Shown here piece by piece: positions 1-64,000 of a stretch of 64,000 bases of DNA; position 1 is the first letter of the stretch; each line of letters opens with the position of its first letter. Below the pieces are notes generated by a model. That model was not told the origin of the DNA and did no database searches. It saw only the letters and a list, made by a program, of their open reading frames with translations. The stretch covers positions 1 through 64,000 of the forward strand of contig NZ_VJYB01000002.1 of NCBI RefSeq assembly GCF_030400225.1, written 5' to 3'. Origin of the DNA: Lactobacillus sp. UCMA15818 (lineage in GTDB: Bacteria; Bacillota; Bacilli; Lactobacillales; Lactobacillaceae). The translations under genes and the position numbers were made by a program.

Positions 1-10
1 AGCAAAAGAG

Positions 11-127
11 TGCGGTGATGATGGCAAGAAGGATACACCTGTTCCCATGTCGAACACAGAAGTTAAGCTTCTTCGCGCCGATAGTAGTTGGGGGATCGCC
101 CCCTGCGAGGATAGGTCGTTGCCGTGC
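11..127 (+). rRNA. rrf: 5S ribosomal RNA
   Basis: About 117 nt with the typical Firmicutes 5S core: the segment around 35-75 (CCATGTCGAACACAGAAGTT) and the loop E/helix IV stretch with GGGGGATCGCCCCCTGCGAG at 90-110. It is followed by tRNA genes, as at the end of an rRNA operon; 16S and 23S would lie upstream of the window. Exact ends are estimated from the terminal helix. Confidence 0.95.
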
Positions 128-219
128 AATACACTCAGGATTTGTTGATAACCGGGATAACTGATTATTTTCAGTTTCTGAGTTTTTTGTTCGTGGATTG
201 GTTATATTTTTGCTAAATA

Positions 220-291
220 GACCCGTTGGTCAAGTGGTTAAGACACCGCCCTTTCACGGCGGTAACATGGGTTCAAATCCCGTACGGGTCA
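220..291 (+). tRNA. tRNA-Glu (TTC)
   Basis: 72-nt cloverleaf. The acceptor stem GACCCGT pairs with ACGGGTC, the anticodon loop CTTTCAC carries TTC, and the T-arm contains GGTTCAAATCC. CCA is not encoded. It sits 90 nt after the 5S gene and is probably cotranscribed with the rRNA operon. Confidence 0.95.
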
Positions 292-301
292 TCCTAGGAA
301 T

Positions 302-374
302 GCCGGCTTAGCTCAGCTGGTAGAGCATCGGTATCGTAAACCGAGGGTCACAGGTTCAAATCCTGCAGCCGGCA
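302..374 (+). tRNA. tRNA-Thr (CGT)
   Basis: 73-nt cloverleaf. The acceptor GCCGGCT pairs with AGCCGGC, the anticodon loop ATCGTAA gives CGT (reads ACG), and the T-arm is CAGGTTCAAATCCTG. CCA is not encoded. It is the last gene of the rRNA/tRNA cluster; the next hairpin downstream is the core of repeat copy A. Confidence 0.93.
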
Positions 375-436
375 TATATATTTAATATCCCTAGCCGTTT
401 CAAAAAAAGGATGTGTAACATGAGTCAGTAAAATTT

Positions 437-600
437 TGTTATTAACTCGAAATTGCGAATATAGCGCGTGTTTTTGTTATAAGTAATTCGAAATTAGACA
501 AAAAATTTGACTTGAAAGCACGTTTTTATATGGAATAAAAAAGAGGCTAAGTCAAAATTTATTTTTTGATTCAGTCTCTTTTTGCTGTCAAGACTTTCTG
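437..600 (+). repeat. Intergenic palindromic repeat, copy A
   Basis: The left arm resembles the inverse of the arm seen in other copies (TAAGTAATTCGAAATTAGAC, then TTTGACTTGAAAGCACGTTT). It leads into a core hairpin at about 541-583 (AGAGGCTAAGTCAAAATT pairing with TTTTGATTCAGTCTCTT) followed by Ts. The right arm is eroded. The hairpin probably terminates the rRNA/tRNA transcript. Confidence 0.7.
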
Positions 601-720
601 CTTTTCAAATTTTTATGTCGTCTTTTATGAAGTTTATTTTTTTACAGGAAATGTACGGTTTGATTACTTATATGTTAAATTATAGTTATTGTTAATTACG
701 CGATATACAGCATTATAAAT

Positions 721-749
721 AACCAAGATATTGACGTTAAATCTTGGTT
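721..749. promoter_or_regulatory. Perfect 9-bp inverted repeat around the -35 box
   Basis: AACCAAGAT (721-729) and ATCTTGGTT (741-749) are perfect inverted copies separated by 11 nt that include the TTGACG -35 box. It could be an operator for a repressor of the peptide transporter, or a hairpin at the end of upstream transcription. Function is inference. Confidence 0.4.
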
Positions 750-760
750 TTATGTATTAT
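731..760 (+). promoter_or_regulatory. Probable promoter of the peptide transporter gene
   Basis: TTGACG at 731-736, an 18-nt spacer and TATTAT at 755-760; TATAAT overlaps at 760-765. It lies 60 nt before the start codon. Confidence 0.6.
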
Positions 761-819
761 ATAATATGCTCTTAATTAAATAAAGAATGTATTAATTAAA
801 GATTAGGAGGAATTTAGCA

Positions 820-2289
820 ATGGATAAAAAAACAACGGATGTAATGTTTTTGGGACATCCACGAGGTTTATCCACACTTTTTTTTACAGAAATGTGGGAA
901 CGCTTTAGTTATTATGGTATGAGAGCAATATTGCTTTATTATATGTACTATGCAGTTAATGCTGGCGGACTTGGTTTTAGCAAACCGCTTGCATTATCTA
1001 TAATGTCCATTTATGGCTCCCTTGTCTATCTTTCAAGTGTTTTGGGAGGATTCGTTAGTGATAGAATTTGGGGAAGTCGTAGAACAGTATTTGTGGGTGG
1101 TATTTTAATAATGCTGGGACATGTTGTGTTAGCTACTCCATTTGGAAAATTAGCACTTTTTATTTCGATTGCACTAATTGTCGTAGGAACAGGTCTTTTA
1201 AAGCCAAATGTTTCAGAAATGGTTGGCGGTTTATATAACAAAGATGATTCAAGAAGGGATACCGGTTTTAATATTTTTGTTTTTGGAATTAATGTAGGGG
1301 CATTTGTTGCCCCAATTATTGTTGGCTATTTGGGACAGAAAGTAAATTTTCATTTAGGTTTTTCACTAGCTGCAGTTGGAATGCTAATTGGTTTAATCCA
1401 ATATTATTTTGATGGTAATAAATACTTGTCAAAAGATAGTTTATATCCGAATGACCCAATTGATCCAAGTGAATTACAAACAATTATTAGAAAAATAATT
1501 CTTTTTTGTGTAGTAATTGCGCTGGTTCTGACTATCATGGGCTTATTCAATCTTTTAACAATCAGTAATATTATTTTATTGATAACTGTTGTTGCTGTAT
1601 TGGTTCCAATTTATTATTTTGTAATGATGTTAAGTAGCAGAAAGATAACTAAAGTCGAAAAGTCACGTGTATGGGCCTATGTTCCGTTATTTATTGCAAG
1701 CATATTATTCTGGTCGATTGAGGAACAAGGGGCTGTTATTTTAGCAATATTTGCCAATGAACAAACTCGTTTAGAATTCTTTGGGTATTTTTTCCCAGCT
1801 AGTTGGCTTCAGAGTATGAATCCATTATTTATCATGATATACGCTCCAATTTTTGCAATAATTTGGACTATGTTAGGAAATAAGCAGCCATCTTCCCCAG
1901 CTAAATTCTCCTATGGCCTTTTTTTTGCCGGCCTGTCTTTCTTATGGATGATGCTTCCCGGAATCCTATTCAGTACTGATACAAAAGTTGGACCTTTGTG
2001 GTTAGTAATGAGTTGGGCTCTAGTAATAATTGGTGAGATGCTTGTTTCGCCAATTGGACTCTCTGCGACAACCAAATTGGCGCCAAAAGTATTTGAATCA
2101 CAAATGATGAGTATGTGGTTTCTCAGTGATGCAGTTGCTCAGGCGTTTAATTCACAATTAGTAAAATTCTATAGTGTACAAAATGAGGTTATTTATTTTG
2201 GTGTAGTGGGTTTTATTACCATTCTTTTTGGAGCTATCTTGTTGGTATTTTCTTCAAAAATAAAGAAGTTAATGAGTGGGATTGAATAA
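820..2289 (+). CDS. dtpT: POT/PTR2-family proton-dependent di-/tripeptide transporter
   Basis: A 489-residue membrane protein of about 12-14 hydrophobic helices that would import di- and tripeptides with protons. The N-terminal ExxERFxYYGMRA motif of the POT family is at residues 24-36, with the proton-coupling Glu24, Glu27 and Arg28. The second family signature (FGINVGAFVAPIIVGYLG) lies around residue 155. Length matches lactococcal and lactobacillal DtpT. The start has a good AGGAGG site 8 nt upstream. It is monocistronic, with its own promoter, and is followed by a tRNA pair. In an amino-acid auxotroph it would supply peptides to peptidases such as PepC in this window. Confidence 0.93.
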   Translation: MDKKTTDVMFLGHPRGLSTLFFTEMWERFSYYGMRAILLYYMYYAVNAGGLGFSKPLALSIMSIYGSLVYLSSVLGGFVSDRIWGSRRTVFVGGILIMLGHVVLATPFGKLALFISIALIVVGTGLLKPNVSEMVGGLYNKDDSRRDTGFNIFVFGINVGAFVAPIIVGYLGQKVNFHLGFSLAAVGMLIGLIQYYFDGNKYLSKDSLYPNDPIDPSELQTIIRKIILFCVVIALVLTIMGLFNLLTISNIILLITVVAVLVPIYYFVMMLSSRKITKVEKSRVWAYVPLFIASILFWSIEEQGAVILAIFANEQTRLEFFGYFFPASWLQSMNPLFIMIYAPIFAIIWTMLGNKQPSSPAKFSYGLFFAGLSFLWMMLPGILFSTDTKVGPLWLVMSWALVIIGEMLVSPIGLSATTKLAPKVFESQMMSMWFLSDAVAQAFNSQLVKFYSVQNEVIYFGVVGFITILFGAILLVFSSKIKKLMSGIE

Positions 2290-2305
2290 AAAGAATAAAA
2301 AACAC

Positions 2306-2334
2306 TTGCACAAGATAGTGAAAAATAGTATTAT
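2306..2334 (+). promoter_or_regulatory. Promoter of the tRNA-Tyr/tRNA-Gln unit
   Basis: TTGCAC (2306-2311), a 17-nt spacer and TATTAT (2329-2334), about 30 nt before the tRNA-Tyr gene. Confidence 0.7.
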
Positions 2335-2366
2335 TATTAGGTCGGAGATAACGGCAGTAATATTGT

Positions 2367-2450
2367 GGAAGGGTAGCGAAGTGGCTAAACGCGGCGGACT
2401 GTAAATCCGCTCCTTCGGGTTCGGTGGTTCGAATCCACTCCCTTCCACCA
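2367..2450 (+). tRNA. tRNA-Tyr (GTA)
   Basis: 84-nt class II tRNA with a long variable arm. The acceptor GGAAGGG pairs with CCCTTCC, the anticodon is GTA in loop CTGTAAA, and CCA is encoded at 2448-2450. It heads a two-tRNA unit. Confidence 0.95.
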
Positions 2451-2453
2451 TAT

Positions 2454-2525
2454 TGGGCTATAGCCAAGCGGTAAGGCATCGGGTTTTGATCCCGTGATGC
2501 GCTGGTTCGAATCCAGCTAGCCCAA
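2454..2525 (+). tRNA. tRNA-Gln (TTG)
   Basis: 72-nt cloverleaf. The acceptor TGGGCTA pairs with TAGCCCA, the anticodon is TTG in loop TTTTGAT, and the T-arm is CTGGTTCGAATCCAG. CCA is not encoded. It lies 3 nt after tRNA-Tyr. Confidence 0.95.
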
Positions 2526-2544
2526 TTGTGATAGATGATAGAAG

Positions 2545-2572
2545 GCGAAATATTTTGTTTCGTTTTTTTTTT
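2545..2572 (+). terminator. Intrinsic terminator after tRNA-Gln
   Basis: Stem GCGAAA/TTTCGT with loop TATTTTG, followed by a run of about ten Ts. Confidence 0.7.
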
Positions 2573-2614
2573 GTCTTTTTTTATTTTTTATCAACAAAGA
2601 TGGAACATGAGCGA

Positions 2615-2642
2615 TTGACTTTTCTAATAAAAATGATACATT
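2615..2642 (+). promoter_or_regulatory. Probable promoter of proC-nagA-nagR
   Basis: TTGACT (2615-2620), a 16-nt spacer and an extended -10 TGaTACATT (TACATT at 2637-2642). The expected transcription start near 2649 falls inside the NagR-like operator. Confidence 0.5.
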
Positions 2643-2645
2643 CAT

Positions 2646-2661
2646 ATTGGTATATATCATT
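2646..2661 (+). promoter_or_regulatory. Probable NagR (YvoA-type) operator
   Basis: ATTGGTATATATCATT closely resembles the GntR-family NagR/YvoA site of Bacillus (ATTGGTATAGA-type half followed by its inverse). It lies over the likely transcription start of proC-nagA-nagR, whose last gene encodes such a regulator, so autorepression relieved by amino-sugar phosphates is likely. Functional assignment is inference. Confidence 0.5.
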
Positions 2662-2681
2662 TTGTATAGTGGAGGTTGCAA

Positions 2682-3482
2682 ATGAAAATTGGATTTATAG
2701 GTGTTGGAAATATGGCTAAGTCAATTATTGCGGGATGGTTGGCAAAAAAAGTTTTTAAACCCGAAGATATTCTTGTACATAGTGCTCATCAAAATAATTA
2801 TGAGAAATATGCACATGAAACTGGTGTTACTGCGTGTGTTAGTAATGCTGCTTTGGTTCAAGAAGCAGATGTTATCTTACTAGCCGTGAAACCGTTTATA
2901 TTGGCTAGTGTCATCGATGAAATAAGAAGTGTAACAACCGAAAAAAAGGTTGTTGTTTCTATGGCAAGTGGTGTTTCCTTGTCAGAAATAGCTACACAAT
3001 TTAAAGACAAGAGAATTCCAATAATTAGGATTATGCCTAATGTGAATGTCGAAATCAATGAGGGAATGACGGCATTTGTCAGAAATGCTGTTGTGACGGA
3101 TGTCAGTTATGTACAGACTAAAAGTTTATTTGATAGTCTGGGCCGAACATTGGAAATCCCTGAAAAGGATTTTAGTATTTTTGTAGCTTTAGCAGGTAGT
3201 TCCCCTGCTTATGTCTATTATTTTATAGATGCAATGGCACGTTCGGGTGTTAAGTATGGTCTAACTAAGAAACAGGCAACAGAAATATCTGCTCAAGCAG
3301 TCTTAGGTAGTGCACAGAAGGTTTTAACAGCAACAAAGTCACCAATGGATATGGTTGATGCTGTATGCTCACCAGGTGGAACGACAATTGCTGGACTATT
3401 AGCAATGGAGGAAGCGGGTTTTATGACTGCAGTTGTCAAAGGTATAGATGCAACAGTTTTGAAGGATCAGGCAACACATTAA
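2682..3482 (+). CDS. proC: Pyrroline-5-carboxylate reductase
   Basis: 266 residues; the last step of proline synthesis, reducing 1-pyrroline-5-carboxylate to proline with NAD(P)H in the cytoplasm. The N-terminal Rossmann motif IGFIGVGNMA is at residues 3-12. The C-terminal family signature around SPGGTTIAGL lies near residue 230, in the helical dimerisation domain. The ATG at 2682 is preferred over the in-frame TTG at 2676 because it lies 6 nt after GGAGG. The gene is 18 nt upstream of nagA in an apparent operon, an unusual partner for amino-sugar catabolism. No proA or proB is nearby, so the substrate may come from ornithine or from distant genes. Confidence 0.93.
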   Translation: MKIGFIGVGNMAKSIIAGWLAKKVFKPEDILVHSAHQNNYEKYAHETGVTACVSNAALVQEADVILLAVKPFILASVIDEIRSVTTEKKVVVSMASGVSLSEIATQFKDKRIPIIRIMPNVNVEINEGMTAFVRNAVVTDVSYVQTKSLFDSLGRTLEIPEKDFSIFVALAGSSPAYVYYFIDAMARSGVKYGLTKKQATEISAQAVLGSAQKVLTATKSPMDMVDAVCSPGGTTIAGLLAMEEAGFMTAVVKGIDATVLKDQATH

Positions 3483-3500
3483 GAAGGAGACGAAGATATT

Positions 3501-4637
3501 ATGACAAAGGTTTTAAAACATGCTGATATTTTTACTGGTACAGAGGAAATTAAGGATGGGTATCTCCGCTTCTCCGACAAAATCGAAGCCGTAGGATCAA
3601 TGGCTCAGTATACTGCTAAGGGTGAAGACACAGAAGTACTTGATCTTGAAGGCAAGATAATCGTTCCGGGGTTCATTGATGTTCACAGTCATGGTGGTTA
3701 TAGTTTTGACGCTATGGATGGAGATGCTGACCAGATTGATGAGATGGTAACGGACATGATTTATGAAGGGATTACGAGTTACTTTGCAACGACAATGACA
3801 CAGTCGCATGAAAATATAGCCAAGGCAATGGTTGGTATTAAGGAAGCAGCAAGGAGAAATCGTGTGATTCAAGGAATTCACTTAGAAGGCCCATTTATTT
3901 CACCTGTTTTTAAAGGGGCTCAGCCAGAAAAATATATCCAAGCACCAGATGTTGAATTGTTTAATAAATGGAATGAGCTTTCTGGTCATTTGGTAAGACT
4001 AGTTACTTTTGCCCCTGAACATGAGACTTCAGCAAAATTTGAAGATTATTGTCTGCAAAATGGAATTGTTCCTTCAATTGGACATAGTAATGCTGTGCGA
4101 GAACAGCTTAAGCATTCAAAAGCAAGCCATGTTACACACTTATACAATGCACAGCGCGAATTTAAACACCGTCAGCCTGGTGTGACAGGTCATGCGTTAC
4201 TTGAAGATAACATCTATTGTGAAATGATTGCTGATGGATTTCACGTTGTGCCAGACATGATAAAGTTGGCATACGAAATCAAAGGTCCAGAGCGTATTGA
4301 ACTGGTTACTGATTCAATGAGAGCTAAGGGAATGCCTGAGGGTGTCTCTGAGCTTGGGGGGCAAAAAGTTATTGTCAAGGATCGCCAGGCACGCTTAGAA
4401 ACTGGAAATCTAGCAGGTTCGGTATTACAATTTCAAGAAGCATTTCGTAATATTATTACTTACACAGGTTGCGGGATTAAAGAGGCAGTCTTGATGTCAT
4501 CTGTTAACCAAGCACAAGAATTTGGACTTAGTGCTAAAGGAACACTCGAAGTCGGTAAAGATGCTGATTTGAATATTTTAACCGGTAAATTAAATTTAGT
4601 AGCGACATACAGTTATGGCACCTGTTACAAAAAATAA
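3501..4637 (+). CDS. nagA: N-acetylglucosamine-6-phosphate deacetylase
   Basis: 378 residues, amidohydrolase superfamily. It removes acetate from N-acetylglucosamine-6-phosphate to give glucosamine-6-phosphate, feeding glycolysis or wall precursor synthesis. Visible active-site features are HSH at 62-64, the metal ligand Glu129 in HLEGPF, His195 in GHSNA, His213 in THLYNA and catalytic Asp271 in VTDSM. The usual C-terminal GTLEVGKDADLNIL strand closes the barrel domain. SD AAGGAG lies upstream of the ATG. It sits between proC and the regulator gene; nagB is not in the window. Confidence 0.95.
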   Translation: MTKVLKHADIFTGTEEIKDGYLRFSDKIEAVGSMAQYTAKGEDTEVLDLEGKIIVPGFIDVHSHGGYSFDAMDGDADQIDEMVTDMIYEGITSYFATTMTQSHENIAKAMVGIKEAARRNRVIQGIHLEGPFISPVFKGAQPEKYIQAPDVELFNKWNELSGHLVRLVTFAPEHETSAKFEDYCLQNGIVPSIGHSNAVREQLKHSKASHVTHLYNAQREFKHRQPGVTGHALLEDNIYCEMIADGFHVVPDMIKLAYEIKGPERIELVTDSMRAKGMPEGVSELGGQKVIVKDRQARLETGNLAGSVLQFQEAFRNIITYTGCGIKEAVLMSSVNQAQEFGLSAKGTLEVGKDADLNILTGKLNLVATYSYGTCYKK

Positions 4638-4657
4638 ACACGAAAGAGGGAATACTA

Positions 4658-5359
4658 ATGGCATCACCTATTTATATTCAGATTCACAATGAAATTAAGC
4701 GTTCAATTGAGTCTGGGAGGTGGAATGTAGGTGAGCGCATTCCTTCAGAACGTGAAATGGCGGTTACTTTCGGCGTAAGTCGAATGACCCTGCGACAAGC
4801 AGTAAAAACGCTTGTTGATGAAGGTATTCTTGAAAGACATGTTGGTTCTGGGACATTTGTTGCTCGACAAAAAGTTCAAGAAAAAATGTCGTCCGGTGTA
4901 ACTAGCTTCTCTGAATTAATGAGAGCCCAAGGTAAAGAACCTGCTAGCAAAACAATCTCTTATCACATTGCAACCCCCTCATTAAGTGAAATGGAAAAAT
5001 TGAATTTGGTGGAAAAAGAGCTAGTTCTAAGAATGGAAAGGATCAGGTATGCTGATAATGTGCCAATTTGTTTTGAGATTGCTACAATTCCTGAAAAATT
5101 GGTGCAGCAATATAGTAAAGAGGAGGTTACAAGTTCCTTGTATCACGCACTTGAAGAGAGTGGTCATATAATTGGGCATGCACAGCAGACTGTCTCAGCA
5201 ATGTTGGCTTCAGAACAAATCGCTGAGTATTTAGGCATACGTAGAGGGGATGCAGTTTTACGATTACGTCAGATTACTAACTTGGAGGATGGGCAACCAT
5301 TTGAGTATGTTAGAACTCAATATGTGGGCGAAAGATTCGAGTTTTATTTGGAAAAATAG
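4658..5359 (+). CDS. nagR: GntR/HutC-family regulator, NagR-like
   Basis: 233 residues. An N-terminal winged helix (about 5-70, with PSEREMAVTFGVSRMTLRQA) binds DNA and a UTRA effector domain (about 90-228) follows, as in Bacillus NagR/YvoA, which senses glucosamine-6-phosphate or N-acetylglucosamine-6-phosphate. It starts 20 nt after nagA (SD GAGGG) and is the last gene of proC-nagA-nagR. The operator-like site at 2646-2661 suggests it represses its own operon. The name rests on gene context as well as family, so other HutC-type roles are possible. Confidence 0.85.
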   Translation: MASPIYIQIHNEIKRSIESGRWNVGERIPSEREMAVTFGVSRMTLRQAVKTLVDEGILERHVGSGTFVARQKVQEKMSSGVTSFSELMRAQGKEPASKTISYHIATPSLSEMEKLNLVEKELVLRMERIRYADNVPICFEIATIPEKLVQQYSKEEVTSSLYHALEESGHIIGHAQQTVSAMLASEQIAEYLGIRRGDAVLRLRQITNLEDGQPFEYVRTQYVGERFEFYLEK

Positions 5360-5423
5360 TTCTTGTTGTTTGATTGCAAAAAAATAGTGAAAACAACTAC
5401 TAACAAGAAAGTATTAGAAAGGC

Positions 5424-5545
5424 GGGGAAATTTGAGTACTAACTCAAAATTTCGAATATAGACGGAGAACTTTGATTTATGAAACACGTTTAAAAAGGCT
5501 GGGTCAAAATTTAACTTTTGATCCAGCCTACATTTATATTTAAAC
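5424..5545. repeat. Intergenic palindromic repeat, copy B (convergent terminator)
   Basis: Outer arm GAAATTTGAGTACTAACTC, then GACGGAGAACTTTGATTTAT and GAAACACGTTT, leading to the core hairpin AGGCTGGGTCAAAATTTAA/CTTTTGATCCAGCCT at 5496-5529. Part of the arm between ATATAG and ACGGAG is missing compared with other copies. It lies between nagR and the convergent glycosyltransferase gene and can terminate both. Confidence 0.8.
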
Positions 5546-5552
5546 TTTCTTA

Positions 5553-6293
5553 TCAATTCTTAAGGAAACCAAATTTCTTCAAATAAATCATGATTAAGTA
5601 CTTTGGCAAGGCGAGCATTCTCCAAAATCTGGCTGGTTCTTGAAATAAACGATATAGCCACTCTATATGATGTTTCTGCCAAAAAAGCGGGGCCCGTTTG
5701 ACAGTTCCTGCGAGGACATCAAAACTGCCACCAACTCCCATCCAAATTGAAGGAGTGAGCTGACGATATTTGGCAATAAAGAATTCTTGTTTTGGGAAAC
5801 CTAATGCAACAAAAACAAAGTCAGGCTTACTTGCCGCGATTTCAGTTGCGATTTTTTGTTTATTCTTAAAGTAACCATCATGGTATCCCGCAATTTTTAA
5901 TGCAGGATAATCATAGCGAACTTTAGTAATTGTTTTTTTGATTATTTCAGGTTTAGCACCTAAGAAATAAACACTTTTTTGTTTTTCATTAGCAAATTCT
6001 AATAAGGAACAAAGTGTATCAAAACCAGTTACTCTTTCAGGCAGGGGAGTATTTAATATATTAGCACCTTTAATAATTCCAATTCCATCAGCAATTGTGT
6101 AGTCGGCTGATGTGATAATTGTTAGATATTCTGGATTATCTCGCGCATACAAAACAATTTCAGGATTAGCTGTGATTATGAAACGATTCGAATGACTTAG
6201 GCTATCTTTTTTTAATTGTTCTAGTAGTTCGCTATTTGTAATCTTGGTAAAATCTATACCAAGAATAGCTATTTTTTTATATTTATCTAACAT
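5553..6293 (-). CDS. tagA: WecB/TagA/CpsF-family glycosyltransferase
   Basis: 246 residues, GT26 family. Bacillus TagA transfers N-acetylmannosamine from UDP-ManNAc to undecaprenyl-PP-GlcNAc at the inner membrane face, the first committed step of wall teichoic acid linkage-unit synthesis. Conserved residues are Thr41 in TANPEIV and Asp69 in ADGIGI, plus the VALGFPKQEFFIAKY motif. The C-terminal basic, aromatic tail (RFWRMLALPKYLIMIYLKK) fits a membrane-binding appendage. The start is the ATG 7 nt after AGAGGTA rather than the upstream frame extension. It is a lone gene, divergent from pncB, with no tag/tar cluster nearby; capsule-type use cannot be excluded. Confidence 0.88.
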   Translation of the reverse strand: MLDKYKKIAILGIDFTKITNSELLEQLKKDSLSHSNRFIITANPEIVLYARDNPEYLTIITSADYTIADGIGIIKGANILNTPLPERVTGFDTLCSLLEFANEKQKSVYFLGAKPEIIKKTITKVRYDYPALKIAGYHDGYFKNKQKIATEIAASKPDFVFVALGFPKQEFFIAKYRQLTPSIWMGVGGSFDVLAGTVKRAPLFWQKHHIEWLYRLFQEPARFWRMLALPKYLIMIYLKKFGFLKN

Positions 6294-6365
6294 AATATAC
6301 CTCTTTTTCAAAAGACTAGCCATAGTATAACAGAAATGACGTGATTATGAAAAAGTGTTATCATA

Positions 6366-6383
6366 ATGCAATAAGCATTGCAT
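6366..6383. promoter_or_regulatory. 18-bp perfect palindrome in the tagA/pncB divergent region
   Basis: ATGCAAT-AAGC-ATTGCAT: two perfect 7-bp arms with a 4-nt centre. Its position between divergent genes suggests an operator, possibly for control of NAD salvage. I cannot match it to a known regulator. Confidence 0.35.
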
Positions 6384-6474
6384 AAATGGAAAGCGATACA
6401 GCTTTTATTTTTTTGTGTAAATGTAATTACAAATAAATAATATTGCTCAGTTTAACTGAGAAGGGGAAAAAAAG

Positions 6475-7938
6475 ATGGAAATGAATTATCCAGATGATAG
6501 TTATGCTTTACACACTGATGAATATCAGATCAATATGATTCAAACGTATTGGCTGAAAGGAATTGATCAAAGGAAAGCAGTTTTTGAACTTTACTTTCGA
6601 AAAATTCCTTTTCAAAATGGGTATGCTATTTTTGCTGGTCTAGAACGTGTAATTGATTATCTTAATAAATTACACTTCACCAAAAGTGATCTTAAATATT
6701 TGAAAGAAACTGGCAATTTTTCCGATGAATTTTTGGAATATCTAAAGAATTTCAATTTTTCAGCAACACTAAGAGCTGTGGTTGAAGGTGAGGTTGTCTT
6801 CAATAATGAGCCAATCTTGCAGGTAGAAGGACCGCTTGCGGATTGTCAGCTTGTTGAAACTGCAATTCTGAATGTGGTCAACTATCAGACATTGATTGCG
6901 ACCAAGGCAGCCCGTGTGCGTTCAGTCGTGCACGATGATGCCATCATGGAATTTGGAACAAGAAGAGCCCAAGAATTTGATGCAGCCATTTGGGGAACCC
7001 GAGCAGCTTATATTGGAGGTTTTGATGCAACGAGCAATGTAAGAGCAAGCAAGATTTTTGGAATTCCAGCTAGTGGAACACATGCACACGCGTTGGTTCA
7101 AGCGTATCGTGATGATTATGAGGCGTTTAAAGCATATGCTACTACACACAAAGACTGTGTATTTCTTGTTGATACATATGATACTTTAAGGAGTGGGGTT
7201 CCGAATGCAATCAAGGTCGCGAAGGAATTAGGAGACAAGATAAATTTCTTAGGTGTCCGCATTGATTCTGGGGATATGGCATACATCTCTAAACGAGTTA
7301 GGGAGCAGTTGGATGAAGCTGGGTTCTCTAGTGCTAAGATTTATGCGTCAAATGATCTTGATGAAAAGACAATTACAAACTTAAAAATGCAAGGGGCAAA
7401 GATTGATGTGTGGGGAGTTGGAACTAAGCTAATTACCGCATATGATCAACCTGCACTGGGAGCTGTTTATAAGATGGTTGCAATCGAGAACAGTGAAGGA
7501 ATCCTTGAAGATACGATTAAATTGTCAAGCAATGCGGAAAAGGTCTCAACACCTGGGAAGAAACAGGTATGGCGCATTACTAAGAAGGCCGATGGTAAAT
7601 CTGAAGGTGATTACATTGCTTTATGGAATGAGAAGCCTGCAGAGGAAAAAGCACTCTATATGTTCCACCCACAGTACACATATATTAATAAAAATATAAC
7701 AGATTTTGATGCACGGCCGATTTTAAAAGAAATATTTGTGGAAGGAATACAGGTTTATCAAGCTCCTAGTCTAATAGAAATCAAGGAATATGCGCATGAA
7801 CGTCTTGACAGTCTCTGGGAAGAATACAAACGTGATCTTAATCCACAAGATTATCCAGTTGACTTGTCTGAAGCATGCTACAATAACAAAATGAAGATAA
7901 TTAAAGAAATTCGTGAAAGTATCAATAAAAAAGCGTAA
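6475..7938 (+). CDS. pncB: Nicotinate phosphoribosyltransferase
   Basis: 487 residues. It converts nicotinate and PRPP (with ATP hydrolysis) to nicotinate mononucleotide, the entry step of NAD salvage. Motifs are GTRRAQEFDAA from residue 161, GTHAHA at 201-206 (His205 in the place of the phosphorylated His of PncB), GVRIDSGDM around 262 and GVGTKLITAYDQPALGAVYK. Length fits the long Gram-positive PncB. SD AAGGGGA precedes the ATG, just after a short palindrome CTCAGTTTAACTGAG at 6446-6460. nadE follows 57 nt downstream, so the two probably form an NAD salvage operon. Confidence 0.95.
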   Translation: MEMNYPDDSYALHTDEYQINMIQTYWLKGIDQRKAVFELYFRKIPFQNGYAIFAGLERVIDYLNKLHFTKSDLKYLKETGNFSDEFLEYLKNFNFSATLRAVVEGEVVFNNEPILQVEGPLADCQLVETAILNVVNYQTLIATKAARVRSVVHDDAIMEFGTRRAQEFDAAIWGTRAAYIGGFDATSNVRASKIFGIPASGTHAHALVQAYRDDYEAFKAYATTHKDCVFLVDTYDTLRSGVPNAIKVAKELGDKINFLGVRIDSGDMAYISKRVREQLDEAGFSSAKIYASNDLDEKTITNLKMQGAKIDVWGVGTKLITAYDQPALGAVYKMVAIENSEGILEDTIKLSSNAEKVSTPGKKQVWRITKKADGKSEGDYIALWNEKPAEEKALYMFHPQYTYINKNITDFDARPILKEIFVEGIQVYQAPSLIEIKEYAHERLDSLWEEYKRDLNPQDYPVDLSEACYNNKMKIIKEIRESINKKA

Positions 7939-7995
7939 AATGATGATAGAAAACATCACATGTGATTATGCATGGTACACAAGGAGGACTTCTAG

Positions 7996-8823
7996 ATGAG
8001 AGAGTTACAAAGAAAAATTATCAGTGAGCTGTGTGTTAGTTCCGATTTTGACCCAAAGGCAGAAATTCGGAAAAGTATTGATTTTATGAAGGAGTATCTG
8101 AAAAAACATGATTTCTTGAAGACCCTTGTTTTAGGGATATCAGGCGGTCAAGATTCGACTTTGACAGGGACATTAAGCCAGTTAGCAATCAAAGAATTGC
8201 GAGCAGAAACGGGTGATACTGAATATCAATTTATCGCTGTGCGCTTACCATATGGCAATCAAGCTGATGAACAAGATGCAATGGATGCAATCGCATTTAT
8301 GAGCGCTGATAAAACGGTTCGTGTCAACATCAAACCAGCCACGGATGCCATGGTCGAAAGTATTACTGAAAACAGTTTGGAAGTCAGCGATTTTAACCGT
8401 GGAAACATCAAAGCACGTGAGCGTATGATTGCCCAATATGGAATTGCAGCTGCTAATAAGGGTGCTGTAGTTGGAACTGATCATGCAGCCGAAGCAGTAA
8501 CTGGTTTTTATACGAAGTTTGGCGATGGTGGTGCGGATATTACACCTTTATGGCGTTTAGATAAACGGCAAGGTAAGGCAATGCTGGAGATTCTTGAGGC
8601 ACCAGAGCATTTGTATAAGAAGAAACCAACTGCTGATTTAGAAGATAATCGCCCAGCATTACCAGATGAGGCAGCTTTGGGAGTCACCTACAATGATATT
8701 GATAACTATCTGGAGGGACACGATATTGATAGTGCTGCGGCAGAGAAAATTGAAACATGGTATTTGAAGACGCAGCATAAACGACATTCACCAATCACCG
8801 TTTATGATGAGTTTTGGAAATAA
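7996..8823 (+). CDS. nadE: Ammonia-dependent NAD+ synthetase
   Basis: 275 residues, the size of the ammonia-dependent class without a glutaminase domain. It amidates deamido-NAD to NAD using ATP. The N-type pyrophosphatase P-loop SGGQDST is at residues 49-55, with ARERM-type and [22 protein letters not shown] substrate motifs following (the latter from about residue 156). SD AGGAGG lies 8 nt before the ATG. It follows pncB in the same orientation and completes nicotinate salvage except for NadD, which is elsewhere. Confidence 0.95.
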
Positions 8824-8832
8824 AAAATTATT

Positions 8833-8897
8833 AGTGTGGTTAAACCGTAATCCGAAGTGAACTATCACCTTGGAAGTTTAACTATACTATTTTTTTA
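8833..8897 (+). terminator. Intrinsic terminator between nadE and tex
   Basis: AGTGTGGTTAAAC (8833-8845) pairs with GTTTAACTATACT (8876-8888), about 13 bp including G-U pairs, and a T tract follows. It would end the pncB-nadE transcript 14 nt before tex. Confidence 0.6.
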
Positions 8898-8910
8898 AAG
8901 GAGAATGATA

Positions 8911-11088
8911 GTGAACGATCTGATATTGACTAAAATTGCAAAGCAACTTAATTTGAAGTATACACAAGTGCAGGCAACTGCAAAAATGTACGATGAAGGT
9001 GCAACAGTTCCGTTTATGGCACGGTATCGAAAAGAAAAGACTGGTAACTTAGATGAAGTTAAAATTCGTGAGATTCTTGATAATCAGCAACAACTCGAAA
9101 AAATCGAAAAAAGACGCATAGACGTTCAAACTACAATTCAAAAACAAGAAAAAATGACACCGCTTTTGAAGAAAAAGATTGAAGCAGCGGTTACTCTACA
9201 AGAAATTGAAGATTTGTATTTACCGTTTAAGAAAAAAAGAAGAACCAGAGCGATGATTGCAAAAGAAGCAGGAATCGAACCACTTGCAAAATGGCTAATG
9301 ACTGCAAATGCAAAGGATGTAAGGCAGTATGCTGAAAGATTTATAAATCCAGTACAGGATATTTTAGATGTGCAACAAGCCATTTCAGGAGCATGCGATA
9401 TCATTGCGGAAGAAATCAGCGAAAATGCCTTATATCGTACGAGAATCCGTCAAATTACTAAGCAATTGGGTAAAATAGTAACAAAACCAAAAAAGATAGA
9501 AGAAGACGACCAGCAGGTTTTTAAAAATTATTATGATTTTGTAGTGATATATAAAAAAATTGCTAATCATCAAATCTTGGCGATTAATCGTGCCGAAAGA
9601 CTAGGAATCATCAGCATTGGTATTCAAGTAGATGAAGTTCAAATCTTGGATTATTTAGCAGTTAGAATCATAAAAAATAAAACACCAGAAATTATTAAAA
9701 TTTTGCAAACAGCAATTGCAGATGGATATAAAAGATTGATTAAACCAGCAATTGAAAGAGAATTGCGCACTGAATTGACACAAAGAGCTAGTGAGCATGC
9801 AATTGAAGTCTTTGGAAATAATGTGTATCATCTGCTGATGCAAGCTCCGCTGAAGGGGAAGTGTGTGCTAGGATTTGATCCTGCTTATCGTACAGGTTGT
9901 AAACTAGCAGTGGTGGATGAAACAGGACGATTTGAGAGTAAAGCGATTATCTATCCACATAAGCAAAAAAATTCACAAAAAGATGACGCAAGTTGGAAAA
10001 AAGCACTCCAGCAATTTGTAGAAATACTTGAAAAAAACAAAGTCGATGTTGTTGCAATAGGCAATGGGACAGCAAGTCGTGAATCTGAGTCTTTTGTAGC
10101 AGAAGCTGTGAAGCAGGTTGAGCGGACGGTTGTTTATGCTATTGTGAACGAAGCGGGTGCATCCGTTTATTCGGCAAGTAAAATTGCGCGGGGTGAATTT
10201 CCTGATTTTCATGTCGAAGAACGTTCTGCAGTGAGCATTGCAAGACGCTTGCAAGATCCACTGGCTGAATTGGTGAAAATTGACCCACAAGCGATTGGTG
10301 TTGGCCAATATCAGCATGACTTACCACAAAGGGAGCTGGGTAATAAGCTAGATGCGATAATTGAAACAGCTGTTAATCAGGTGGGGATTGATTTGAATAC
10401 TGCAAGTCCGCAACTTTTACAGAATGTTTCTGGATTATCAAGTGCAACTGCAGTAAACATTGTAACTTATCGCAATGAGGTAGGGATGTTTACGCAAAGA
10501 AGCGAGTTAAAAAAAGTTCCAAGACTCGGTCCAAAAGCATATGAACAAGCGGCTGGCTTCTTGAGAATAGTTGGAGGAAAGAATCTCTTAGATAACACAG
10601 ATATTCATCCTGAGAGTTACCGTGTAGCCAAAGATCTGTTGGCAAAATGTAAGATTGTTACCTCAGAGATTGGAACAAATATGGCTGCCACAAACTTGAA
10701 AGGTGTAGATGTTCAGGCAATTGCCAATGAACTTGGCGTGGGAACAGCAACGCTTTCAGATATTATTGCAAGTTTGATTAAACCTGGTAGAGATATCAGA
10801 TCTGATTTGCCTCCAATCTTGTTGCGGAGTGATGTTTTAAAAATATCTGATTTGGAAACAGGGATGAAACTCAAAGGTACAGTCCGTAATGTTATTGATT
10901 TTGGTGCTTTTGTAGATATTGGAGTAAAGCAAGATGGTTTGGTTCATCTATCACAATTAAGAAGAGGATTCGTAAAAAATCCTAATGATGTTGTAGCCGT
11001 GGGTGATATTGTTGATGTCTGGGTCTTAAATGTTGATGAGCAGAGAAAGAGAATACAATTAACAATGATTTCTCCAGAAAAGAGCTGA
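8911..11088 (+). CDS. tex: Tex-family S1 RNA-binding protein
   Basis: 725 residues. Tex/YdcI proteins are conserved nucleic-acid-binding proteins linked to transcription and stress tolerance; a biochemical role in this group is unsettled. The order is a helical Tex N domain (1-190), a YqgF RNase-H-like fold starting near GFDPAYRTGCKLAVVD (about 325), helix-hairpin-helix motifs (about 500-560) and a C-terminal S1 domain (about 650-720, VIDFGAFVDIGVKQDGLVHL). The GTG at 8911 is chosen because AAGGAG ends 7 nt before it; the ATG at 8905 is too close. It abuts sprT, as in many Firmicutes. Confidence 0.92.
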   Translation: MNDLILTKIAKQLNLKYTQVQATAKMYDEGATVPFMARYRKEKTGNLDEVKIREILDNQQQLEKIEKRRIDVQTTIQKQEKMTPLLKKKIEAAVTLQEIEDLYLPFKKKRRTRAMIAKEAGIEPLAKWLMTANAKDVRQYAERFINPVQDILDVQQAISGACDIIAEEISENALYRTRIRQITKQLGKIVTKPKKIEEDDQQVFKNYYDFVVIYKKIANHQILAINRAERLGIISIGIQVDEVQILDYLAVRIIKNKTPEIIKILQTAIADGYKRLIKPAIERELRTELTQRASEHAIEVFGNNVYHLLMQAPLKGKCVLGFDPAYRTGCKLAVVDETGRFESKAIIYPHKQKNSQKDDASWKKALQQFVEILEKNKVDVVAIGNGTASRESESFVAEAVKQVERTVVYAIVNEAGASVYSASKIARGEFPDFHVEERSAVSIARRLQDPLAELVKIDPQAIGVGQYQHDLPQRELGNKLDAIIETAVNQVGIDLNTASPQLLQNVSGLSSATAVNIVTYRNEVGMFTQRSELKKVPRLGPKAYEQAAGFLRIVGGKNLLDNTDIHPESYRVAKDLLAKCKIVTSEIGTNMAATNLKGVDVQAIANELGVGTATLSDIIASLIKPGRDIRSDLPPILLRSDVLKISDLETGMKLKGTVRNVIDFGAFVDIGVKQDGLVHLSQLRRGFVKNPNDVVAVGDIVDVWVLNVDEQRKRIQLTMISPEKS

Positions 11089-11547
11089 ATGATCTTGAAT
11101 AATACATCTTTACAGGAGCTTGTTGAAAAAATCTCACTAGATTCTTTTGGACAAAGTTTCGATTACAATGCAACATTCAACAGTCGGTTACGTACAACTG
11201 GTGGAAGATATGATCTTAGAACACATAACATTGATATAAATCCAAAAATGTTAATTGAACATGATGAAGAAACATTGCGTGGTGTAATTAAGCATGAACT
11301 ATGCCACTATCATCTGCATCTCGATAATAAGGGATATCAGCATAGAGATAGTGATTTTAAGCGGTTATTGACCGAAGTAGCGGGATTAAAGTTTGCACCG
11401 CTAAGTATTCCAACACACAGATATGGTTATGTTTGCATAGAATGCAACCAACTTTATGTGAGAAAACGAAGAATAAATCTAGGGAAGTATGTCTGTTCGA
11501 AGTGTCATGGTAAATTGAAATTACAAAAAGAGATAGTCTATAAATAA
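11089..11547 (+). CDS. SprT-like zinc metalloprotease-fold protein
   Basis: 152 residues, SprT family (YdcK-like in Bacillus). The metal site HELCH is at residues 69-73, with a further His at 75-77, and a C-terminal zinc ribbon uses Cys116/119 and Cys136/139. The fold matches SprT/Spartan proteases, but the bacterial role and substrate are unknown. It starts immediately after the tex stop codon, so it is probably translationally coupled; an in-frame TTG at 11095 is an alternative start. It is followed by the tRNA-Leu promoter. Confidence 0.85.
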   Translation: MILNNTSLQELVEKISLDSFGQSFDYNATFNSRLRTTGGRYDLRTHNIDINPKMLIEHDEETLRGVIKHELCHYHLHLDNKGYQHRDSDFKRLLTEVAGLKFAPLSIPTHRYGYVCIECNQLYVRKRRINLGKYVCSKCHGKLKLQKEIVYK

Positions 11548-11554
11548 AAAAAGC

Positions 11555-11583
11555 TTGCCCTTACACCGAGTATTTGGTATAAT
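11555..11583 (+). promoter_or_regulatory. Promoter of tRNA-Leu
   Basis: TTGCCC (11555-11560), a 17-nt spacer and a consensus TATAAT (11578-11583), 14 nt before the tRNA. Confidence 0.8.
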
Positions 11584-11596
11584 TATTTCTGTTGTT

Positions 11597-11682
11597 GCGG
11601 GTATGGCGGAATTGGCAGACGCGTCAGACTAAGGATCTGGTGGGCGTTACAGCCCGTGATGGTTCGAATCCATTTACCCGCA
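11597..11682 (+). tRNA. tRNA-Leu (AAG)
   Basis: 86-nt class II tRNA. The acceptor GCGGGTA pairs with TACCCGC, and there is a long variable arm (TGGGCGTTACAGCCCG). The anticodon loop CTAAGGA gives AAG, so the wobble base is A34, unusual for a bacterial tRNA other than tRNA-Arg(ACG). CCA is not encoded. Confidence 0.93.
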
Positions 11683-11685
11683 TCA

Positions 11686-11727
11686 TAGAGGGCTGTTCCA
11701 AAATTATTATTTTGGTATGGCTTTTTT
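11686..11727 (+). terminator. Intrinsic terminator after tRNA-Leu
   Basis: Stem centred on CCAAAAT/ATTTTGG (around 11700-11716), extended by GGGCT-type outer pairs, followed by CTTTTTTATTT. Confidence 0.65.
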
Positions 11728-11821
11728 ATTTATGTATAAGTCGAATAATAGGGTAGCAGACTTGAATGAAGCTACTGTCTAATGAATTAATCGGATATTA
11801 TGATATAGGAGAATTTATAAG

Positions 11822-12805
11822 ATGCCTAGAGCCGTAAAAATAAAAGCTAGTGCACATTATGTGCCAGAGCGTGTAGTAACTAATACTGAACTATCCAATT
11901 ATATGGATACTTCGGATGAGTGGATTCAAAAGCATACGGGAATAAAAACACGACATTATGCGATTAATGAGAATACATCAGATCTTTGTGCGAAGGTGGC
12001 CAAAAATTTATTAACTGAATCCAAGGTTGAAGCAAGTGAAATTGATTTAATCATAGTAGCTACAATCAGTCCAGATTCAATCACGCCTGCTACAGCAGCA
12101 CTTGTTCAACAAAAAATTGATGCTGTAAAAGCTTTTTCTTTTGATATAAGTGTTGCTTGTGCGGGCTTTATCTTTGCGCTAAGTACTGCAGAGAAATTTC
12201 TGCGTCAGGGAAATTATAATAAGGCAATTGTAATTGCTGCCGAAGTAAATTCAAAAATGATGGATTTTTCTGATCGAACTTCTGCTGTTTTCTTTGGTGA
12301 TGGGGCTGGTGGAGTATTGCTAACAGCAAGTGATAATCCAGATGATGAAGTATTCATTGCGGAAAAGTTGGAGACAAGTCCAGCACCTAATGTAATTCAT
12401 AGTGGAAGAATTGCTCCATTAAGCGAGATTTCAAGAAATAGTTATCCTAAGATGGATGCTTTTTATCAGGATGGGCGTGCGGTCTATGAATTTGTAACGT
12501 CAATAGTTCCAGAGCATATTACTAATTTGCTTGAACAAAATGGCTATACAAATGCTGAGTTAGAATTAATCGTGACACATCAAGCAAATTTGAGGTTAAT
12601 TGAAAATATTGCAATTGGGATAAATGTACCCCTAAGTAAGTTTGAAACAAATGTTGAGTTTTATGGTAATACATCTTCAGCGGGAATAGCCATTGGCCTC
12701 GATCAAGCACTGAAACGTGGTGAAAGGCCACATGTTGCATTATTAACAGGTTTCGGAGCAGGACTATCATATGGCAGTATGTTGTTAGATTTATCAAGAA
12801 TATAA
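11822..12805 (+). CDS. fabH: 3-oxoacyl-ACP synthase III (FabH-type)
   Basis: 327 residues. FabH condenses an acyl-CoA starter with malonyl-ACP to begin fatty acid synthesis. The catalytic triad is complete: Cys113 in VACAGF, His253 in THQANLR and Asn283 in GNTSSA. SD AGGAG lies 10 nt upstream. It is a lone gene between tRNA-Leu and a convergent LCP gene, not in a fab cluster, so it may be a second FabH with a different primer preference. Length is as in other FabH proteins. Confidence 0.9.
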   Translation: MPRAVKIKASAHYVPERVVTNTELSNYMDTSDEWIQKHTGIKTRHYAINENTSDLCAKVAKNLLTESKVEASEIDLIIVATISPDSITPATAALVQQKIDAVKAFSFDISVACAGFIFALSTAEKFLRQGNYNKAIVIAAEVNSKMMDFSDRTSAVFFGDGAGGVLLTASDNPDDEVFIAEKLETSPAPNVIHSGRIAPLSEISRNSYPKMDAFYQDGRAVYEFVTSIVPEHITNLLEQNGYTNAELELIVTHQANLRLIENIAIGINVPLSKFETNVEFYGNTSSAGIAIGLDQALKRGERPHVALLTGFGAGLSYGSMLLDLSRI

Positions 12806-12825
12806 AAAAGTTTTACGATATGAAA

Positions 12826-13056
12826 CTTGATTACTTGGAAACAATTAAAATTAGAGACTTAACTAAACGTATAAGCAGGAGGAGTCTGGGTCAAAAGTTA
12901 GCTTTTGACCCAGACTCCTTTCTGCTTTATTACGAATAAATGTATTTCATAAGTCAGAATTCTCCGTCTACCTTCAAATTACTCATAGTAAAGCAACCCT
13001 GACTATGTTTGTAATTTTGAATTATGTCACAGTCCCGCTGTTTTTTTATAGTGCAA
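12826..13056. repeat. Intergenic palindromic repeat, copy C
   Basis: The core hairpin at 12875-12925 (GCAGGAGGAGTCTGGGTC pairing with GACCCAGACTCCTTTCTGC) is the longest and cleanest in the window. A full right arm follows: AATAAATGTATTTCATAAGT, TCCGTCTACCTTCAAATTAC, TCATAGTAA, then CTATGTTTGTAATTTTGAAT. The left arm is weak. It fills the 314-bp gap between convergent fabH and the LCP gene. Confidence 0.8.
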
Positions 13057-13060
13057 AAAA

Positions 13061-13093
13061 AGATTGAATCAAAATTTAACCTTGATTCAATCT
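13061..13093 (-). terminator. Second hairpin next to copy C
   Basis: AGATTGAATCAAAATTTAA pairs with CTTGATTCAATCT. It has the same centre (TCAAAATTTAA) as the repeat core and lies 27 nt past the LCP stop codon; read on the minus strand it is followed by Ts (TTTTTTTGCAC). It looks like a solo core of the repeat family used as terminator. Confidence 0.7.
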
Positions 13094-13119
13094 CTGAACT
13101 AATTTAGATTATTTTATAG

Positions 13120-14283
13120 TTAATAACCATAATGGGAAGGGGAGCTTGAGGAATAGGTGCCATAGGTCGAACGAGAGCTTGAAGAATAAGCACCATAACT
13201 TGATGAAGAACTCGAACCATAGGTAGAATTTGAACCATAACTAGATATTTGACCGACAAAAGTTGCATTTGAAGGATTCAATCCTAATTCTGAACGAATT
13301 TTATTAGAAATTTTTTGCTTTTCTGCCGCTGTGGCAACCTGATATGATAGACCACCAATTGTTGCATCTTCGCCCTGAAGGACATAGGATTTGATGGTTC
13401 CCGCTGCATCCTTATAGTTAGTTTCAATGGTCATCATGTCATTGAAAGTCAGGTCCGTTTGCATATTATCCTTGACTGTATTTAATATTTTTTGGAAGTT
13501 GGATATAGAAGAAATCGTCAGCAGCTTAGAAACAATTGCCTCAATTACCTGTTTTTGACGTTTCTGACGACCATAGTCACCTTCTGGATCGGTATACCGC
13601 ATTCTTGAATATGCCAAAGCTTCATTACCATTTAGAGTTACAGTTTTACCCTTGGTAACATTTGCATAGCTATAATGGAAAGTTAGTAGAGGATCGATTG
13701 AAACACCACCAACTGCATTAACTAATTTTGATAATCCACCCATATTGACTAGTAGATAGAAGTCGATTGGAATATGAAGAGTATTTTGCACGGTTGAAAT
13801 TGCGGCAGATGTTCCTCCAATTGTATAGGCGGAATTAATCTTGTCATAAGAACTAGACGAGCCGGTGATTTTAACCTGCGTATCACGTGGAATACTTGTC
13901 AAGGTTGCCTTTTTGGTTTTAGGATTGATTGTAGCAACAATGATTGTATCAGTACGCCCCTTATCAGTTCTCCCTAGGTCACCAGTATCGGTTCCTAGAA
14001 GTAAAATGGAAAAAGGTTTTTTCTTCTTTAAAATCTGAGAAACATTTCTTAATTTTTTAACTTTGGTTTTTTGGTACGTTTTGTCAAGAGTTTGTTGAGC
14101 AGCTCCTATGAGACTGCGAGCGTAGACGCCAGCTCCATAAAATAAAATCAGTACCACAATCAGTCCAATTAAACTTAATACTCTGCGTTTCTTATGTGGA
14201 TTCCTTCTGCGATGGTCATGATTGTCTTCCCTTCTTCTCAATGGAGATGACGTTGAAAACTCATTTTTATTATTGTTATTCAT
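13120..14283 (-). CDS. LytR-CpsA-Psr (LCP) family wall-polymer ligase
   Basis: 387 residues. LCP enzymes move teichoic acids or capsule polymers from undecaprenyl phosphate carriers onto peptidoglycan outside the cell. A cytoplasmic, charged N-terminus (about 1-35) is followed by one membrane helix (about 36-57) and the LCP domain, with LLGTDTGDLGRTDKGRTDT, SIPRDTQV and YSRMRYTDPEGDYGRQKRQ carrying the conserved Asp/Arg residues. The C-terminal ~50 residues are Ser/Tyr/Gly-rich with repeated SSYG/STYG units. The start is the ATG 6 nt after AAGGAG; an upstream in-frame TTG is rejected. Confidence 0.9.
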   Translation of the reverse strand: MNNNNKNEFSTSSPLRRREDNHDHRRRNPHKKRRVLSLIGLIVVLILFYGAGVYARSLIGAAQQTLDKTYQKTKVKKLRNVSQILKKKKPFSILLLGTDTGDLGRTDKGRTDTIIVATINPKTKKATLTSIPRDTQVKITGSSSSYDKINSAYTIGGTSAAISTVQNTLHIPIDFYLLVNMGGLSKLVNAVGGVSIDPLLTFHYSYANVTKGKTVTLNGNEALAYSRMRYTDPEGDYGRQKRQKQVIEAIVSKLLTISSISNFQKILNTVKDNMQTDLTFNDMMTIETNYKDAAGTIKSYVLQGEDATIGGLSYQVATAAEKQKISNKIRSELGLNPSNATFVGQISSYGSNSTYGSSSSSSYGAYSSSSRSTYGTYSSSSPSHYGY

Positions 14284-14437
14284 CAGTAACTCCTTAATCA
14301 ACTATTATTATAAGAATTATACTACTAAGAGTTATTAATTGAGTAGCATAACTTAAAATTAAATTTTTTTTAAACTATTTTGAATATTCAAATAAAATAG
14401 TCTAATTAAAAAGCAAATAAAATTTTCTCATAAGTTG

Positions 14438-14446
14438 TGATATACT
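14438..14446 (+). promoter_or_regulatory. Extended -10 promoter of the AEC transporter gene
   Basis: TGaTATACT (14438-14446). The predicted transcription start near 14453 makes the upstream in-frame ATG at 14452 unlikely as a start and supports the ATG at 14488. Confidence 0.5.
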
Positions 14447-14487
14447 GATGGATGTTTATACATGAAAGAAAGAAGAGAGATGAGAGG

Positions 14488-15432
14488 ATGAGTGTTTTTG
14501 AGCACAGCATTTCGGGTGTGCTGGTAATATTAGTGATGATAGTGCTAGGGTATATTTTGGCAGAACGTGGGTGGTTTGGTGAAAAGTCAACTAAATTAAT
14601 AGCTAGATTAGTAACACAAATTGCATTACCGTGTTATATGGTGTCAACGATTGTCACGAGATTTAACGCGGATGATTTACCCAGAATGTTGCCAGACTTG
14701 AGATTCCCAGTTATTTCGATGGTGATACTAATGGCATTTGCATTTGCAATTGTAAAAATATTTAGGATTCGCAAAAGTCATGCCGGATTATTTTCATCGA
14801 TGTTTTTCAATTCGAATACAGTTTTTGTAGGTTTACCGATTAACCGTGCACTTTTTGGAGCTGACAGTATACCGTATGTATTAATCTATTATATGGCAAA
14901 CACTACTATTTTTTGGACATTGGGTACTTACTTAATACAACGAGATGGTGGATTAAAAAGTCAGTTAGATTGGAAGAAGGCTTTAGGTAAGATTTTTTCA
15001 CCACCACTGATGGGCTTTATAGTAGGAGTCATTTTCGTTTTATTAAAAGTCCAATTACCAGTATTTGTTAAGTCTGACTTGGATTACATTGGTAATCTGA
15101 CGATCCCACTTTCGATGCTATTTATTGGAATCTCTGTTTCACATGCGGGACTTAATCATCTTGCATTGCATAAAGATAATATCCTAGTATTAATGGGACG
15201 GTTCTTATTTGCGCCGGCATTAATGTTTTTGCTAGTTATGCCAGCGGATATGCCGGTTTTGATGAAACAAGTTTTTATACTTCAATCGGCAATGCCTGTT
15301 ATGACGAATGCTCCAGTCGTTGCGAGTTTGTATGGTGCGGATTCTGATTATGCGGCGGTGATGGTCACAGAAACAACGTTAATCTCACTTGCGGTTGTGC
15401 CGATTTTAATGTTAGTTACACAAAGTATTTAA
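14488..15432 (+). CDS. AEC-family permease (auxin efflux carrier/malate permease-like)
   Basis: 314 residues with about ten hydrophobic helices. AEC proteins include MleP-type malate and other organic acid carriers; the substrate here cannot be read from sequence. N-terminal helix YILAERGWFGEKSTKLIARL and the central SMFFNSNTVFVGLPINRALFG stretch are typical. The start is the ATG following the GAGAGATGAGAGG purine tract. A DMT-family transporter gene begins 14 nt downstream, so the two are probably cotranscribed. Confidence 0.82.
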   Translation: MSVFEHSISGVLVILVMIVLGYILAERGWFGEKSTKLIARLVTQIALPCYMVSTIVTRFNADDLPRMLPDLRFPVISMVILMAFAFAIVKIFRIRKSHAGLFSSMFFNSNTVFVGLPINRALFGADSIPYVLIYYMANTTIFWTLGTYLIQRDGGLKSQLDWKKALGKIFSPPLMGFIVGVIFVLLKVQLPVFVKSDLDYIGNLTIPLSMLFIGISVSHAGLNHLALHKDNILVLMGRFLFAPALMFLLVMPADMPVLMKQVFILQSAMPVMTNAPVVASLYGADSDYAAVMVTETTLISLAVVPILMLVTQSI

Positions 15433-15446
15433 AAAGAGGGGTAGTT

Positions 15447-16400
15447 GTGAAAAAAACAATAATTTATGTTCTTATATCAACATTTATGTTCAGTTCAATG
15501 GAAATAGCGCTAAAGGTTGCCGGTGCGACTTTTAATCCAATTCAATTGAACCTTATTCGTTTCTTTATTGGTGCATTGGTATTGCTGCCATTTGCAAGCA
15601 AGGGACTGAAAACAAGCAAACGAAAGCTTGGAAAAGAAGATTGGTATCTTTTTTGTTTGACTGGATTTCTTTGCGTAATTGTTAGTATGACACTTTTTCA
15701 GTTGGCTGTTGTGGCAACTAAAGCATCAACAGTTGCAGTTTTGTTCAGTTGTAACCCAGTGTTTGCCCTAATATTTGCATTTATCATTTTACGAGAACAT
15801 TTGGGAAGAGCGAACTTAATTGCTGTTGTAATATCTATCTTAGGTCTGCTTGTAATCATTGATCCACTGCATCTTACTAAACCAATGGGAATTATTTTGG
15901 GCGTTTTAGCAGCAGTCACATTTGGTTTTTATTCAATTATTTCACGTTATGGTTCTATGAAGAGGGGACTAAATGGGATTGTGATGACTTGTTATACATT
16001 TGTAGCTGGGACTATTGAATTACTTATACTCTCATTAATTACACATATACCATTTATTGCTAAGTTTTTAGGGAGTGTTCCAAGTCTAAAAACTTTTCAA
16101 AATTTGCCAATACTGCAAAATATAACAATTGGTTCACTGCCAATGTTGCTTTATTTGGGTGTCTGTGTCACAGGCGGGGGGTTTGCTTTTTATTTCCTTG
16201 CAATGGAGAATTCAAATGTTTCAACAGCTTCCTTAGTATTTTTTATAAAACCGGGATTAGCCCCAATTTTGGCAGCAATGTTGATTGGAGAAAAGGTAAC
16301 GGGACTTACAATTATCGGAATCATAATTATTTTATTAGGCTCCGTTGTAACATTTTTGGGTAATCGTGTCAAAGAAGAAACGATTATACCCAAAAATTGA
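15447..16400 (+). CDS. DMT-superfamily (EamA) transporter
   Basis: 317 residues with ten predicted membrane helices arranged as two EamA repeats (about 1-140 and 150-310). Family members export or exchange amino acids and other metabolites; specificity is unknown. It starts with GTG, 14 nt after the AEC gene, with SD AGAGGGG. The conserved C-terminal repeat with FFIKPGLAPILAAMLIGEK is intact. It ends just before an intrinsic terminator. Confidence 0.85.
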   Translation: MKKTIIYVLISTFMFSSMEIALKVAGATFNPIQLNLIRFFIGALVLLPFASKGLKTSKRKLGKEDWYLFCLTGFLCVIVSMTLFQLAVVATKASTVAVLFSCNPVFALIFAFIILREHLGRANLIAVVISILGLLVIIDPLHLTKPMGIILGVLAAVTFGFYSIISRYGSMKRGLNGIVMTCYTFVAGTIELLILSLITHIPFIAKFLGSVPSLKTFQNLPILQNITIGSLPMLLYLGVCVTGGGFAFYFLAMENSNVSTASLVFFIKPGLAPILAAMLIGEKVTGLTIIGIIIILLGSVVTFLGNRVKEETIIPKN

Positions 16401-16425
16401 TGATGGGTTTATATATTTCAAATTT

Positions 16426-16468
16426 AGAAGGGAATTGTTGTTAAAAACAACTAAGGCCCTTCTTTTTT
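16426..16468 (+). terminator. Intrinsic terminator after the EamA gene
   Basis: AGAAGGG pairs with CCCTTCT, with an inner TTGTTGTT/AACAAC stem, followed by TTTTTT. Confidence 0.8.
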
Positions 16469-16648
16469 AGTACTTTTTTACACATGAAGTCCACTAAAAG
16501 AATCGATATTAGTGGTTAAACCGATTATGTTCGTAAATTTTAACTAAACGTGTGCATAAGATGGATAAAATATTTGTGATTGCTCTTTGTAACTTTTGAA
16601 ATATTAATGTAACAGAAATGTCTAAAAGCACCATTCTTGAGCTGATTT

Positions 16649-16665
16649 TGTAAATATAATGTAAT
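16649..16665 (+). promoter_or_regulatory. WalR (YycF)-type box upstream of the P60 gene
   Basis: TGTAAA-TATAA-TGTAAT is an exact match to the WalR direct repeat (TGTWAH-N5-TGTWAH). It ends 22 nt before an extended -10 (TGgTAGAAT, TAGAAT at 16688-16693). WalRK controls wall hydrolases in Firmicutes, and the next gene is one. The rest of the 363-bp gap (16401-16763) holds the terminator above and AT-rich DNA with single TGTAAC half-sites near 16589 and 16610. Confidence 0.6.
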
Positions 16666-16763
16666 GCTCATTATTGTGCAAGCATGGTAGAATTATTCTT
16701 GTAGTTAAATTGTACATAAATAATTAAAAAAAACATTTAATCAAATGTCAGAGGTGTATGTCA

Positions 16764-17930
16764 GTGGAACATAATTTAATTTCAAAAACTGTACTCGTAG
16801 TTGCATCACTTGTAGCAGTTGTTAGCTTAGGAACTAATGCTTCAGCTTCAGATACTGCAACACAGATTAATGATGTTAATCAAAAAATTTCTGATACACA
16901 GAAGTTAGTAAGCGAAAGCCAGACGAAGCTTTCAAAGTTACAAGATCAGCAATATTCGGATTCAGTTGAGATTGCTTCATTGACAAAAAATATTAATGCT
17001 AGAAGATCTCATTTAGCTGAACAAGCACGTTCGGCACAACAAAATGATACCGGGAGCCTAATTGAGTTCTTAACGGATTCAAAGAGTTTTAGTGATGCAA
17101 TTGATCGTGTTGCTACTGTTGCAACTATGGTTCAAGCAAATAGTCAAACTTTGCAAGAACAGAAGAGTGATCAGGAAAAAGTTGCGGCTGATAAAAAGCA
17201 AGTTGATGAATCTGTTACAGCTCAGAAAAAAGCCAGTGAGAAGTTGAGGAATGATATGGCTGATTTGGCAGTTCAAAAGATTCAATTAAAAGTTAAAAAG
17301 GCTAAAGAAGATGATGCAAAGAAACAGGCTGAAGAAGCTTTAGCAGCAGCGCAAAAGGCAGCAGCAGCAGTTAAGGCTGCTAAGAGCAGTGCAGAGGCAA
17401 ATAGTGCACTTGCGACTGCTACAAAGGCTGTAACAACAGCTTCTTCTGGAAGCAGTAGTACAACTACTTCAAACACTGCTGCAACCAGTTCTAATACTTC
17501 TAGCACTACTACAAATAATTCAGCAACTGTAACACAAACTGCCTATTCAACAACAGCAGCAAGTTCAAACGTAGATACGAGTTCAGTTGTTGCGGCTGCA
17601 TTGTCTTTGACAAAACTGAATATTCCTTATGTTTGGGGTGGAGGATCTCTTTCAGGAATGGATTGTTCAGGCTTGACAGCATATGTTTATTCTAAGTTTG
17701 GAGTATCGCTTCCACATAATACTGTTTCGCAAGAGGGATATGTTACATATGAAGCTGTTTCGCAAGCTCAACCGGGAGATTTATTATTCTGGGGTGGCAA
17801 AGGCAGTTCGTATCATGTAGCAATTTATATCGGAAATGGCCAGTATGTTCATGCACCAAGAACAGGTGAAACAGTAAAAGTTGGAACAATTTCAGGATAT
17901 ACGCCTTCGTTTGCAGGACGTTTAAAGTAG
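16764..17930 (+). CDS. Secreted NlpC/P60 peptidoglycan endopeptidase
   Basis: 388 residues. A signal peptide (about 1-28, cleavage near NASA-SD) is followed by a long coiled coil (about 30-200), an Ala/Lys segment, a Ser/Thr-rich linker (about 225-272) and a C-terminal NlpC/P60 domain. The catalytic residues are Cys301 in MDCSGL, His351 in YHVAIYIG and His363 in YVHAPRTG. The architecture matches p75/Usp45-like lactobacillal wall hydrolases that cut the D-Glu-diamino acid bond in stem peptides. The GTG at 16764 has AGAGGTG 7 nt upstream; the ATG at 16758 is too close to it. A WalR-type box upstream suggests control by WalRK. Confidence 0.92.
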   Translation: MEHNLISKTVLVVASLVAVVSLGTNASASDTATQINDVNQKISDTQKLVSESQTKLSKLQDQQYSDSVEIASLTKNINARRSHLAEQARSAQQNDTGSLIEFLTDSKSFSDAIDRVATVATMVQANSQTLQEQKSDQEKVAADKKQVDESVTAQKKASEKLRNDMADLAVQKIQLKVKKAKEDDAKKQAEEALAAAQKAAAAVKAAKSSAEANSALATATKAVTTASSGSSSTTTSNTAATSSNTSSTTTNNSATVTQTAYSTTAASSNVDTSSVVAAALSLTKLNIPYVWGGGSLSGMDCSGLTAYVYSKFGVSLPHNTVSQEGYVTYEAVSQAQPGDLLFWGGKGSSYHVAIYIGNGQYVHAPRTGETVKVGTISGYTPSFAGRLK

Positions 17931-17984
17931 TAGCATTTTAAATCAACTGACATTTGATTAGTGAAAAGAGTATCGTTAAGTTGG

Positions 17985-18110
17985 TAAATCTTAAGTTTTA
18001 GCATGAAGCTAGATGAAGAATTTTGACTTATGAAGCATGGTTATAAGGAAATAATAAGGAGACCGGGTTGAAAATTAACTTGGGCTCCTATTTCCTTTGA
18101 ATAAACTATT
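17985..18110. repeat. Intergenic palindromic repeat, copy D (degraded)
   Basis: The left arm remnant GAAGAATTTTGACTTATGAA and GCATGGTTATA leads to a hairpin at 18045-18097 whose outer arms are perfect (AAGGAAATA and TATTTCCTT). The inner core has drifted (GGAGACCGGGTTG ... GGGCTCC). It lies between the P60 gene and gpmA and would terminate the former. Confidence 0.65.
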
Positions 18111-18173
18111 CTAGATCAAAAAAATCTGATATGATAAAAGCATTAGGTAAAAGGATCAGAGGAGAGAGAAAAC

Positions 18174-18848
18174 ATGGTTAAATTAGTTTTGCTAAGACAT
18201 GGACAGAGTACTGCAAATCTGGCAAATGAATATACTGGCTGGTCGGATTCACCATTAACTCTAGAAGGAGAGCGTCAGGCGAAAAAGGCTGGAGTCCTCT
18301 TAAATACAGAAAAAATTATTTTTACTGAATTGCATACATCTGTACTGACACGTGCAATTAAAACCGCAAATATTGTGCTTGAGTGTATTAATCAAAATAG
18401 TATCCCAGTTGAAAAAACATGGCGCTTGAATGAAAGACATTATGGGGCTTTACGAGGGTTAAACAAACAATGGACAAGAGAAATTTATGGAGAAAAAGAG
18501 GTTGCATTGTGGCGGAGAAGTTTTACCACTGTACCTCCTAGGATGAGTGAGCCGGATGAAGACCGAAGATATTCGGCTTATCCCAAGACGATTCTACCAC
18601 TGGCAGAAAGTTTAAAGGATGCTTCTGATAGAATTATTCCATATTGGATAGATAGTATTGCACCCAAGTTAATTCATCAAAAAAATCAAATAATTGTTGC
18701 ACATGGAAGTACCTTAAGAGCATTAATTAAATATATTGAAGAAATCAGTGATTCAGCAATTGATGGTGTCGAAGTCGAAAATGCGGTTCCGATTATCTAT
18801 GAACTTGATAGTAGATTAAAGATTATTTCCAAAAGAGAATTAAGATAA
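18174..18848 (+). CDS. gpmA: 2,3-bisphosphoglycerate-dependent phosphoglycerate mutase family protein
   Basis: 224 residues. GpmA interconverts 3- and 2-phosphoglycerate in glycolysis through a phospho-histidine. The phosphorylated His9 is in LLRHGQS, Glu87 is in LNERHYGAL and the second His177 is in [10 protein letters not shown]. The substrate motif GLNKQW and the PPRM segment fit the GpmA branch rather than generic histidine phosphatases. It is slightly shorter than typical GpmA (about 228-230). SD AGGAGAGAG lies upstream. It is a single gene; whether it is the main glycolytic mutase or a paralogue cannot be told here. Confidence 0.85.
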
Positions 18849-18894
18849 GTTCATTAATTTTTAGTTGGTTTGCTAGGTTATTCAAAAATAAGAA

Positions 18895-19080
18895 ATTGGA
18901 GACTTCTAAATGTAGGAAAGGGGGCGGCCAAATTTAACATTTGGCCACCCCCTTTGTCCTGTATAAACGTATTCCATAGGTCAAAATTCTCCGTCTAACT
19001 TTAAATTACTCATAGCAACCTTCTCGCTATGTTCGTAATCTCGAGTTAGTACTCAAATTTTCTCGACTTATGTCATACTC
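18895..19080. repeat. Intergenic palindromic repeat, copy E (most complete right arm)
   Basis: The core hairpin at 18914-18959 (AGGAAAGGGGGCGGCCAAA pairing with TTTGGCCACCCCCTTT) is followed by the right arm: ATAAACGTATTCCATAGGTC, CCGTCTAACTTTAAATTACT, CATAGCAA, then CGCTATGTTCGTAATCTCGA and GTTAGTACTCAAATTTTCTC. That last part is the inverse of the outer left arm of copy B, showing the whole element is a long palindrome. It occupies most of the 330-bp gap between convergent gpmA and pepC. Confidence 0.82.
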
Positions 19081-19179
19081 CTCTGCTACACTTAAGTACA
19101 TATTTTTAGAGATTAAAATATTTCGTTCATCTTCGAGTTTTAACGATGTATCGAAAACTCTTATACAGAAGATGATAAT

Positions 19180-20514
19180 TTATGCCAAAGCACCCATTGG
19201 ATCCCAAGGCGCAAGGACTTTTGGCTCTTCTTTGAGAACTTCTTGTAATTCTGCAGAGAGAAATTTCTTATTAACGACAATTTGATAGCAATATTCATTC
19301 ATCCAATCGTTACTCATAACGAAGAAACCGTCTGTACCAACTTTTTTACCCCATGAGTTTTCGACTTTCCATTTAGTTGGTTCATCATCAACCAAATCAA
19401 CACCAGTTAAAACCATAGCATGAGTCATGAGACTTTCGCCATAGTCCAATCTTTCAGCTTTGGAAATGCTTAAGTCAATATCAAAGAGTTCATCTTTATG
19501 GTATAGCGCAGTATCCATAATTCCCTTTTGACGGTCAGAAGACTGGCCGACATCGCAACCAAACCACACACTTTCACCGCTCTGAAGCTGCTTTACTGCA
19601 ACGTTGCGGAAGGTTGCCATATCAACGTTCAAGTGACGGACTGGGCGACCATCTACGACATTACCAAGCATTTCAACTGTGTACATGTGATTGTATGGTT
19701 TATCAGCAGTTGGACCGTTGATGATTGAAACATAATCGTCCAGGTTCCAACCAACATACTTGTTAAAGAAATCAATAGGTGTGATGTTGCGTTCAATATG
19801 ATAGTTTTTGTCTGAATCGCGATACTCAAAGTCAAAATGAGTAGGTGGTTCACCAAAGCTATAAGCTAACATCCGATATGCATCATCCAGCATCTTCTCT
19901 TTTGTATCTTCAAGCTCTTTCTCTGATATTCCATCGGCAACTAAGTTACGCAAAGTCACAGCATCCTTGCGTAATTTTAAGTCGAAAGTGTTATTGAATT
20001 CACGTGAAGCAGAAGAGTTGAATGTTTCAGGCATAGCTGATTGAGGAACTACACCATATTTTTCGATGATAGCGACAATCATATCCCACTGCCCACCATC
20101 TTGTTGAGGTGTTGTCATCAGGAAGGAAACTTTACGGTCTGATGTTGGTAAAGCAGCTGTGGTAATTACATTTTCATAGAAGTAATTGGCTTTTTCGAGT
20201 TTGTCCCAGAAAAATGTATAATTTTGTGAAAGTTCAAAATTCTTTGGTACATTGAATTTATTTTTCATATCATGGCGCATTGTATTCAATGCTGCAAACA
20301 TCCAACAACGACCTGATTGCTTTTGATTAGCAACATCACCAGTATCCAAGTCAATTGAGAAAACAGGAGTCATGCTGACTTCTGAACGATAATCGGCTGA
20401 AGTTGTATAAATTCCATTTTTTGTAACTGCGCGCTCAAGAACTTTGTGTTCTGACCGTCCTGCAAGAGAATTTTTAAATTTTGATAATTGTTGGTGCTTG
20501 ATAGCTTTGCTCAC
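19180..20514 (-). CDS. pepC: Aminopeptidase C (bleomycin hydrolase family)
   Basis: 444 residues, peptidase family C1B: a cytoplasmic hexameric cysteine aminopeptidase with broad specificity that degrades imported peptides. The active site is complete: Gln65 and Cys70 in QKQSGRCWMF, His365 in THAMVLTG and Asn386 in ENSWG. The C-terminal ending DPMGALA is the arm that reaches into the active site and enforces aminopeptidase action in this family. The GTG start has AAGGAGAG 9 nt upstream. It is transcribed alone, convergent with gpmA. Confidence 0.95.
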   Translation of the reverse strand: MSKAIKHQQLSKFKNSLAGRSEHKVLERAVTKNGIYTTSADYRSEVSMTPVFSIDLDTGDVANQKQSGRCWMFAALNTMRHDMKNKFNVPKNFELSQNYTFFWDKLEKANYFYENVITTAALPTSDRKVSFLMTTPQQDGGQWDMIVAIIEKYGVVPQSAMPETFNSSASREFNNTFDLKLRKDAVTLRNLVADGISEKELEDTKEKMLDDAYRMLAYSFGEPPTHFDFEYRDSDKNYHIERNITPIDFFNKYVGWNLDDYVSIINGPTADKPYNHMYTVEMLGNVVDGRPVRHLNVDMATFRNVAVKQLQSGESVWFGCDVGQSSDRQKGIMDTALYHKDELFDIDLSISKAERLDYGESLMTHAMVLTGVDLVDDEPTKWKVENSWGKKVGTDGFFVMSNDWMNEYCYQIVVNKKFLSAELQEVLKEEPKVLAPWDPMGALA

Positions 20515-20588
20515 TATTTGTCACTCTCCTTAAAAAGATATAAGAACATTATATGATAAAAGAAGTAACACGTAAACCTTGCTGGCAA

Positions 20589-21272
20589 TCAGCGCGCTTC
20601 TAGAACTTTAGGACCATCATCATAGCCAACGATAACAGTGTTAACGGTGTTTAGGAAGAGACCATGTTCAACGACACCAACTTGTGTTTTTAAATAAGCA
20701 GCAAGCTTCAGTGGATTCGTTATTTGTCCTAAATGTAAATCAATTATATAATTAGCAGAATCGGTTCGTAGTTTTGCACCGTCAGCAGCCAATCTGAAAG
20801 TCGGTTGAAATCCTTTAGAATCAAAACGTGTAAAAACTTTTTGACTGCCATAAGGAATGACTTCAACTGGAAGAGGAAATTTTCCCAATCTATTCACGAG
20901 TTTACTTTGATCCACAATCCAGATGTTTTTTTGCGAGTTAGTGGCCACGATTTTTTCGAATAAAAGTGCAGCACCGCCACCCTTGATTCCCTGAAAGTCG
21001 GTACTAACCTCATCGGCGCCATCAATCGTAAGATCAATGTGGTCAACTTCATCGACTGACTTTAGTGGGATTCCCAATGAAGTTGCCTGCTTGGCTGTTT
21101 CCTCAGAGGTGACCACCCCCGTGATCGATAGCTGTTCTTTTTGAATCTTTTTTGCAAGTTCACTTATCATATATTTAACTGTTGAACCGGTTCCCAAGCC
21201 AACAATCATATCATCAACGACCCAATCAACTGCCTTTTTTCCGACAAGAGCTTTTAACTCATCTTGATTCAC
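20589..21272 (-). CDS. rpiA: Ribose-5-phosphate isomerase A
   Basis: 227 residues. It interconverts ribose-5-phosphate and ribulose-5-phosphate in the pentose phosphate pathway. Recognised motifs are [12 protein letters not shown] near the N-terminus, DGADEV (about 80-86, catalytic Asp residues), [11 protein letters not shown] (about 91-101) and VEHGLFLN. The GTG at 21272 lies 6 nt after GAGGTG; the in-frame GTG nine bases upstream is part of that site and is rejected. The stop of the small acetyltransferase gene is 13 nt upstream, indicating an operon. Confidence 0.93.
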
Positions 21273-21285
21273 GATATTCACCTCA

Positions 21286-21579
21286 TTAATTATTTTCTTC
21301 TTTGAGTAGATATTGATACTCAGAATGTTTCTCGAAAAACTTCTTTGTATAGGGGCATAACGGGATAATTTTCTTGGACTTGTCAGCGACTTTTGCGAGA
21401 AAATCCTTTGTAATTTTTCCAGCTAACCCTGTTCCACGTGCACTCTCATCTACCCAGGTGTGTTCAACCAAGTATGTTTGGGAGTTATCAAGCAATGAAA
21501 AGCCAATATGTGCGATAGGTTTTTCATCAGCTTCCGAACGATAATAATCAAAGGAATTTTCTGTGAATTTAGTAATCAT
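21286..21579 (-). CDS. Small GNAT-type N-acetyltransferase (YjdJ/NATD1-like)
   Basis: 97 residues, the minimal GNAT fold of the YjdJ/COG2388 group. The acetyl-CoA-binding region is visible in [19 protein letters not shown], and the C-terminal motif [15 protein letters not shown] is typical of the group. Substrates are not known for bacterial members. The start is the ATG after AGAGGTG (6-nt spacing). It is followed by rpiA 13 nt downstream and is divergent from dut. Confidence 0.85.
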
Positions 21580-21684
21580 ATAAAACACCTCTTTTTTTGT
21601 TTAATTATAGCATATGAGAAGGTACTGTATCTGTTTATTAAATAATGATAGAATAGTAGAATAAATTATGGAAAGAGTGATATT

Positions 21685-22221
21685 TTGAGAAGAGGATTTG
21701 AGGTAGTAAAACGATTTAACGAAGAAGAAATTACATTGCCAACGCGTGCTACAAAAAATGCAGCAGGCTATGATTTTTATGCGGCGCAGGACTTTGTGCT
21801 GCCATCAATCTGGAAGCTTAATTTTCTAAAAATTTTATGGAGTATCAAAAAAAAGCAAGCGATTACGAACATTGATTATGAAAAAGCAAACAAGATCCTT
21901 AAGCCCTTTTTAGTTCCCACAGGAGTCAAAGCATACATGGGAACAGAAGAATTTTTGATGCTTGCAAATCGCTCTAGTAACCCACTGAAAAGAAATTTGG
22001 TTTTGCCGAACGGAGTGGGAATTGTGGATGCTGATTATTATGGCAATGCTGATAATGATGGAGAGATATTCTTTCAGCTCATGAATTTTGGTATCAGGGA
22101 TGTGACAATCAAGAAAAATGAGCGAATTGGGCAGGGAATCTTCATTCCGTTTCTAACGGTTGATAGCGAAGAAGAACCATTGAAGAAGCGAACGGGCGGT
22201 TTTGGATCATCAGGTAAGTAA
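21685..22221 (+). CDS. dut: dUTP diphosphatase-like protein (trimeric dUTPase family)
   Basis: 178 residues; would hydrolyse dUTP to dUMP and PPi. The five dUTPase motifs are present in order: AGYDFYA, ANRSSNP, NGVGIVDADYYG, ERIGQGIF and GGFGSSG. It is about 30 residues longer than standard dUTPases because of an insertion between motif I and the VPTGVKAYM strand (rich in Lys, Ile and Trp). TTG start with a weak AAAGAGTG site. It lies upstream of radA in the same direction, separated by 83 nt. Confidence 0.85.
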   Translation: MRRGFEVVKRFNEEEITLPTRATKNAAGYDFYAAQDFVLPSIWKLNFLKILWSIKKKQAITNIDYEKANKILKPFLVPTGVKAYMGTEEFLMLANRSSNPLKRNLVLPNGVGIVDADYYGNADNDGEIFFQLMNFGIRDVTIKKNERIGQGIFIPFLTVDSEEEPLKKRTGGFGSSGK

Positions 22222-22304
22222 AAAACCGTAAAGAATCAGGGAATGATGCTTAAAAAAAGTCAAACATGATATGATGAGTTGAGTAAGTGAAAGAAGGCTA
22301 GCAA

Positions 22305-23675
22305 GTGGTCAAGATTAAAACGCAGTATGTGTGTCAAGACTGTGGATATTCTTCACCTCGATATTTGGGACGTTGCCCAAATTGTGGTGCTTGGAATACA
22401 TTGGTTGAAGAGGTTGAACAGTCTAATAAAGCCAATAAAAAAGCAAGAGTTAGTTTTAGCGGTAACAGCCCCAGACCACAATTAATTGATGAAGTGGACG
22501 TCCAAGATAATCCGCGAACAACGACTGCATCAGTCGAACTTGATCGTGTCTTAGGTGGTGGAATCGTACCAGGTTCTCTTATTCTAATAGGTGGAGATCC
22601 TGGAATTGGGAAATCCACGCTGCTGCTTCAACTTTCGGGGCAATTAGCAAAGCAAGAGTTAACGGTTTTGTATGTGTCTGGCGAAGAAAGTGCAATGCAG
22701 ATTAAGTTACGGGCACAGCGTCTGGGAATAAAAGGGCAGAAGTTTTATTTATACCCAGAGACCGATATGACAAGTATTCATCAATACATTGACAAGTTAA
22801 AACCTGATTTTGTAGTCATTGATTCGGTTCAAACCATGCAGGAACCTGAAATGGCTTCCGCGGTCGGGAGTGTTGCACAGATTCGGGAGGTTACAGCTGA
22901 GTTAATGCAAATTGCAAAGACTAACGGAATAACCATCTTCATAGTTGGGCATGTCACAAAGGGTGGGGCAATCGCTGGACCCAAAATATTGGAACATATG
23001 GTTGATACGGTTCTGTATTTTGAAGGAGATTTACACCATGCATATCGAATTTTGAGGGCTGTAAAAAATCGATTTGGCTCAACAAATGAAATCGGAATTT
23101 TTGAAATGAAAGAAGGAGGGCTATATGAAGTTGCCAACCCTTCTGAAATCTTCTTAGAAGAACGACTCAGCGGGGCAACGGGGTCCGCCATCGTTGTTTC
23201 TTTAGAGGGTACTAGACCTATTTTAGTTGAAATTCAGGCACTTGTTACACCAACGGCATTTGGAAATGCCAAGCGAACAACGACGGGGCTAGATCATAAC
23301 CGAATCTCGCTGATTATGGCTGTTCTTGAGAAGCGTGCAGGCCTTTTGCTACAGAATCAAGATGCATATCTAAAGGCAGCTGGTGGTGTGAAGTTGGATG
23401 AACCTGCGATTGATTTGGCGATCGCAGTTAGCATTGTTTCAAGTTATCGAGATGCCCAGTCACAAGCAACCGATTGTTTCATTGGGGAACTTGGGTTAAC
23501 CGGTGAAATCAGAAGAGTTAATCGGATTGAACAAAGGGTTGCTGAAGCTGCAAAGCTTGGTTTCAAAAGGGTAATTTTACCTAAGAATAATTTGGTTGGA
23601 TGGACTCCCCCGAAAGATATAAAGGTTGTTGGTGTTTCGACTTTAGGCGAAGCGTTGAAGGTGACCTTTAACTAA
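22305..23675 (+). CDS. radA: DNA repair protein RadA (Sms)
   Basis: 456 residues. A RecA-like ATPase/helicase that helps process recombination intermediates and is needed for efficient transformation in some Firmicutes. The N-terminal zinc finger uses Cys10/13/24/27, Walker A GDPGIGKS is at 97-104, the RadA-specific KNRFG motif at 254-258, and a Lon-like C-terminal domain follows from about 285. GTG start with AGAAGG 7 nt before it. It begins the block radA-yacL-gltX that has the same order in Bacillus. Confidence 0.96.
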
Positions 23676-23696
23676 TAATTTAGGAAGGAGAAAGAA

Positions 23697-24824
23697 ATGA
23701 GAAAAATAATGATAAAAGTTGTGCTCGCTGTCTTAGGAATTGGTGCAGGATACACCTTCATGCCTCCGGTTTGGTTATTGATAGGTCTTTCAAATCATAT
23801 CTGGTTTAATAATTTTGCTGTAAATATTTTAATTGGATTAGCAGTAATGCACATTGTTTCAATATTTGTGACTGAGCCGCTGGAGAGATTAATAAAGAGA
23901 CTAGAAAACAACTTGGCACAACAAAATCCGTATGTAATAATTTCAACTAGTCTTTCGGTCGTTGTAGGCCTGATGATAGCTGCCTTGATATCAACTTTGG
24001 TTTCGCATTCACAAGTGTTTTTATTAAACACTGTGATTCCGATAGTTTTAATGGTTATTTTCGGTTATTTGGGATATTTTGTAGGAAGAAATCATCTAGA
24101 TTTTTTTAAAAAACTTATGAGTAGTAGAAGACAGCGTACAGAAAAAAAAGTAGAGGATCTCGATAATGCTAGCGTTTTGGAGAGAAAAACTGGTGATAAC
24201 TTTCACCGTTTAAAACTCTTAGATACAAATATCTTGATTGATGGTCGAATTTATGATTTGGTCAATACAGGTTTTATTGAAGGAACATTGATTGTACCAA
24301 ATTTTGTATTATACGAACTCCAGTATATCGCTGATTCTGCAGATAGCATTAAGAGAGTTCGGGGGCGACGTGGCCTTGACATTCTTAATAAGCTGCGCGC
24401 TGATAAAAAAGTTCCCGTTGAAATGTATGAGGGCGACTTTGATGACATTCAAGAGGTCGACAGCAAGTTAATTAAACTGGCCAAACTTCTGGATGCCGTG
24501 GTTGTTACAAATGATTATAATTTAAATAAGGTCAGTGAGTTTCAAAATGTTGAAGTGTTGAATGTTAATGCTTTGGCGAAAGCATTAAAACCCAGAGTGG
24601 TACCAGGAGAAAAAATGACGGTTACTGTAATCAAGAATGGTACGGAAAGGCAGCAAGGGGTTGCATACTTAGATGATGGAACAATGATTGTCGTTGAAGA
24701 CGGGCGGTATTATTTGAACAACCCGATTGAAGTGGTAGTGACAAGTGCATTACAAACAGATGCTGGGAGAATGATCTTTGCTAAGCCAGTGCATTCAACT
24801 AGAGGAATCAAAGAAAAAAATTAA
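23697..24824 (+). CDS. yacL: PIN/TRAM-domain membrane protein (YacL-like)
   Basis: 375 residues. Four N-terminal membrane helices (about 5-25, 35-60, 80-103 and 107-130) precede a PIN nuclease domain with the acidic residue Asp176 in LLDTNILIDGR, and a C-terminal TRAM-type domain (about 300-365) suggests RNA binding. YacL-type proteins are conserved membrane-anchored putative RNases of uncertain role. The gene is 21 nt after radA, SD AGGAG. The conserved radA-yacL-gltX order supports the call. Confidence 0.9.
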   Translation: MRKIMIKVVLAVLGIGAGYTFMPPVWLLIGLSNHIWFNNFAVNILIGLAVMHIVSIFVTEPLERLIKRLENNLAQQNPYVIISTSLSVVVGLMIAALISTLVSHSQVFLLNTVIPIVLMVIFGYLGYFVGRNHLDFFKKLMSSRRQRTEKKVEDLDNASVLERKTGDNFHRLKLLDTNILIDGRIYDLVNTGFIEGTLIVPNFVLYELQYIADSADSIKRVRGRRGLDILNKLRADKKVPVEMYEGDFDDIQEVDSKLIKLAKLLDAVVVTNDYNLNKVSEFQNVEVLNVNALAKALKPRVVPGEKMTVTVIKNGTERQQGVAYLDDGTMIVVEDGRYYLNNPIEVVVTSALQTDAGRMIFAKPVHSTRGIKEKN

Positions 24825-24952
24825 AATAAGAAACTTTTATTTGGTTGGTTTATTTTTCTGTATATTCATTGTAAAATTATTATTGTATCGATTGTTTTGA
24901 CTATGGATATTAGTCTGATTAATCAATTCAGAAAAAGAAAGAGGCGCTATAA

Positions 24953-26437
24953 TTGGTAGATAAGAAGATTCGTGTGCGTTATGCTCCAAGTCCAACGGGG
25001 CATCTGCATATAGGGAATGCACGAACTGCATTGTTTAATTATTTATTTGCAAGACATAATAACGGAACAATGGTTATTAGAATTGAAGATACTGATTCTA
25101 AGAGAAATATTGCAGATGGTGAAAGAAGTCAGTTAGAGAATTTGACATGGTTGGGAATTGATTGGGATGAAGGCCCTGATAAACCAGGAGACTTTGGCCC
25201 ATATAGACAATCTGAAAGACAAGCAATTTATTTACCTTTGATTAAGCAATTATTAGATAATGGACTTGCATATGAGTCTTATATGACTGAAGACGAGTTG
25301 AATGCACAACGTGAAGAACAAAAGGCAAATGGAGAAGCTCCAAGATATATTTATGAATATGCAGGAATGTCTGACGAAGAGATCTCTAAAAAGCAAGCAG
25401 AAGCGCAAGCAGCTGGATTAAAACCGGTTGTTAGAATTAGGGTTCCAGAAAATAAGACTTATGAATTTGATGACATGGTTAAGGGTCAAATTAGTTTTGA
25501 TTCGAATACAATTGGTGGGGATTTTGTTATTCAAAAACGTGATGGGATACCTACATATAACTTTGCAGTTGTTGTAGATGACCATATGATGGAGATTACA
25601 CATGTGTTGCGTGGTGATGATCATATTGCGAATACACCAAAGCAATTAGTTGTGTATGAAGCGTTTGGCTGGGAAGCACCGATATTCGGTCATATGACAT
25701 TGATTATTAATACTGAAACCGGTAAAAAATTGAGCAAGCGTGATGAAAGCGTACTTCAATTTATTGAACAATATCGTGCATTGGGATATTTGCCGGATGC
25801 GATGTTCAACTTCATTACATTATTGGGATGGTCTCCAGTGGGTGAAAAAGAAATTTTTAACCGTAAAGAACTGATTAGTATGTTTGATCCTAAGCGTTTG
25901 AGCCGCTCACCAGCATCCTTTGATGGTAAGAAACTTGAATGGATTAACAATCAGTACGTTAAAAATGCTAAAGAAGACGGAGTTGTTGATTCTGCACTTA
26001 GGCAGTTGATTCGAGCAGGCAAAGTTGAGGAAAATCCTGATCCTAAAACAATTGAATGGGCTCGCAAGTTAATTAGCTTATTTAAGCAACAAATGTCTTA
26101 TACGGGTGAAATTGTAAAATTATCAGAAATTTTCTTTGACGAGCCACCGAAGTTAGATGAAGCTGCATTGAAAGAGTTAAGTGATGAAAGTGCAAAAACG
26201 GTGTTGAATGAATTTGCGAAAAAAGTGGCAAAGTTGCCAATTTTTGATGCTACTGAGATTCAAAATACGATTTATGCAATTCAAAAAGAAACTGGAATTA
26301 GGGGCAGAAAGCTTTACATGCCAATTAGAATTGCAACCACACGTGAAATGCATGGACCAGAGCTGGCAGCTTCAGTTGAGCTGTTAGGCAAAGAAAAGGC
26401 TTTAAAGCATCTTGAAAAGACACTGGCTGAGATGTAG
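24953..26437 (+). CDS. gltX: Glutamyl-tRNA synthetase
   Basis: 494 residues, class I synthetase. In Firmicutes it is usually non-discriminating, charging both tRNA-Glu and tRNA-Gln (the latter amidated by GatCAB). The HIGH-type motif HLHIG is at residues 17-21 and the KMSKS-type motif KLSKRDE is near 255. TTG start with AGAGG 8 nt upstream. It is followed by repeat copy F and then cysS. No T-box leader is visible upstream. Confidence 0.96.
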
Positions 26438-26783
26438 TCCAGCTCAATTGCCATGTCTTTTATGAAGCAAGCTAACTTTAGATACGTTTATTTGTAATTT
26501 AGTATGAGGGGCTGGGTCAAAAGTTAAATTTTGATCTAGCCTCTTCCTACATGTCTAGTCAATTTTTTAATTTTAGGAAAAGATGCTCCAGAGAACGAAA
26601 TCTTCTGGTTACTTTGAAAGACCTATCGCAAAGAATGTACTGTACTTTCAATTTGATAGTGAAACCTGAATGTTATATTTTTTACCACAGTCATTTTTTT
26701 GTAGATTGCAAGAGATTTGAGGAGTTTATACCACTTTATTGAATAATCGTCTATAATTAAGTATAAAAAAGGAGAAGCAGTGA
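26438..26783. other. 346-bp gap between gltX and cysS
   Basis: The first part is repeat copy F. From about 26550 to 26740 the sequence is AT-rich and I recognise no gene, RNA or T-box (no AGGGTGG-type antiterminator motif). A TATAAT at 26752-26757 is a likely -10 box for cysS, without a clear -35. Confidence 0.55.
26445..26550 (+). repeat. Intergenic palindromic repeat, copy F
   Basis: The core hairpin at about 26506-26544 (GAGGGGCTGGGTCAAAAG pairing with ATTTTGATCTAGCCTCTT) is followed by a short T/C-rich tail. Flanks are diverged but keep TTTTATGAAGCA and GATACGTTTAT fragments of the left arm. It terminates gltX. Confidence 0.7.
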
Positions 26784-28205
26784 ATGATTCAACTTTATAA
26801 CACACTCACAAATAAAAAAGAAAATTTCACACCCCTTAATTCAGGACACATTACAATGTATGTATGTGGCCCAACCGTGTATAATTATATCCATATTGGG
26901 AATGCGCGGAGTGCAATTGCTTTTGATACAATCCGTCGCTATTTTGAGTATCGTGGGTTTCAAGTTAATTATGTCTCAAATTTCACAGATGTTGATGATA
27001 AGATTATTGCTGCCAGCAAGAATCTTAAGATTACGCCGCGTGAGGTTTCTGATAAATACATCAAGGCTTTCTATGAAGATACAGATGCACTTAATATTAA
27101 GCGTGCAACTTTGAATCCACGAGTTATGGATACAATGGACGATATTATTAAGTTTATTCAGGTACTAATTGTTAATGGGTACGCGTATGAATCCCAAGGC
27201 GATGTTTATTATCGGGCTCGTAAATTTGCAAAATACGGTCAACTTTCTGGACAATCAATCAATGAGCTTGAGCAAGGAGCAAGTGAGCGCCTTAATGATG
27301 ACGAAGTTCAAAAGAAGGAAGATCCCTTAGACTTTGCTCTTTGGAAGGCAGCAAAAAAAGGTGAAATTTATTGGAAATCACCTTGGGGAAGCGGACGTCC
27401 AGGTTGGCACATTGAATGTTCAGTTATGGCAACGAAATTTTTGGGTGATACGATTGATATTCATGCAGGTGGTCAGGATTTGGAATTTCCACATCATGAA
27501 AATGAGATTGCACAGAGTGAAGCTAAGACAGGCAAAAAATTTGCGAATTATTGGTTGCATAATGGCTTTGTTACAATTGGTGAAGACGAGGAAAAGATGA
27601 GTAAGTCATTGGGAAACTTCATTACTGTTCACGAGATTGTTAAAGAAGTTAGTCCGCAAGTCTTAAGGTTCTTCATGGCGACTACTCAATATCGGCGTCC
27701 AATTAAATACAGTAAAGCTAATCTGGAAGATGCAGCTGCAAATTTGAAAAAATTGCAGGGAGCATATGATAATGCTGCCTATCGTCTAAAAGATGCTGAA
27801 GAAATGCAAAATGATAATGAAAGCAATGAATATTTAATCCAACAAAAAATTGATTTTGAAGCAGCTATGGATGATGATTTTAATGTCCAAAATGCAATTA
27901 CAGTTGTTTATGACCTAGCTAAGAAATTAAATGTTTATAGTTCGGAAGATCGAGTAATAAAGAGTACCTTGGAAGAATTTATGCAAATATTGATTAAGGA
28001 ACTGAATATTTTTGGTATTTTTTTGAATGTTCATAAAGAAACAGATGTTGATGTAAAAGAGGTCAAAGAGCTGATTGAACAGCGCAATGCGGCACGAAGG
28101 GATCATAACTTTGAAAAAAGTGATATGATTAGGGATTTATTAAAGGGAAAGGGCATCATACTGGAAGATACTGCACAGGGAACAAGGTGGAAGAAAGATG
28201 AATGA
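26784..28205 (+). CDS. cysS: Cysteinyl-tRNA synthetase
   Basis: 473 residues, class I. It charges tRNA-Cys. The zinc ligand Cys28 is in [15 protein letters not shown] is at 37-40, the second zinc-binding segment HIECSVMA and [16 protein letters not shown] follow at about 205-240, and [10 protein letters not shown] lies near 268. SD AAGGAG before the ATG. It begins an overlapping string with mrnC, rlmB and yacP, as in Bacillus, but cysE is missing between gltX and cysS. Confidence 0.96.
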
Positions 28206-28602
28206 AAAAAATGATTTCGAACAGGTAAATGGGATTGCGTTGGCATATATGGGTGATGCAATTTATGAAGTCTATATTCGTAAACATTTGCTTGCTAAGG
28301 GGTTAACAAAGCCAAACCATCTTCATAAGACAGCTACTCATTATGTTTCAGCAAAGGCACAGTCTTTTCTGACTGAAAAAATGCAGGAACAAAATATTTT
28401 AAATGAGACAGAATTAGAATATTTTAGGCGCGGAAGAAATGCTAAAAGTCATACTTCCGCAAAGAATACGGCAGTGATTACTTACCGTATCTCAACTGGT
28501 TTTGAGGCATTGTTCGGTTATCTATTTTTAAGTAATCAGGAAAATCGAGTCGCTGAATTAGCCCAATGGTGTATTGAAATGATTGAAAAGGAGCAAAAAT
28601 AA
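28198..28602 (+). CDS. mrnC: Mini-ribonuclease III
   Basis: 134 residues. Mini-III consists of only the RNase III catalytic domain and trims 23S rRNA ends in Bacillus. The signature [19 protein letters not shown] holds the catalytic Asp20 and Glu residues; there is no dsRNA-binding domain. It overlaps the end of cysS by 8 nt, so translational coupling is likely. The order cysS-mrnC-rlmB is conserved in Firmicutes. Confidence 0.93.
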
Positions 28603-28603
28603 T

Positions 28604-29353
28604 TTGGGCAATACAAATAATGATACTGAGTTCGTTATCGGACGGCACCCGGCAACCGAGACGCTCAAAAGCAACCAGGATATTAACAAAGTTTTTGTAC
28701 AAGAAGAATTAAAGTCTGATGCTATTCGTGATATTATTTCACTAGCACAGAAAAAGAAAATTATTGTTTCCAAAGTTCCTAAGAGTAAATTAGATTTATT
28801 GGCTGATGGACAAAATCACCAGGGAATAGTTGTGGCGGTTGCCGCATATAAGTATGCTGAAGTTGATGATATATTTGCAACTGCTGCCAGTAAGAATGAG
28901 GATCCTTTTTTCTTAATTCTGGATGGAATTGAAGATCCACACAATTTAGGTTCGATCATGCGAACTGCTGATGCTGCGGGTGTACATGGAATTGTTATTC
29001 CTAAAAGACGTGCTGTTCAGCTGACTTCAACGGTAGCGAAAACATCCACTGGAGCAATTGAACATGTCCCAGTTGCACGTGTTACTAATTTAGTGCAATT
29101 TGTTAAAGAACTCAAAAAGAAGAATGTTTGGATCTTTGGAACTGATATGAATGGAACTGACTTTCGAAAATGGAATGCAACTGGTGCTGTCGCGTTAATC
29201 ATTGGCAATGAAGGCAAGGGAATTTCACCTCTCTTGAAGAAAGAGTGTGATGAGATGTTAACAATTCCAATGGTTGGACATGTTCAAAGCCTAAATGCAA
29301 GTGTTGCTGCAAGCTTATTGATATACCAAGGATTTTCTTCACGGGGGAATTAG
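28604..29353 (+). CDS. rlmB: 23S rRNA (guanosine-2'-O-)-methyltransferase, TrmH family
   Basis: 249 residues, SPOUT methyltransferase. The N-terminal substrate-binding domain (about 8-85, VIGRHPATETLKSN) precedes the knotted SAM domain with LDGIEDPHNLGSIMRTADAAG, IIGNEGKGIS and SLNASVAASLLIYQ motifs. By family it methylates G2251-type positions of 23S rRNA (YacO in Bacillus). The TTG at 28604, 9 nt after AAAGGAGC, is the likely start; the longer frame lies inside mrnC. Confidence 0.92.
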   Translation: MGNTNNDTEFVIGRHPATETLKSNQDINKVFVQEELKSDAIRDIISLAQKKKIIVSKVPKSKLDLLADGQNHQGIVVAVAAYKYAEVDDIFATAASKNEDPFFLILDGIEDPHNLGSIMRTADAAGVHGIVIPKRRAVQLTSTVAKTSTGAIEHVPVARVTNLVQFVKELKKKNVWIFGTDMNGTDFRKWNATGAVALIIGNEGKGISPLLKKECDEMLTIPMVGHVQSLNASVAASLLIYQGFSSRGN

Positions 29354-29355
29354 AG

Positions 29356-29892
29356 ATGAAGAAGAACATTCTAATTGTTGATGCTTACAATATGATTGGT
29401 AATTGGCCGCAATTAAATAAATTGAAATTATCAGGACATTTAGAAGAAGCCCGCGATACATTGCTGCATGTTTTATCTAATTATAAGAAACAAAGAAATT
29501 ATCATATCATTGTTGTTTTCGATGCAATGTATGTCCCTGGCCTCAGTAAAAGTTATCAAAAGTATGGATTGGAGATTATCTGGACTGCTGAAGAGCAGAC
29601 TGCCGATTCATATATCGAATCACTGGCAAAAGAGTTGCAAACTAGACTGACACAAGTGACTGTCGCGACAAGCGATCAAGCAGAGCAATGGACAATTTTT
29701 TCTCAAGGCGCATTGCGGATACCTGCTTGGGAGTTGTATCAAGATATTAGTAGAGCTAAGAAGGATGTCAAAAAGCAAGCAAAACAATATCAAGATGAGG
29801 CTGCGGTTAGAAAAGTGCCATGGAATGAAGAGCAACTATCACGTTTAGCAGATTTGCGAGATAATATGTCTAAAGATAAAAATGATAATTGA
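29356..29892 (+). CDS. yacP: NYN-domain ribosome-associated RNase (YacP/Rae1)
   Basis: 178 residues. A PIN-like NYN domain begins with ILIVDAYNMIGNW carrying the catalytic Asp. Bacillus Rae1 enters the ribosomal A site and cuts certain mRNAs. The lysine-rich C-terminal part (about 133-178) is typical. Start ATG 3 nt after rlmB. In Bacillus sigH follows yacP; here it is absent and rpmG follows directly. Confidence 0.88.
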   Translation: MKKNILIVDAYNMIGNWPQLNKLKLSGHLEEARDTLLHVLSNYKKQRNYHIIVVFDAMYVPGLSKSYQKYGLEIIWTAEEQTADSYIESLAKELQTRLTQVTVATSDQAEQWTIFSQGALRIPAWELYQDISRAKKDVKKQAKQYQDEAAVRKVPWNEEQLSRLADLRDNMSKDKNDN

Positions 29893-29918
29893 CAGTAAAA
29901 GGATTATCATGGTAGAGT
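29889..29918 (+). promoter_or_regulatory. Promoter of rpmG-secE
   Basis: A consensus TTGACA (29889-29894) overlapping the end of yacP, an 18-nt spacer and an extended -10 TGgTAGAGT (TAGAGT at 29913-29918). Confidence 0.65.
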
Positions 29919-29946
29919 TAGTCTGACAATTGATAGGAGAAACATT

Positions 29947-30096
29947 ATGGCACAAAAGAAGATAGCTTTAGCTTGTTCAGTGTGTGGATCGCGTAATTAT
30001 ATTATTGCTGCTAATCCAACTAGGCAGGAACGGCTAGAAGTCAAGAAATTTTGTAAATATTGTAATAAGCATACTTTGCACCGTGAGACACGGTAA
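29947..30096 (+). CDS. rpmG: 50S ribosomal protein L33
   Basis: 49 residues, too short for many gene finders. A zinc-binding L33 with two CxxC pairs: [10 protein letters not shown] and [16 protein letters not shown]. It lies between yacP and secE, the usual Firmicutes position. SD TAGGAGA 7 nt before the ATG. Confidence 0.95.
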
Positions 30097-30109
30097 GGGA
30101 GGATTTTCA

Positions 30110-30277
30110 GTGAAGTTTATTAAAAGTGTTTTTAAAACTATGAAAGATACTACCTGGCCAACTAAGAATGAGGCCGTCAGTGATACAACAACGGTTATAT
30201 CGACTGCAGTAATGTTTACCATTTTTTTTGCCATTGTTGATTTTCTCGTACAGTGGGTGGTAAGCTTTATTGCATAA
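30110..30277 (+). CDS. secE: Preprotein translocase subunit SecE
   Basis: 55 residues, a single-helix SecE that clamps SecY in the Sec channel. The amphipathic segment KTMKDTTWPTKNEAVSDTTT (with the conserved W-P) precedes one C-terminal membrane helix (about 30-52). The GTG at 30110 is 6 nt after AGGGAGGA; the upstream in-frame ATG lies inside rpmG. It is cotranscribed with rpmG and followed by nusG. Confidence 0.93.
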   Translation: MKFIKSVFKTMKDTTWPTKNEAVSDTTTVISTAVMFTIFFAIVDFLVQWVVSFIA

Positions 30278-30324
30278 TAATTTCTAAAAGAGTTACTGAA
30301 TCGTAGGTAATTTCCAATTTTCTA

Positions 30325-30333
30325 TGATATACT
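30325..30333 (+). promoter_or_regulatory. Extended -10 promoter of nusG
   Basis: TGaTATACT, with no good -35. It would start transcription near 30340, only a few bases before the terminator-like hairpin at 30347-30377. Confidence 0.5.
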
Positions 30334-30346
30334 ATTTTCGTAGAGG

Positions 30347-30377
30347 AAACTTCGAATGTTCGAGGTTTTTTTATTTT
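30347..30377 (+). terminator. Terminator-like hairpin in the nusG leader
   Basis: AAACTTCGAA pairs with TTCGAGGTTT and is followed by TTTTTTATTTTT. It can end the rpmG-secE transcript, but it also lies inside the leader of any transcript from the promoter at 30325, so it could act as an attenuator for nusG. Confidence 0.7.
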
Positions 30378-30408
30378 TGTGTTTTAATTATTTTAGGAGG
30401 ATAATCTG

Positions 30409-30960
30409 ATGCCAGAATCATTTGAAAAAAACTGGTATGTGCTGCACACATACTCAGGATATGAGAACAAAGTAAGAAAAAACTTAGAATCACGTGCACA
30501 GTCAATGGGGATGGAAGATTATATTTTTAGAGTTGTAGTTCCAGAAGAGGAAGAAACGGAAACTACTAAGACAGGTAAGGATAAGGTTGAGACTAAAAAA
30601 ACATTTCCAGGATATGTTTTAGTCGAAATGGTAATGACGGATCGGTCATGGTATGTTGCACGTAATACTCCAGGTGTAACTGGTTTTGTTGGATCTCATG
30701 GGGCAGGAAGTAAGCCGGCACCACTTCTTTCAGATGAAGTGGAGTTAATACTTCGCAGATTAGGGATGAGCTCAAGACATCAGGACTTTGATGTTGAGAT
30801 AGGCGAGTCAGTTACAATTATTGAAGGAGCGTTCAAAGGCCTTGTTGGTAAGATAACTGAAGTTGATAAGGAAAAAATGAAGCTACGTGTCAGTATTGAT
30901 ATGTTCAGTCGAGAAACAGCAACCGAATTAAATTATGATCAGGTTGATAAATTAATTTAG
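30409..30960 (+). CDS. nusG: Transcription termination/antitermination factor NusG
   Basis: 183 residues. NusG binds RNA polymerase and affects pausing, termination and coupling to ribosomes. The NGN domain begins with NWYVLHTYSGYENKV (about 6-20), and the C-terminal KOW domain (about 128-180) holds IGESVTIIEGAFKGLVGKI. Strong SD AGGAGG. It is separated from secE by a leader with a hairpin, and followed by an alpha/beta hydrolase gene rather than directly by rplK. Confidence 0.96.
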   Translation: MPESFEKNWYVLHTYSGYENKVRKNLESRAQSMGMEDYIFRVVVPEEEETETTKTGKDKVETKKTFPGYVLVEMVMTDRSWYVARNTPGVTGFVGSHGAGSKPAPLLSDEVELILRRLGMSSRHQDFDVEIGESVTIIEGAFKGLVGKITEVDKEKMKLRVSIDMFSRETATELNYDQVDKLI

Positions 30961-30982
30961 TCTATTTGAAGAAAGTGATTTG

Positions 30983-31717
30983 ATGGACAAGAAAATTAAC
31001 GTGCCGCTTGTTTTTATACACGGCTATGCTGGCGGATTTTGGTCTTTCTTCAGTATGATACACAAACTAAGAAAGAGACAATTTATTTCCAATCGAATTG
31101 TTATTACGGTCTCGCATAAAGGTGTCTTCAGTTTTTCTAAAAAATCAATTCTGAAGGATTCTGGAATTCAGATAATTTTCAGGAATGGGAAGCGAAGCGT
31201 TGAACAGCAAGGAACATGGCTGGGAGAAATATTCAGTAAGTTGAAGTCCGAATATGGTGTTGAACAGCTCAATGTTGTAGCCCATTCTATGGGCGCGGTT
31301 AGTGTATTATATCTATTAACAAATTTGCAGATTGAAAACTTGCCGAAAATAAAAAAAATGATAATGCTTGGAGCACCATTTGCAGATATTGAGCCAGGAA
31401 TTGATTCTGCGGAAGTTGAACATATTCAGCTGTCTGAAAAAGGGGTTCCCTTAAAGCAAACGACGAGATACAAATTATTAAAAAAGGGTAGTAAAAATCT
31501 CGATAATGATATTGAAGTTTTTAATATCATAGGTAATAGTGATTTTGGCTTTTCTGATGGAAAGGTATCTATTTCTTCAGCAAAAGCTTTACGCTACTTA
31601 CTTGAAGATGTGGGACACTATCGTGAAAAAATAGTAAGGAATAGAAAAGTAACGCATCGTGAATTACATGAAGATAATGATATTTTGAAGCAGATTATGG
31701 AATTCTTATTAAATTAA
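30983..31717 (+). CDS. Alpha/beta hydrolase (DUF915-like)
   Basis: 244 residues. The oxyanion motif HGYAGG near the N-terminus and the nucleophile elbow AHSMGA (about residue 104) mark the fold; a late GHYREK-type His is near 212. No clear signal peptide, though the N-terminus is short and hydrophobic. DUF915-type proteins are common in lactobacilli, often called cell-surface hydrolases, with unknown substrates. The ATG at 30983 is preferred to the TTG three bases earlier; the SD is weak. It is inserted between nusG and rplK, 22 nt after nusG. Confidence 0.8.
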   Translation: MDKKINVPLVFIHGYAGGFWSFFSMIHKLRKRQFISNRIVITVSHKGVFSFSKKSILKDSGIQIIFRNGKRSVEQQGTWLGEIFSKLKSEYGVEQLNVVAHSMGAVSVLYLLTNLQIENLPKIKKMIMLGAPFADIEPGIDSAEVEHIQLSEKGVPLKQTTRYKLLKKGSKNLDNDIEVFNIIGNSDFGFSDGKVSISSAKALRYLLEDVGHYREKIVRNRKVTHRELHEDNDILKQIMEFLLN

Positions 31718-31718
31718 C

Positions 31719-31747
31719 TTGAATAAAATAAGATAACGTGGTATTGT
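31719..31747 (+). promoter_or_regulatory. Promoter of rplK-rplA
   Basis: TTGAAT (31719-31724), a 17-nt spacer and an extended -10 TGgTATTGT (TATTGT at 31742-31747), 84 nt before the rplK start. Confidence 0.65.
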
Positions 31748-31770
31748 ACAATAGTATGTTTTTCATACAA

Positions 31771-31805
31771 GTGGGAGGCCAAATTAAGCTGGCCATCCGT
31801 ACCAC
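31771..31805 (+). promoter_or_regulatory. Probable ribosomal protein L1-binding mRNA motif, site 1
   Basis: GTGGGAGG, a GGCC-AAATTAAGCT-GGCC hairpin, then ATCCGTACCAC; GTGG pairs with CCAC. The same GTGGGAGG...ATCCGT...ACCAC pattern recurs between rplK and rplA (32311-32335), as expected for L1 autoregulation by mimicry of its 23S rRNA site. Confidence 0.6.
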
Positions 31806-31830
31806 ACACGGACTTAAGGAGGTATGTACC

Positions 31831-32256
31831 GTGGCTAAAAAAGTAATTAATGTTGTTAAATTGCAAATTCCTGCTGGGAAAGCAACTCCAGCTCCACCAG
31901 TTGGACCTGCTCTAGGTCAAGCTGGTATCAATATCATGGGATTTACAAAGGAATTTAATGCACGTACAGCTGATCAGGCTGGGATGCTTATCCCTGTTGT
32001 AATCTCAGTATTTGAAGATCGTTCATTCGAATTTGTTACAAAGACACCGCCTGCAGCAGTTTTGTTAAAGAAGGCTGCTGGTGTTGAACATGGTTCTGGC
32101 GAGCCTAACACTAAGAAGGTTGCTACAGTTACAAAGGCACAAGTGAAGGAAATCGCTGAAACAAAAATGCAAGATCTAAACGCTGCAGATGTTGAAGCTG
32201 CAATGCGCATGATTGAAGGTACTGCACGAAGCATGGGCTTTGTTGTAGAAGACTAA
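31831..32256 (+). CDS. rplK: 50S ribosomal protein L11
   Basis: 141 residues, part of the GTPase-associated centre. The N-terminal [20 protein letters not shown] motif and C-terminal rRNA-binding part ending GTARSMGF are typical. The GTG at 31831 with AAGGAGGT 7 nt upstream is the start; the longer frame includes the leader motif. It is cotranscribed with rplA. Confidence 0.96.
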
Positions 32257-32310
32257 TTTTTCTACGGCCATGCTTCTCAGACGGGCACTCTATGAAAGTA
32301 GATGTGCCAA

Positions 32311-32335
32311 GTGGGAGGTATATCCGTTACACCAC
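32311..32335 (+). promoter_or_regulatory. Probable ribosomal protein L1-binding mRNA motif, site 2
   Basis: GTGGGAGGTATATCCGTTAC followed by ACCAC, just upstream of the rplA ribosome site. It is preceded by a hairpin at 32283-32308 (GGCACTCTAT pairing with GTAGATGTGCC). It matches site 1 upstream of rplK. Confidence 0.6.
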
Positions 32336-32358
32336 ATTTGCAAGGAGGAAAACACAAA

Positions 32359-33048
32359 ATGGCTAAAAATAGTAAAAAATATATTGAAGCTTCAAAACAA
32401 GTTGAAGCTAATAAGGTTTATAAAGTTGCAGAAGCGGTTGCCTTAGTAAAGAAAATCGATTTCGCAAACTTTGATGCAACAATCGAAGTAGCTTACAATT
32501 TGAATCTTGATACAAAACAAGCTGATCAACAATTACGTGGGGCTGTTGTTTTACCAAATGGTACTGGTAAAGATCAAAAGGTTATTGTTTTTGCTAAGGG
32601 TGATAAAGCTAAAGAAGCAAAGGCTGCTGGAGCAGATGTTGTTGGCGACGATGATCTAGTTCAACGTATCTCAGATGGTTGGTTGGATTTTGATATTGCA
32701 ATTGCAACACCTGATATGATGGCTCAAGTAGGTCGTCTTGGACGTGTCCTAGGACCTAAAGGCTTGATGCCTAATCCTAAGACAGGGACAGTTACAATGG
32801 ATGTTACTAAAGCTGTTTCAGAATCTAAGGCCGGTAAGGTAACTTATCGTACGGATAAAGCTGGTAATGTTCATGTTCCTATCGGAAAGGTTTCATTTGC
32901 AGAAGATGCTTTGGTTGGCAACTTCAGTACAATTCATGAAATAATTGCAAAAGCACGTCCTGCATCTGTTAGAGGACAATATATCAAACATGTTTCGTTT
33001 GCTTCAACATTTGGTCCAAGTGTTACTATCGATGTTGCAAGCCTTTAA
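32359..33048 (+). CDS. rplA: 50S ribosomal protein L1
   Basis: 229 residues. L1 binds the L1 stalk of 23S rRNA and represses its own operon by binding a similar mRNA structure. The family signature around [20 protein letters not shown] (about 125-145) is intact. The ATG at 32359 follows AAGGAGG by 9 nt; the longer frame is leader. It follows rplK by 102 nt that contain L1-type motif site 2. Confidence 0.96.
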
Positions 33049-33066
33049 TTAATTTTAAGATTATTA

Positions 33067-33095
33067 TTGACTTTGGTCAGTTTATGCGATACTCT
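33067..33095 (+). promoter_or_regulatory. Probable promoter of rplJ-rplL
   Basis: TTGACT (33067-33072), a 17-nt spacer and TACTCT (33090-33095). It is placed to transcribe the L10 leader. Confidence 0.5.
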
Positions 33096-33109
33096 GACTA
33101 CGGTTGATT

Positions 33110-33240
33110 TTTTATAATGATTCTACCTAAGACTCAGGTGGCGAAAGCCTTAATATATTGCCTGCCGAGGATTTTAAGTGAAACTATATTTTACTTTGAA
33201 ATTTTCTCTATGTCTTAGTGGACATAGGGTTTTTTATTTT
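33110..33240 (+). promoter_or_regulatory. L10 leader (autoregulatory RNA of rplJL)
   Basis: The leader contains the L10-leader pattern around 33125-33172 (CTCAGGTGGCGAAAGCC ... TTGCCTGCCGAGGA), followed by an intrinsic terminator at 33208-33240. In this family, binding of the L10-L12 complex to the leader lowers expression of rplJL; in Firmicutes this acts through the terminator. Confidence 0.8.
33208..33240 (+). terminator. Attenuator terminator of the L10 leader
   Basis: CTATGTC pairs with GACATAG around loop TTAGTG and is followed by GGTTTTTTATTTT, 34 nt before the rplJ start. Confidence 0.8.
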
Positions 33241-33273
33241 GAACCCTGATACAATGACTAGGAGGTGAATCAA

Positions 33274-33777
33274 ATGAGTAAGGAAATTATCACTAAAAAA
33301 GCTGCTGCTGTTGCAGAGGTTGTTGAAAAATTCAATGCTGCTGTTTCATGTGTAGTTGTTGATTATCGTGGTGTTACAGTTGAACAAGTAACTGAATTAC
33401 GTAAGGAATTACGTGAGGCAGGTGTCGAGATGCGTGTTGTTAAGAACACTTATCTTAAGCGTGCAGCCGATAAGGCCGGTTATGAAGGTTTAGATGCCGT
33501 TTTTGCTGGTCCTACAGCTGTAGCCTTTTCTAAGGAAGATGTTGTTGCTCCTGCACGTATTCTTGCAAAATTTGCAAAGGATATTGATACGTTACAGATT
33601 AAGGGTGGCATGATTGAAGGTAAGGTTGCATCTTTAGAAGAAATCAACGCACTTGCAACATTACCAAGTCGCGAAGGATTGCTTTCAATGTTACTTTCAG
33701 TATTGCAAGCACCTGTGCGCAACGTTGCTTATGCTGTTAAGGCTGTTGCCGAAAGCAAAGATGGCGACGCAGCTTAA
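33274..33777 (+). CDS. rplJ: 50S ribosomal protein L10
   Basis: 167 residues. L10 forms the base of the L12 stalk. [20 protein letters not shown] and [12 protein letters not shown] are typical rRNA-binding segments, and the C-terminal helix carries L12 dimers. The ATG at 33274 has AGGAGGTG 6-7 nt upstream; the GTG at 33265 is inside that site. It is followed by rplL and preceded by the L10 leader. Confidence 0.96.
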
Positions 33778-33822
33778 TTGTCAATTTTAAAAAATAAATT
33801 ATTTTAATGGAGGATATTAACA

Positions 33823-34191
33823 ATGGCATTAGATACAGAAAAAATCATTGCTGATTTAAAAGAAGCTAGCATTCTTGAATTAAACGACTTAGTTAAAGCT
33901 ATCGAAGAAGAATTTGGTGTTTCAGCAGCAGCTCCAGTTGCTGCTGCAGGTGCAGGTGCAGGCGAAGCTGCTGCAGAAAAGGATTCATTCGATGTTGAAT
34001 TAACAGAATCTGGCGACCAAAAGATTAAAGCAATCAAGGCTGTTCGTGAGATTACAGGTCTTGGCTTGAAAGACGCTAAAGGTGTGGTTGATGGTGTTCC
34101 TTCAATCGTTAAGGAAGGCGTTTCTAAGGACGAAGCTGAAGAAATCAAGACTAAACTTGAAGCTGTTGGCGGCGTAGTTACTCTTAAGTAA
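33823..34191 (+). CDS. rplL: 50S ribosomal protein L7/L12
   Basis: 122 residues. An N-terminal dimerisation domain (about 1-35), an Ala/Gly hinge ([17 protein letters not shown]) and a C-terminal factor-binding domain with [20 protein letters not shown]. It recruits translation GTPases. SD GGAGG 8 nt upstream. Last gene of the rplJL unit, ahead of a strong terminator. Confidence 0.97.
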
Positions 34192-34205
34192 TTGCAACTA
34201 ACTCA

Positions 34206-34247
34206 AAGAGATTCACTCAGTAATTAATGGGTGAGTCTCTTTTTTTA
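34206..34247 (+). terminator. Intrinsic terminator after rplL
   Basis: AAGAGATTCACTC pairs with GGGTGAGTCTCTT around loop AGTAATTAAT, followed by seven Ts. Confidence 0.88.
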
Positions 34248-34338
34248 GCAAATTTATTAAATTTATGAGTTTAGCAGGGCAGATTACTAATAGGTGTGGC
34301 ATAATAATCAAAGGTTCTTGAATTGGGAGTTGGGGAAA

Positions 34339-36924
34339 ATGAAGAATGGGGTTTCAAAGATTATCTTTTTTCTTGAAAAACGATGGTCTTTAATTAAAGG
34401 GTTATTTATTTTTTCAGTATTATGGTTTGTTGCTTTTGAAGTTGGAAGAATCTTTAAGGGCATATCATGGGAGCAAGTTAGATTCAATTTAAGTTCACAA
34501 TCGCTTGGCAGTATTGGAATAATGACAGTAGCTGGGTTTATCGCTGTTTTACCAATGCTCGTGTATGACTTTGTAATTGTTTCGTTTCTTCCGGGAAAGT
34601 ATTCTATGCAGGAGATCTTGCGAAATGGATGGATTACAAATACATTTACGAATATTGCTGGTTTTGGGGGCTTTTTGGGGGCAACTTTGCGTGCTAATTT
34701 CTATGGTAAAAATGCTTCGAAAAAGCAGGTAATTTTTGCTTTATCCAAAATTGCTTTATTTTTATTATCTGGATTATCATTGTTTTGTATGATTTCTCTG
34801 ATTATGATTTTTGGCTTTGGATATGATCATCGGTTTGATCAGTATAGTGTTTGGTTAATTGGTGGTGCGTTATATTTTCCTGGAATCATTATGTTTACAA
34901 AATTGAATGACTCTAAATTCTTCAATGATCTTTCATGGAAGAAGGAGTTTTTATTAGTATCAGGTTCGGTGCTTGAATGGGGTTTTGCAGCGGGAATGTT
35001 TTTGCTGATTGGTGTTTTAATGGGAGTACAGTTCAATATTGGTGAAGTCATGGTATTGTATTTTATCGCATCAATCATTGGAGTAATTTCGTTAGTTCCT
35101 GGTGGGTTAGGCTCATTCGATGTATTCATGTTGATTGGTTTGCTTAATTTGGGAGTTGTTAACGGAAAAGGTGTGGCATGGCTGCTATTTTTCAGGTTGT
35201 TTTATTACATATTGCCATTTTTTGTTGGGATCTTTCTTTTTGCTAGGAATGCAGGCAAACGACTCAATCTTTTTTTGGATGGAATTCCAAAGTCGATTAT
35301 TCAGAAAACAGCCCATGTTATCTTGACATTATTTTTGTATGTCTCAGGTAGCTTAATACTGCTAGAGTCAACTGTGCCAAATTTTGCTTTTGGTAATACT
35401 GTATTTGTTAAATTATATCCATATACTTTTTTCTTCTTGAATCAATTATCGAGTATTGTCTTTGCCTTTTTGCTGATAGGTGTTGCGAGAGGGATTGAAG
35501 CAAAAGTAAAAAAAGCCTATTGGCCAACACTATGCGTGTTGTTAATCGGAATTATAAACACGCTCTGGCGAAGCTTCTCGATAGCAACTGCAATCTTTTT
35601 GATATTTGTTACACTTGTGGTGGCCGTTTCTCGCAAGGAATTATATCGTGAGAACTTGACTTATTCTTTTAACAGAATAGTAATGGATATTGTCATGTTT
35701 ATCGTCGTCTTTGGATTGTATGCCACCGTAGGTATTATGAATGCACCACAACATCTTATACGACATGAGATACCGATTGCACTACTTTTTCCATCAGAAA
35801 AAATTTGGTTTTTAGGATTTCTCGGAATGTTGATTGCTGCGATTATATTGATTATTATTTTCAGGTACTTCACTGCTAATAAGTCAATTTTCTCGGATAT
35901 GGTTTTTCCAGAAAAAAAAGTAAAAGCAGTTGTTGAAAAATATGGAGGTAATGAAACAAGTCATTTGGCTTATCTAAGAGACAAGCAATTTTATTTCTTC
36001 CAAAAGAATGAAGAAAATCAGCTTTTTTTCATGTATAAGAAAAAAGCTGATAAGATTATAGTAATGGGTGAACCGGTGGGTAATCGTGAATATCTGAGGG
36101 AAGCTGTCACGCAGCTAATGATAGCTGCTGATGTACAAGGATATCAACTTGTTTTTTACGAAATAGGCAATGAATTAACACTTTTGCTGCATGATCTTGG
36201 TTTTGATTTCTTAAAAACTGGTGAAGAAGGTTTTGTTGAGTTAGATTCCTTTACACTAGCTGGGAAAAAGCAGCGAGCACAGCGGGCATTAATGAATAAA
36301 TTTGAACGGGAAAATTATTCATTTTCTTTTGAAATGCCACCATTTTCGCAAGAAAAATTGGCTGAGTTTAAAGAAATATCAGATGAATGGTTGGATGGAC
36401 AAGTCGAAAAGGGTTTCTCTCTTGGATTCTTTGATGAATATTATCTTAATCAGGCTCCAATCGCTGTGATACGCGACTCAAAGAACCGTGCAATAGCCTT
36501 TGCTTCTATGATGCCTACTGGTAGTAAAAGGGTTCTATCAATTGATTTAATGCGTCATAGGAAAGCTGCTCCTTCAGGAATAATGGATAAGATTTTTATA
36601 AGTCTTTTCGAATATGGTCGCGCGGAACATTATGAATACTTCAACTTAGGAATGGCACCTTTATCCAACGTAGGGAGATCTTCATACAGCTTCATTGAAG
36701 AAAGGGCCGCGCATTTAATTTACGAGTATGGATATCGTATTTACGGATTTCAAGGGTTGAGGGCATATAAGGAAAAATACGTTACGAATTGGTATCCTAA
36801 ATACACTGCCTATAGACGCAGAAGTTCTGTTATGGTTACGATGGCAGAAGTGGCGAGTGTAGTAAATCAGCCTTCGAAAGGGAGAAAAAGTTTTTTTGCT
36901 TTTGCCGCATTTTTCAACAAGTAA
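34339..36924 (+). CDS. mprF: Phosphatidylglycerol lysyltransferase/flippase MprF
   Basis: 861 residues, close to Bacillus MprF (856). The N-terminal two-thirds has about 14 membrane helices (flippase and UPF0104-type region); the soluble C-terminal DUF2156 domain (about 535-861) transfers an aminoacyl group from aminoacyl-tRNA to phosphatidylglycerol. Aminoacyl-PG lowers negative surface charge and protects against cationic peptides. The ATG at 34339 follows a GGGAG tract; the upstream in-frame GTG has no ribosome site. Lysine versus other amino acids as donor cannot be read from sequence. Single gene, convergent with nrdF. Confidence 0.92.
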   Translation: MKNGVSKIIFFLEKRWSLIKGLFIFSVLWFVAFEVGRIFKGISWEQVRFNLSSQSLGSIGIMTVAGFIAVLPMLVYDFVIVSFLPGKYSMQEILRNGWITNTFTNIAGFGGFLGATLRANFYGKNASKKQVIFALSKIALFLLSGLSLFCMISLIMIFGFGYDHRFDQYSVWLIGGALYFPGIIMFTKLNDSKFFNDLSWKKEFLLVSGSVLEWGFAAGMFLLIGVLMGVQFNIGEVMVLYFIASIIGVISLVPGGLGSFDVFMLIGLLNLGVVNGKGVAWLLFFRLFYYILPFFVGIFLFARNAGKRLNLFLDGIPKSIIQKTAHVILTLFLYVSGSLILLESTVPNFAFGNTVFVKLYPYTFFFLNQLSSIVFAFLLIGVARGIEAKVKKAYWPTLCVLLIGIINTLWRSFSIATAIFLIFVTLVVAVSRKELYRENLTYSFNRIVMDIVMFIVVFGLYATVGIMNAPQHLIRHEIPIALLFPSEKIWFLGFLGMLIAAIILIIIFRYFTANKSIFSDMVFPEKKVKAVVEKYGGNETSHLAYLRDKQFYFFQKNEENQLFFMYKKKADKIIVMGEPVGNREYLREAVTQLMIAADVQGYQLVFYEIGNELTLLLHDLGFDFLKTGEEGFVELDSFTLAGKKQRAQRALMNKFERENYSFSFEMPPFSQEKLAEFKEISDEWLDGQVEKGFSLGFFDEYYLNQAPIAVIRDSKNRAIAFASMMPTGSKRVLSIDLMRHRKAAPSGIMDKIFISLFEYGRAEHYEYFNLGMAPLSNVGRSSYSFIEERAAHLIYEYGYRIYGFQGLRAYKEKYVTNWYPKYTAYRRRSSVMVTMAEVASVVNQPSKGRKSFFAFAAFFNK

Positions 36925-36989
36925 ATATAACTCAACTCTTTTGTCGCTACTGTTATTGAAGAGAGATGGTAACAAGGGAGAGTAAGATA

Positions 36990-37160
36990 AGTCGGGGAAA
37001 TTTGAGTACTAACTTTGAATTTACTTGTATATTTGGTCATAAAAAGTACCCTATAATAATTAGATTTTGTGATGTCTAACTATTATGGGGTACTTCATTT
37101 TGACTCAAATTTCCTTATTTATTTTTATGAATAAACGTGTCCTATAAGTCTAAGCGGCAT
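36990..37160. repeat. Intergenic palindromic repeat, copy G (with a different core)
   Basis: Arm fragments flank it: GGGGAAATTTGAGTACTAAC on the left, and TTGACTCAAATTTCC then AATAAACGTGTCCTATAAGT on the right. The core is replaced by another hairpin at 37046-37096, AAGTACCCTATAATAATTAG pairing with CTAACTATTATGGGGTACTT. That core looks like two abutted transposon-type ends. It lies between convergent mprF and nrdF and can serve as terminator for both. Confidence 0.7.
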
Positions 37161-37176
37161 AATTCAAGCTCAGCAT

Positions 37177-38136
37177 TTATAATCCAATATTATAATCTTC
37201 ATCAGACATTGGTTCAACATCCCCTAAAAGATAACCATTTCCAACTTGTGAAAAGAAATCATGGTTGGAGGTAGAAGTAGAAATGCCATTCATAACAACA
37301 GGATCAACATCATCAACCGTATCTGGGAAGAGAGCATCCAGACCGAGATTCATCAGTGCCTTGTTTGCATTGTACCTTAGAAAGGCAAGAACCTTTTCTG
37401 TCCAGCCAACAGTATCATATAATTCATGAGTATATTTTTCTTCGTTGTCGTACAAGTCGTAAAGCAGTTCATAGACCCAAGACAACATTTCACTTTGTTG
37501 CTTTTCATCAAGTTCGTTGAAACCAAGTTGGAATTTGTATCCAATATATGTTCCATGAACGGATTCATCACGTAAAATCAACTTAATAATTTCACCAACG
37601 TTAGCCAACTTATTATGACCAAGCCAATAAAGCGGTGTGTAGAAACCAGAGTAAAAGAGGAACGTCTCAAGAAAGACTGATGCGACTTTCTTCTCTAATG
37701 GAGTTCCGGTACGATAAATATTAGTGATTTTATTAGCTTTGTACTGCAAATATTTATTTGTATGCGTCCAGTCAAATATTTCTTCGATCTCTCTAGGTGT
37801 ATTTAAAGTAGAAAAAATTGAAGAATAACTCTTTGCATGAACAGACTCCATAAACTGAATATTATTTAAAACAGCGCGTTCGTGCTGAGTTCTGATATCC
37901 TTCATTAGAGAATCCATACCATCTTGTGACTGAACAGTATCTAACAGCGTTAATCCTCCAAAAACATGTGCGACAACTTCTTTATTTTCGTCGTTGAATT
38001 TACGCCAATCGGGTAAATCGTTTGACAGTGGGATTCTTGTATCTAACCAGAATTGTTCTGTTAACTTTTCCCATGTTGCTTTGTCAATTTGATCTTCAAG
38101 CTTATTCCAATTAATTGCTCGGTAGAAATCTTCCAT
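37177..38136 (-). CDS. nrdF: Class Ib ribonucleotide reductase, small subunit
   Basis: 319 residues. NrdF houses the dimanganese/diiron tyrosyl radical cofactor needed by NrdE. Ferritin-like helices carry the metal ligands around VHAKSYSSIF and FLETFLFYSGFYTPLYW. It is the last gene of nrdHIEF, 22 nt after nrdE, and gives dNTPs under aerobic conditions. Length fits NrdF (about 320-330). SD AAGGAG upstream. Confidence 0.96.
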   Translation of the reverse strand: MEDFYRAINWNKLEDQIDKATWEKLTEQFWLDTRIPLSNDLPDWRKFNDENKEVVAHVFGGLTLLDTVQSQDGMDSLMKDIRTQHERAVLNNIQFMESVHAKSYSSIFSTLNTPREIEEIFDWTHTNKYLQYKANKITNIYRTGTPLEKKVASVFLETFLFYSGFYTPLYWLGHNKLANVGEIIKLILRDESVHGTYIGYKFQLGFNELDEKQQSEMLSWVYELLYDLYDNEEKYTHELYDTVGWTEKVLAFLRYNANKALMNLGLDALFPDTVDDVDPVVMNGISTSTSNHDFFSQVGNGYLLGDVEPMSDEDYNIGL

Positions 38137-38158
38137 TATTATTCAGGCTCCTTAGCTA

Positions 38159-40336
38159 TTAGATAACACAACTTTCACATTCGTTTGCACCAATTTCATT
38201 TTGATCATCTGTAAATGTCCGAACATAATAAACTGACTTAATTCCCTTGGCATGTGCGTAGTTACGCAAAATTGTCAAATCACGTGTGGTCATCTTGTTA
38301 GTTTTTCCATTTTTCCATTCATACATGCCTTCAGGGATTGTTGAACGCATAAACAGTGTCATACTCATACCTTGATCAATATGCTGTTGTGCTGCAGCAT
38401 ACACATCGATAACTTTGCGCATATCTGTATCATATGCAGACTGATAATAAGGAATTGTATCATTTGAAAGGTATGGAGCTGGATAATAAATTTTGCCGAT
38501 TTTACGTTCTTGACGTTCTTCAATCCGATTGATTATTGGATGTAAGCTGGCAGTTGTATCATTAATGTATGAGATTGAACCATTAGGAGCAACGGCAAGT
38601 CGATTTTGATGGTAGAGCCCATCTTTTTTGATAGCATCCTTGAGTATTTCCCAATCCTGTTTTGAAGGAATAAAAATATTCTTGAAAACTTCTTTGACTT
38701 TAGGTGTTTTGGGTTGAAAATCTTGCTCCAAATATTTATTGAAGTATGAGCCATCAGCGTAAGAACTCTTTTCAAAACCGTTGAATACAATACCACGTTC
38801 CTTGGCAATCTGATTTGAGGATTGTAAAGACCAATAGTTTAGCAGCATGAAGTAGATGTTGGTAAAATCAATTGATTCTTCAGAACCATAGAAAATGTGA
38901 TTTTTAGCAAAGAAAGCATGTAATCCCATCGCACCTAATCCAATAGTATGTGCAAGATGATTACCATTTTGAATTGAAGGAACAACATCGATTTCAGAGT
39001 GATCGGTAACATAGGTAAGTGCACGCACCATTGCATCAACAGAATTACCAAAATCAGGTGATGCCATCAGATTAACAATATTGGTTGATCCCAAGTTACA
39101 GCTGATATCAGTACCAAGTTCGTCAAAATTTTGGCTATTATTAACAAGTGATGGCTTCTGAACTTGAAGAATTTCAGTACAAAGATTACTCATAATGATT
39201 TTACCGTCAATCGGGTTATCATGGTTGGCAGTATCAATATTAATAATATAAGGATAGCCAGACTCTTGTTGTAACTTGCTGATTTCAGTTTCGAGATCAC
39301 GCGCCAAAATCTTTTTCTTAGGAATATTAGGGTTGGCAACAAGATTATCGTATTCTTTTGTGATATCAATATAAGAGAATGGTTTGCCATACTCGCGTTC
39401 TACACCCCAAGGATCAAAAAGATACATTTCTTCATTATTACGTGCAAGCTCATAAAATTTGTCAGGCACTACTAATCCCAGTGAAAGTGTCTTAACACGA
39501 ATTTTTTCATCAGCATTTTCCTTCTTTGCAGATAAAAAGGCAACAACATCTGGATGGAAGATATTCAGGTAAACCACCCCGGCACCTTGACGCTGTCCCA
39601 ACTGATTTGAGTAAGAAAAGCTATCCTCAAGTAACTTCATGACTGGGACAACTCCTGACGCGGCACCTTGAATGTTCTTAATGGGGGCACCAGCTCCGCG
39701 CAAATTACTAAGCGTGATTCCAACACCACCGCCAATTCGTGATAATTGAAGTGCAGAATTTACTCCACGTCCAATAGAATTCATATCGTCTGTAACTTGA
39801 ATTAAGAAACAAGAAACAAGTTCACCACGACGCTTGCGCCCAGCGTTTAAAAATGAAGGTGTGGCTGGTTGGTAACGCTGATGAACAATTTCATCGGCAA
39901 GTGTCAACGCCAACTGCTCATCTCCATCAGCGAAGAATAGTGCATTTGCAGCCACACGATCAATGAAACTTTCAAGATATAGGTTATTATCGTTTGTCTT
40001 AAGTGCATACTGTGCATAAAATTTGTAGGCCGCCATGAAAGTCTTGAAAGTAAAGTTCTGTTCAGAAAGGAATGAATATAGTTTCTTAATAAATTGAAAA
40101 TTATATTTTTCAATGAATTCTTTTTCTAGATAATCGTTGGCTATTAGATAATTAAAACGTTCTTCCAAAGATGAAAATTTCATTGAGTTTGGTTCAATGT
40201 TTTCCTTCAAGAAAGCAGCGAGTGCTTCTTTGTCTTTATTGAGTGGAATCTGTCCATTTACTGGAATATTAATTTCATTATTTAAATCATAATAAGTTAC
40301 ATTAGTGCTATCTAGCTGTTTTAATGTCAATCTCAT
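38159..40336 (-). CDS. nrdE: Class Ib ribonucleotide reductase, large subunit
   Basis: 725 residues; reduces ribonucleoside diphosphates to deoxy forms. Motifs include PATPSFLNAGRKRRGELVSCF (N-terminal active-site Cys), CNLGSTNIVNL and the C-terminal ECESCVI redox pair that accepts electrons from NrdH. The ATG at 40336 is chosen, giving a 29-nt overlap with the end of nrdI; the longer frame starts with TTG at 40360. No N-terminal ATP-cone is evident, as usual for class Ib. Confidence 0.95.
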   Translation of the reverse strand: MRLTLKQLDSTNVTYYDLNNEINIPVNGQIPLNKDKEALAAFLKENIEPNSMKFSSLEERFNYLIANDYLEKEFIEKYNFQFIKKLYSFLSEQNFTFKTFMAAYKFYAQYALKTNDNNLYLESFIDRVAANALFFADGDEQLALTLADEIVHQRYQPATPSFLNAGRKRRGELVSCFLIQVTDDMNSIGRGVNSALQLSRIGGGVGITLSNLRGAGAPIKNIQGAASGVVPVMKLLEDSFSYSNQLGQRQGAGVVYLNIFHPDVVAFLSAKKENADEKIRVKTLSLGLVVPDKFYELARNNEEMYLFDPWGVEREYGKPFSYIDITKEYDNLVANPNIPKKKILARDLETEISKLQQESGYPYIINIDTANHDNPIDGKIIMSNLCTEILQVQKPSLVNNSQNFDELGTDISCNLGSTNIVNLMASPDFGNSVDAMVRALTYVTDHSEIDVVPSIQNGNHLAHTIGLGAMGLHAFFAKNHIFYGSEESIDFTNIYFMLLNYWSLQSSNQIAKERGIVFNGFEKSSYADGSYFNKYLEQDFQPKTPKVKEVFKNIFIPSKQDWEILKDAIKKDGLYHQNRLAVAPNGSISYINDTTASLHPIINRIEERQERKIGKIYYPAPYLSNDTIPYYQSAYDTDMRKVIDVYAAAQQHIDQGMSMTLFMRSTIPEGMYEWKNGKTNKMTTRDLTILRNYAHAKGIKSVYYVRTFTDDQNEIGANECESCVI

Positions 40337-40688
40337 GCACCACTTTCTTAAAATTTTCAATGTCCTTAGGAGTACCGCTGAATTCGAATGAGTATACTAA
40401 GGGAACTTGATATTCGCGTGCAATGTCTTTTGCAGTAAAAATAAAAAGCTCGGCAAAATTTCGATTACCTGTGCCCGCAACTCCGAGCAGATTTTGCCGA
40501 TTAACACTATAGTTTAGAAAATCTTCTATGAATTCTGTTATTTCTTTTTCATAGGTAGGAACCACCAGTATGTAGGGTTCATTTACCGCAAAGAAAGGAT
40601 TCGTTGGTGTGATTTCAACATACGGAAGATCCAATTTATTTATAAATCTTCGTGTTTGACCGGTCACACTAAAGAAAACAATTTTCAT
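40308..40688 (-). CDS. nrdI: Flavodoxin-like NrdI
   Basis: 126 residues. NrdI is a flavodoxin-like protein that supplies oxidant for assembling the Mn-tyrosyl cofactor of NrdF. The FMN phosphate loop FFSVTGQTRRFI is at residues 5-16 and the flavin-contacting GTGNRNFAELF near 71-81. It overlaps the nrdH stop by 4 nt and the nrdE start by 29 nt, so the operon is tightly coupled. Confidence 0.94.
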   Translation of the reverse strand: MKIVFFSVTGQTRRFINKLDLPYVEITPTNPFFAVNEPYILVVPTYEKEITEFIEDFLNYSVNRQNLLGVAGTGNRNFAELFIFTAKDIAREYQVPLVYSFEFSGTPKDIENFKKVVHEIDIKTAR

Positions 40689-40915
40689 TGTACAGCCAGA
40701 TTTCTTAAAAGATCAGGACGGAAACCATTGATGATTGGATCATCGTTGTCTTCAATAACGGGGACAGATCGAAATCCTTTCTCCTTAAGATAATCAATAT
40801 ATTGTGGCTCAGTATTTATATTGTGTTCTTCAAAAGAAATATTGTGCTCACTTAAAAACTTTTTAGTCATCTTGCATTGAATGCAATTGTTTTTTGTATA
40901 AATAGATAAACTCAT
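40685..40915 (-). CDS. nrdH: Glutaredoxin-like NrdH redoxin
   Basis: 76 residues. NrdH carries electrons from thioredoxin reductase to NrdE. The redox motif is CIQC at residues 11-14, and the C-terminal part VPVIEDNDDPIINGFRPDLL has the cis-Pro and family-specific end. The ATG at 40915 is 6 nt after GAGGTG; the frame extension upstream is rejected. First gene of nrdHIEF, preceded by a clear promoter and two NrdR boxes. Confidence 0.95.
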   Translation of the reverse strand: MSLSIYTKNNCIQCKMTKKFLSEHNISFEEHNINTEPQYIDYLKEKGFRSVPVIEDNDDPIINGFRPDLLRNLAVQ

Positions 40916-40948
40916 AACTAGCACCTCACATTAATTTGTTGTATGATT

Positions 40949-40976
40949 AGTATACATCATTTATCAGAATAAGCAA
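40949..40976 (-). promoter_or_regulatory. Promoter of nrdHIEF
   Basis: On the minus strand, TTGCTT (40976-40971), a 16-nt spacer and TATACT (40954-40949), 33 nt upstream of the nrdH start. Confidence 0.7.
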
Positions 40977-40983
40977 GAAACAA

Positions 40984-40999
40984 ATACTATATATTGTGT
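40984..40999 (-). promoter_or_regulatory. NrdR box 1
   Basis: On the minus strand ACACAATATATAGTAT, close to the NrdR consensus ACACAATATATAGTGT. It lies 7 nt upstream of the -35 box of nrdHIEF. Confidence 0.75.
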
Positions 41000-41016
41000 T
41001 TGTTTCTTTTGCTAAT

Positions 41017-41032
41017 ATACGACATATAGTGA
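41017..41032 (+). promoter_or_regulatory. NrdR box 2
   Basis: ATACGACATATAGTGA matches the NrdR consensus at about 12 of 16 positions. It is 33 bp from box 1 start to start, roughly three helical turns, the usual paired arrangement. Confidence 0.6.
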
Positions 41033-41109
41033 TTTTGTTGGAGCTTAAATTTCTGATAGAATTCAAGTGCCTCAAAAGTTTAGGACAATTATTGAAAAGG
41101 TAGGGACAA

Positions 41110-41718
41110 ATGGAAAATTATTATTACTCAAAAAACCCTGAAGTAGTACATGAAGAAAAAAGATGGGCTTTTGATATTTTAGGAAATAAAATTGATTTTG
41201 TAACAGACAATGGTGTTTTTTCAAAAACAACTGTTGACTATGGTTCAAGAGCATTAATTGATAATCTAAGAATTGAAGCAATGCATGAGGGTAGGATTTT
41301 GGATCTTGGCTGTGGATATGGCCCGATTGGTTTAGGAATAGCGAAAGGAAATCCAAAGTTAGTTGTTGATATGGTAGATGTTAACGAACTTGCACTTTCA
41401 TTAGCAAAAAAAAATGCGGAATTAAATGAAATTAAAAATGTTAATATTTGGGAATCTGACGTATATAACAAGGTTGAATGTGCAGATTATAACCTGATTA
41501 TATCGAATCCACCGATTCGTGCGGGGAAGAAGATCGTTTCACAAATTTTGGTCGAAGCAATCAATCATCTTAGTGTTGGTGGCAGACTAGTTGTGGTAAT
41601 TCAAAAGAAACAAGGGGCACCATCTGCAAAGAAAGTAATGGAAACAGTCTTTGACAATTGTGAGGTAGTGGCAAGAGACAAGGGTTATTTTATTTTAGAA
41701 AGTATAAAGAATGTCTAA
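41110..41718 (+). CDS. RsmC-like class I SAM-dependent methyltransferase
   Basis: 202 residues, the single-domain RsmC-like group (YbxB in Bacillus), probably methylating a guanine in 16S rRNA. Motif I ILDLGCGYGPIGLG (about 63-76) binds SAM, and ISNPPIRAG (about 132-140) is the NPP catalytic motif of N2-guanine and related methyltransferases. SD weak (AAAAGGTAGGG, 6 nt). It is divergent from nrdH and 15 nt upstream of tadA. Confidence 0.87.
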   Translation: MENYYYSKNPEVVHEEKRWAFDILGNKIDFVTDNGVFSKTTVDYGSRALIDNLRIEAMHEGRILDLGCGYGPIGLGIAKGNPKLVVDMVDVNELALSLAKKNAELNEIKNVNIWESDVYNKVECADYNLIISNPPIRAGKKIVSQILVEAINHLSVGGRLVVVIQKKQGAPSAKKVMETVFDNCEVVARDKGYFILESIKNV

Positions 41719-41733
41719 TGTTGGAGGTCGATT

Positions 41734-42225
41734 TTGATTTTAAGTAATCTGCAGAAGGAATTCTTCATGAAAGAAGCTATCTATGAGGCACAAAAGGCTG
41801 CTGTAATTGGTGAAGTTCCTATTGGATGTGTTGTTGTAGTCGCTGGGAAGATTGTCGGTCGCGGTCATAATCTTAGAGAGCATGCACAGGATGCAACAAT
41901 GCATGCTGAGATATTGGCAATTCAAGAAGCAAATGCTTTTTGCAGAAGTTGGCGTTTGCCCGAAGCCCAGTTATTCGTGACGTTAGAACCTTGCCCGATG
42001 TGCAGTGGTGCAATTCTTAATTCAAGAATCAAGCAGGTTTATTATGGAGCGCTGGATCCTAAAGCTGGAGCTGCGGGGTCATTGATGAACTTGCTGAATG
42101 ATAGTAGATTCAATCATCAGGTGGTTGTTGAAAAAGGATGTCTGGAAGTTGAATGCGCACAGCTGCTTAAGGATTTTTTTAGAAATATTAGGCTAAAAAA
42201 GAAGAAATCAAAGCGAAAGGACTAG
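41734..42225 (+). CDS. tadA: tRNA-specific adenosine deaminase
   Basis: 163 residues. TadA converts A34 to inosine in tRNA-Arg(ACG). Zinc and catalytic residues are His57 and Glu59 in MHAEI and Cys87/Cys90 in LEPCPMCSGAI. The TTG start is supported by GGAGG 7 nt upstream; the in-frame ATG at 41767 is a weaker alternative. The window also has tRNA-Leu(AAG), a second potential substrate. The order tadA-SRP RNA-dnaX matches Bacillus. Confidence 0.95.
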   Translation: MILSNLQKEFFMKEAIYEAQKAAVIGEVPIGCVVVVAGKIVGRGHNLREHAQDATMHAEILAIQEANAFCRSWRLPEAQLFVTLEPCPMCSGAILNSRIKQVYYGALDPKAGAAGSLMNLLNDSRFNHQVVVEKGCLEVECAQLLKDFFRNIRLKKKKSKRKD

Positions 42226-42256
42226 CATTTTCCTAGGATTTCATGTATCATAGAAT

Positions 42257-42350
42257 ATGCCGCAAGGCCTTGGGACAATGTTGTCCTTGTGAACCGTGTC
42301 AGGTCCGGAAGGAAGCAGCACTAAGCTCGGTTCGGCATGTGTCTCAAGTT
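42257..42350 (+). ncRNA. ffs: Signal recognition particle RNA (small bacterial 4.5S type)
   Basis: The conserved apical hairpin GTCAGGTCCGGAAGGAAGCA at 42298-42317 binds Ffh. ATGCCG (42257) pairs with CGGCAT near 42338, closing the long helix. It lies between tadA and dnaX, as in Bacillus, but is of the short type without an Alu domain. Exact ends are estimated. Confidence 0.92.
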
Positions 42351-42364
42351 AATATGACATTTAT

Positions 42365-42397
42365 CTCCTGACTGTCTTGTGGTCGGGAGTTTTTTTA
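42365..42397 (+). terminator. Terminator of SRP RNA
   Basis: CTCCTGAC pairs with GTCGGGAG (one G-U) around TGTCTTGTG and is followed by seven Ts. Confidence 0.78.
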
Positions 42398-42422
42398 AAT
42401 TGCAAAAGATAGGAGTGTTAGC

Positions 42423-44162
42423 ATGGGATATCAGGCTTTATACCGTGTCTGGCGGCCACAAAAATTTGTTGATTTAGTCGGTCAAAAGATGATAACGCAA
42501 ACTTTACAAAATGCAATTATGACCCAGCAAACGAGTCATGCTTATCTTTTCACGGGGCCGCGTGGTACGGGTAAAACCTCGGCAGCAAAGATTTTTGCAA
42601 AGGCGGTTAATTGTCATAATCAAAAAGATGGTGAGCCTTGTAATGAATGTGCAACCTGTCATGCAATTACTGAAGGACGGCTGAATGATGTAATTGAAAT
42701 TGATGCGGCTTCTAATAATAGTGTGGATGAGATTCGTGATATCAGGGATAAGGTTAAGTACGCACCAACGCAGGCTGATTATAAGGTATACATTATTGAT
42801 GAAGTCCATATGCTTTCAACTGGGGCATTTAATGCATTATTGAAGACACTGGAAGAACCACCTAGCAACGTTGTATTTATTTTAGCAACGACTGAGCCGC
42901 ATAAAATTCCGGCAACAATAATATCGCGAACGCAACGATTTGATTTTAAGAGAATTACTAATGATGATATTATTGCGAGAATGCAGTATATTTTAACAGA
43001 AAAAGATTTTAAGTATGAAGAACGCGCTTTGAGAGTCATCGCAAAAGCATCGGCTGGTGGAATGAGGGATGCACTGAGTATTCTGGATCAAGTGCTTTCT
43101 TTTGGTAATGATGTCGTAACGCTTGAAAATGCATTGCTTGTGACAGGTAGTGTCAAGCACGAGAAACTCAATCAGTATCTCAAATTAGTTTTTGAAGGTG
43201 AGACAGCCTTGGCCCTTCAAACATTGCAAGAAGTAATGGCTGAGGGGAAAGACGCTAACCGCTTGGTAGAAGATGTTATTGATTACTGTCGGGATTTATT
43301 ATTATATCAGGCTTCTCCCAGCATTGTAGAACAAAATAGTTTGTTGGATATAGACGAGGACTTCAAAGACCTTGCAGATAAAACAAATGTTCAGTCATTG
43401 TATAAGGCAATTGATATTTTAAACGAACAGCAGCAAAATATGCGTTTTTCTACACATGCAGACATCTATCTTGAAGTCTTGACCGTCAAATTAGCACAAT
43501 TAACAAAACAGGTCAAAGTTGCTCAGAAAACTGTTGATGCGATACAAAAAGCGCCCCAAGAAGAAATCACACAGTTGAAATTACAAGTTAAAGAGTTGAA
43601 ACAAGCTGTTGGTAATTTACAAAAAGGTACAGTAAAACGTGTTGAAACAGTAAAAGAAAAAAAAGCACCTGTAAGAAAAAAGAGCAGTGCAACAATTGAT
43701 TTAAAAAGGGTATATCCTATACTTGCTGATGCGACAAGAGATGACCTGATAAAGTTAAAAGATATCTGGCCAGATTTGATGAATATGCTGTCAATTACAC
43801 AGCGTGCAATCATGAATGTTAGCAAGCCTGTAGCTGCTAGTGCAAAGGGTGTGATTGTTAGTTTTGATTATGATTTCTTGTATGAGAAAGCTGATGGAAA
43901 CACAGCATTAAAGGATAGCCTAATCCAAGGTTTGGAACGATTAATAGGGGAAGATTATAAGCTGGTATTTATGCCAAAAGATAAATGGCCTGAGATTAGG
44001 GAGAAATATCTTGTTGAACATCAAGGAAGTTCTGAAAAAGACGAACAGCCTGATAATAGGCCTGATAGTAAAGAGCAAGCAGTAGAGGATTCACAAATTA
44101 CTGCCGCAAAGCAGCTTTTTGGTGAAGACTTCAATCAGATAGTTAAAATAAAAGAAGACTAA
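42423..44162 (+). CDS. dnaX: DNA polymerase III subunit gamma/tau
   Basis: 579 residues; the clamp-loader ATPase (tau). Walker A GPRGTGKT is at 45-52, the zinc site uses Cys64, 73, 76 and 79, and DEVHML is the Walker B. The C-terminal part (about 370-579) binds polymerase. An A8 run at 43657-43664 sits at codons 412-414; a -1 shift there would add 11 codons and stop at TGA 43697-43699, giving a product of about 425 residues, the size of E. coli gamma. Followed by ybaB-recR as in other Firmicutes. Confidence 0.96.
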
Positions 44163-44179
44163 GGAGAAAATTAATTATA

Positions 44180-44491
44180 ATGCGTGGAATGGGAAATATG
44201 CAAGGTATGATGAAACAAATGCAGAAGATGCAAAAGAATATGAAGAAGGACCAAGAAGAGCTTGAGAAACAAGAATTTACAGGGAAATCAGCAGATGATT
44301 TAGTAGTTGCAACATTTGATGGAAAGAAAGAAATGAAGGATCTTCAAATTAAGCCTGAAGCTGTAGATCCTGACGATATTGATATGCTGCAAGATTTAGT
44401 AATAATGGCAGTCAATGATGCAATTGCAAAAATTGACAAGCAAACGCAACAGACAATGGGCAAGTACTCACAAAATATTCCAGGATTTTAA
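44180..44491 (+). CDS. ybaB: YbaB/EbfC-family nucleoid-associated protein
   Basis: 103 residues. A small dimeric DNA-binding protein of the YbaB/EbfC (YaaK) family. The Met/Gln/Lys-rich N-terminus ([20 protein letters not shown]) forms a long helix. SD AAGGAG lies 14 nt upstream, longer than usual, but the N-terminus matches the family. dnaX-ybaB-recR is a conserved operon linked to DNA replication and repair. Confidence 0.93.
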
Positions 44492-44520
44492 TTATAAATT
44501 AGGCAGAGAGGAATGTTAAT

Positions 44521-45120
44521 ATGCAATATCCAGAACCAATTGCCAAATTGATTGATAGCTACCTAAAATTACCTGGAATTGGGGAGAAAACAGCGACCCG
44601 TTTAGCTTTCTTTACAATTGATATGCAAGAAGAGGACGTAAATGATTTTGCACAATCATTAATCACTGCAAAAAAAGATTTGCATTATTGCAGTATCTGC
44701 GGAAATATAACGGAAAGCGATCCATGTATCATTTGTGCTGATAAACAGCGGGACCAGACAAAAGTCATTGTTGTTGAACAGCCTAAAGATGTAATGTCAC
44801 TTGAAAGAATGCGGGAATATCATGGGCTGTATCATGTTTTGCATGGTGTTTTATCTCCCATGGAAGGTAAAGGCCCTGAAGATATTAATATCACTGGCCT
44901 CGTCAAAAGACTTCAAAAAAATACGGCTTTGACAGAGGTAATTATTGCAACTAATGCGACTCCAGAAGGCGAAGCAACCGCGATGTATATCTCACGGTTG
45001 ATTAAGCCAGCACAAATAAAAGTAACGAGATTAGCTCATGGATTAGCGGTAGGCAGTGATATTGAATATGCAGATGAGATGACATTGTTTAAAGCAATTG
45101 AAGGTCGTCAAGAAATTTAG
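44521..45120 (+). CDS. recR: Recombination mediator RecR
   Basis: 199 residues. RecR works with RecF/RecO to load RecA on gapped DNA. The helix-hairpin-helix lies at about 14-30 ([15 protein letters not shown]), the zinc finger uses Cys57, 60, 69 and 72, and a Toprim domain spans about 80-175 ([23 protein letters not shown]). SD AGAGAGG 9 nt before the ATG. Third gene of dnaX-ybaB-recR. Confidence 0.96.
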
Positions 45121-45134
45121 AGAGGATGATTGAG

Positions 45135-45374
45135 ATGTTTGGCAAGAAACAGCAGAGGTTAAGAAAAGAATATGATGAAAGACTGCTTAATACGATTGAT
45201 TTAGCAGCTGCTCAATGGGAACAGGCTAAACAAACTCAAAGGGCAGTCAGAGAAGAAGATAGTGAGTTAATTGCCCAAACCATGCTTGAAGGTGCAAAAT
45301 ATGCATTTCTATATATGGAAGCTCGCAGAAGGAAAGTTCGCGGGCATGTGCAGTCTTCAATAATTGAACATTAA
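45135..45374 (+). CDS. yaaL: YaaL-family protein (DUF2508)
   Basis: 79 residues, mostly helical and charged. It matches the small YaaL family found after recR in Firmicutes; function unknown. The ATG at 45135 lies 9 nt after AGAGAGG; the ATG at 45126 is directly on that site and is rejected. It is 14 nt after recR. Confidence 0.85.
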   Translation: MFGKKQQRLRKEYDERLLNTIDLAAAQWEQAKQTQRAVREEDSELIAQTMLEGAKYAFLYMEARRRKVRGHVQSSIIEH

Positions 45375-45453
45375 ATTTGAAGTTAAGATTGTTAGACAGC
45401 TAGGAATTAGTAAAGTAAAATAGAATTATGAGTAAGTTAGTGAGGTCAAATGT

Positions 45454-46092
45454 GTGAGTGGAAAATTTGTAACTTTTGAAGGCCCAGAAGGATCCGGGAA
45501 AACCAGTGTTTTGCAGGGAATAGTTAGTTTATTAAGGAAACATAATAAGAAGTATCTATTAACGAGAGAACCAGGGGGTAATCGCATATCTGAGGCAATT
45601 CGGGATATAATTTTAGATACCGAATTGGTTGAGATGGATGCAAGAACTGAGGCTTTGCTTTATGCGGCAGCACGGAGACAGCATTTAATCGAGAGTGTTT
45701 TACCAGCATTGAGACAAGAAAAACTAGTTCTTTGTGATCGTTATGTAGATAGTTCAATCGTTTATCAGGGCGCTGGGCGGGGATTGGGTGAAGAAGAAGT
45801 CTTACAAATGAATCTTTTTGCTACGGAAGGTCTTACTCCAGATTTTACTTTTTATTTTGATTTATTGCCGAAAATAGGATTAAATCGTATCAAAGAACAC
45901 AGACAAAACGAGATAAATAGGCTTGATAAGGAGTCCTTGGATTTCCATAACACTGTACATGCTGCATATTTAAAACTCGCACAGAATAATCCTGAACGAA
46001 TTATTGTGATTGATGCTTCTCGTCCTTTGAATGAAGTTATCGAACTTACAGTTAATCAAATGAGAATAAGATTACCAGATCTTTTTAAATAA
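45454..46092 (+). CDS. tmk: Thymidylate kinase
   Basis: 212 residues. Phosphorylates dTMP to dTDP. The P-loop GPEGSGKT is at 10-17, REPGGN holds the substrate-binding Arg, and CDRYVDSSIVYQG is the DRY/DRH motif. GTG start with GTGAGG 8 nt upstream. It heads the conserved group tmk-darA-holB-yabA-rsmI. Confidence 0.95.
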   Translation: MSGKFVTFEGPEGSGKTSVLQGIVSLLRKHNKKYLLTREPGGNRISEAIRDIILDTELVEMDARTEALLYAAARRQHLIESVLPALRQEKLVLCDRYVDSSIVYQGAGRGLGEEEVLQMNLFATEGLTPDFTFYFDLLPKIGLNRIKEHRQNEINRLDKESLDFHNTVHAAYLKLAQNNPERIIVIDASRPLNEVIELTVNQMRIRLPDLFK

Positions 46093-46118
46093 GGATTCAA
46101 AGATGGAGGAAAAAGAAA

Positions 46119-46448
46119 ATGAAAATGATCATCGCGATTGTCCAAGACAAAGATAGTAATCGATTAAGCAATTTGTTTATTGAATCTAATATTCGTGCAA
46201 CAAAGTTATCAACAACTGGTGGTTTTCTAAAATCAGGTAATACAACATTTATGATTGGAATTGAAGAAGAACGAATTGAAGAAGTACTCGAGCTTATTCG
46301 TGAGACATCAAGAACACGTAAACAATTCATGACACCTCCAATTAATTTAGATGCTTCAATGGACTCGTCTGCTGCGTACCCTGTAGAGGTTCAAGTTGGA
46401 GGAGCAACAGTCTTTGTATTACCAATTGATTCTTTCCAACAATTTTAG
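46119..46448 (+). CDS. darA: Cyclic-di-AMP receptor, PII-like (DarA/PstA)
   Basis: 109 residues. A PII-like trimeric protein (YaaQ family) that binds cyclic di-AMP; its output in lactobacilli is not known. The ligand-binding segments RATKLSTTGGFLKSGNTTFM (about 27-46) and the C-terminal TVFVLPIDSFQQF are typical. Strong SD GGAGG. The position between tmk and holB is conserved from Bacillus. Confidence 0.93.
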   Translation: MKMIIAIVQDKDSNRLSNLFIESNIRATKLSTTGGFLKSGNTTFMIGIEEERIEEVLELIRETSRTRKQFMTPPINLDASMDSSAAYPVEVQVGGATVFVLPIDSFQQF

Positions 46449-46459
46449 GTTTGTAGACT

Positions 46460-47455
46460 ATGAGTGATAACAATGAAATCCAAAAGCAGCAAATAGTTTT
46501 AACTGATTATTTTGCTAATATGATAAAACAAGGTCACTTAGCACATGCTTACTTATTGACTGGTCCAAAAGGCATCGGTAAAAGAGCATTAGCGTTGTGG
46601 GTTATTCAGGGAATCTTCTGTCAAAATAAGATTGCGGGTAGACCTTGTTTAGATTGCGAAGAATGTCGGAGAATTGCAAGCGGTAACCATCCAGATGTTG
46701 TACATGTTGCGCCTGACGGGTTATCAATCAAAGTTGATCAGATTCGCTTCTTGAAGTCAGAGTTTAGCAAGAGTGGGATTGAAGGCAAGCAAAAGACCTT
46801 TATTATTGAAGATGCTGATAAAATGACGGCAAGTGCTGCTAATAGTCTGTTGAAGTTTCTTGAAGAACCTAGTGGGACTGTAGTTGCATTTTTGTTGACG
46901 GAAACGGTCAATCGAATCTTGCCAACAATTGTCTCGCGGTGCCAAGTGTTTGAACTTACACAACCCTCTAGTACTCAACTAGCAGCTGCGTTAAAAAAAA
47001 TAGGAGTTCCGGCAGATAAAGCAGTTATTTTGGGTAATCTGGCAAATAGTCTAGCTGAATCTGAAAAAATAGCAGCAACTGAAGATTTTGATAAACTTGT
47101 CCAGAATGTATGTGTCTGGTACTTACATATTTTACAAGGAGACGCAAGATGTTTTGTGGAAGTTCAAACAAGTTTATTGCCACTAATAAATAATAAAGAT
47201 GATGAAGTTATTTTATTGAATTTAATAATCTTACTTGTTAAAAACTCAATATCTGTATATTATGGTGAGAAGGATAATATTTTCGTGAAATTTGAAGCAG
47301 ACTTCACAGTATTAATAGCAGGATTGACAGCTGGCAGGGTTATGGAAGCTGTTGAGTTAGTTCTAGAGACGAGAAGGAAGTTAGCGGTGAATGTCTCGTT
47401 CCAGAATGTTATTGAAGCATTGACCATTGATTTAAGTCAATGTTATCACGCATAA
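46460..47455 (+). CDS. holB: DNA polymerase III subunit delta prime
   Basis: 331 residues; the clamp-loader wrench subunit. A P-loop-like GPKGIGKRA is at about 35-43, and four Cys around CQNKIAGRPCLDCEEC form a zinc site. Weak ribosome site, 11 nt after darA. Its last bases lie just before yabA. YaaR and YaaT genes, found around holB in Bacillus, are absent. Confidence 0.93.
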   Translation: MSDNNEIQKQQIVLTDYFANMIKQGHLAHAYLLTGPKGIGKRALALWVIQGIFCQNKIAGRPCLDCEECRRIASGNHPDVVHVAPDGLSIKVDQIRFLKSEFSKSGIEGKQKTFIIEDADKMTASAANSLLKFLEEPSGTVVAFLLTETVNRILPTIVSRCQVFELTQPSSTQLAAALKKIGVPADKAVILGNLANSLAESEKIAATEDFDKLVQNVCVWYLHILQGDARCFVEVQTSLLPLINNKDDEVILLNLIILLVKNSISVYYGEKDNIFVKFEADFTVLIAGLTAGRVMEAVELVLETRRKLAVNVSFQNVIEALTIDLSQCYHA

Positions 47456-47469
47456 ACGAAGGTGATTTT

Positions 47470-47814
47470 TTGAACAAGCGAGAATTATATGATGGATTCT
47501 CCGATTTAGGTGCAGAAGCTCAGATGATGATTGAAAAAATTGAACTGATAAAAGCAGAGATGACAAAAGTCATTGAAAAAAATGCAGAATTAGAGATTGA
47601 GAACCAGCATTTGCGAGTTCATCTGAAAGAATTAGAAGAACAAAAGCAGTCTGATGAACAAGTCGGATTATCTAAGTCACGCAAAAACTTAGAGATGCTA
47701 TACGAAGAAGGATTTCATGTATGCAATGTTGATAGTATGTATGGAACGAGAAGAATTAACGATGAACCCTGTGTCTTTTGCCAAGATGTAATTTATGGGG
47801 AGAGACGCCAATGA
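47470..47814 (+). CDS. yabA: Replication initiation control protein YabA
   Basis: 114 residues. YabA binds DnaA and DnaN to restrain re-initiation of replication. An N-terminal coiled coil (about 1-60) mediates tetramerisation, and the C-terminal zinc domain uses His/Cys in FHVCNVDSMYG and CVFC. The TTG at 47470 with GAAGGTGA upstream is the start. It ends in an ATGA overlap with rsmI. Confidence 0.92.
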   Translation: MNKRELYDGFSDLGAEAQMMIEKIELIKAEMTKVIEKNAELEIENQHLRVHLKELEEQKQSDEQVGLSKSRKNLEMLYEEGFHVCNVDSMYGTRRINDEPCVFCQDVIYGERRQ

Positions 47815-48701
47815 CATTAGAGAAGATGAGCAGCTATCGGCAAGAAGAAACCCAAGGGTCACTTTATTTAGTACCAACGCCAATAGGTAATTTGGGGGAC
47901 ATGACCTATCGAGCAGTTGATGTTCTCAAGGAGGCAGATCTAATTGCGGCGGAAGATACGCGTAATACTCAGAAATTATTGAATCATTTTGAAATTAAGA
48001 CACCGCAGATTAGCTTTCACGAACACAATACACAGGCAAGAATTCCTCAACTATTAAAGAAACTAGCTGAAGGAATTACGATTGCGCAAGTTAGTGATGC
48101 AGGGACGCCATCAATTAGTGATCCTGGACATGAATTAGTTGTAGCGTGCATCAATTCAGGAATTTCGGTTATCCCATTACCTGGTGCAAATGCGGGGTTG
48201 AGCGCATTGATTGCTTCAGGACTGGTTCCGCAGCCCTTTACATTTATTGGATTTATTTCACGACGAAAAAAGGAAAAAGAAGAGCAGTTGGAATCTCTGG
48301 CAAAAAAAGAAGAGACATTGATTTTTTATGAGGCACCGCACCGCCTGAAAAAAACATTAGCGTCCTTTCAGGCCTTTTTTGGTGGAACAAGAAAAATTGT
48401 TTTGTGTCGAGAGCTTACCAAAAGATATGAAGAGTTCATCAGAGGTACGGTTGCCGAAGCACTTGAATGGGCCAAAACAGAACAGGTTCGTGGTGAGTTT
48501 TGCATTATCATGGAAGGAAGCCCAGATAGCCCAGAAGAAGATGAGTTAGAGGAAATCAGTGGAGTGCCATTAGAAGAACAGGTTGCTAACTTGATTAATA
48601 AAGAGGATTATCGGACGAATGATGCAATTAAGGAAGTTGCAAAGAAAAACAATTTGAGAAAGCAAGTAGTTTACAATACTTTTCATCATATTGATGCATA
48701 G
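47811..48701 (+). CDS. rsmI: 16S rRNA (cytidine-1402-2'-O)-methyltransferase
   Basis: 296 residues, tetrapyrrole-methylase fold. It methylates the ribose of C1402 in 16S rRNA. LVPTPIGNLGDMTYRAVDVL is the N-terminal motif, AAEDTRNT and VSDAGTPSISDPG follow. The ATG at 47811 overlaps the yabA stop (ATGA), with SD GGGGAGAG. The longer in-frame start lies within yabA. Confidence 0.94.
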   Translation: MTLEKMSSYRQEETQGSLYLVPTPIGNLGDMTYRAVDVLKEADLIAAEDTRNTQKLLNHFEIKTPQISFHEHNTQARIPQLLKKLAEGITIAQVSDAGTPSISDPGHELVVACINSGISVIPLPGANAGLSALIASGLVPQPFTFIGFISRRKKEKEEQLESLAKKEETLIFYEAPHRLKKTLASFQAFFGGTRKIVLCRELTKRYEEFIRGTVAEALEWAKTEQVRGEFCIIMEGSPDSPEEDELEEISGVPLEEQVANLINKEDYRTNDAIKEVAKKNNLRKQVVYNTFHHIDA

Positions 48702-48718
48702 AGAAAGACGGCGGTTTT

Positions 48719-49471
48719 TTGAAAGAAAATATTTTTAGTGAGTCCCATAAAGTTCTTTTTTACGAAACTGATCGGACTAGAAAAACAACAATCGGGATGT
48801 TGGTAAATATCTTGATGTTGACTTCACAAGATCAGAGTATCCAATTGGGTCTGACTGAAGAAAAATTAAATGAAAAAGGTTATGGCTGGGTAATTACGCA
48901 GCATGTCCTGAAAGTTGAAAGATTGCCGGTTTATGGTGAGAATATAAGAATATTTACTAGGGCTGATTCATATAATCGTTATTTTTGTTATCGTGACTTT
49001 TGGATTGAGGATGAAAGAGGAACTATCGTTGTAAAAATGCACAGTGTTTTCGTCTTGATGGATCAGAGAAAAAGGAAGATTGCACGTTTGCTGCCAGAGT
49101 TTATTGAGCCATATAAGAGCGAATATACTACTAAGATTGAGCGTGTACCTGATCCAAAAAGTGATGACACTAGCCAATTGATTTCAGAAAAAAACTATCG
49201 GGTACGCTTTATGGATATTGACTCAAATCAGCACGTTAACAACGTCCACTATTTTGATTGGATGATTGATGGGCTAACTGAGGAGTTCCTAGTGACACAC
49301 ACGCTCGTAGAAATGAATATTAAGTATAAACGTGAGGTTCATTATGGTGAGATGGTTAACACCGAGACTAGGATGGCTGAAAATCAGTTGATAACTTATC
49401 ATTTGGTTAAAGCGGGTGAAGAAGAAAGCTGCTATGCTTGTTGTACGTGGAGATCTAAAATTAGCAGTTAG
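48719..49471 (+). CDS. Acyl-ACP thioesterase
   Basis: 250 residues, double hot-dog FatA/FatB-like family. It releases free fatty acids from acyl-ACP. The second hot-dog carries the active-site segment VRFMDIDSNQHVNNVHYFDW (about 159-178). TTG start with a weak GGCGG site, 17 nt after rsmI. Such thioesterases are common in lactobacilli and may adjust membrane lipid chain length. Function from family only. Confidence 0.88.
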   Translation: MKENIFSESHKVLFYETDRTRKTTIGMLVNILMLTSQDQSIQLGLTEEKLNEKGYGWVITQHVLKVERLPVYGENIRIFTRADSYNRYFCYRDFWIEDERGTIVVKMHSVFVLMDQRKRKIARLLPEFIEPYKSEYTTKIERVPDPKSDDTSQLISEKNYRVRFMDIDSNQHVNNVHYFDWMIDGLTEEFLVTHTLVEMNIKYKREVHYGEMVNTETRMAENQLITYHLVKAGEEESCYACCTWRSKISS

Positions 49472-49491
49472 AAAAATTTTGTGTGTAAAAA

Positions 49492-49556
49492 TAAAAAAGC
49501 ATTAGTATGTTAAGCTGGAGGGAACATTCTGTCTAACATATTGATACTTTTTTTAA
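49492..49556. terminator. Bidirectional terminator between the thioesterase gene and ansA
   Basis: AGTATGTTA (from 49504) pairs with TAACAT...ATACT, followed by TTTTTTT on the plus strand; AAAAAAG on the left supplies Ts for the minus strand. Confidence 0.55.
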
Positions 49557-49583
49557 TTTATTAACATGCATAAAGAATTATAC

Positions 49584-50558
49584 TTATGAAACAGCATCAC
49601 CCAAGAAGTTAGTCAATTCTGTAGTTGAAAGACTTGCACTGAGGCCAACTAATAGCTTGATACGTGCCTTTTGACCATTTAAGCCATGGCAGAACGTAAC
49701 ACCTAGATTGTTTAGTTGGATTCCACCACCATCGTATGAATATACTTTTTGAGCAATGCCGTTGAAGCAGCGTGAAACTAGCACAATCGGTATTTTACGA
49801 GCCAGTAATTTCTTAAGTGCAGGTAGAACATGCGGAGGCAAGTTACCAGCTCCTAAGGCCTCAATTACAATACCGTTTGTTTTATCATTGTCCATAAATT
49901 CCAATATTTCAGGATCCATCCCGGCGTATGCCTTTATCAGATAGACATGTTTTACAACATGATTGATTGGATGATAGTCGTTGAGCAGCAGTTGTTCATA
50001 GAAGAAGACACGATCTTTGGTTACTAATCCAATTGGGCCGAATGTAGGTGTACGGAAGGTTGCAACATTAGTAGTATGCGTTTTTGTAACGTAGCGAGCA
50101 GTGTGAATTTCGTCATTCATCACAACCAGTACACCTTTATTTCTTGCTTCATCACTTGCCGCAGTTTGAATGGCTGTTTGAAAATTGTGAAGACCATCAG
50201 AACCAATTTCATTTGCGGAACGCATTGCTCCTGTCACAACTACAGGGAAGTCATTTGGAACGGTCAAATCAAGAAAATATGCTGTTTCTTCAAGAGTATC
50301 TGTGCCATGAGTGACAACAACACCGTCAATATTTTCCGTTACTGCCTGTAATATTCTTTTTTGCAGTATCAGCATTTCGTCAGGTCCAATATGAGGAGAA
50401 GGAAGATTAAAGACGTCCTCTGTAATCAGATTTAATTTACCAAGAAAAGGGTTTTCAAATGTATCTAAGGGATTAGCGCTACCAGGAGCGACACCGCCAT
50501 CTTCATTTTGCGACATTGCGATTGTACCGCCAGTATGCAGTATGAGTATTGTTTTCAT
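49584..50558 (-). CDS. ansA: L-asparaginase (type I)
   Basis: 324 residues. Hydrolyses asparagine to aspartate and ammonia. The nucleophile Thr12 is in LHTGGTIAM and the second triad Thr86-Asp87 in VVTHGTDTLEET. No signal peptide, so cytoplasmic. SD AGGAGG before the ATG. Single gene, convergent with the thioesterase gene and divergent from the next gene. Confidence 0.93.
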   Translation of the reverse strand: MKTILILHTGGTIAMSQNEDGGVAPGSANPLDTFENPFLGKLNLITEDVFNLPSPHIGPDEMLILQKRILQAVTENIDGVVVTHGTDTLEETAYFLDLTVPNDFPVVVTGAMRSANEIGSDGLHNFQTAIQTAASDEARNKGVLVVMNDEIHTARYVTKTHTTNVATFRTPTFGPIGLVTKDRVFFYEQLLLNDYHPINHVVKHVYLIKAYAGMDPEILEFMDNDKTNGIVIEALGAGNLPPHVLPALKKLLARKIPIVLVSRCFNGIAQKVYSYDGGGIQLNNLGVTFCHGLNGQKARIKLLVGLSASLSTTELTNFLGDAVS

Positions 50559-50716
50559 TACTGGGAACCTCCTATAAGAATTGACTGTTTTATTATATAC
50601 ACTCGGTGAATTAAATGCCAGCTATAAAAATAGTTCAAGATAGCTGCTAGTTGACATGTAAAGTATAAGATATATCTGTTAAAATTATAACAAAGAATTA
50701 TATAGGGGGATCTAAA

Positions 50717-51784
50717 GTGCAAGTTAGTTTAGGAACAATTATGATTATTTCTTCATGGCTTTTTCTTGTCGCGGTTGGAGCAATGTTAGCAATTAGTTTA
50801 AAGGAAAATAAATTTAGATTGTTGAATGGTATTCTGGGCAATGCAACATTGATTGTCCTAGCGATAACAATTGTTTTAACAGCGATCTACAGCCAATTAC
50901 TATGGCTGGAGTATGGAATTTTAATTTTAGCAGTTATCATATTGATTCCAATCTTCGTCGTATATTTGCTGCTAGGTTTTTTGTTGCTGTGGAATGCTTT
51001 GATTGTTTGGCGAAAGGAGAGCCATACTCTCGGCAATATGCTAACATTAATTCTTGGAATAATGATTATCGTTAGTCCACTAGTATTTGGAGGACTGAGA
51101 GCAATTTTACCCAGCCATGTAGCAGGGGTGATCATTAGTTCTATTTTAATAGTTGTTGGATATTGTGTTTTTTGGCTGCTGAATTTCATTACATCCTTTT
51201 TAATCACACGATTTCTGTCGCCAAGATTGGATAAAAAATATATTATTGTTTTGGGTGCGGGATTATTAGATGGCAATCGTGTTTCACCACTGCTGGCTTC
51301 AAGAATTATGAGGGCTAAAGATTTCTGTGAATTACAGTTCAAAAAAAATAAAACCAAACCAATTGTAATTTTTTCAGGTGGTCAGGGTAAAGATGAAACC
51401 GTTCCTGAAGGCCAAGCCATGAAAGAATATGCAGTAAGTCATGACATGCAAGATCTAGAGTTATTTACAGAGATAAAGTCAAAAAATACGTACCAGAATA
51501 TGTTATTCTCAAAGAAAATAGTCATTGAACAGGGATTACCGCTAGATGCAGGTGTTTTTTCAACAAGTGATTATCATACATTTAGGGCAGCAGGATTTGC
51601 CAGGTATGTTGGGCTTAATATTGATGGAATTGGTGCTAAAACAAGCAGGTTCTTTATACCTAATGCTTTTATTAGAGAGTATATCGCAATTTTAATGCGG
51701 CACAAAAACTTTCACGTGGTGGTACTAACACTATTATTATTGTTGAATCTCGGATTAGCAATTCTTGATGTATATCTTAAGTAG
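50717..51784 (+). CDS. YdcF/SanA-family membrane protein (DUF218)
   Basis: 355 residues. Five or six N-terminal membrane helices (about 5-165) precede a DUF218 domain (about 175-325) with IIVLGAGLLDGNRVSPLLASR and VIFSGGQGKDE motifs, and there is a C-terminal hydrophobic helix. The family includes SanA and ElyC, linked to envelope integrity; no enzyme activity is firmly known. GTG start with a GGGGGA site. Single gene ending at a terminator shared with the convergent phosphatase gene. Confidence 0.83.
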   Translation: MQVSLGTIMIISSWLFLVAVGAMLAISLKENKFRLLNGILGNATLIVLAITIVLTAIYSQLLWLEYGILILAVIILIPIFVVYLLLGFLLLWNALIVWRKESHTLGNMLTLILGIMIIVSPLVFGGLRAILPSHVAGVIISSILIVVGYCVFWLLNFITSFLITRFLSPRLDKKYIIVLGAGLLDGNRVSPLLASRIMRAKDFCELQFKKNKTKPIVIFSGGQGKDETVPEGQAMKEYAVSHDMQDLELFTEIKSKNTYQNMLFSKKIVIEQGLPLDAGVFSTSDYHTFRAAGFARYVGLNIDGIGAKTSRFFIPNAFIREYIAILMRHKNFHVVVLTLLLLLNLGLAILDVYLK

Positions 51785-51793
51785 TGAAATTAT

Positions 51794-51860
51794 AAAGGGA
51801 CTTTCTAAAATGAGTACACCAAAAAGCAGATGTTCTTGCTTAAACTTTAGAAGGTCCTTT
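51794..51860. terminator. Bidirectional terminator
   Basis: AAAGGGACTTTCTAAA (51794-51809) pairs with TTTAGAAGGTCCTTT (51846-51860), with T-rich flanks on the plus strand (TTTTATCTTTTAT). Confidence 0.75.
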
Positions 51861-51874
51861 TATCTTTTATTAGA

Positions 51875-52531
51875 TTACTTAATTGAAGTATTTTTTTGCT
51901 GAATCACTGGATGAGTTAGGAAGGCAGTTTCGTTATATTTTTCAATAATATAGTGATCATTTTGCTCAACAACTTGCGATAAAGATAGATTTGAAAGTCC
52001 ACTAAGATAGGCATTCCTTGTTAAACGCTGAATGCCTAATTGACTGATTGCGCCATGTGAGACTATAAGAACAACCTGATTATCTTCCATTGTTGCAGTA
52101 ATATTGGCGATCGCCTGGCAGAATCTTTTTTGAGCATTTAGGAAGGATTCAATTCCTAAGGTTTGGAGACACGGATCATCTGTTCTAGAAGACAATAAAG
52201 CAAATTCAAAAGGATAATCTGTCAGCAGTATTTCTTTCTTGAGACCTTCAAAAGAGCCAAACGAAAGCTCTGCTAGGTCTGGGTCAGCTGTTATGTTGAG
52301 GTTGGAAGAAATTTGTGAAGAAAGCAATGCTGCAGTTTTATACGCACGTTTAAGTGGACTAGAGTAGACAGCTGAAATACCAGCAAGTTTTAGATAAGCA
52401 GCAAGCGCTTTTAAATCAGATTGGATCTCTGGAGTGTCTATAAGTGGACTATCACCATGTGCTCCTTGCAACCTTCCTTCAACATTCCATTGTGTTTTAC
52501 CATGACGAACAAAAATAATTCTTTTAGCCAT
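51875..52531 (-). CDS. Histidine phosphatase family protein
   Basis: 218 residues. The phospho-accepting His10 is in VRHGKTQWN and the second His in VSHGAISQL. The family covers acid phosphatases and mutase-like enzymes; the lack of GpmA-specific motifs favours a small-molecule phosphatase. It overlaps the end of the phosphosulfolactate-synthase-like gene by 8 nt, so it may act on that product. Weak SD. Confidence 0.85.
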   Translation of the reverse strand: MAKRIIFVRHGKTQWNVEGRLQGAHGDSPLIDTPEIQSDLKALAAYLKLAGISAVYSSPLKRAYKTAALLSSQISSNLNITADPDLAELSFGSFEGLKKEILLTDYPFEFALLSSRTDDPCLQTLGIESFLNAQKRFCQAIANITATMEDNQVVLIVSHGAISQLGIQRLTRNAYLSGLSNLSLSQVVEQNDHYIIEKYNETAFLTHPVIQQKNTSIK

Positions 52532-53300
52532 TATTAATTTTACCTACTGTATCTCCGCGCAGACCAGTTCGCAAAGTCTCAAGGGAAGTCGCATCAGCAG
52601 ACGCAATATTACCAAGGTTAACTTGGGGACCGAATTTTAAAATCAAGTCGACTTGCTGTTTTTTCAAAGGTGCTTCAAAGATTAGTTTATCAATCCCGAT
52701 TTTTGCTAACGTATCGAGTTCTTCCAAAAGGATATTACCATTTTCGTCATAAATACCAATGTTTTTGCCTGCCTCACGCGCTTCAATAATTACTAAGTTT
52801 GATCCAGAAGTGAGGTCGGATTTGATTTGTGCTGCTCGAGTTTCAATGCTGAATTTATGATCTAATAGCGGATTTTTTTTGCCAACTTCAGAAATCACAA
52901 AGAATCCTTTTTCGCGCGCTAAGAAGATGACATTATCCCGAATTTCTTTAGCAATTGATGTCGAGCCATCACTGACTTCAATTGCATTGAAGCCCAAGCG
53001 AGCTGTTTCTTTGAAGAATTGGTCTAGTTTCTTTGTTTGAATTGCAACTTCCAGCAAAGTTCCGCCAGGGTAAGTCAATATCTGATTAGCATGATATATC
53101 TTGTTTTTTTGAATTACCAAAGCAGATTCAAAGGTAGCTGCAGTTCCCCAACCAAATTTAATGAAATCAATGTATTCGCCAGCACTTTGGGCTAAATCAG
53201 ATGCGGCGTTCAAGCCTAGTCCTTTGTCCAGAATCATACTTAGCCCAGTTCTTTTTGTTTTAAGATGAGGAACGTTATTTAAAAAATTATATGCATGCAT
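52524..53300 (-). CDS. Phosphosulfolactate synthase (ComA) family protein
   Basis: 258 residues, TIM-barrel ComA family. ComA adds sulfite to phosphoenolpyruvate to give (2R)-phospho-3-sulfolactate, the first step of coenzyme M synthesis in methanogens; related proteins occur in bacilli. Motifs MILDKGLGL, FIKFGWGTAA, AIEVSDGSTSI, FFVISEVGKK and IIEAREAGKNIGIYD match the family. SD AAAGGAGA 8 nt before the ATG. It forms an 8-nt-overlap operon with a histidine phosphatase. The real substrate in lactobacilli is not established. Confidence 0.82.
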   Translation of the reverse strand: MHAYNFLNNVPHLKTKRTGLSMILDKGLGLNAASDLAQSAGEYIDFIKFGWGTAATFESALVIQKNKIYHANQILTYPGGTLLEVAIQTKKLDQFFKETARLGFNAIEVSDGSTSIAKEIRDNVIFLAREKGFFVISEVGKKNPLLDHKFSIETRAAQIKSDLTSGSNLVIIEAREAGKNIGIYDENGNILLEELDTLAKIGIDKLIFEAPLKKQQVDLILKFGPQVNLGNIASADATSLETLRTGLRGDTVGKINNG

Positions 53301-53394
53301 GAATAATGTCTCCTTTTTGAAGTATTGTTAGTTGTATAAAATCAGTGTAATACAAATGCTTTTGTATGAGATTAGCGAACGGTCAGTACAAGGG

Positions 53395-53640
53395 TGGCAA
53401 AATTTGAGCACTAATCGAAATTATGAATATAGAGTGTCCTTTGCTACGAATGATTTGGAATTAAGGGGAGAATTTTAACTGATAGAACACGTTTATCTGA
53501 AATAAAAAAGAAGACAGGTCAAAAGTTGAATTTTGACCTAGCTCCCCTATTCGATTTCCTATAAATGTGTTTCACAAAATTATAAAGTCTTGGCTAATTT
53601 TTAACTTTGAATTACTCATAGCAAGTAACACCTTATGAGT
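53395..53640. repeat. Intergenic palindromic repeat, copy H (both arms present)
   Basis: Left arm: AAATTTGAGCACTAATCGAA, then GGAGAATTTTAACTGATAGA and ACACGTTTATCTGAAATAAA. Core AGGTCAAAAGTTGAATTTTG...CCT at 53516-53539. Right arm: TATAAATGTGTTTCACAAAA, TTTAACTTTGAATTACTCAT and AGCAAG. It occupies most of the 404-bp gap before the ComA-like operon and lies at the 3' end of the membrane protein gene. Confidence 0.8.
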
Positions 53641-53704
53641 AATCTTGTGACAATACCCAAGCTTTAATATCTGATATCGTCGCATTTCCCCTAGTAAAAA
53701 TTAG

Positions 53705-54634
53705 TTAATTTTTGTATGCTTCACCAGTGAGCTTTCCGACTGGTTTGAAACAGTCACGAAAGGACTTTTCAAGCAAGTCACTGTTATTATTTTTCTCATA
53801 GAAGTAAGCGAGTGTGAATTGAACAAATGGTAGGTAGAAACAGCCACCAATAACTCCAACAAAAGGTCCACCATAAATCATGATTGGTTCCCAAATGTAG
53901 AATCCAAAATAAGTAACTATGCTCCAAAGACCAATCCAAACGGCTAGTGGAATACATAAACCGATTAATAATAATAGGTATTTGAAACGTAAACTTCTAA
54001 TGAAACGTTTGCTTGCCTTTAATGCGTAACGCTGTGATTGTCCCAGAAACTGCGGCTGATTTTCCCGATATAGAAAAAGTGCCTGCGAGTAATCAATCCC
54101 TTTCCAAAGTAGTACAACGAAAAAGAGGAATTGTAGAAGAGCCGTAACAATTTCAATTTTGCTAGTAAATAGATGAATCACAAGCAAAGGCAACAACCAC
54201 AAAAAAATGAATAGTGCAAAGTAGCAGAATAAACGAAGTACTTGATTCTTATTTAATTGCTTAAATTTTTTAAAGACACTAGAGAAAGAAACCTTTGCAA
54301 GCTCATTCTTCAGAGTGTCTTGAACAGCATATTGAATAGTTGTTCGAATGAAGAAGCAAAACAGTGCAATTAAGAAGAACAGGATCAGACTGCCAATTAT
54401 TTCTAAAAGGTTAATGAATATTAGATAGCTTGATTGCCCGTATAATAAAAGTGTAATGCTTGTAGAAATTGATGAAACACCTACCGCGAAAAGTTCATAG
54501 TCTAGCAAAAACAATATACTTGCTATAAGAATAAGCAAAACGTATATTATACCAGCAAAAAGCCAATTGTTTTTGAAGATGGTTTTATTCTCTCCAAAGT
54601 AAGATTTTAATGGATTATAAAGATTTTTTATCAC
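53705..54634 (-). CDS. DUF975-like integral membrane protein
   Basis: About 309 residues with six or so hydrophobic segments; resembles DUF975 membrane proteins of lactobacilli by eye. No catalytic motif is seen and function is unknown. The GTG at 54634 is 9 nt after GATGAGG and is preferred; an ATG at 54649 and longer frames are alternatives. The C-terminal segment is hydrophilic. It stands alone, divergent from folT. Confidence 0.65.
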   Translation of the reverse strand: MIKNLYNPLKSYFGENKTIFKNNWLFAGIIYVLLILIASILFLLDYELFAVGVSSISTSITLLLYGQSSYLIFINLLEIIGSLILFFLIALFCFFIRTTIQYAVQDTLKNELAKVSFSSVFKKFKQLNKNQVLRLFCYFALFIFLWLLPLLVIHLFTSKIEIVTALLQFLFFVVLLWKGIDYSQALFLYRENQPQFLGQSQRYALKASKRFIRSLRFKYLLLLIGLCIPLAVWIGLWSIVTYFGFYIWEPIMIYGGPFVGVIGGCFYLPFVQFTLAYFYEKNNNSDLLEKSFRDCFKPVGKLTGEAYKN

Positions 54635-54937
54635 AATATGTAACCTCATCTCATAAATTATTATTAGCTCATGAATCGATGTTAACACTAATTTGACCTT
54701 AAATGCAGAAATAAAGCAAATATTCAAAAAGATATTACATGAATTTCACAAAAAAGGCGATTTTAAAATTGTGAAAACAGGGTGTATCCTGAACTTATTC
54801 AGCTGAAACTATAAGTGTTTGAGATATAGTTGCCCTTTTTGAGTTTTACAAATACTATTTTTGATTATTCTGAGAAAAATTGTAACAATTAAGTATGTAA
54901 ATGTGATACACTATTTTGGTACACACAGTACAAATTT
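54635..54937. other. Intergenic region upstream of the THF riboswitch
   Basis: AT-rich and without a gene. It must hold the promoters for the divergent membrane protein gene and for folT, but I cannot place a convincing -35/-10 pair. Confidence 0.5.
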
Positions 54938-55030
54938 CGGGGTAGAAAATAGAGCGTCAAGTGCTGGAAGGACGGAATGTGTCTTCTGGACGAAAGGCTA
55001 GCGCCTGCGGTTTTATTTTCGCATTCGCCG
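54938..55030 (+). promoter_or_regulatory. Tetrahydrofolate (THF) riboswitch
   Basis: Contains the folT-motif hallmarks: GAAAATA (near 54945) pairing with TATTTTC (near 55014), GAGCGTCAAGTG with the conserved GCGTNAAGTG core at 54953-54964, a pseudoknot-type loop region (GGAAGGACGG ... GGACGAAAGG), and the 3' GCATTCGCC near the end. The stem TGCGG/CCGCA before six Ts at 55006-55037 may act as terminator. It lies directly upstream of folT. Confidence 0.85.
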
Positions 55031-55067
55031 CATTTTTTGTGGCAACTCCAAAGAGGAGATGTCTTAT

Positions 55068-55598
55068 ATGAATAGTAGTTTTGTTTCACGTTTGTCGGTG
55101 CGCAATATTGTGTTGATGGGCTTATTAATCGCTCTCAATATTGTTGTAGCTAAGTTTTTATCGTTTGGAATCTGGTCTGTTAGAATCAGCTTTACTTTCG
55201 TAATAGTATTTTTTATGTCATATTGGTTTGGTCCGTTATTAGGAGCAATTGGTGCGGCATGTGCAGATATTATCGGGACGCTGGTTTTTGGAGGTCTTGG
55301 AGGATATTTTGCAGGTTTCACAATTTCCGCTTTTGTAGGGGCTTTTGTCTACGGACTCTTGTTCTATAAGAAGGATATCACTGTGGCAAGAATTATCATT
55401 GCCGTATTGGTTAACGTTTTCCTTGTAGATGCAGTAATGAACACCTATTGGTTAACCCTTTTATATCATGCTAATTTTTGGGCAATTTTCCCAATGCGGT
55501 TCGTTAAGGAATTGTTAATGATTCCAGTCCAGATTATTTTACTGTATGTTGTTGGCAAGAATAAAGCTTTGGCCGGACTGGTTAAACGGATTGACTGA
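55068..55598 (+). CDS. folT: Folate ECF transporter S component FolT
   Basis: 176 residues with five or six membrane helices. FolT binds folate and associates with the EcfAA'T energy module, encoded elsewhere. The N-terminal helix with LMGLLIALNIVVAKFLSF and the RISFTF motif are typical of S components. The ATG at 55068 lies 8 nt after GAGGAGA; the ATG at 55059 is on that site. Control by the THF riboswitch supports the folate assignment. Confidence 0.9.
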   Translation: MNSSFVSRLSVRNIVLMGLLIALNIVVAKFLSFGIWSVRISFTFVIVFFMSYWFGPLLGAIGAACADIIGTLVFGGLGGYFAGFTISAFVGAFVYGLLFYKKDITVARIIIAVLVNVFLVDAVMNTYWLTLLYHANFWAIFPMRFVKELLMIPVQIILLYVVGKNKALAGLVKRID

Positions 55599-55636
55599 GT
55601 TGTGACAGTAAACAATAAAATTTAAAATTCAAATTA

Positions 55637-55678
55637 ACGATGGCGGAAATTATATATAATTCCACTCATCGTTTTTTT
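55637..55678 (+). terminator. Intrinsic terminator after folT
   Basis: ACGATGGCGGAATT-type stem: ACGATG pairs with CATCGT, inner GGAAATTAT pairs with ATAATTCC, followed by TTTTTTT. Confidence 0.8.
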
Positions 55679-55839
55679 AAACCATATTTTTATAGTAAAA
55701 TGAAATAGTAGTGAATGTCTGAGAATTGTTCTTAAAGATTTATTACAATGATTAAAAAATTAGCATACAGAACTGTTCATATAATAATTGTGTTAGTATT
55801 ATTCATGGAATTTAAAGATAAATCGGGGCGGTAAATAAA

Positions 55840-56565
55840 ATGAACATATTGGCAATTGATACCTCAAATCAACCTTTGAGTATTGCAATATTAAAAGATA
55901 AAGAGTTAGTAGCAACAATTACCACAAATCAAGCAAGAAATCACAGTGTAACATTGATGCCGCAAATTGCTAATCTATTGAGTAGTGTTGGAATGAAGCC
56001 GACAGATATCGATAGATTTGTAGTTGCAAAGGGGCCGGGTTCGTACACTGGTTTACGGATAGGAGTCACAACGGCTAAAACATTTGCATTTACGCTCACA
56101 AAAGAGCTGGTGGGGGTTTCAAGCTTAGCAGTTTTAGCGGATGGAATTAATGAAGAAGGAACAATGATAGTTCCGCTTTTTGATGCAAGACGCGGTAATG
56201 TCTTCGCTGGGGTTTACAGCAAGGCTGGCATTGAACTTGTTAATGTAATTTCTGATCAACATGTTTCATTAGTCGGGTTGCTTGAGCAAATCAAAAAGTA
56301 TAAACGGCTGATTTTTGTTGGAAGCGACAGCCACAAATTTAAAAAACAAATTTTAGAGCAGACGAGTAAAGAGCAACAGGTTGCTTTTTCGAGCATGGAA
56401 ACCGATTATCCGCAAGCTTATCATCTAGGACTGTTGGGCTTAGAAGAAAAACCAGTTGAGATTCATAGCTTTGCACCTGATTATCTGAGATTAACGCAGG
56501 CAGAAAGCCAATGGTTAGAAAAGCATCAGGGGGAAGCAGATGAAGCATTTGTTGAGAAAATTTAA
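55840..56565 (+). CDS. tsaB: tRNA threonylcarbamoyladenosine synthesis protein TsaB
   Basis: 241 residues. An actin-like-fold partner of TsaD in making t6A37 of ANN-decoding tRNAs. ILAIDTSNQPLSIAIL at the N-terminus and GPGSYTGLRIGVTTAKTFAF (about 67-86) are the TsaB signatures. SD GGGGCGG. The rimI start lies 26 nt inside its end. In Bacillus tsaE precedes it; not here. Confidence 0.94.
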   Translation: MNILAIDTSNQPLSIAILKDKELVATITTNQARNHSVTLMPQIANLLSSVGMKPTDIDRFVVAKGPGSYTGLRIGVTTAKTFAFTLTKELVGVSSLAVLADGINEEGTMIVPLFDARRGNVFAGVYSKAGIELVNVISDQHVSLVGLLEQIKKYKRLIFVGSDSHKFKKQILEQTSKEQQVAFSSMETDYPQAYHLGLLGLEEKPVEIHSFAPDYLRLTQAESQWLEKHQGEADEAFVEKI

Positions 56566-57127
56566 CAAAATTTTGGATTATTGCTTTAATTACTTTGAAG
56601 ATACTTCATTAACTTTTGACAATCAAAGAGTTGTAATACATGATAGTGAATATCTTTTATGCAGAGCTGTGGTTCCTGATGTAGCTGAAATGCTTAGACT
56701 GCAAAAATTGGTTTACATGGATGATAACTCTTGGGATGAAACAGTTTTTGAGAGTGAATTACGTAATGAAAAGAATAAATTGTATTTAATAATGCGGCAA
56801 AATGATCGACTTGTTGCTTTTATTGGTGCATCATTTAACCAAAAAGTCAGAGATGTTCACATCTCAAACGTTGCGGTGGATCCTGATTTTCAAAATCGAG
56901 GTTTGGGACAGTTTCTAATTCAAACGATGATTAAGTGTGCAAGGTTCAATGAGTATTCTTCACTGTCTCTTGAAACACGTTTGAGTAATGTGCGTGCTCA
57001 AAAACTTTACAGTACAATCGGATTTAAGAACATCGGGTTAAAAAAGTCTTATTATCAGTCTAATCATGAGGATGCTGTAGATATGCGCTTATCAATAAAA
57101 AACAAGAAGGAATCGGTAAATGAATAA
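56540..57127 (+). CDS. rimI: RimI-like ribosomal-protein-alanine N-acetyltransferase
   Basis: 195 residues, GNAT family. The acetyl-CoA loop [10 protein letters not shown] is preceded by [11 protein letters not shown]; the C-terminal [20 protein letters not shown] is typical of RimI. It is about 40 residues longer than usual because of an N-terminal extension (1-48), of which the first 8 codons overlap tsaB. It overlaps tsaD by 8 nt. The operon tsaB-rimI-tsaD is conserved. Confidence 0.9.
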
Positions 57128-58157
57128 TCAGAAAAGAGAATTGATTTTAGCTTTTGAATCAAGTTGCGATGAAACAAGTGTGGCTGTTATCGAAGATGGT
57201 AACAAGATTTTGTCAAACATTGTTGCAACTCAGATTAAAAGTCATAAAAGATTCGGAGGGGTTGTACCAGAGGTTGCGAGCAGGCACCATATTGAGCAAG
57301 TGACAATGTGTTTGGAGGACGCTATGGCTGAAGCAAACGTAACATATAGCGATCTTTCTGCGGTAGCAGTCACATATGGGCCAGGACTAGTTGGGGCATT
57401 GCTTGTCGGTGTTGCATGTGCCAAGGTAGTTGCATTTTCACATGACTTGCCATTAATTCCTGTGAACCATATGGCAGGGCACATTTATGCTGCAAGATTT
57501 ACAAGTGAAATCAAATTTCCAGCAATGGCTTTGCTAGTGTCAGGTGGTCATACCGAATTAGTTTATTTACCCAAAGAGAATGAATATCAGATTATTGGCG
57601 AGACTCGCGATGATGCAGCAGGTGAAGCTTATGACAAAATCGGTCGTGTTTTGGGATTAACGTATCCTGCGGGCAAACAGATTGATGAAATGGCTCATAA
57701 AGGAAGTGATACTTTTTCATTTCCAAGAGCAATGTTCAAGGAAGACAACTTTGATTTTAGCTTCAGCGGTCTTAAGAGTGCATTTATTAATACTGTCCAC
57801 CATGCAGATCAAGTTGGAGAAAAGCTTAACACTGATGATTTAGCTGCAAGTTTTCAGCAGAGTGTAATTGATGTGTTATTGCATAAAACCGAGCATGCAC
57901 TTAATGTATTTCCAGTCAGACAGTTGGTTTTAGCGGGCGGAGTTGCAGCTAATCAGGGACTAAGAGATGGTTTAGATCGACTAATAAGTAAACATACTGA
58001 CATTGAATTAATCAAGGCCCCATTAAAATTATGTGGTGATAATGCTGCAATGATTGGTGCAGCTGGTTATATCGCATGGAAAAATGGAGAAGTTGCAGGG
58101 TTAGCGTTAAATGCAGATCCTAGTTTAGAATTTGAATGGTTTGATGAAGAAAGATAA
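57120..58157 (+). CDS. tsaD: tRNA N6-adenosine threonylcarbamoyltransferase TsaD
   Basis: 345 residues. Transfers threonylcarbamoyl to A37 of tRNAs with TsaB and TsaE. Metal ligands His117 and His121 are in NHMAGH, with [11 protein letters not shown] at 50-60 and [14 protein letters not shown] and [13 protein letters not shown] at the C-terminal half. Overlaps rimI by 8 nt. Repeat copy I follows. Confidence 0.96.
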
Positions 58158-58194
58158 GGGTACGAGAAAGGCATTATTAAATGAAAGACCGAAT

Positions 58195-58365
58195 GTAACA
58201 AAAAAGGCGGAACATAATTCAATTTCTTGGAACACGTTTATATGGCACTAATAAGGGGGTGTGTCAAAAGTTAAATTTTGATGCAGTTCCTCTATTATTA
58301 GGAATAAATGTGTTTCATAAGTCAAAACTCTCTGGCTAACTTCGAATTACTCATAGCAAGATAAA
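58195..58365. repeat. Intergenic palindromic repeat, copy I
   Basis: Left arm ATTTCTTGGAACACGTTTAT. The core hairpin at 58248-58291 has GTGTCAAAAG / TTTTGATGCAG in its centre and outer TAATAAGGGG / CCTCTATTATTA. Right arm GAATAAATGTGTTTCATAAG, TGGCTAACTTCGAATTACTC and ATAGCAAG. It lies between convergent tsaD and the ABC-F gene. Confidence 0.78.
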
Positions 58366-58409
58366 AAAAGTTCTAATAGAAACTAAAGCAGATAATTTCT
58401 ATTAGAACT
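58361..58409 (-). terminator. Terminator of the ABC-F gene
   Basis: AGTTCTAATAGAAA (58369-58382) pairs perfectly with TTTCTATTAGAACT (58396-58409); on the minus strand it is followed by TTTTTTTATC. Confidence 0.85.
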
Positions 58410-58421
58410 AATACTATAGTA

Positions 58422-60362
58422 TTAAGCAAAGTTTTCAAGTTCCATACTTTTTTCTTCCCAAGAATTTTCCAAATTAGATACTGTATTTTGCGTATTTTTT
58501 AGTAGCGCCTGCAATTCATTACTCTTTTGCAGATTGGAATAAACTTCTGGAAGTGTCATCTGTTTTTGAATTTCTTCTTCTTCAGAATTGAGCTTCTCAA
58601 GTTGTTTTTCAATCTCTTCAACTTCACGACGCAGCTTTCTTTCTTGTCGCTGCTGCTCTTTATTAAGTTGATAATTATTTTTATTTGGTTTTTCCTTAGT
58701 AATTACGACTTTATCTTGCTCATTTTGTTGTGCAAGTAAAAGCTGTTCTTCTTTTTTATCAACATAGTAGTCGTAGTCACCTAAGTAAAGCTGACTGCCA
58801 TTCTCAGATATTTCGAGCACACTGGTTGCAACCTTGTTGATGAAATAACGATCATGTGAAATGAAGAGAACAGTTCCATTATAGTTTAGAAGTGCCTCTT
58901 CAAGAACTTCTTTACTATCAATGTCTAAATGGTTAGTTGGTTCATCGAAAATTAGGAAGTTATCGTGATTAAATGCAAGTTTTGTCAGCAATAAACGAGC
59001 TTTTTCACCGCCAGAAAGATTATGAACAACTTTTTTTACATCATCTCCAGAAAAAAGGAAGCTTCCCAAAATTGATCTGATATCCTTCTCAGGAGTGGTA
59101 GAATGTTCATCCCATAATTCGTTTAAGACAGTCTTTTTAGTATGCAAATTTCTTAATTCCTGATCGTAGTAGCCTGTATCTACATTTGTTCCAAACGAAT
59201 ATTCTCCACTGATCAGAGGAACTTTACTGAGGATGCTTTTCAATAAGGTTGACTTGCCAATCCCATTGCTGCCAACGATTGCCATCATCTGATGTTTTCG
59301 TAAATCAATATTGATTGGACCCGAGATGGGATTGTTTCCATAACCGATAAAGGCATTATTAACAGTTAGGACAATATTGCCACTTTGCCGATCCGCGGTG
59401 AATTGAAAATGAGGTCCTTGTTGTCCGTCAGTGGGCCGCTCTATGCGCTTGATCTTTTCAAGCTGTTTTCTGCGACTTTGAGCCCTCTTTGTTGTTGATG
59501 CACGTACAATGTTGCGTGTAACAAAATCTTCAAGTTTTTCAATTTCTTCTTGTTGTTTTTCATATTGTTTCATTTTCTGTTGAAAACGTTTTGCCTTTTC
59601 TTCAATATAGGAAGAGTAATTCCCATGGTAATGCTCCGCCCCACTTGGTGTGAGTTCATAAACTTCCTGAGAGATTTTGTCAAGGAAATAGCGGTCATGT
59701 GAGATGATTAAGAGAGCACCGGAATATGATTGTAAATAGCCTTCTAACCAGCCTAAAGTCTGGATGTCTAAATGGTTTGTTGGTTCATCCAATATTAATA
59801 GGTCATTTTTTTCTAACAATAGTTTTGCAAGTGCTAATCGAGTTTTTTGTCCACCAGACAGGGTTCCAATGATAGTTGAAAAATCCTTCTCATAGAATTT
59901 AAAGCCGTGAAGAACAGCTCGAATTTCTGATTCATAGCCATAACCGTTTGCTTCTTTGAAGTTGTGCGATAGCTGGTCATAACTGTCAAGAAGTGTGTCA
60001 TACTGTGATTTTGATTGGGTAGAATGATTAAAGTTTGCAATTGCATTTTCTAGTTCATGCAGTTTGACCTCCATTTTCATTAAATCATTGAAAACAGTAA
60101 GCATTTCTGCATAAATACTTTTTGAGGAATCTAAACCGTTCTCTTGTGCAAGATAGCCAATTGTCATTTTTTTATTTTTTGTAATCTGACCATTATCAGG
60201 CGATTGCAAGCCAACAATCATTTTAATTAATGTCGTTTTGCCGACTCCATTTCGCCCGACGAGAGCAATCCTTGAGCTTTCCTGAACATCAAGGTTAACT
60301 TTTTGGAAGAGAATATCACTTCCAAATAGACGCTCAACATTTTGTACTTGAAGTAAAATCAT
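58422..60362 (-). CDS. ABC-F family ATPase (YdiF-like)
   Basis: 646 residues with two ABC domains and no membrane part. ABC-F proteins act on the ribosome; YdiF-type members are housekeeping rather than clear resistance factors. Walker A motifs are GRNGVGKTT at 36-44 and GSNGIGKST near 365, with two LSGGQ/LSGGE signatures, a charged linker between domains and a C-terminal coiled coil (about 560-640). SD GAGGTG before the ATG. Its place beside tsaD and rex matches Bacillus ydiF. Confidence 0.92.
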   Translation of the reverse strand: MILLQVQNVERLFGSDILFQKVNLDVQESSRIALVGRNGVGKTTLIKMIVGLQSPDNGQITKNKKMTIGYLAQENGLDSSKSIYAEMLTVFNDLMKMEVKLHELENAIANFNHSTQSKSQYDTLLDSYDQLSHNFKEANGYGYESEIRAVLHGFKFYEKDFSTIIGTLSGGQKTRLALAKLLLEKNDLLILDEPTNHLDIQTLGWLEGYLQSYSGALLIISHDRYFLDKISQEVYELTPSGAEHYHGNYSSYIEEKAKRFQQKMKQYEKQQEEIEKLEDFVTRNIVRASTTKRAQSRRKQLEKIKRIERPTDGQQGPHFQFTADRQSGNIVLTVNNAFIGYGNNPISGPINIDLRKHQMMAIVGSNGIGKSTLLKSILSKVPLISGEYSFGTNVDTGYYDQELRNLHTKKTVLNELWDEHSTTPEKDIRSILGSFLFSGDDVKKVVHNLSGGEKARLLLTKLAFNHDNFLIFDEPTNHLDIDSKEVLEEALLNYNGTVLFISHDRYFINKVATSVLEISENGSQLYLGDYDYYVDKKEEQLLLAQQNEQDKVVITKEKPNKNNYQLNKEQQRQERKLRREVEEIEKQLEKLNSEEEEIQKQMTLPEVYSNLQKSNELQALLKNTQNTVSNLENSWEEKSMELENFA

Positions 60363-60499
60363 AAAAACACCTCTTGAATATTAAAATTAATAGCAATTAT
60401 AATCTTTGTGAAACTTGGTAAGTAATTGCTCATTCTATTGCATGTGAATGTATTTTAGTGTAGCATGAATACGGTAAAATATAGTGTACAACATTATTG

Positions 60500-60533
60500 C
60501 TTGTGAAGATAGTTAAATACGTAACTTCACAAG
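60500..60533 (+). promoter_or_regulatory. Rex-type half-sites at the rex promoter
   Basis: CTTGTGAAG (60500-60508) and CTTCACAAG (60525-60533) are perfect 9-bp inverted copies with a 16-nt spacer. Each is a Rex half-site (TTGTGAA/TTCACAA), but the usual spacer is about 4 nt. An extended -10 (TGcTATACT, TATACT at 60542-60547) follows at once, so Rex may repress its own gene. Confidence 0.5.
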
Positions 60534-60590
60534 GAATGTGCTATACTACATAAAAAGACTGAATCATTTATTAATGAAGGGAGACAAACA

Positions 60591-61247
60591 ATGGTAACAT
60601 CAAAAATTCCTCACGCGACAGCCAAAAGACTGCCAATTTATTATCGTTACTTGCACTTCTTATCGGATGCAGGCAAACAAAGAATTTCATCAACCGAGCT
60701 CGCAGATGCTGTTAAGGTTGATTCCGCAACAATTAGAAGAGACTTCTCATACTTTGGTGCTCTAGGAAAACGAGGATATGGGTATGATGTGGACAGCTTG
60801 CTTGCTTTCTTCAAGAAGACCTTAAAGCAAGACCAGTTAACAAATGTAGCACTGATTGGAGTTGGTAATCTCGGGCATGCGCTCTTGAATTATAATTTTC
60901 ATCAGAGTAATAATGTGCGTATTAGTGCTGCTTTTGATATTAATCAGGATATCACTGGAACAATTCAAAGTAGTGTCCCGGTTTATGATATGGCTGATAT
61001 GAAGGAGCAGCTAACAGTTCAGCAAATTGAGATTGTAATTTTAACCGTTCCATCCAGTGTCGCTCAAAAGGTTACAAAAGAGCTTGTTGATGTTGGGATT
61101 AAAGGAATACTTAATTTTACGCCGCTTAGAATTACAGTTCCTAGTACTGTTAGAGTTCAGAACGTTGATCTAACAAATGAATTACAAACCCTAATTTATT
61201 TCCTGAATAAATTTGGTGATGAAGCTGAAACACCATCAGAAGATTAA
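60591..61247 (+). CDS. rex: Redox-sensing transcriptional repressor Rex
   Basis: 218 residues. Rex binds DNA when NADH is low and controls fermentation genes. An N-terminal winged helix (about 1-80, with [13 protein letters not shown] recognition) is followed by a Rossmann domain with GVGNLG at 90-95, and a C-terminal swapped helix (about 195-210). SD AAGGGAG 7 nt before the ATG. Probable Rex half-sites overlap its own promoter region. Confidence 0.95.
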
Positions 61248-61266
61248 CAGCTAAAAATGCTTTGCT

Positions 61267-61300
61267 AAAGTTCTTACTGCGGTAAGGCTTTTTATTTTAG
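61267..61300 (+). terminator. Terminator after rex
   Basis: TCTTAC pairs with GTAAGG around TGCG, followed by CTTTTTATTTTA. Stem short; it lies between convergent genes. Confidence 0.55.
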
Positions 61301-61924
61301 TTGAAGTGCAACAACCAGAAGATTCATAAGTATATGAGTAATGATTGGTGCTTTAATATTGTGAGCCTTGTAGTATACAAAACTCAAAACTAGTCCTAAA
61401 CAAGCATAGGTTAAGTAGTGCCCGTCAGCATGAGCAATGCTGAAAAGAATACTTGAGAAGAGTGCAGCTCCCATTGGATTAATAAAGGTTGAGAGGTTAC
61501 CAAAGAACACTTTGCGAAAAATAAATTCTTCCATTACCGGTGCAGCAACTATTACGTATATTAAATAATAAGGATAGTGAGCGATAATTGTCATTATTTG
61601 GCTTGTATTTTCGGAGACCGCTGGTTGATGTAGAAAATAAATTTCAGCAAGCATTGTTACTTTTTGGACAAGAAAAGCTAGAATTGTTCCCAAAATACCT
61701 AATAATAGTACTGAAGTCAGGGAGCTTTTTTTTGAATCAATATGGTTCGCAAACGGAAATTTCTGGTTAAGGTAGAACATACAGAATATTCCTGCAGTTC
61801 CCACAATACTAGTTGTGATGAACAGCAATAGATTACTTTTGCTTACTGTAAAAAAAAGATTCGGAAATAGCATGACAACAAGATATGTTACGAGTAGTGC
61901 GAAAGAATTTTTTCTGATATTCAT
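61292..61924 (-). CDS. CPBP-family intramembrane glutamic endopeptidase
   Basis: 210 residues with about six membrane helices. CPBP (CAAX/Abi) proteases; motif EEFIFR at 132-137 gives the catalytic Glu pair, with His in AHADGH (165-169) and His197 in THILMNL. Substrates are unknown; in lactobacilli some give bacteriocin immunity, but no bacteriocin gene is nearby. The ATG at 61924 follows GGAG by 6 nt; the ATG at 61936 lacks a site. Its promoter overlaps a CIRCE element shared with divergent groES. Confidence 0.85.
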   Translation of the reverse strand: MNIRKNSFALLVTYLVVMLFPNLFFTVSKSNLLLFITTSIVGTAGIFCMFYLNQKFPFANHIDSKKSSLTSVLLLGILGTILAFLVQKVTMLAEIYFLHQPAVSENTSQIMTIIAHYPYYLIYVIVAAPVMEEFIFRKVFFGNLSTFINPMGAALFSSILFSIAHADGHYLTYACLGLVLSFVYYKAHNIKAPIITHILMNLLVVALQLK

Positions 61925-61955
61925 AGTTAGCTCCATTCACTTTAATAATAGGTCT

Positions 61956-61964
61956 AGTATAGCA
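61956..61964 (-). promoter_or_regulatory. Extended -10 promoter of the CPBP gene
   Basis: On the minus strand TGcTATACT (TATACT at 61961-61956). The matching -35 region (about 61979-61984) falls inside CIRCE 1. Confidence 0.55.
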
Positions 61965-61973
61965 TATATTAAT

Positions 61974-62000
61974 TTAGCACTCTTGCAGTTAGAGTGATAA
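61974..62000. promoter_or_regulatory. CIRCE element 1 (HrcA operator)
   Basis: TTAGCACTC-N9-GAGTGATAA, one mismatch from the consensus TTAGCACTC-N9-GAGTGCTAA. It sits 6 nt upstream of the groES -35 box and overlaps the -35 region of the divergent CPBP gene. Confidence 0.88.
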
Positions 62001-62005
62001 AAAAC

Positions 62006-62034
62006 TTGCATTTTTAGCATGAATTGATTATAGT
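62006..62034 (+). promoter_or_regulatory. Promoter of groES-groEL
   Basis: TTGCAT (62006-62011), a 17-nt spacer and TATAGT (62029-62034), flanked by two CIRCE elements. Confidence 0.78.
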
Positions 62035-62045
62035 AATAGTTGTGA

Positions 62046-62072
62046 TTAGCACTTGAACTAATAAAGTGCTAA
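62046..62072. promoter_or_regulatory. CIRCE element 2 (HrcA operator)
   Basis: TTAGCACTT-N9-AAGTGCTAA, a perfect inverted repeat differing from consensus at one position in each arm. It lies just past the transcription start of groES. Confidence 0.9.
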
Positions 62073-62100
62073 AAGCAAAACAATATTGGAGGGATATACA

Positions 62101-62385
62101 GTGCTTAAACCTTTAGGAGATCGTGTTATTTTGGAAGTTCAAAAAGATGAGGAACAAACTGTTGGCGGTATAGTGATTGCTAGCAATGCTCAAGAAAAGC
62201 CACAAACAGGAAAAGTGGCAGCTGTTGGTGCAGGCCGAGTTTTAGATAACGGCGAAAAGGTTGCTTTATCAGTCAAAGTCGGTGAAACAGTTTTGTTTGA
62301 TAAATATGCTGGCACAGAGGTCAAATACGAAGAAAAAGGGTATTTGGTTGTTCATGAAAAAGATATTGTTGCAATTGTAGACTAA
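62101..62385 (+). CDS. groES: Co-chaperonin GroES
   Basis: 94 residues; the heptameric lid of Gro[22 protein letters not shown] and the mobile loop [16 protein letters not shown] are typical, ending [11 protein letters not shown]. The GTG at 62101 lies 7 nt after GGAGGG; the upstream in-frame ATG is on the ribosome site. First gene of groESL, under two CIRCE elements. Confidence 0.96.
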
Positions 62386-62408
62386 AGATTATTATAAATC
62401 GACTATGA

Positions 62409-64000
<1,592 letters not shown>

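Follow-up and report, generated by a model that had tools for sequence, protein, structure and literature searches.

The HrcA/CIRCE class I regulon of Gram-positive bacteria comprises groESL and hrcA-grpE-dnaK-dnaJ. The dnaK gene of L. lactis has two CIRCE elements, and the other chaperone operons of lactic acid bacteria then sequenced had a single one, according to the accessible text of a 2006 study (PMC1676014). Two CIRCE elements are also given for the hrcA operon of L. plantarum (PMC3842655, accessible text). In streptococci, L. reuteri, L. fermentum and P. pentosaceus, groESL is under the dual control of HrcA and CtsR, and the HrcA regulon of the Lactobacillaceae has been called expanded (PMC3616900, accessible text); this expanded regulon may already include CPBP. 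Beside groESL of L. plantarum WCFS1 lies lp_0726, which encodes a CAAX-family protease and has been predicted as a member of the HrcA regulon (PMC3842655). A CPBP gene as a predicted HrcA target in L. plantarum is thus already in print. New are the operator common to groESL and CPBP and the exchange between HrcA and CtsR that are proposed here; by title, none among the matches listed dealt with a CIRCE common to groESL and a CPBP gene or with a CtsR box at lp_0726.

The stretch of DNA analysed, called the window in the following, has a length of 64,000 nucleotides and comes from the genus Liquorilactobacillus. The genes of interest follow each other in the order rex (plus strand), CPBP (minus strand), groES (plus strand) and groEL (plus strand). 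The features of the locus are:

60591-61247, plus strand: rex-type redox repressor gene, convergent with the CPBP gene
61292-61924, minus strand: gene for a CPBP (Rce1-like, PF02517) membrane protease, with the ATG at 61924 and GGAG at 61931-61934
61956-61964, minus strand: extended -10 element TGCTATACT of the predicted CPBP promoter, with the hexamer at 61956-61961
61979-61984, minus strand: position of the CPBP -35 at a spacing of 17, AAGAGT (non-consensus), entirely within CIRCE 1
61974-62000, no strand assigned: CIRCE 1, putative HrcA operator, TTAGCACTC-N9-GAGTGATAA, 1 mismatch in 18
62006-62011, plus strand: groESL -35, TTGCAT, 5 bp from CIRCE 1
62029-62034, plus strand: groESL -10, TATAGT, spacer of 17
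62046-62072, no strand assigned: CIRCE 2, proximal groESL operator, 2 mismatches, just 3' of the inferred groESL start
62101-62385, plus strand: groES, with a GTG start
62421-64000, plus strand: groEL, continuing past the end of the window

The name rex for the first gene is our assumption from its domain pair, and the last gene was taken to be groEL by sequence recognition. The product of the CPBP gene scored 67.9 bits against the PF02517 profile, for which the curated cut-off is 22.4, and therefore belongs to this family. It contains the EExxxR-type stretch EEFIFR, and its proteolytic activity is predicted. Another in-frame ATG is present further upstream at 61936. The space between the CPBP start and the groES start is 176 bp long and houses CIRCE 1, the groESL promoter and CIRCE 2. 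HrcA is encoded in the genome (PF01628, E 8.4e-52; domain match C1:253195-253848) and CtsR is encoded as well. With a pair of CIRCE elements at its promoter and hrcA in the genome, groESL is a member of the HrcA/CIRCE regulon. The locus resembles the class I regulon in its CIRCE sequence, in the presence of hrcA and in the CIRCE just 3' of the groESL promoter, but it differs in having an additional CIRCE, located upstream of the groESL -35 and lying over a divergent promoter as well. With the dual HrcA/CtsR systems of groESL it shares the second stress-repressor operator, whereas both operators in the window are predicted to be for HrcA.

The initial annotation had placed CIRCE 1 at 61974-62000, and the element was found there with a single mismatch. 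When the whole 2.58-Mb genome was searched with the CIRCE pattern at up to 3 mismatches, three sites were obtained: CIRCE 1, CIRCE 2 and a third one at C1:254172, which is 324 bp away from the match to the hrcA domain. The reversed pattern, used as a control on the same genome and at the same threshold, gave 1 site. A chance occurrence of CIRCE 1 was rejected, since the genome has only 3 sites at this threshold. Relative to the predicted start sites, CIRCE 1 spans about -25 to -51 on the CPBP side and about -41 to -67 on the groESL side.

An extended -10 element had been claimed for the CPBP gene on the minus strand, and TGCTATACT was indeed read at 61956-61964, from which we infer a start site near 61949. 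Taken alone, such a motif is not unusual: the 64-kb window contains TGNTATAMT 10 times where 6.8 would be expected, and a count of 10 was reached in 13 of 100 shuffles. The element, although commonplace by itself, is significant because it recurs. In 14 of 14 Liquorilactobacillus genomes, the stretch from CIRCE 1 to the CPBP start contains either TGYTATACT or TGGTATAAT. Mononucleotide shuffling of these stretches, repeated 2,000 times, gave a mean of 0.10 in 14 and a maximum of 3; the 14 species are akin and do not count as 14 independent events.

CIRCE 1 overlaps this predicted promoter, its end being 9 bp away from the extended -10 element and 12 bp away from the hexamer. The claim that the -35 region falls inside CIRCE 1 was borne out by position, but there is no consensus -35 hexamer at this place. 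None of the hexamers inside CIRCE 1 at spacings of 15 to 19 (GAGTGC, AGAGTG, AAGAGT, CAAGAG and GCAAGA) is TTGACA-like, and a scan for the sigma-70 consensus did not list the extended -10 promoter of CPBP. A CIRCE is in a classic repressing position when it lies over the -35 region of a conserved extended -10 promoter, and HrcA should hinder the polymerase wherever its operator overlaps a promoter. Extended -10 promoters can function without -35 contacts, and for this reason an operator at this site may repress weakly. A weaker promoter on the minus strand, TTAATA-16-TATTAT at 61972-61945, was rejected by eye; such a -10 is absent in several relatives, whereas the extended -10 is present in 14/14.

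We compared 103 CPBP-groES intergenic regions and, together with these, 184 regions upstream of groES from 40 genera. The genome G094 (L171) was left out of the 184 as its groES was not located. One scan of contigs covered 8 loci, 4 of them from Liquorilactobacillus. The arrangement of the window proved to be conserved within its genus when this was checked. CIRCE 1 and the extended -10 were both present in the 14 Liquorilactobacillus genomes examined, with CIRCE 1 at 4-6 bp (sd 0.38) from the groESL -35 and at 7-19 bp (sd 4.6) from the CPBP -10 in each of the 14. Since CIRCE 1 is at most 19 bp away from the CPBP -10 hexamer, the -35 position is overlapped wholly or partly in all of them. The CtsR box has the consensus RGTCAAA-N3-RGTCAAA. 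No such box (up to 1 mismatch) was found in the CPBP-groES space of the 14 genomes, although ctsR is in the genome, and CtsR control of CPBP in the window was rejected for lack of a box.

On the sequence evidence, we consider it rather probable that HrcA represses both groESL and the CPBP gene. HrcA would have two operators at groESL: CIRCE 1, at a fixed place immediately before the -35, and its partner CIRCE 2, immediately after the start site. In Liquorilactobacillus, the divergent CPBP promoter would be so near that one HrcA dimer, predicted to bind at CIRCE 1, would cover its -35 region. HrcA would then hold down both groESL and CPBP in unstressed cells. When misfolded proteins titrate GroEL, HrcA would be released and both groESL and CPBP would rise. 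If true, a membrane CPBP protease would be linked to the cytosolic chaperonin response, and the locus would offer a clean test case of one repressor site common to two divergent promoters.

The genus g23 has CIRCE 1 in 24 of its 26 species and in 21 of the 22 in which CPBP is linked to groES. When both CIRCE 1 and the linked CPBP gene were present, CIRCE 1 was 5-7 bp from the groESL -35 in 21/21 species. Its gap to the CPBP -10 ranged from 7 to 93 bp (19 species with an extended -10 found); among the 21 species it was up to 22 bp in 5, 24-31 bp in 11 and larger in 5. In G205, G059 and G312 the extended -10 of CPBP was 80-93 bp off, and the best CPBP promoter of G238 and G269 was a plain TTGAAT-17-TATAAT, 41 bp off. 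CIRCE 1 still had 1 mismatch in these five species. G205 also has a TATTAT without a good -35, 29 bp from CIRCE 1. Over Liquorilactobacillus and g23, the distance from CIRCE 1 to the CPBP start varied from 44 to 157 bp, whereas that to groES was steady at 96-108 bp. The CPBP start of G305 was extrapolated, as its match begins at residue 40.

Four of the 26 g23 species lack CPBP beside groES. In G254, G296 and G163, rex is directly followed by groES, and in G186 the genome gave no CPBP match and the contig edge lies 387 bp upstream of groES. Three of the four (G254, G296 and G186) keep CIRCE 1 at 7 bp from the groESL -35, and G163 has lost CIRCE 1 too. In G309 the CPBP gene is present and CIRCE 1 is lost, the sole remaining CIRCE being CIRCE 2. 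In-frame stops were seen in the CPBP match of L203 (G301) and L205 (G312) and in the groES match of L196/L197 (G309).

Since CIRCE 1 is locked to the groESL -35 and is kept without CPBP or with a distant CPBP promoter, we conclude that it belongs to groESL first. Its retention in three of the four species without CPBP beside groES and in the five with a CPBP promoter 41-93 bp off also means that CPBP control cannot be argued from its conservation. The usual comparative argument, in which an operator is conserved on account of the gene in question, is not strictly defining and does not hold for CPBP here. By its sequence context, CIRCE 1 would be mainly an additional operator of groESL, and in Liquorilactobacillus it extends over the CPBP -35 region too. 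The initial annotation, which had HrcA repressing both groESL and CPBP, stands as far as the position of CIRCE 1 over the CPBP -35 region in 14/14 Liquorilactobacillus genomes is concerned, but the conservation of CIRCE 1 follows the groESL promoter.

The same observations could mean that CIRCE 1 serves groESL only and that the CPBP promoter is merely adjacent, its extended -10 firing regardless of HrcA. The lock to the groESL -35 and not to the CPBP -10, the three g23 species keeping CIRCE 1 and the 1-mismatch elements of the five species with distant CPBP promoters all agree with this explanation. However, the operator overlaps the space of RNA polymerase at the CPBP promoter in 14/14 Liquorilactobacillus genomes (gap 7-19), and with such an overlap indifference to HrcA would be unusual, so we regard this explanation as unlikely, though a serious one. 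We favour the repression of both genes by HrcA, although some observations count against it. Of 21 g23 species, only 5 have the CPBP -10 no further than 22 bp from CIRCE 1, and four of the 14 Liquorilactobacillus genomes have a degenerate CIRCE 1, with 4 mismatches in G030 and 3 each in G169, G225 and G271.

A different operator was found in the genus of L. plantarum (g38). There, a CtsR-type box was located 5 bp from the -10 of the CPBP strand in 14/14 genomes examined (loci L076-L082, L084, L088, L089, L091, L102, L103 and L107). The best box was perfect in 4/14 and had one mismatch in 10/14. The box nearest to the CPBP gene was 16-17 bp from the groESL -35 in 14/14, and with these two distances it looks tied to CPBP. 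The CPBP start was 48-133 bp from the box in 13 genomes and 1051 bp in G243. In the latter (L088), the CPBP-groES distance is 1175 bp; the box and the groESL side are preserved, and the CPBP side carries roughly 1 kb of additional DNA.

Among these genomes, G258 was taken as L. plantarum or a very near relative, because it exactly matches the hrc2 (hrcA) primer given in the accessible text of PMC1676014. At up to 3 mismatches this primer was found in 5 of 14 genomes, and the exact match was seen in G258 only. With the groESL2 primer, also from the accessible text of PMC1676014, nothing matched at up to 3 substitutions, the best loci having at least 4; when insertions were allowed, G258, G243 and G287 matched with one extra base. 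The box of G258 has 1 mismatch, and the single CIRCE of this genome lies 78 bp away from the -10 of CPBP.

The orthology of lp_0726 to the CPBP gene of the window was deduced from position and similarity. Both have the family and the divergent layout in common, whereas lp_0726 has its CIRCE 78 bp from the -10 and a CtsR-type box beside the -10, and responds to the loss of ctsR and not of hrcA. The expression changes reported for lp_0726 (PMC3842655, accessible text), all without significance marks, were 1.90 at 28 C and 2.26 at 40 C when ctsR was mutated. With hrcA mutated they were -1.07 and -1.22, and the double mutant gave 1.56 and 2.44. For groES, likewise without significance marks, the ctsR mutant gave -1.21 and -1.55 at 28 and 40 C, against 2.13 and 1.14 for the hrcA mutant; groEL, like groES, fell slightly in the ctsR mutant (PMC3842655). 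The rise of lp_0726 in the ctsR and double mutants is stated in the authors' discussion, and lp_0726 is missing from the CtsR list in the accessible text (PMC3842655). In another study GroES and GroEL were lower in the unstressed ctsR mutant, and neither '0726' nor 'CAAX' occurs in its main text (PMC3472708). In PMC6459948, as far as its accessible text goes, the protease was absent from the class I genes that the treatment upregulated.

A CtsR-type box beside the CPBP -10 would account for the response of lp_0726 to the loss of ctsR. It suggests why this gene, a predicted HrcA target, rose in ctsR mutants instead (PMC3842655, accessible text). The box near the -10 fits the response of lp_0726 and the distant CIRCE does not, and the same logic of position would predict HrcA control in Liquorilactobacillus. 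By this analogy, L. plantarum lends the position argument indirect support. Weighing against HrcA control of the protease gene, lp_0726, with its different layout, neither rose on the loss of hrcA nor appeared among the regulon members induced at 40 C (PMC3842655, accessible text), and the observation of PMC6459948 points the same way.

It could also be that promoter competition dominates, and that heat opens groESL and shuts out the CPBP promoter, leaving the CPBP transcript flat or falling. About 22 bp separate one -35 position from the other (62006 and 61984), and at such a distance divergent polymerase footprints of the usual size would overlap. In the L. plantarum wild type at 40 C, groES and groEL were induced and lp_0726 was not among the induced regulon members in the accessible text (PMC3842655). 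However, lp_0726 went up when CtsR was lost while groES and groEL dipped slightly (PMC3842655), indicating that the loss of a repressor can open the CPBP promoter, although the slight dip of groESL is itself compatible with competition. We judge a dominant role of competition improbable. That CIRCE 1 was selected chiefly for CPBP control has the overlap with the CPBP -35 region in 14/14 Liquorilactobacillus genomes and the fixed box of g38 in its favour, but it is largely refuted by the three g23 species that keep CIRCE 1 without CPBP beside groES and by the varying distance to the CPBP start against the steady one to groES, and is very improbable.

The position of CIRCE 1 was also followed across the genera. 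A slot 80-135 bp upstream of groES contained a CIRCE (up to 3 mismatches) in 50 of the 184 regions, not counting G309, whose CIRCE is CIRCE 2, G036, whose only CIRCE is far upstream, and G030 with its 4 mismatches. Eleven of the 50 were at 3 mismatches (3 in g1, 2 in g12, 2 in g16, 3 in g22 and 1 in g26). A CtsR box (up to 1 mismatch) was present in the slot in 21 of the 184 regions: 14/14 in g38, 2/3 in g6, 2/2 in g20, 2/2 in g25 and 1/1 in g29. At the thresholds used, CIRCE and CtsR box occurred together in 0 of the 184 regions, which is weak evidence because related species were counted repeatedly.

Perfect CtsR boxes were found 6-8 bp from a TTGC-type groESL -35 in L159 and L160 (g25), L167 and L170 (g6), L232 and L233 (g20) and L221 (g29). 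No CPBP-like stretch turned up when 30 CPBP queries were run against the 69 unlinked regions, although many of these reach only about 600 bp beyond groES on its upstream side. Near the groESL -35 and with no CPBP-like stretch in the fetched regions, these seven boxes look tied to groESL. As a tentative reading, which we think has less than an even chance, the slot could be one for exchangeable operators, occupied by CIRCE in Liquorilactobacillus and g23 or by a CtsR box in the genus of L. plantarum. The repressor would have been swapped while the protease was still heat-shock-repressed, and membership in the regulon would have outlasted the regulator.

At 61997 (position 24 of CIRCE 1), the arm facing groES has an A for the consensus C. 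The same A was found in 14/14 Liquorilactobacillus genomes, in 20 of the 21 CPBP-linked g23 species with CIRCE 1 and also in 2 of 3 g23 species without CPBP beside groES. This nearly fixed exchange may lower or tune the affinity for HrcA. Second CIRCE elements in the same general slot were also seen in other genera, in L074, L085 and L087 (g26), L112 (g18) and L225 and L242 (g37). The A is absent from those of g26 and g18, and the second CIRCE elements of g26, g18 and g37 are possibly independent gains.
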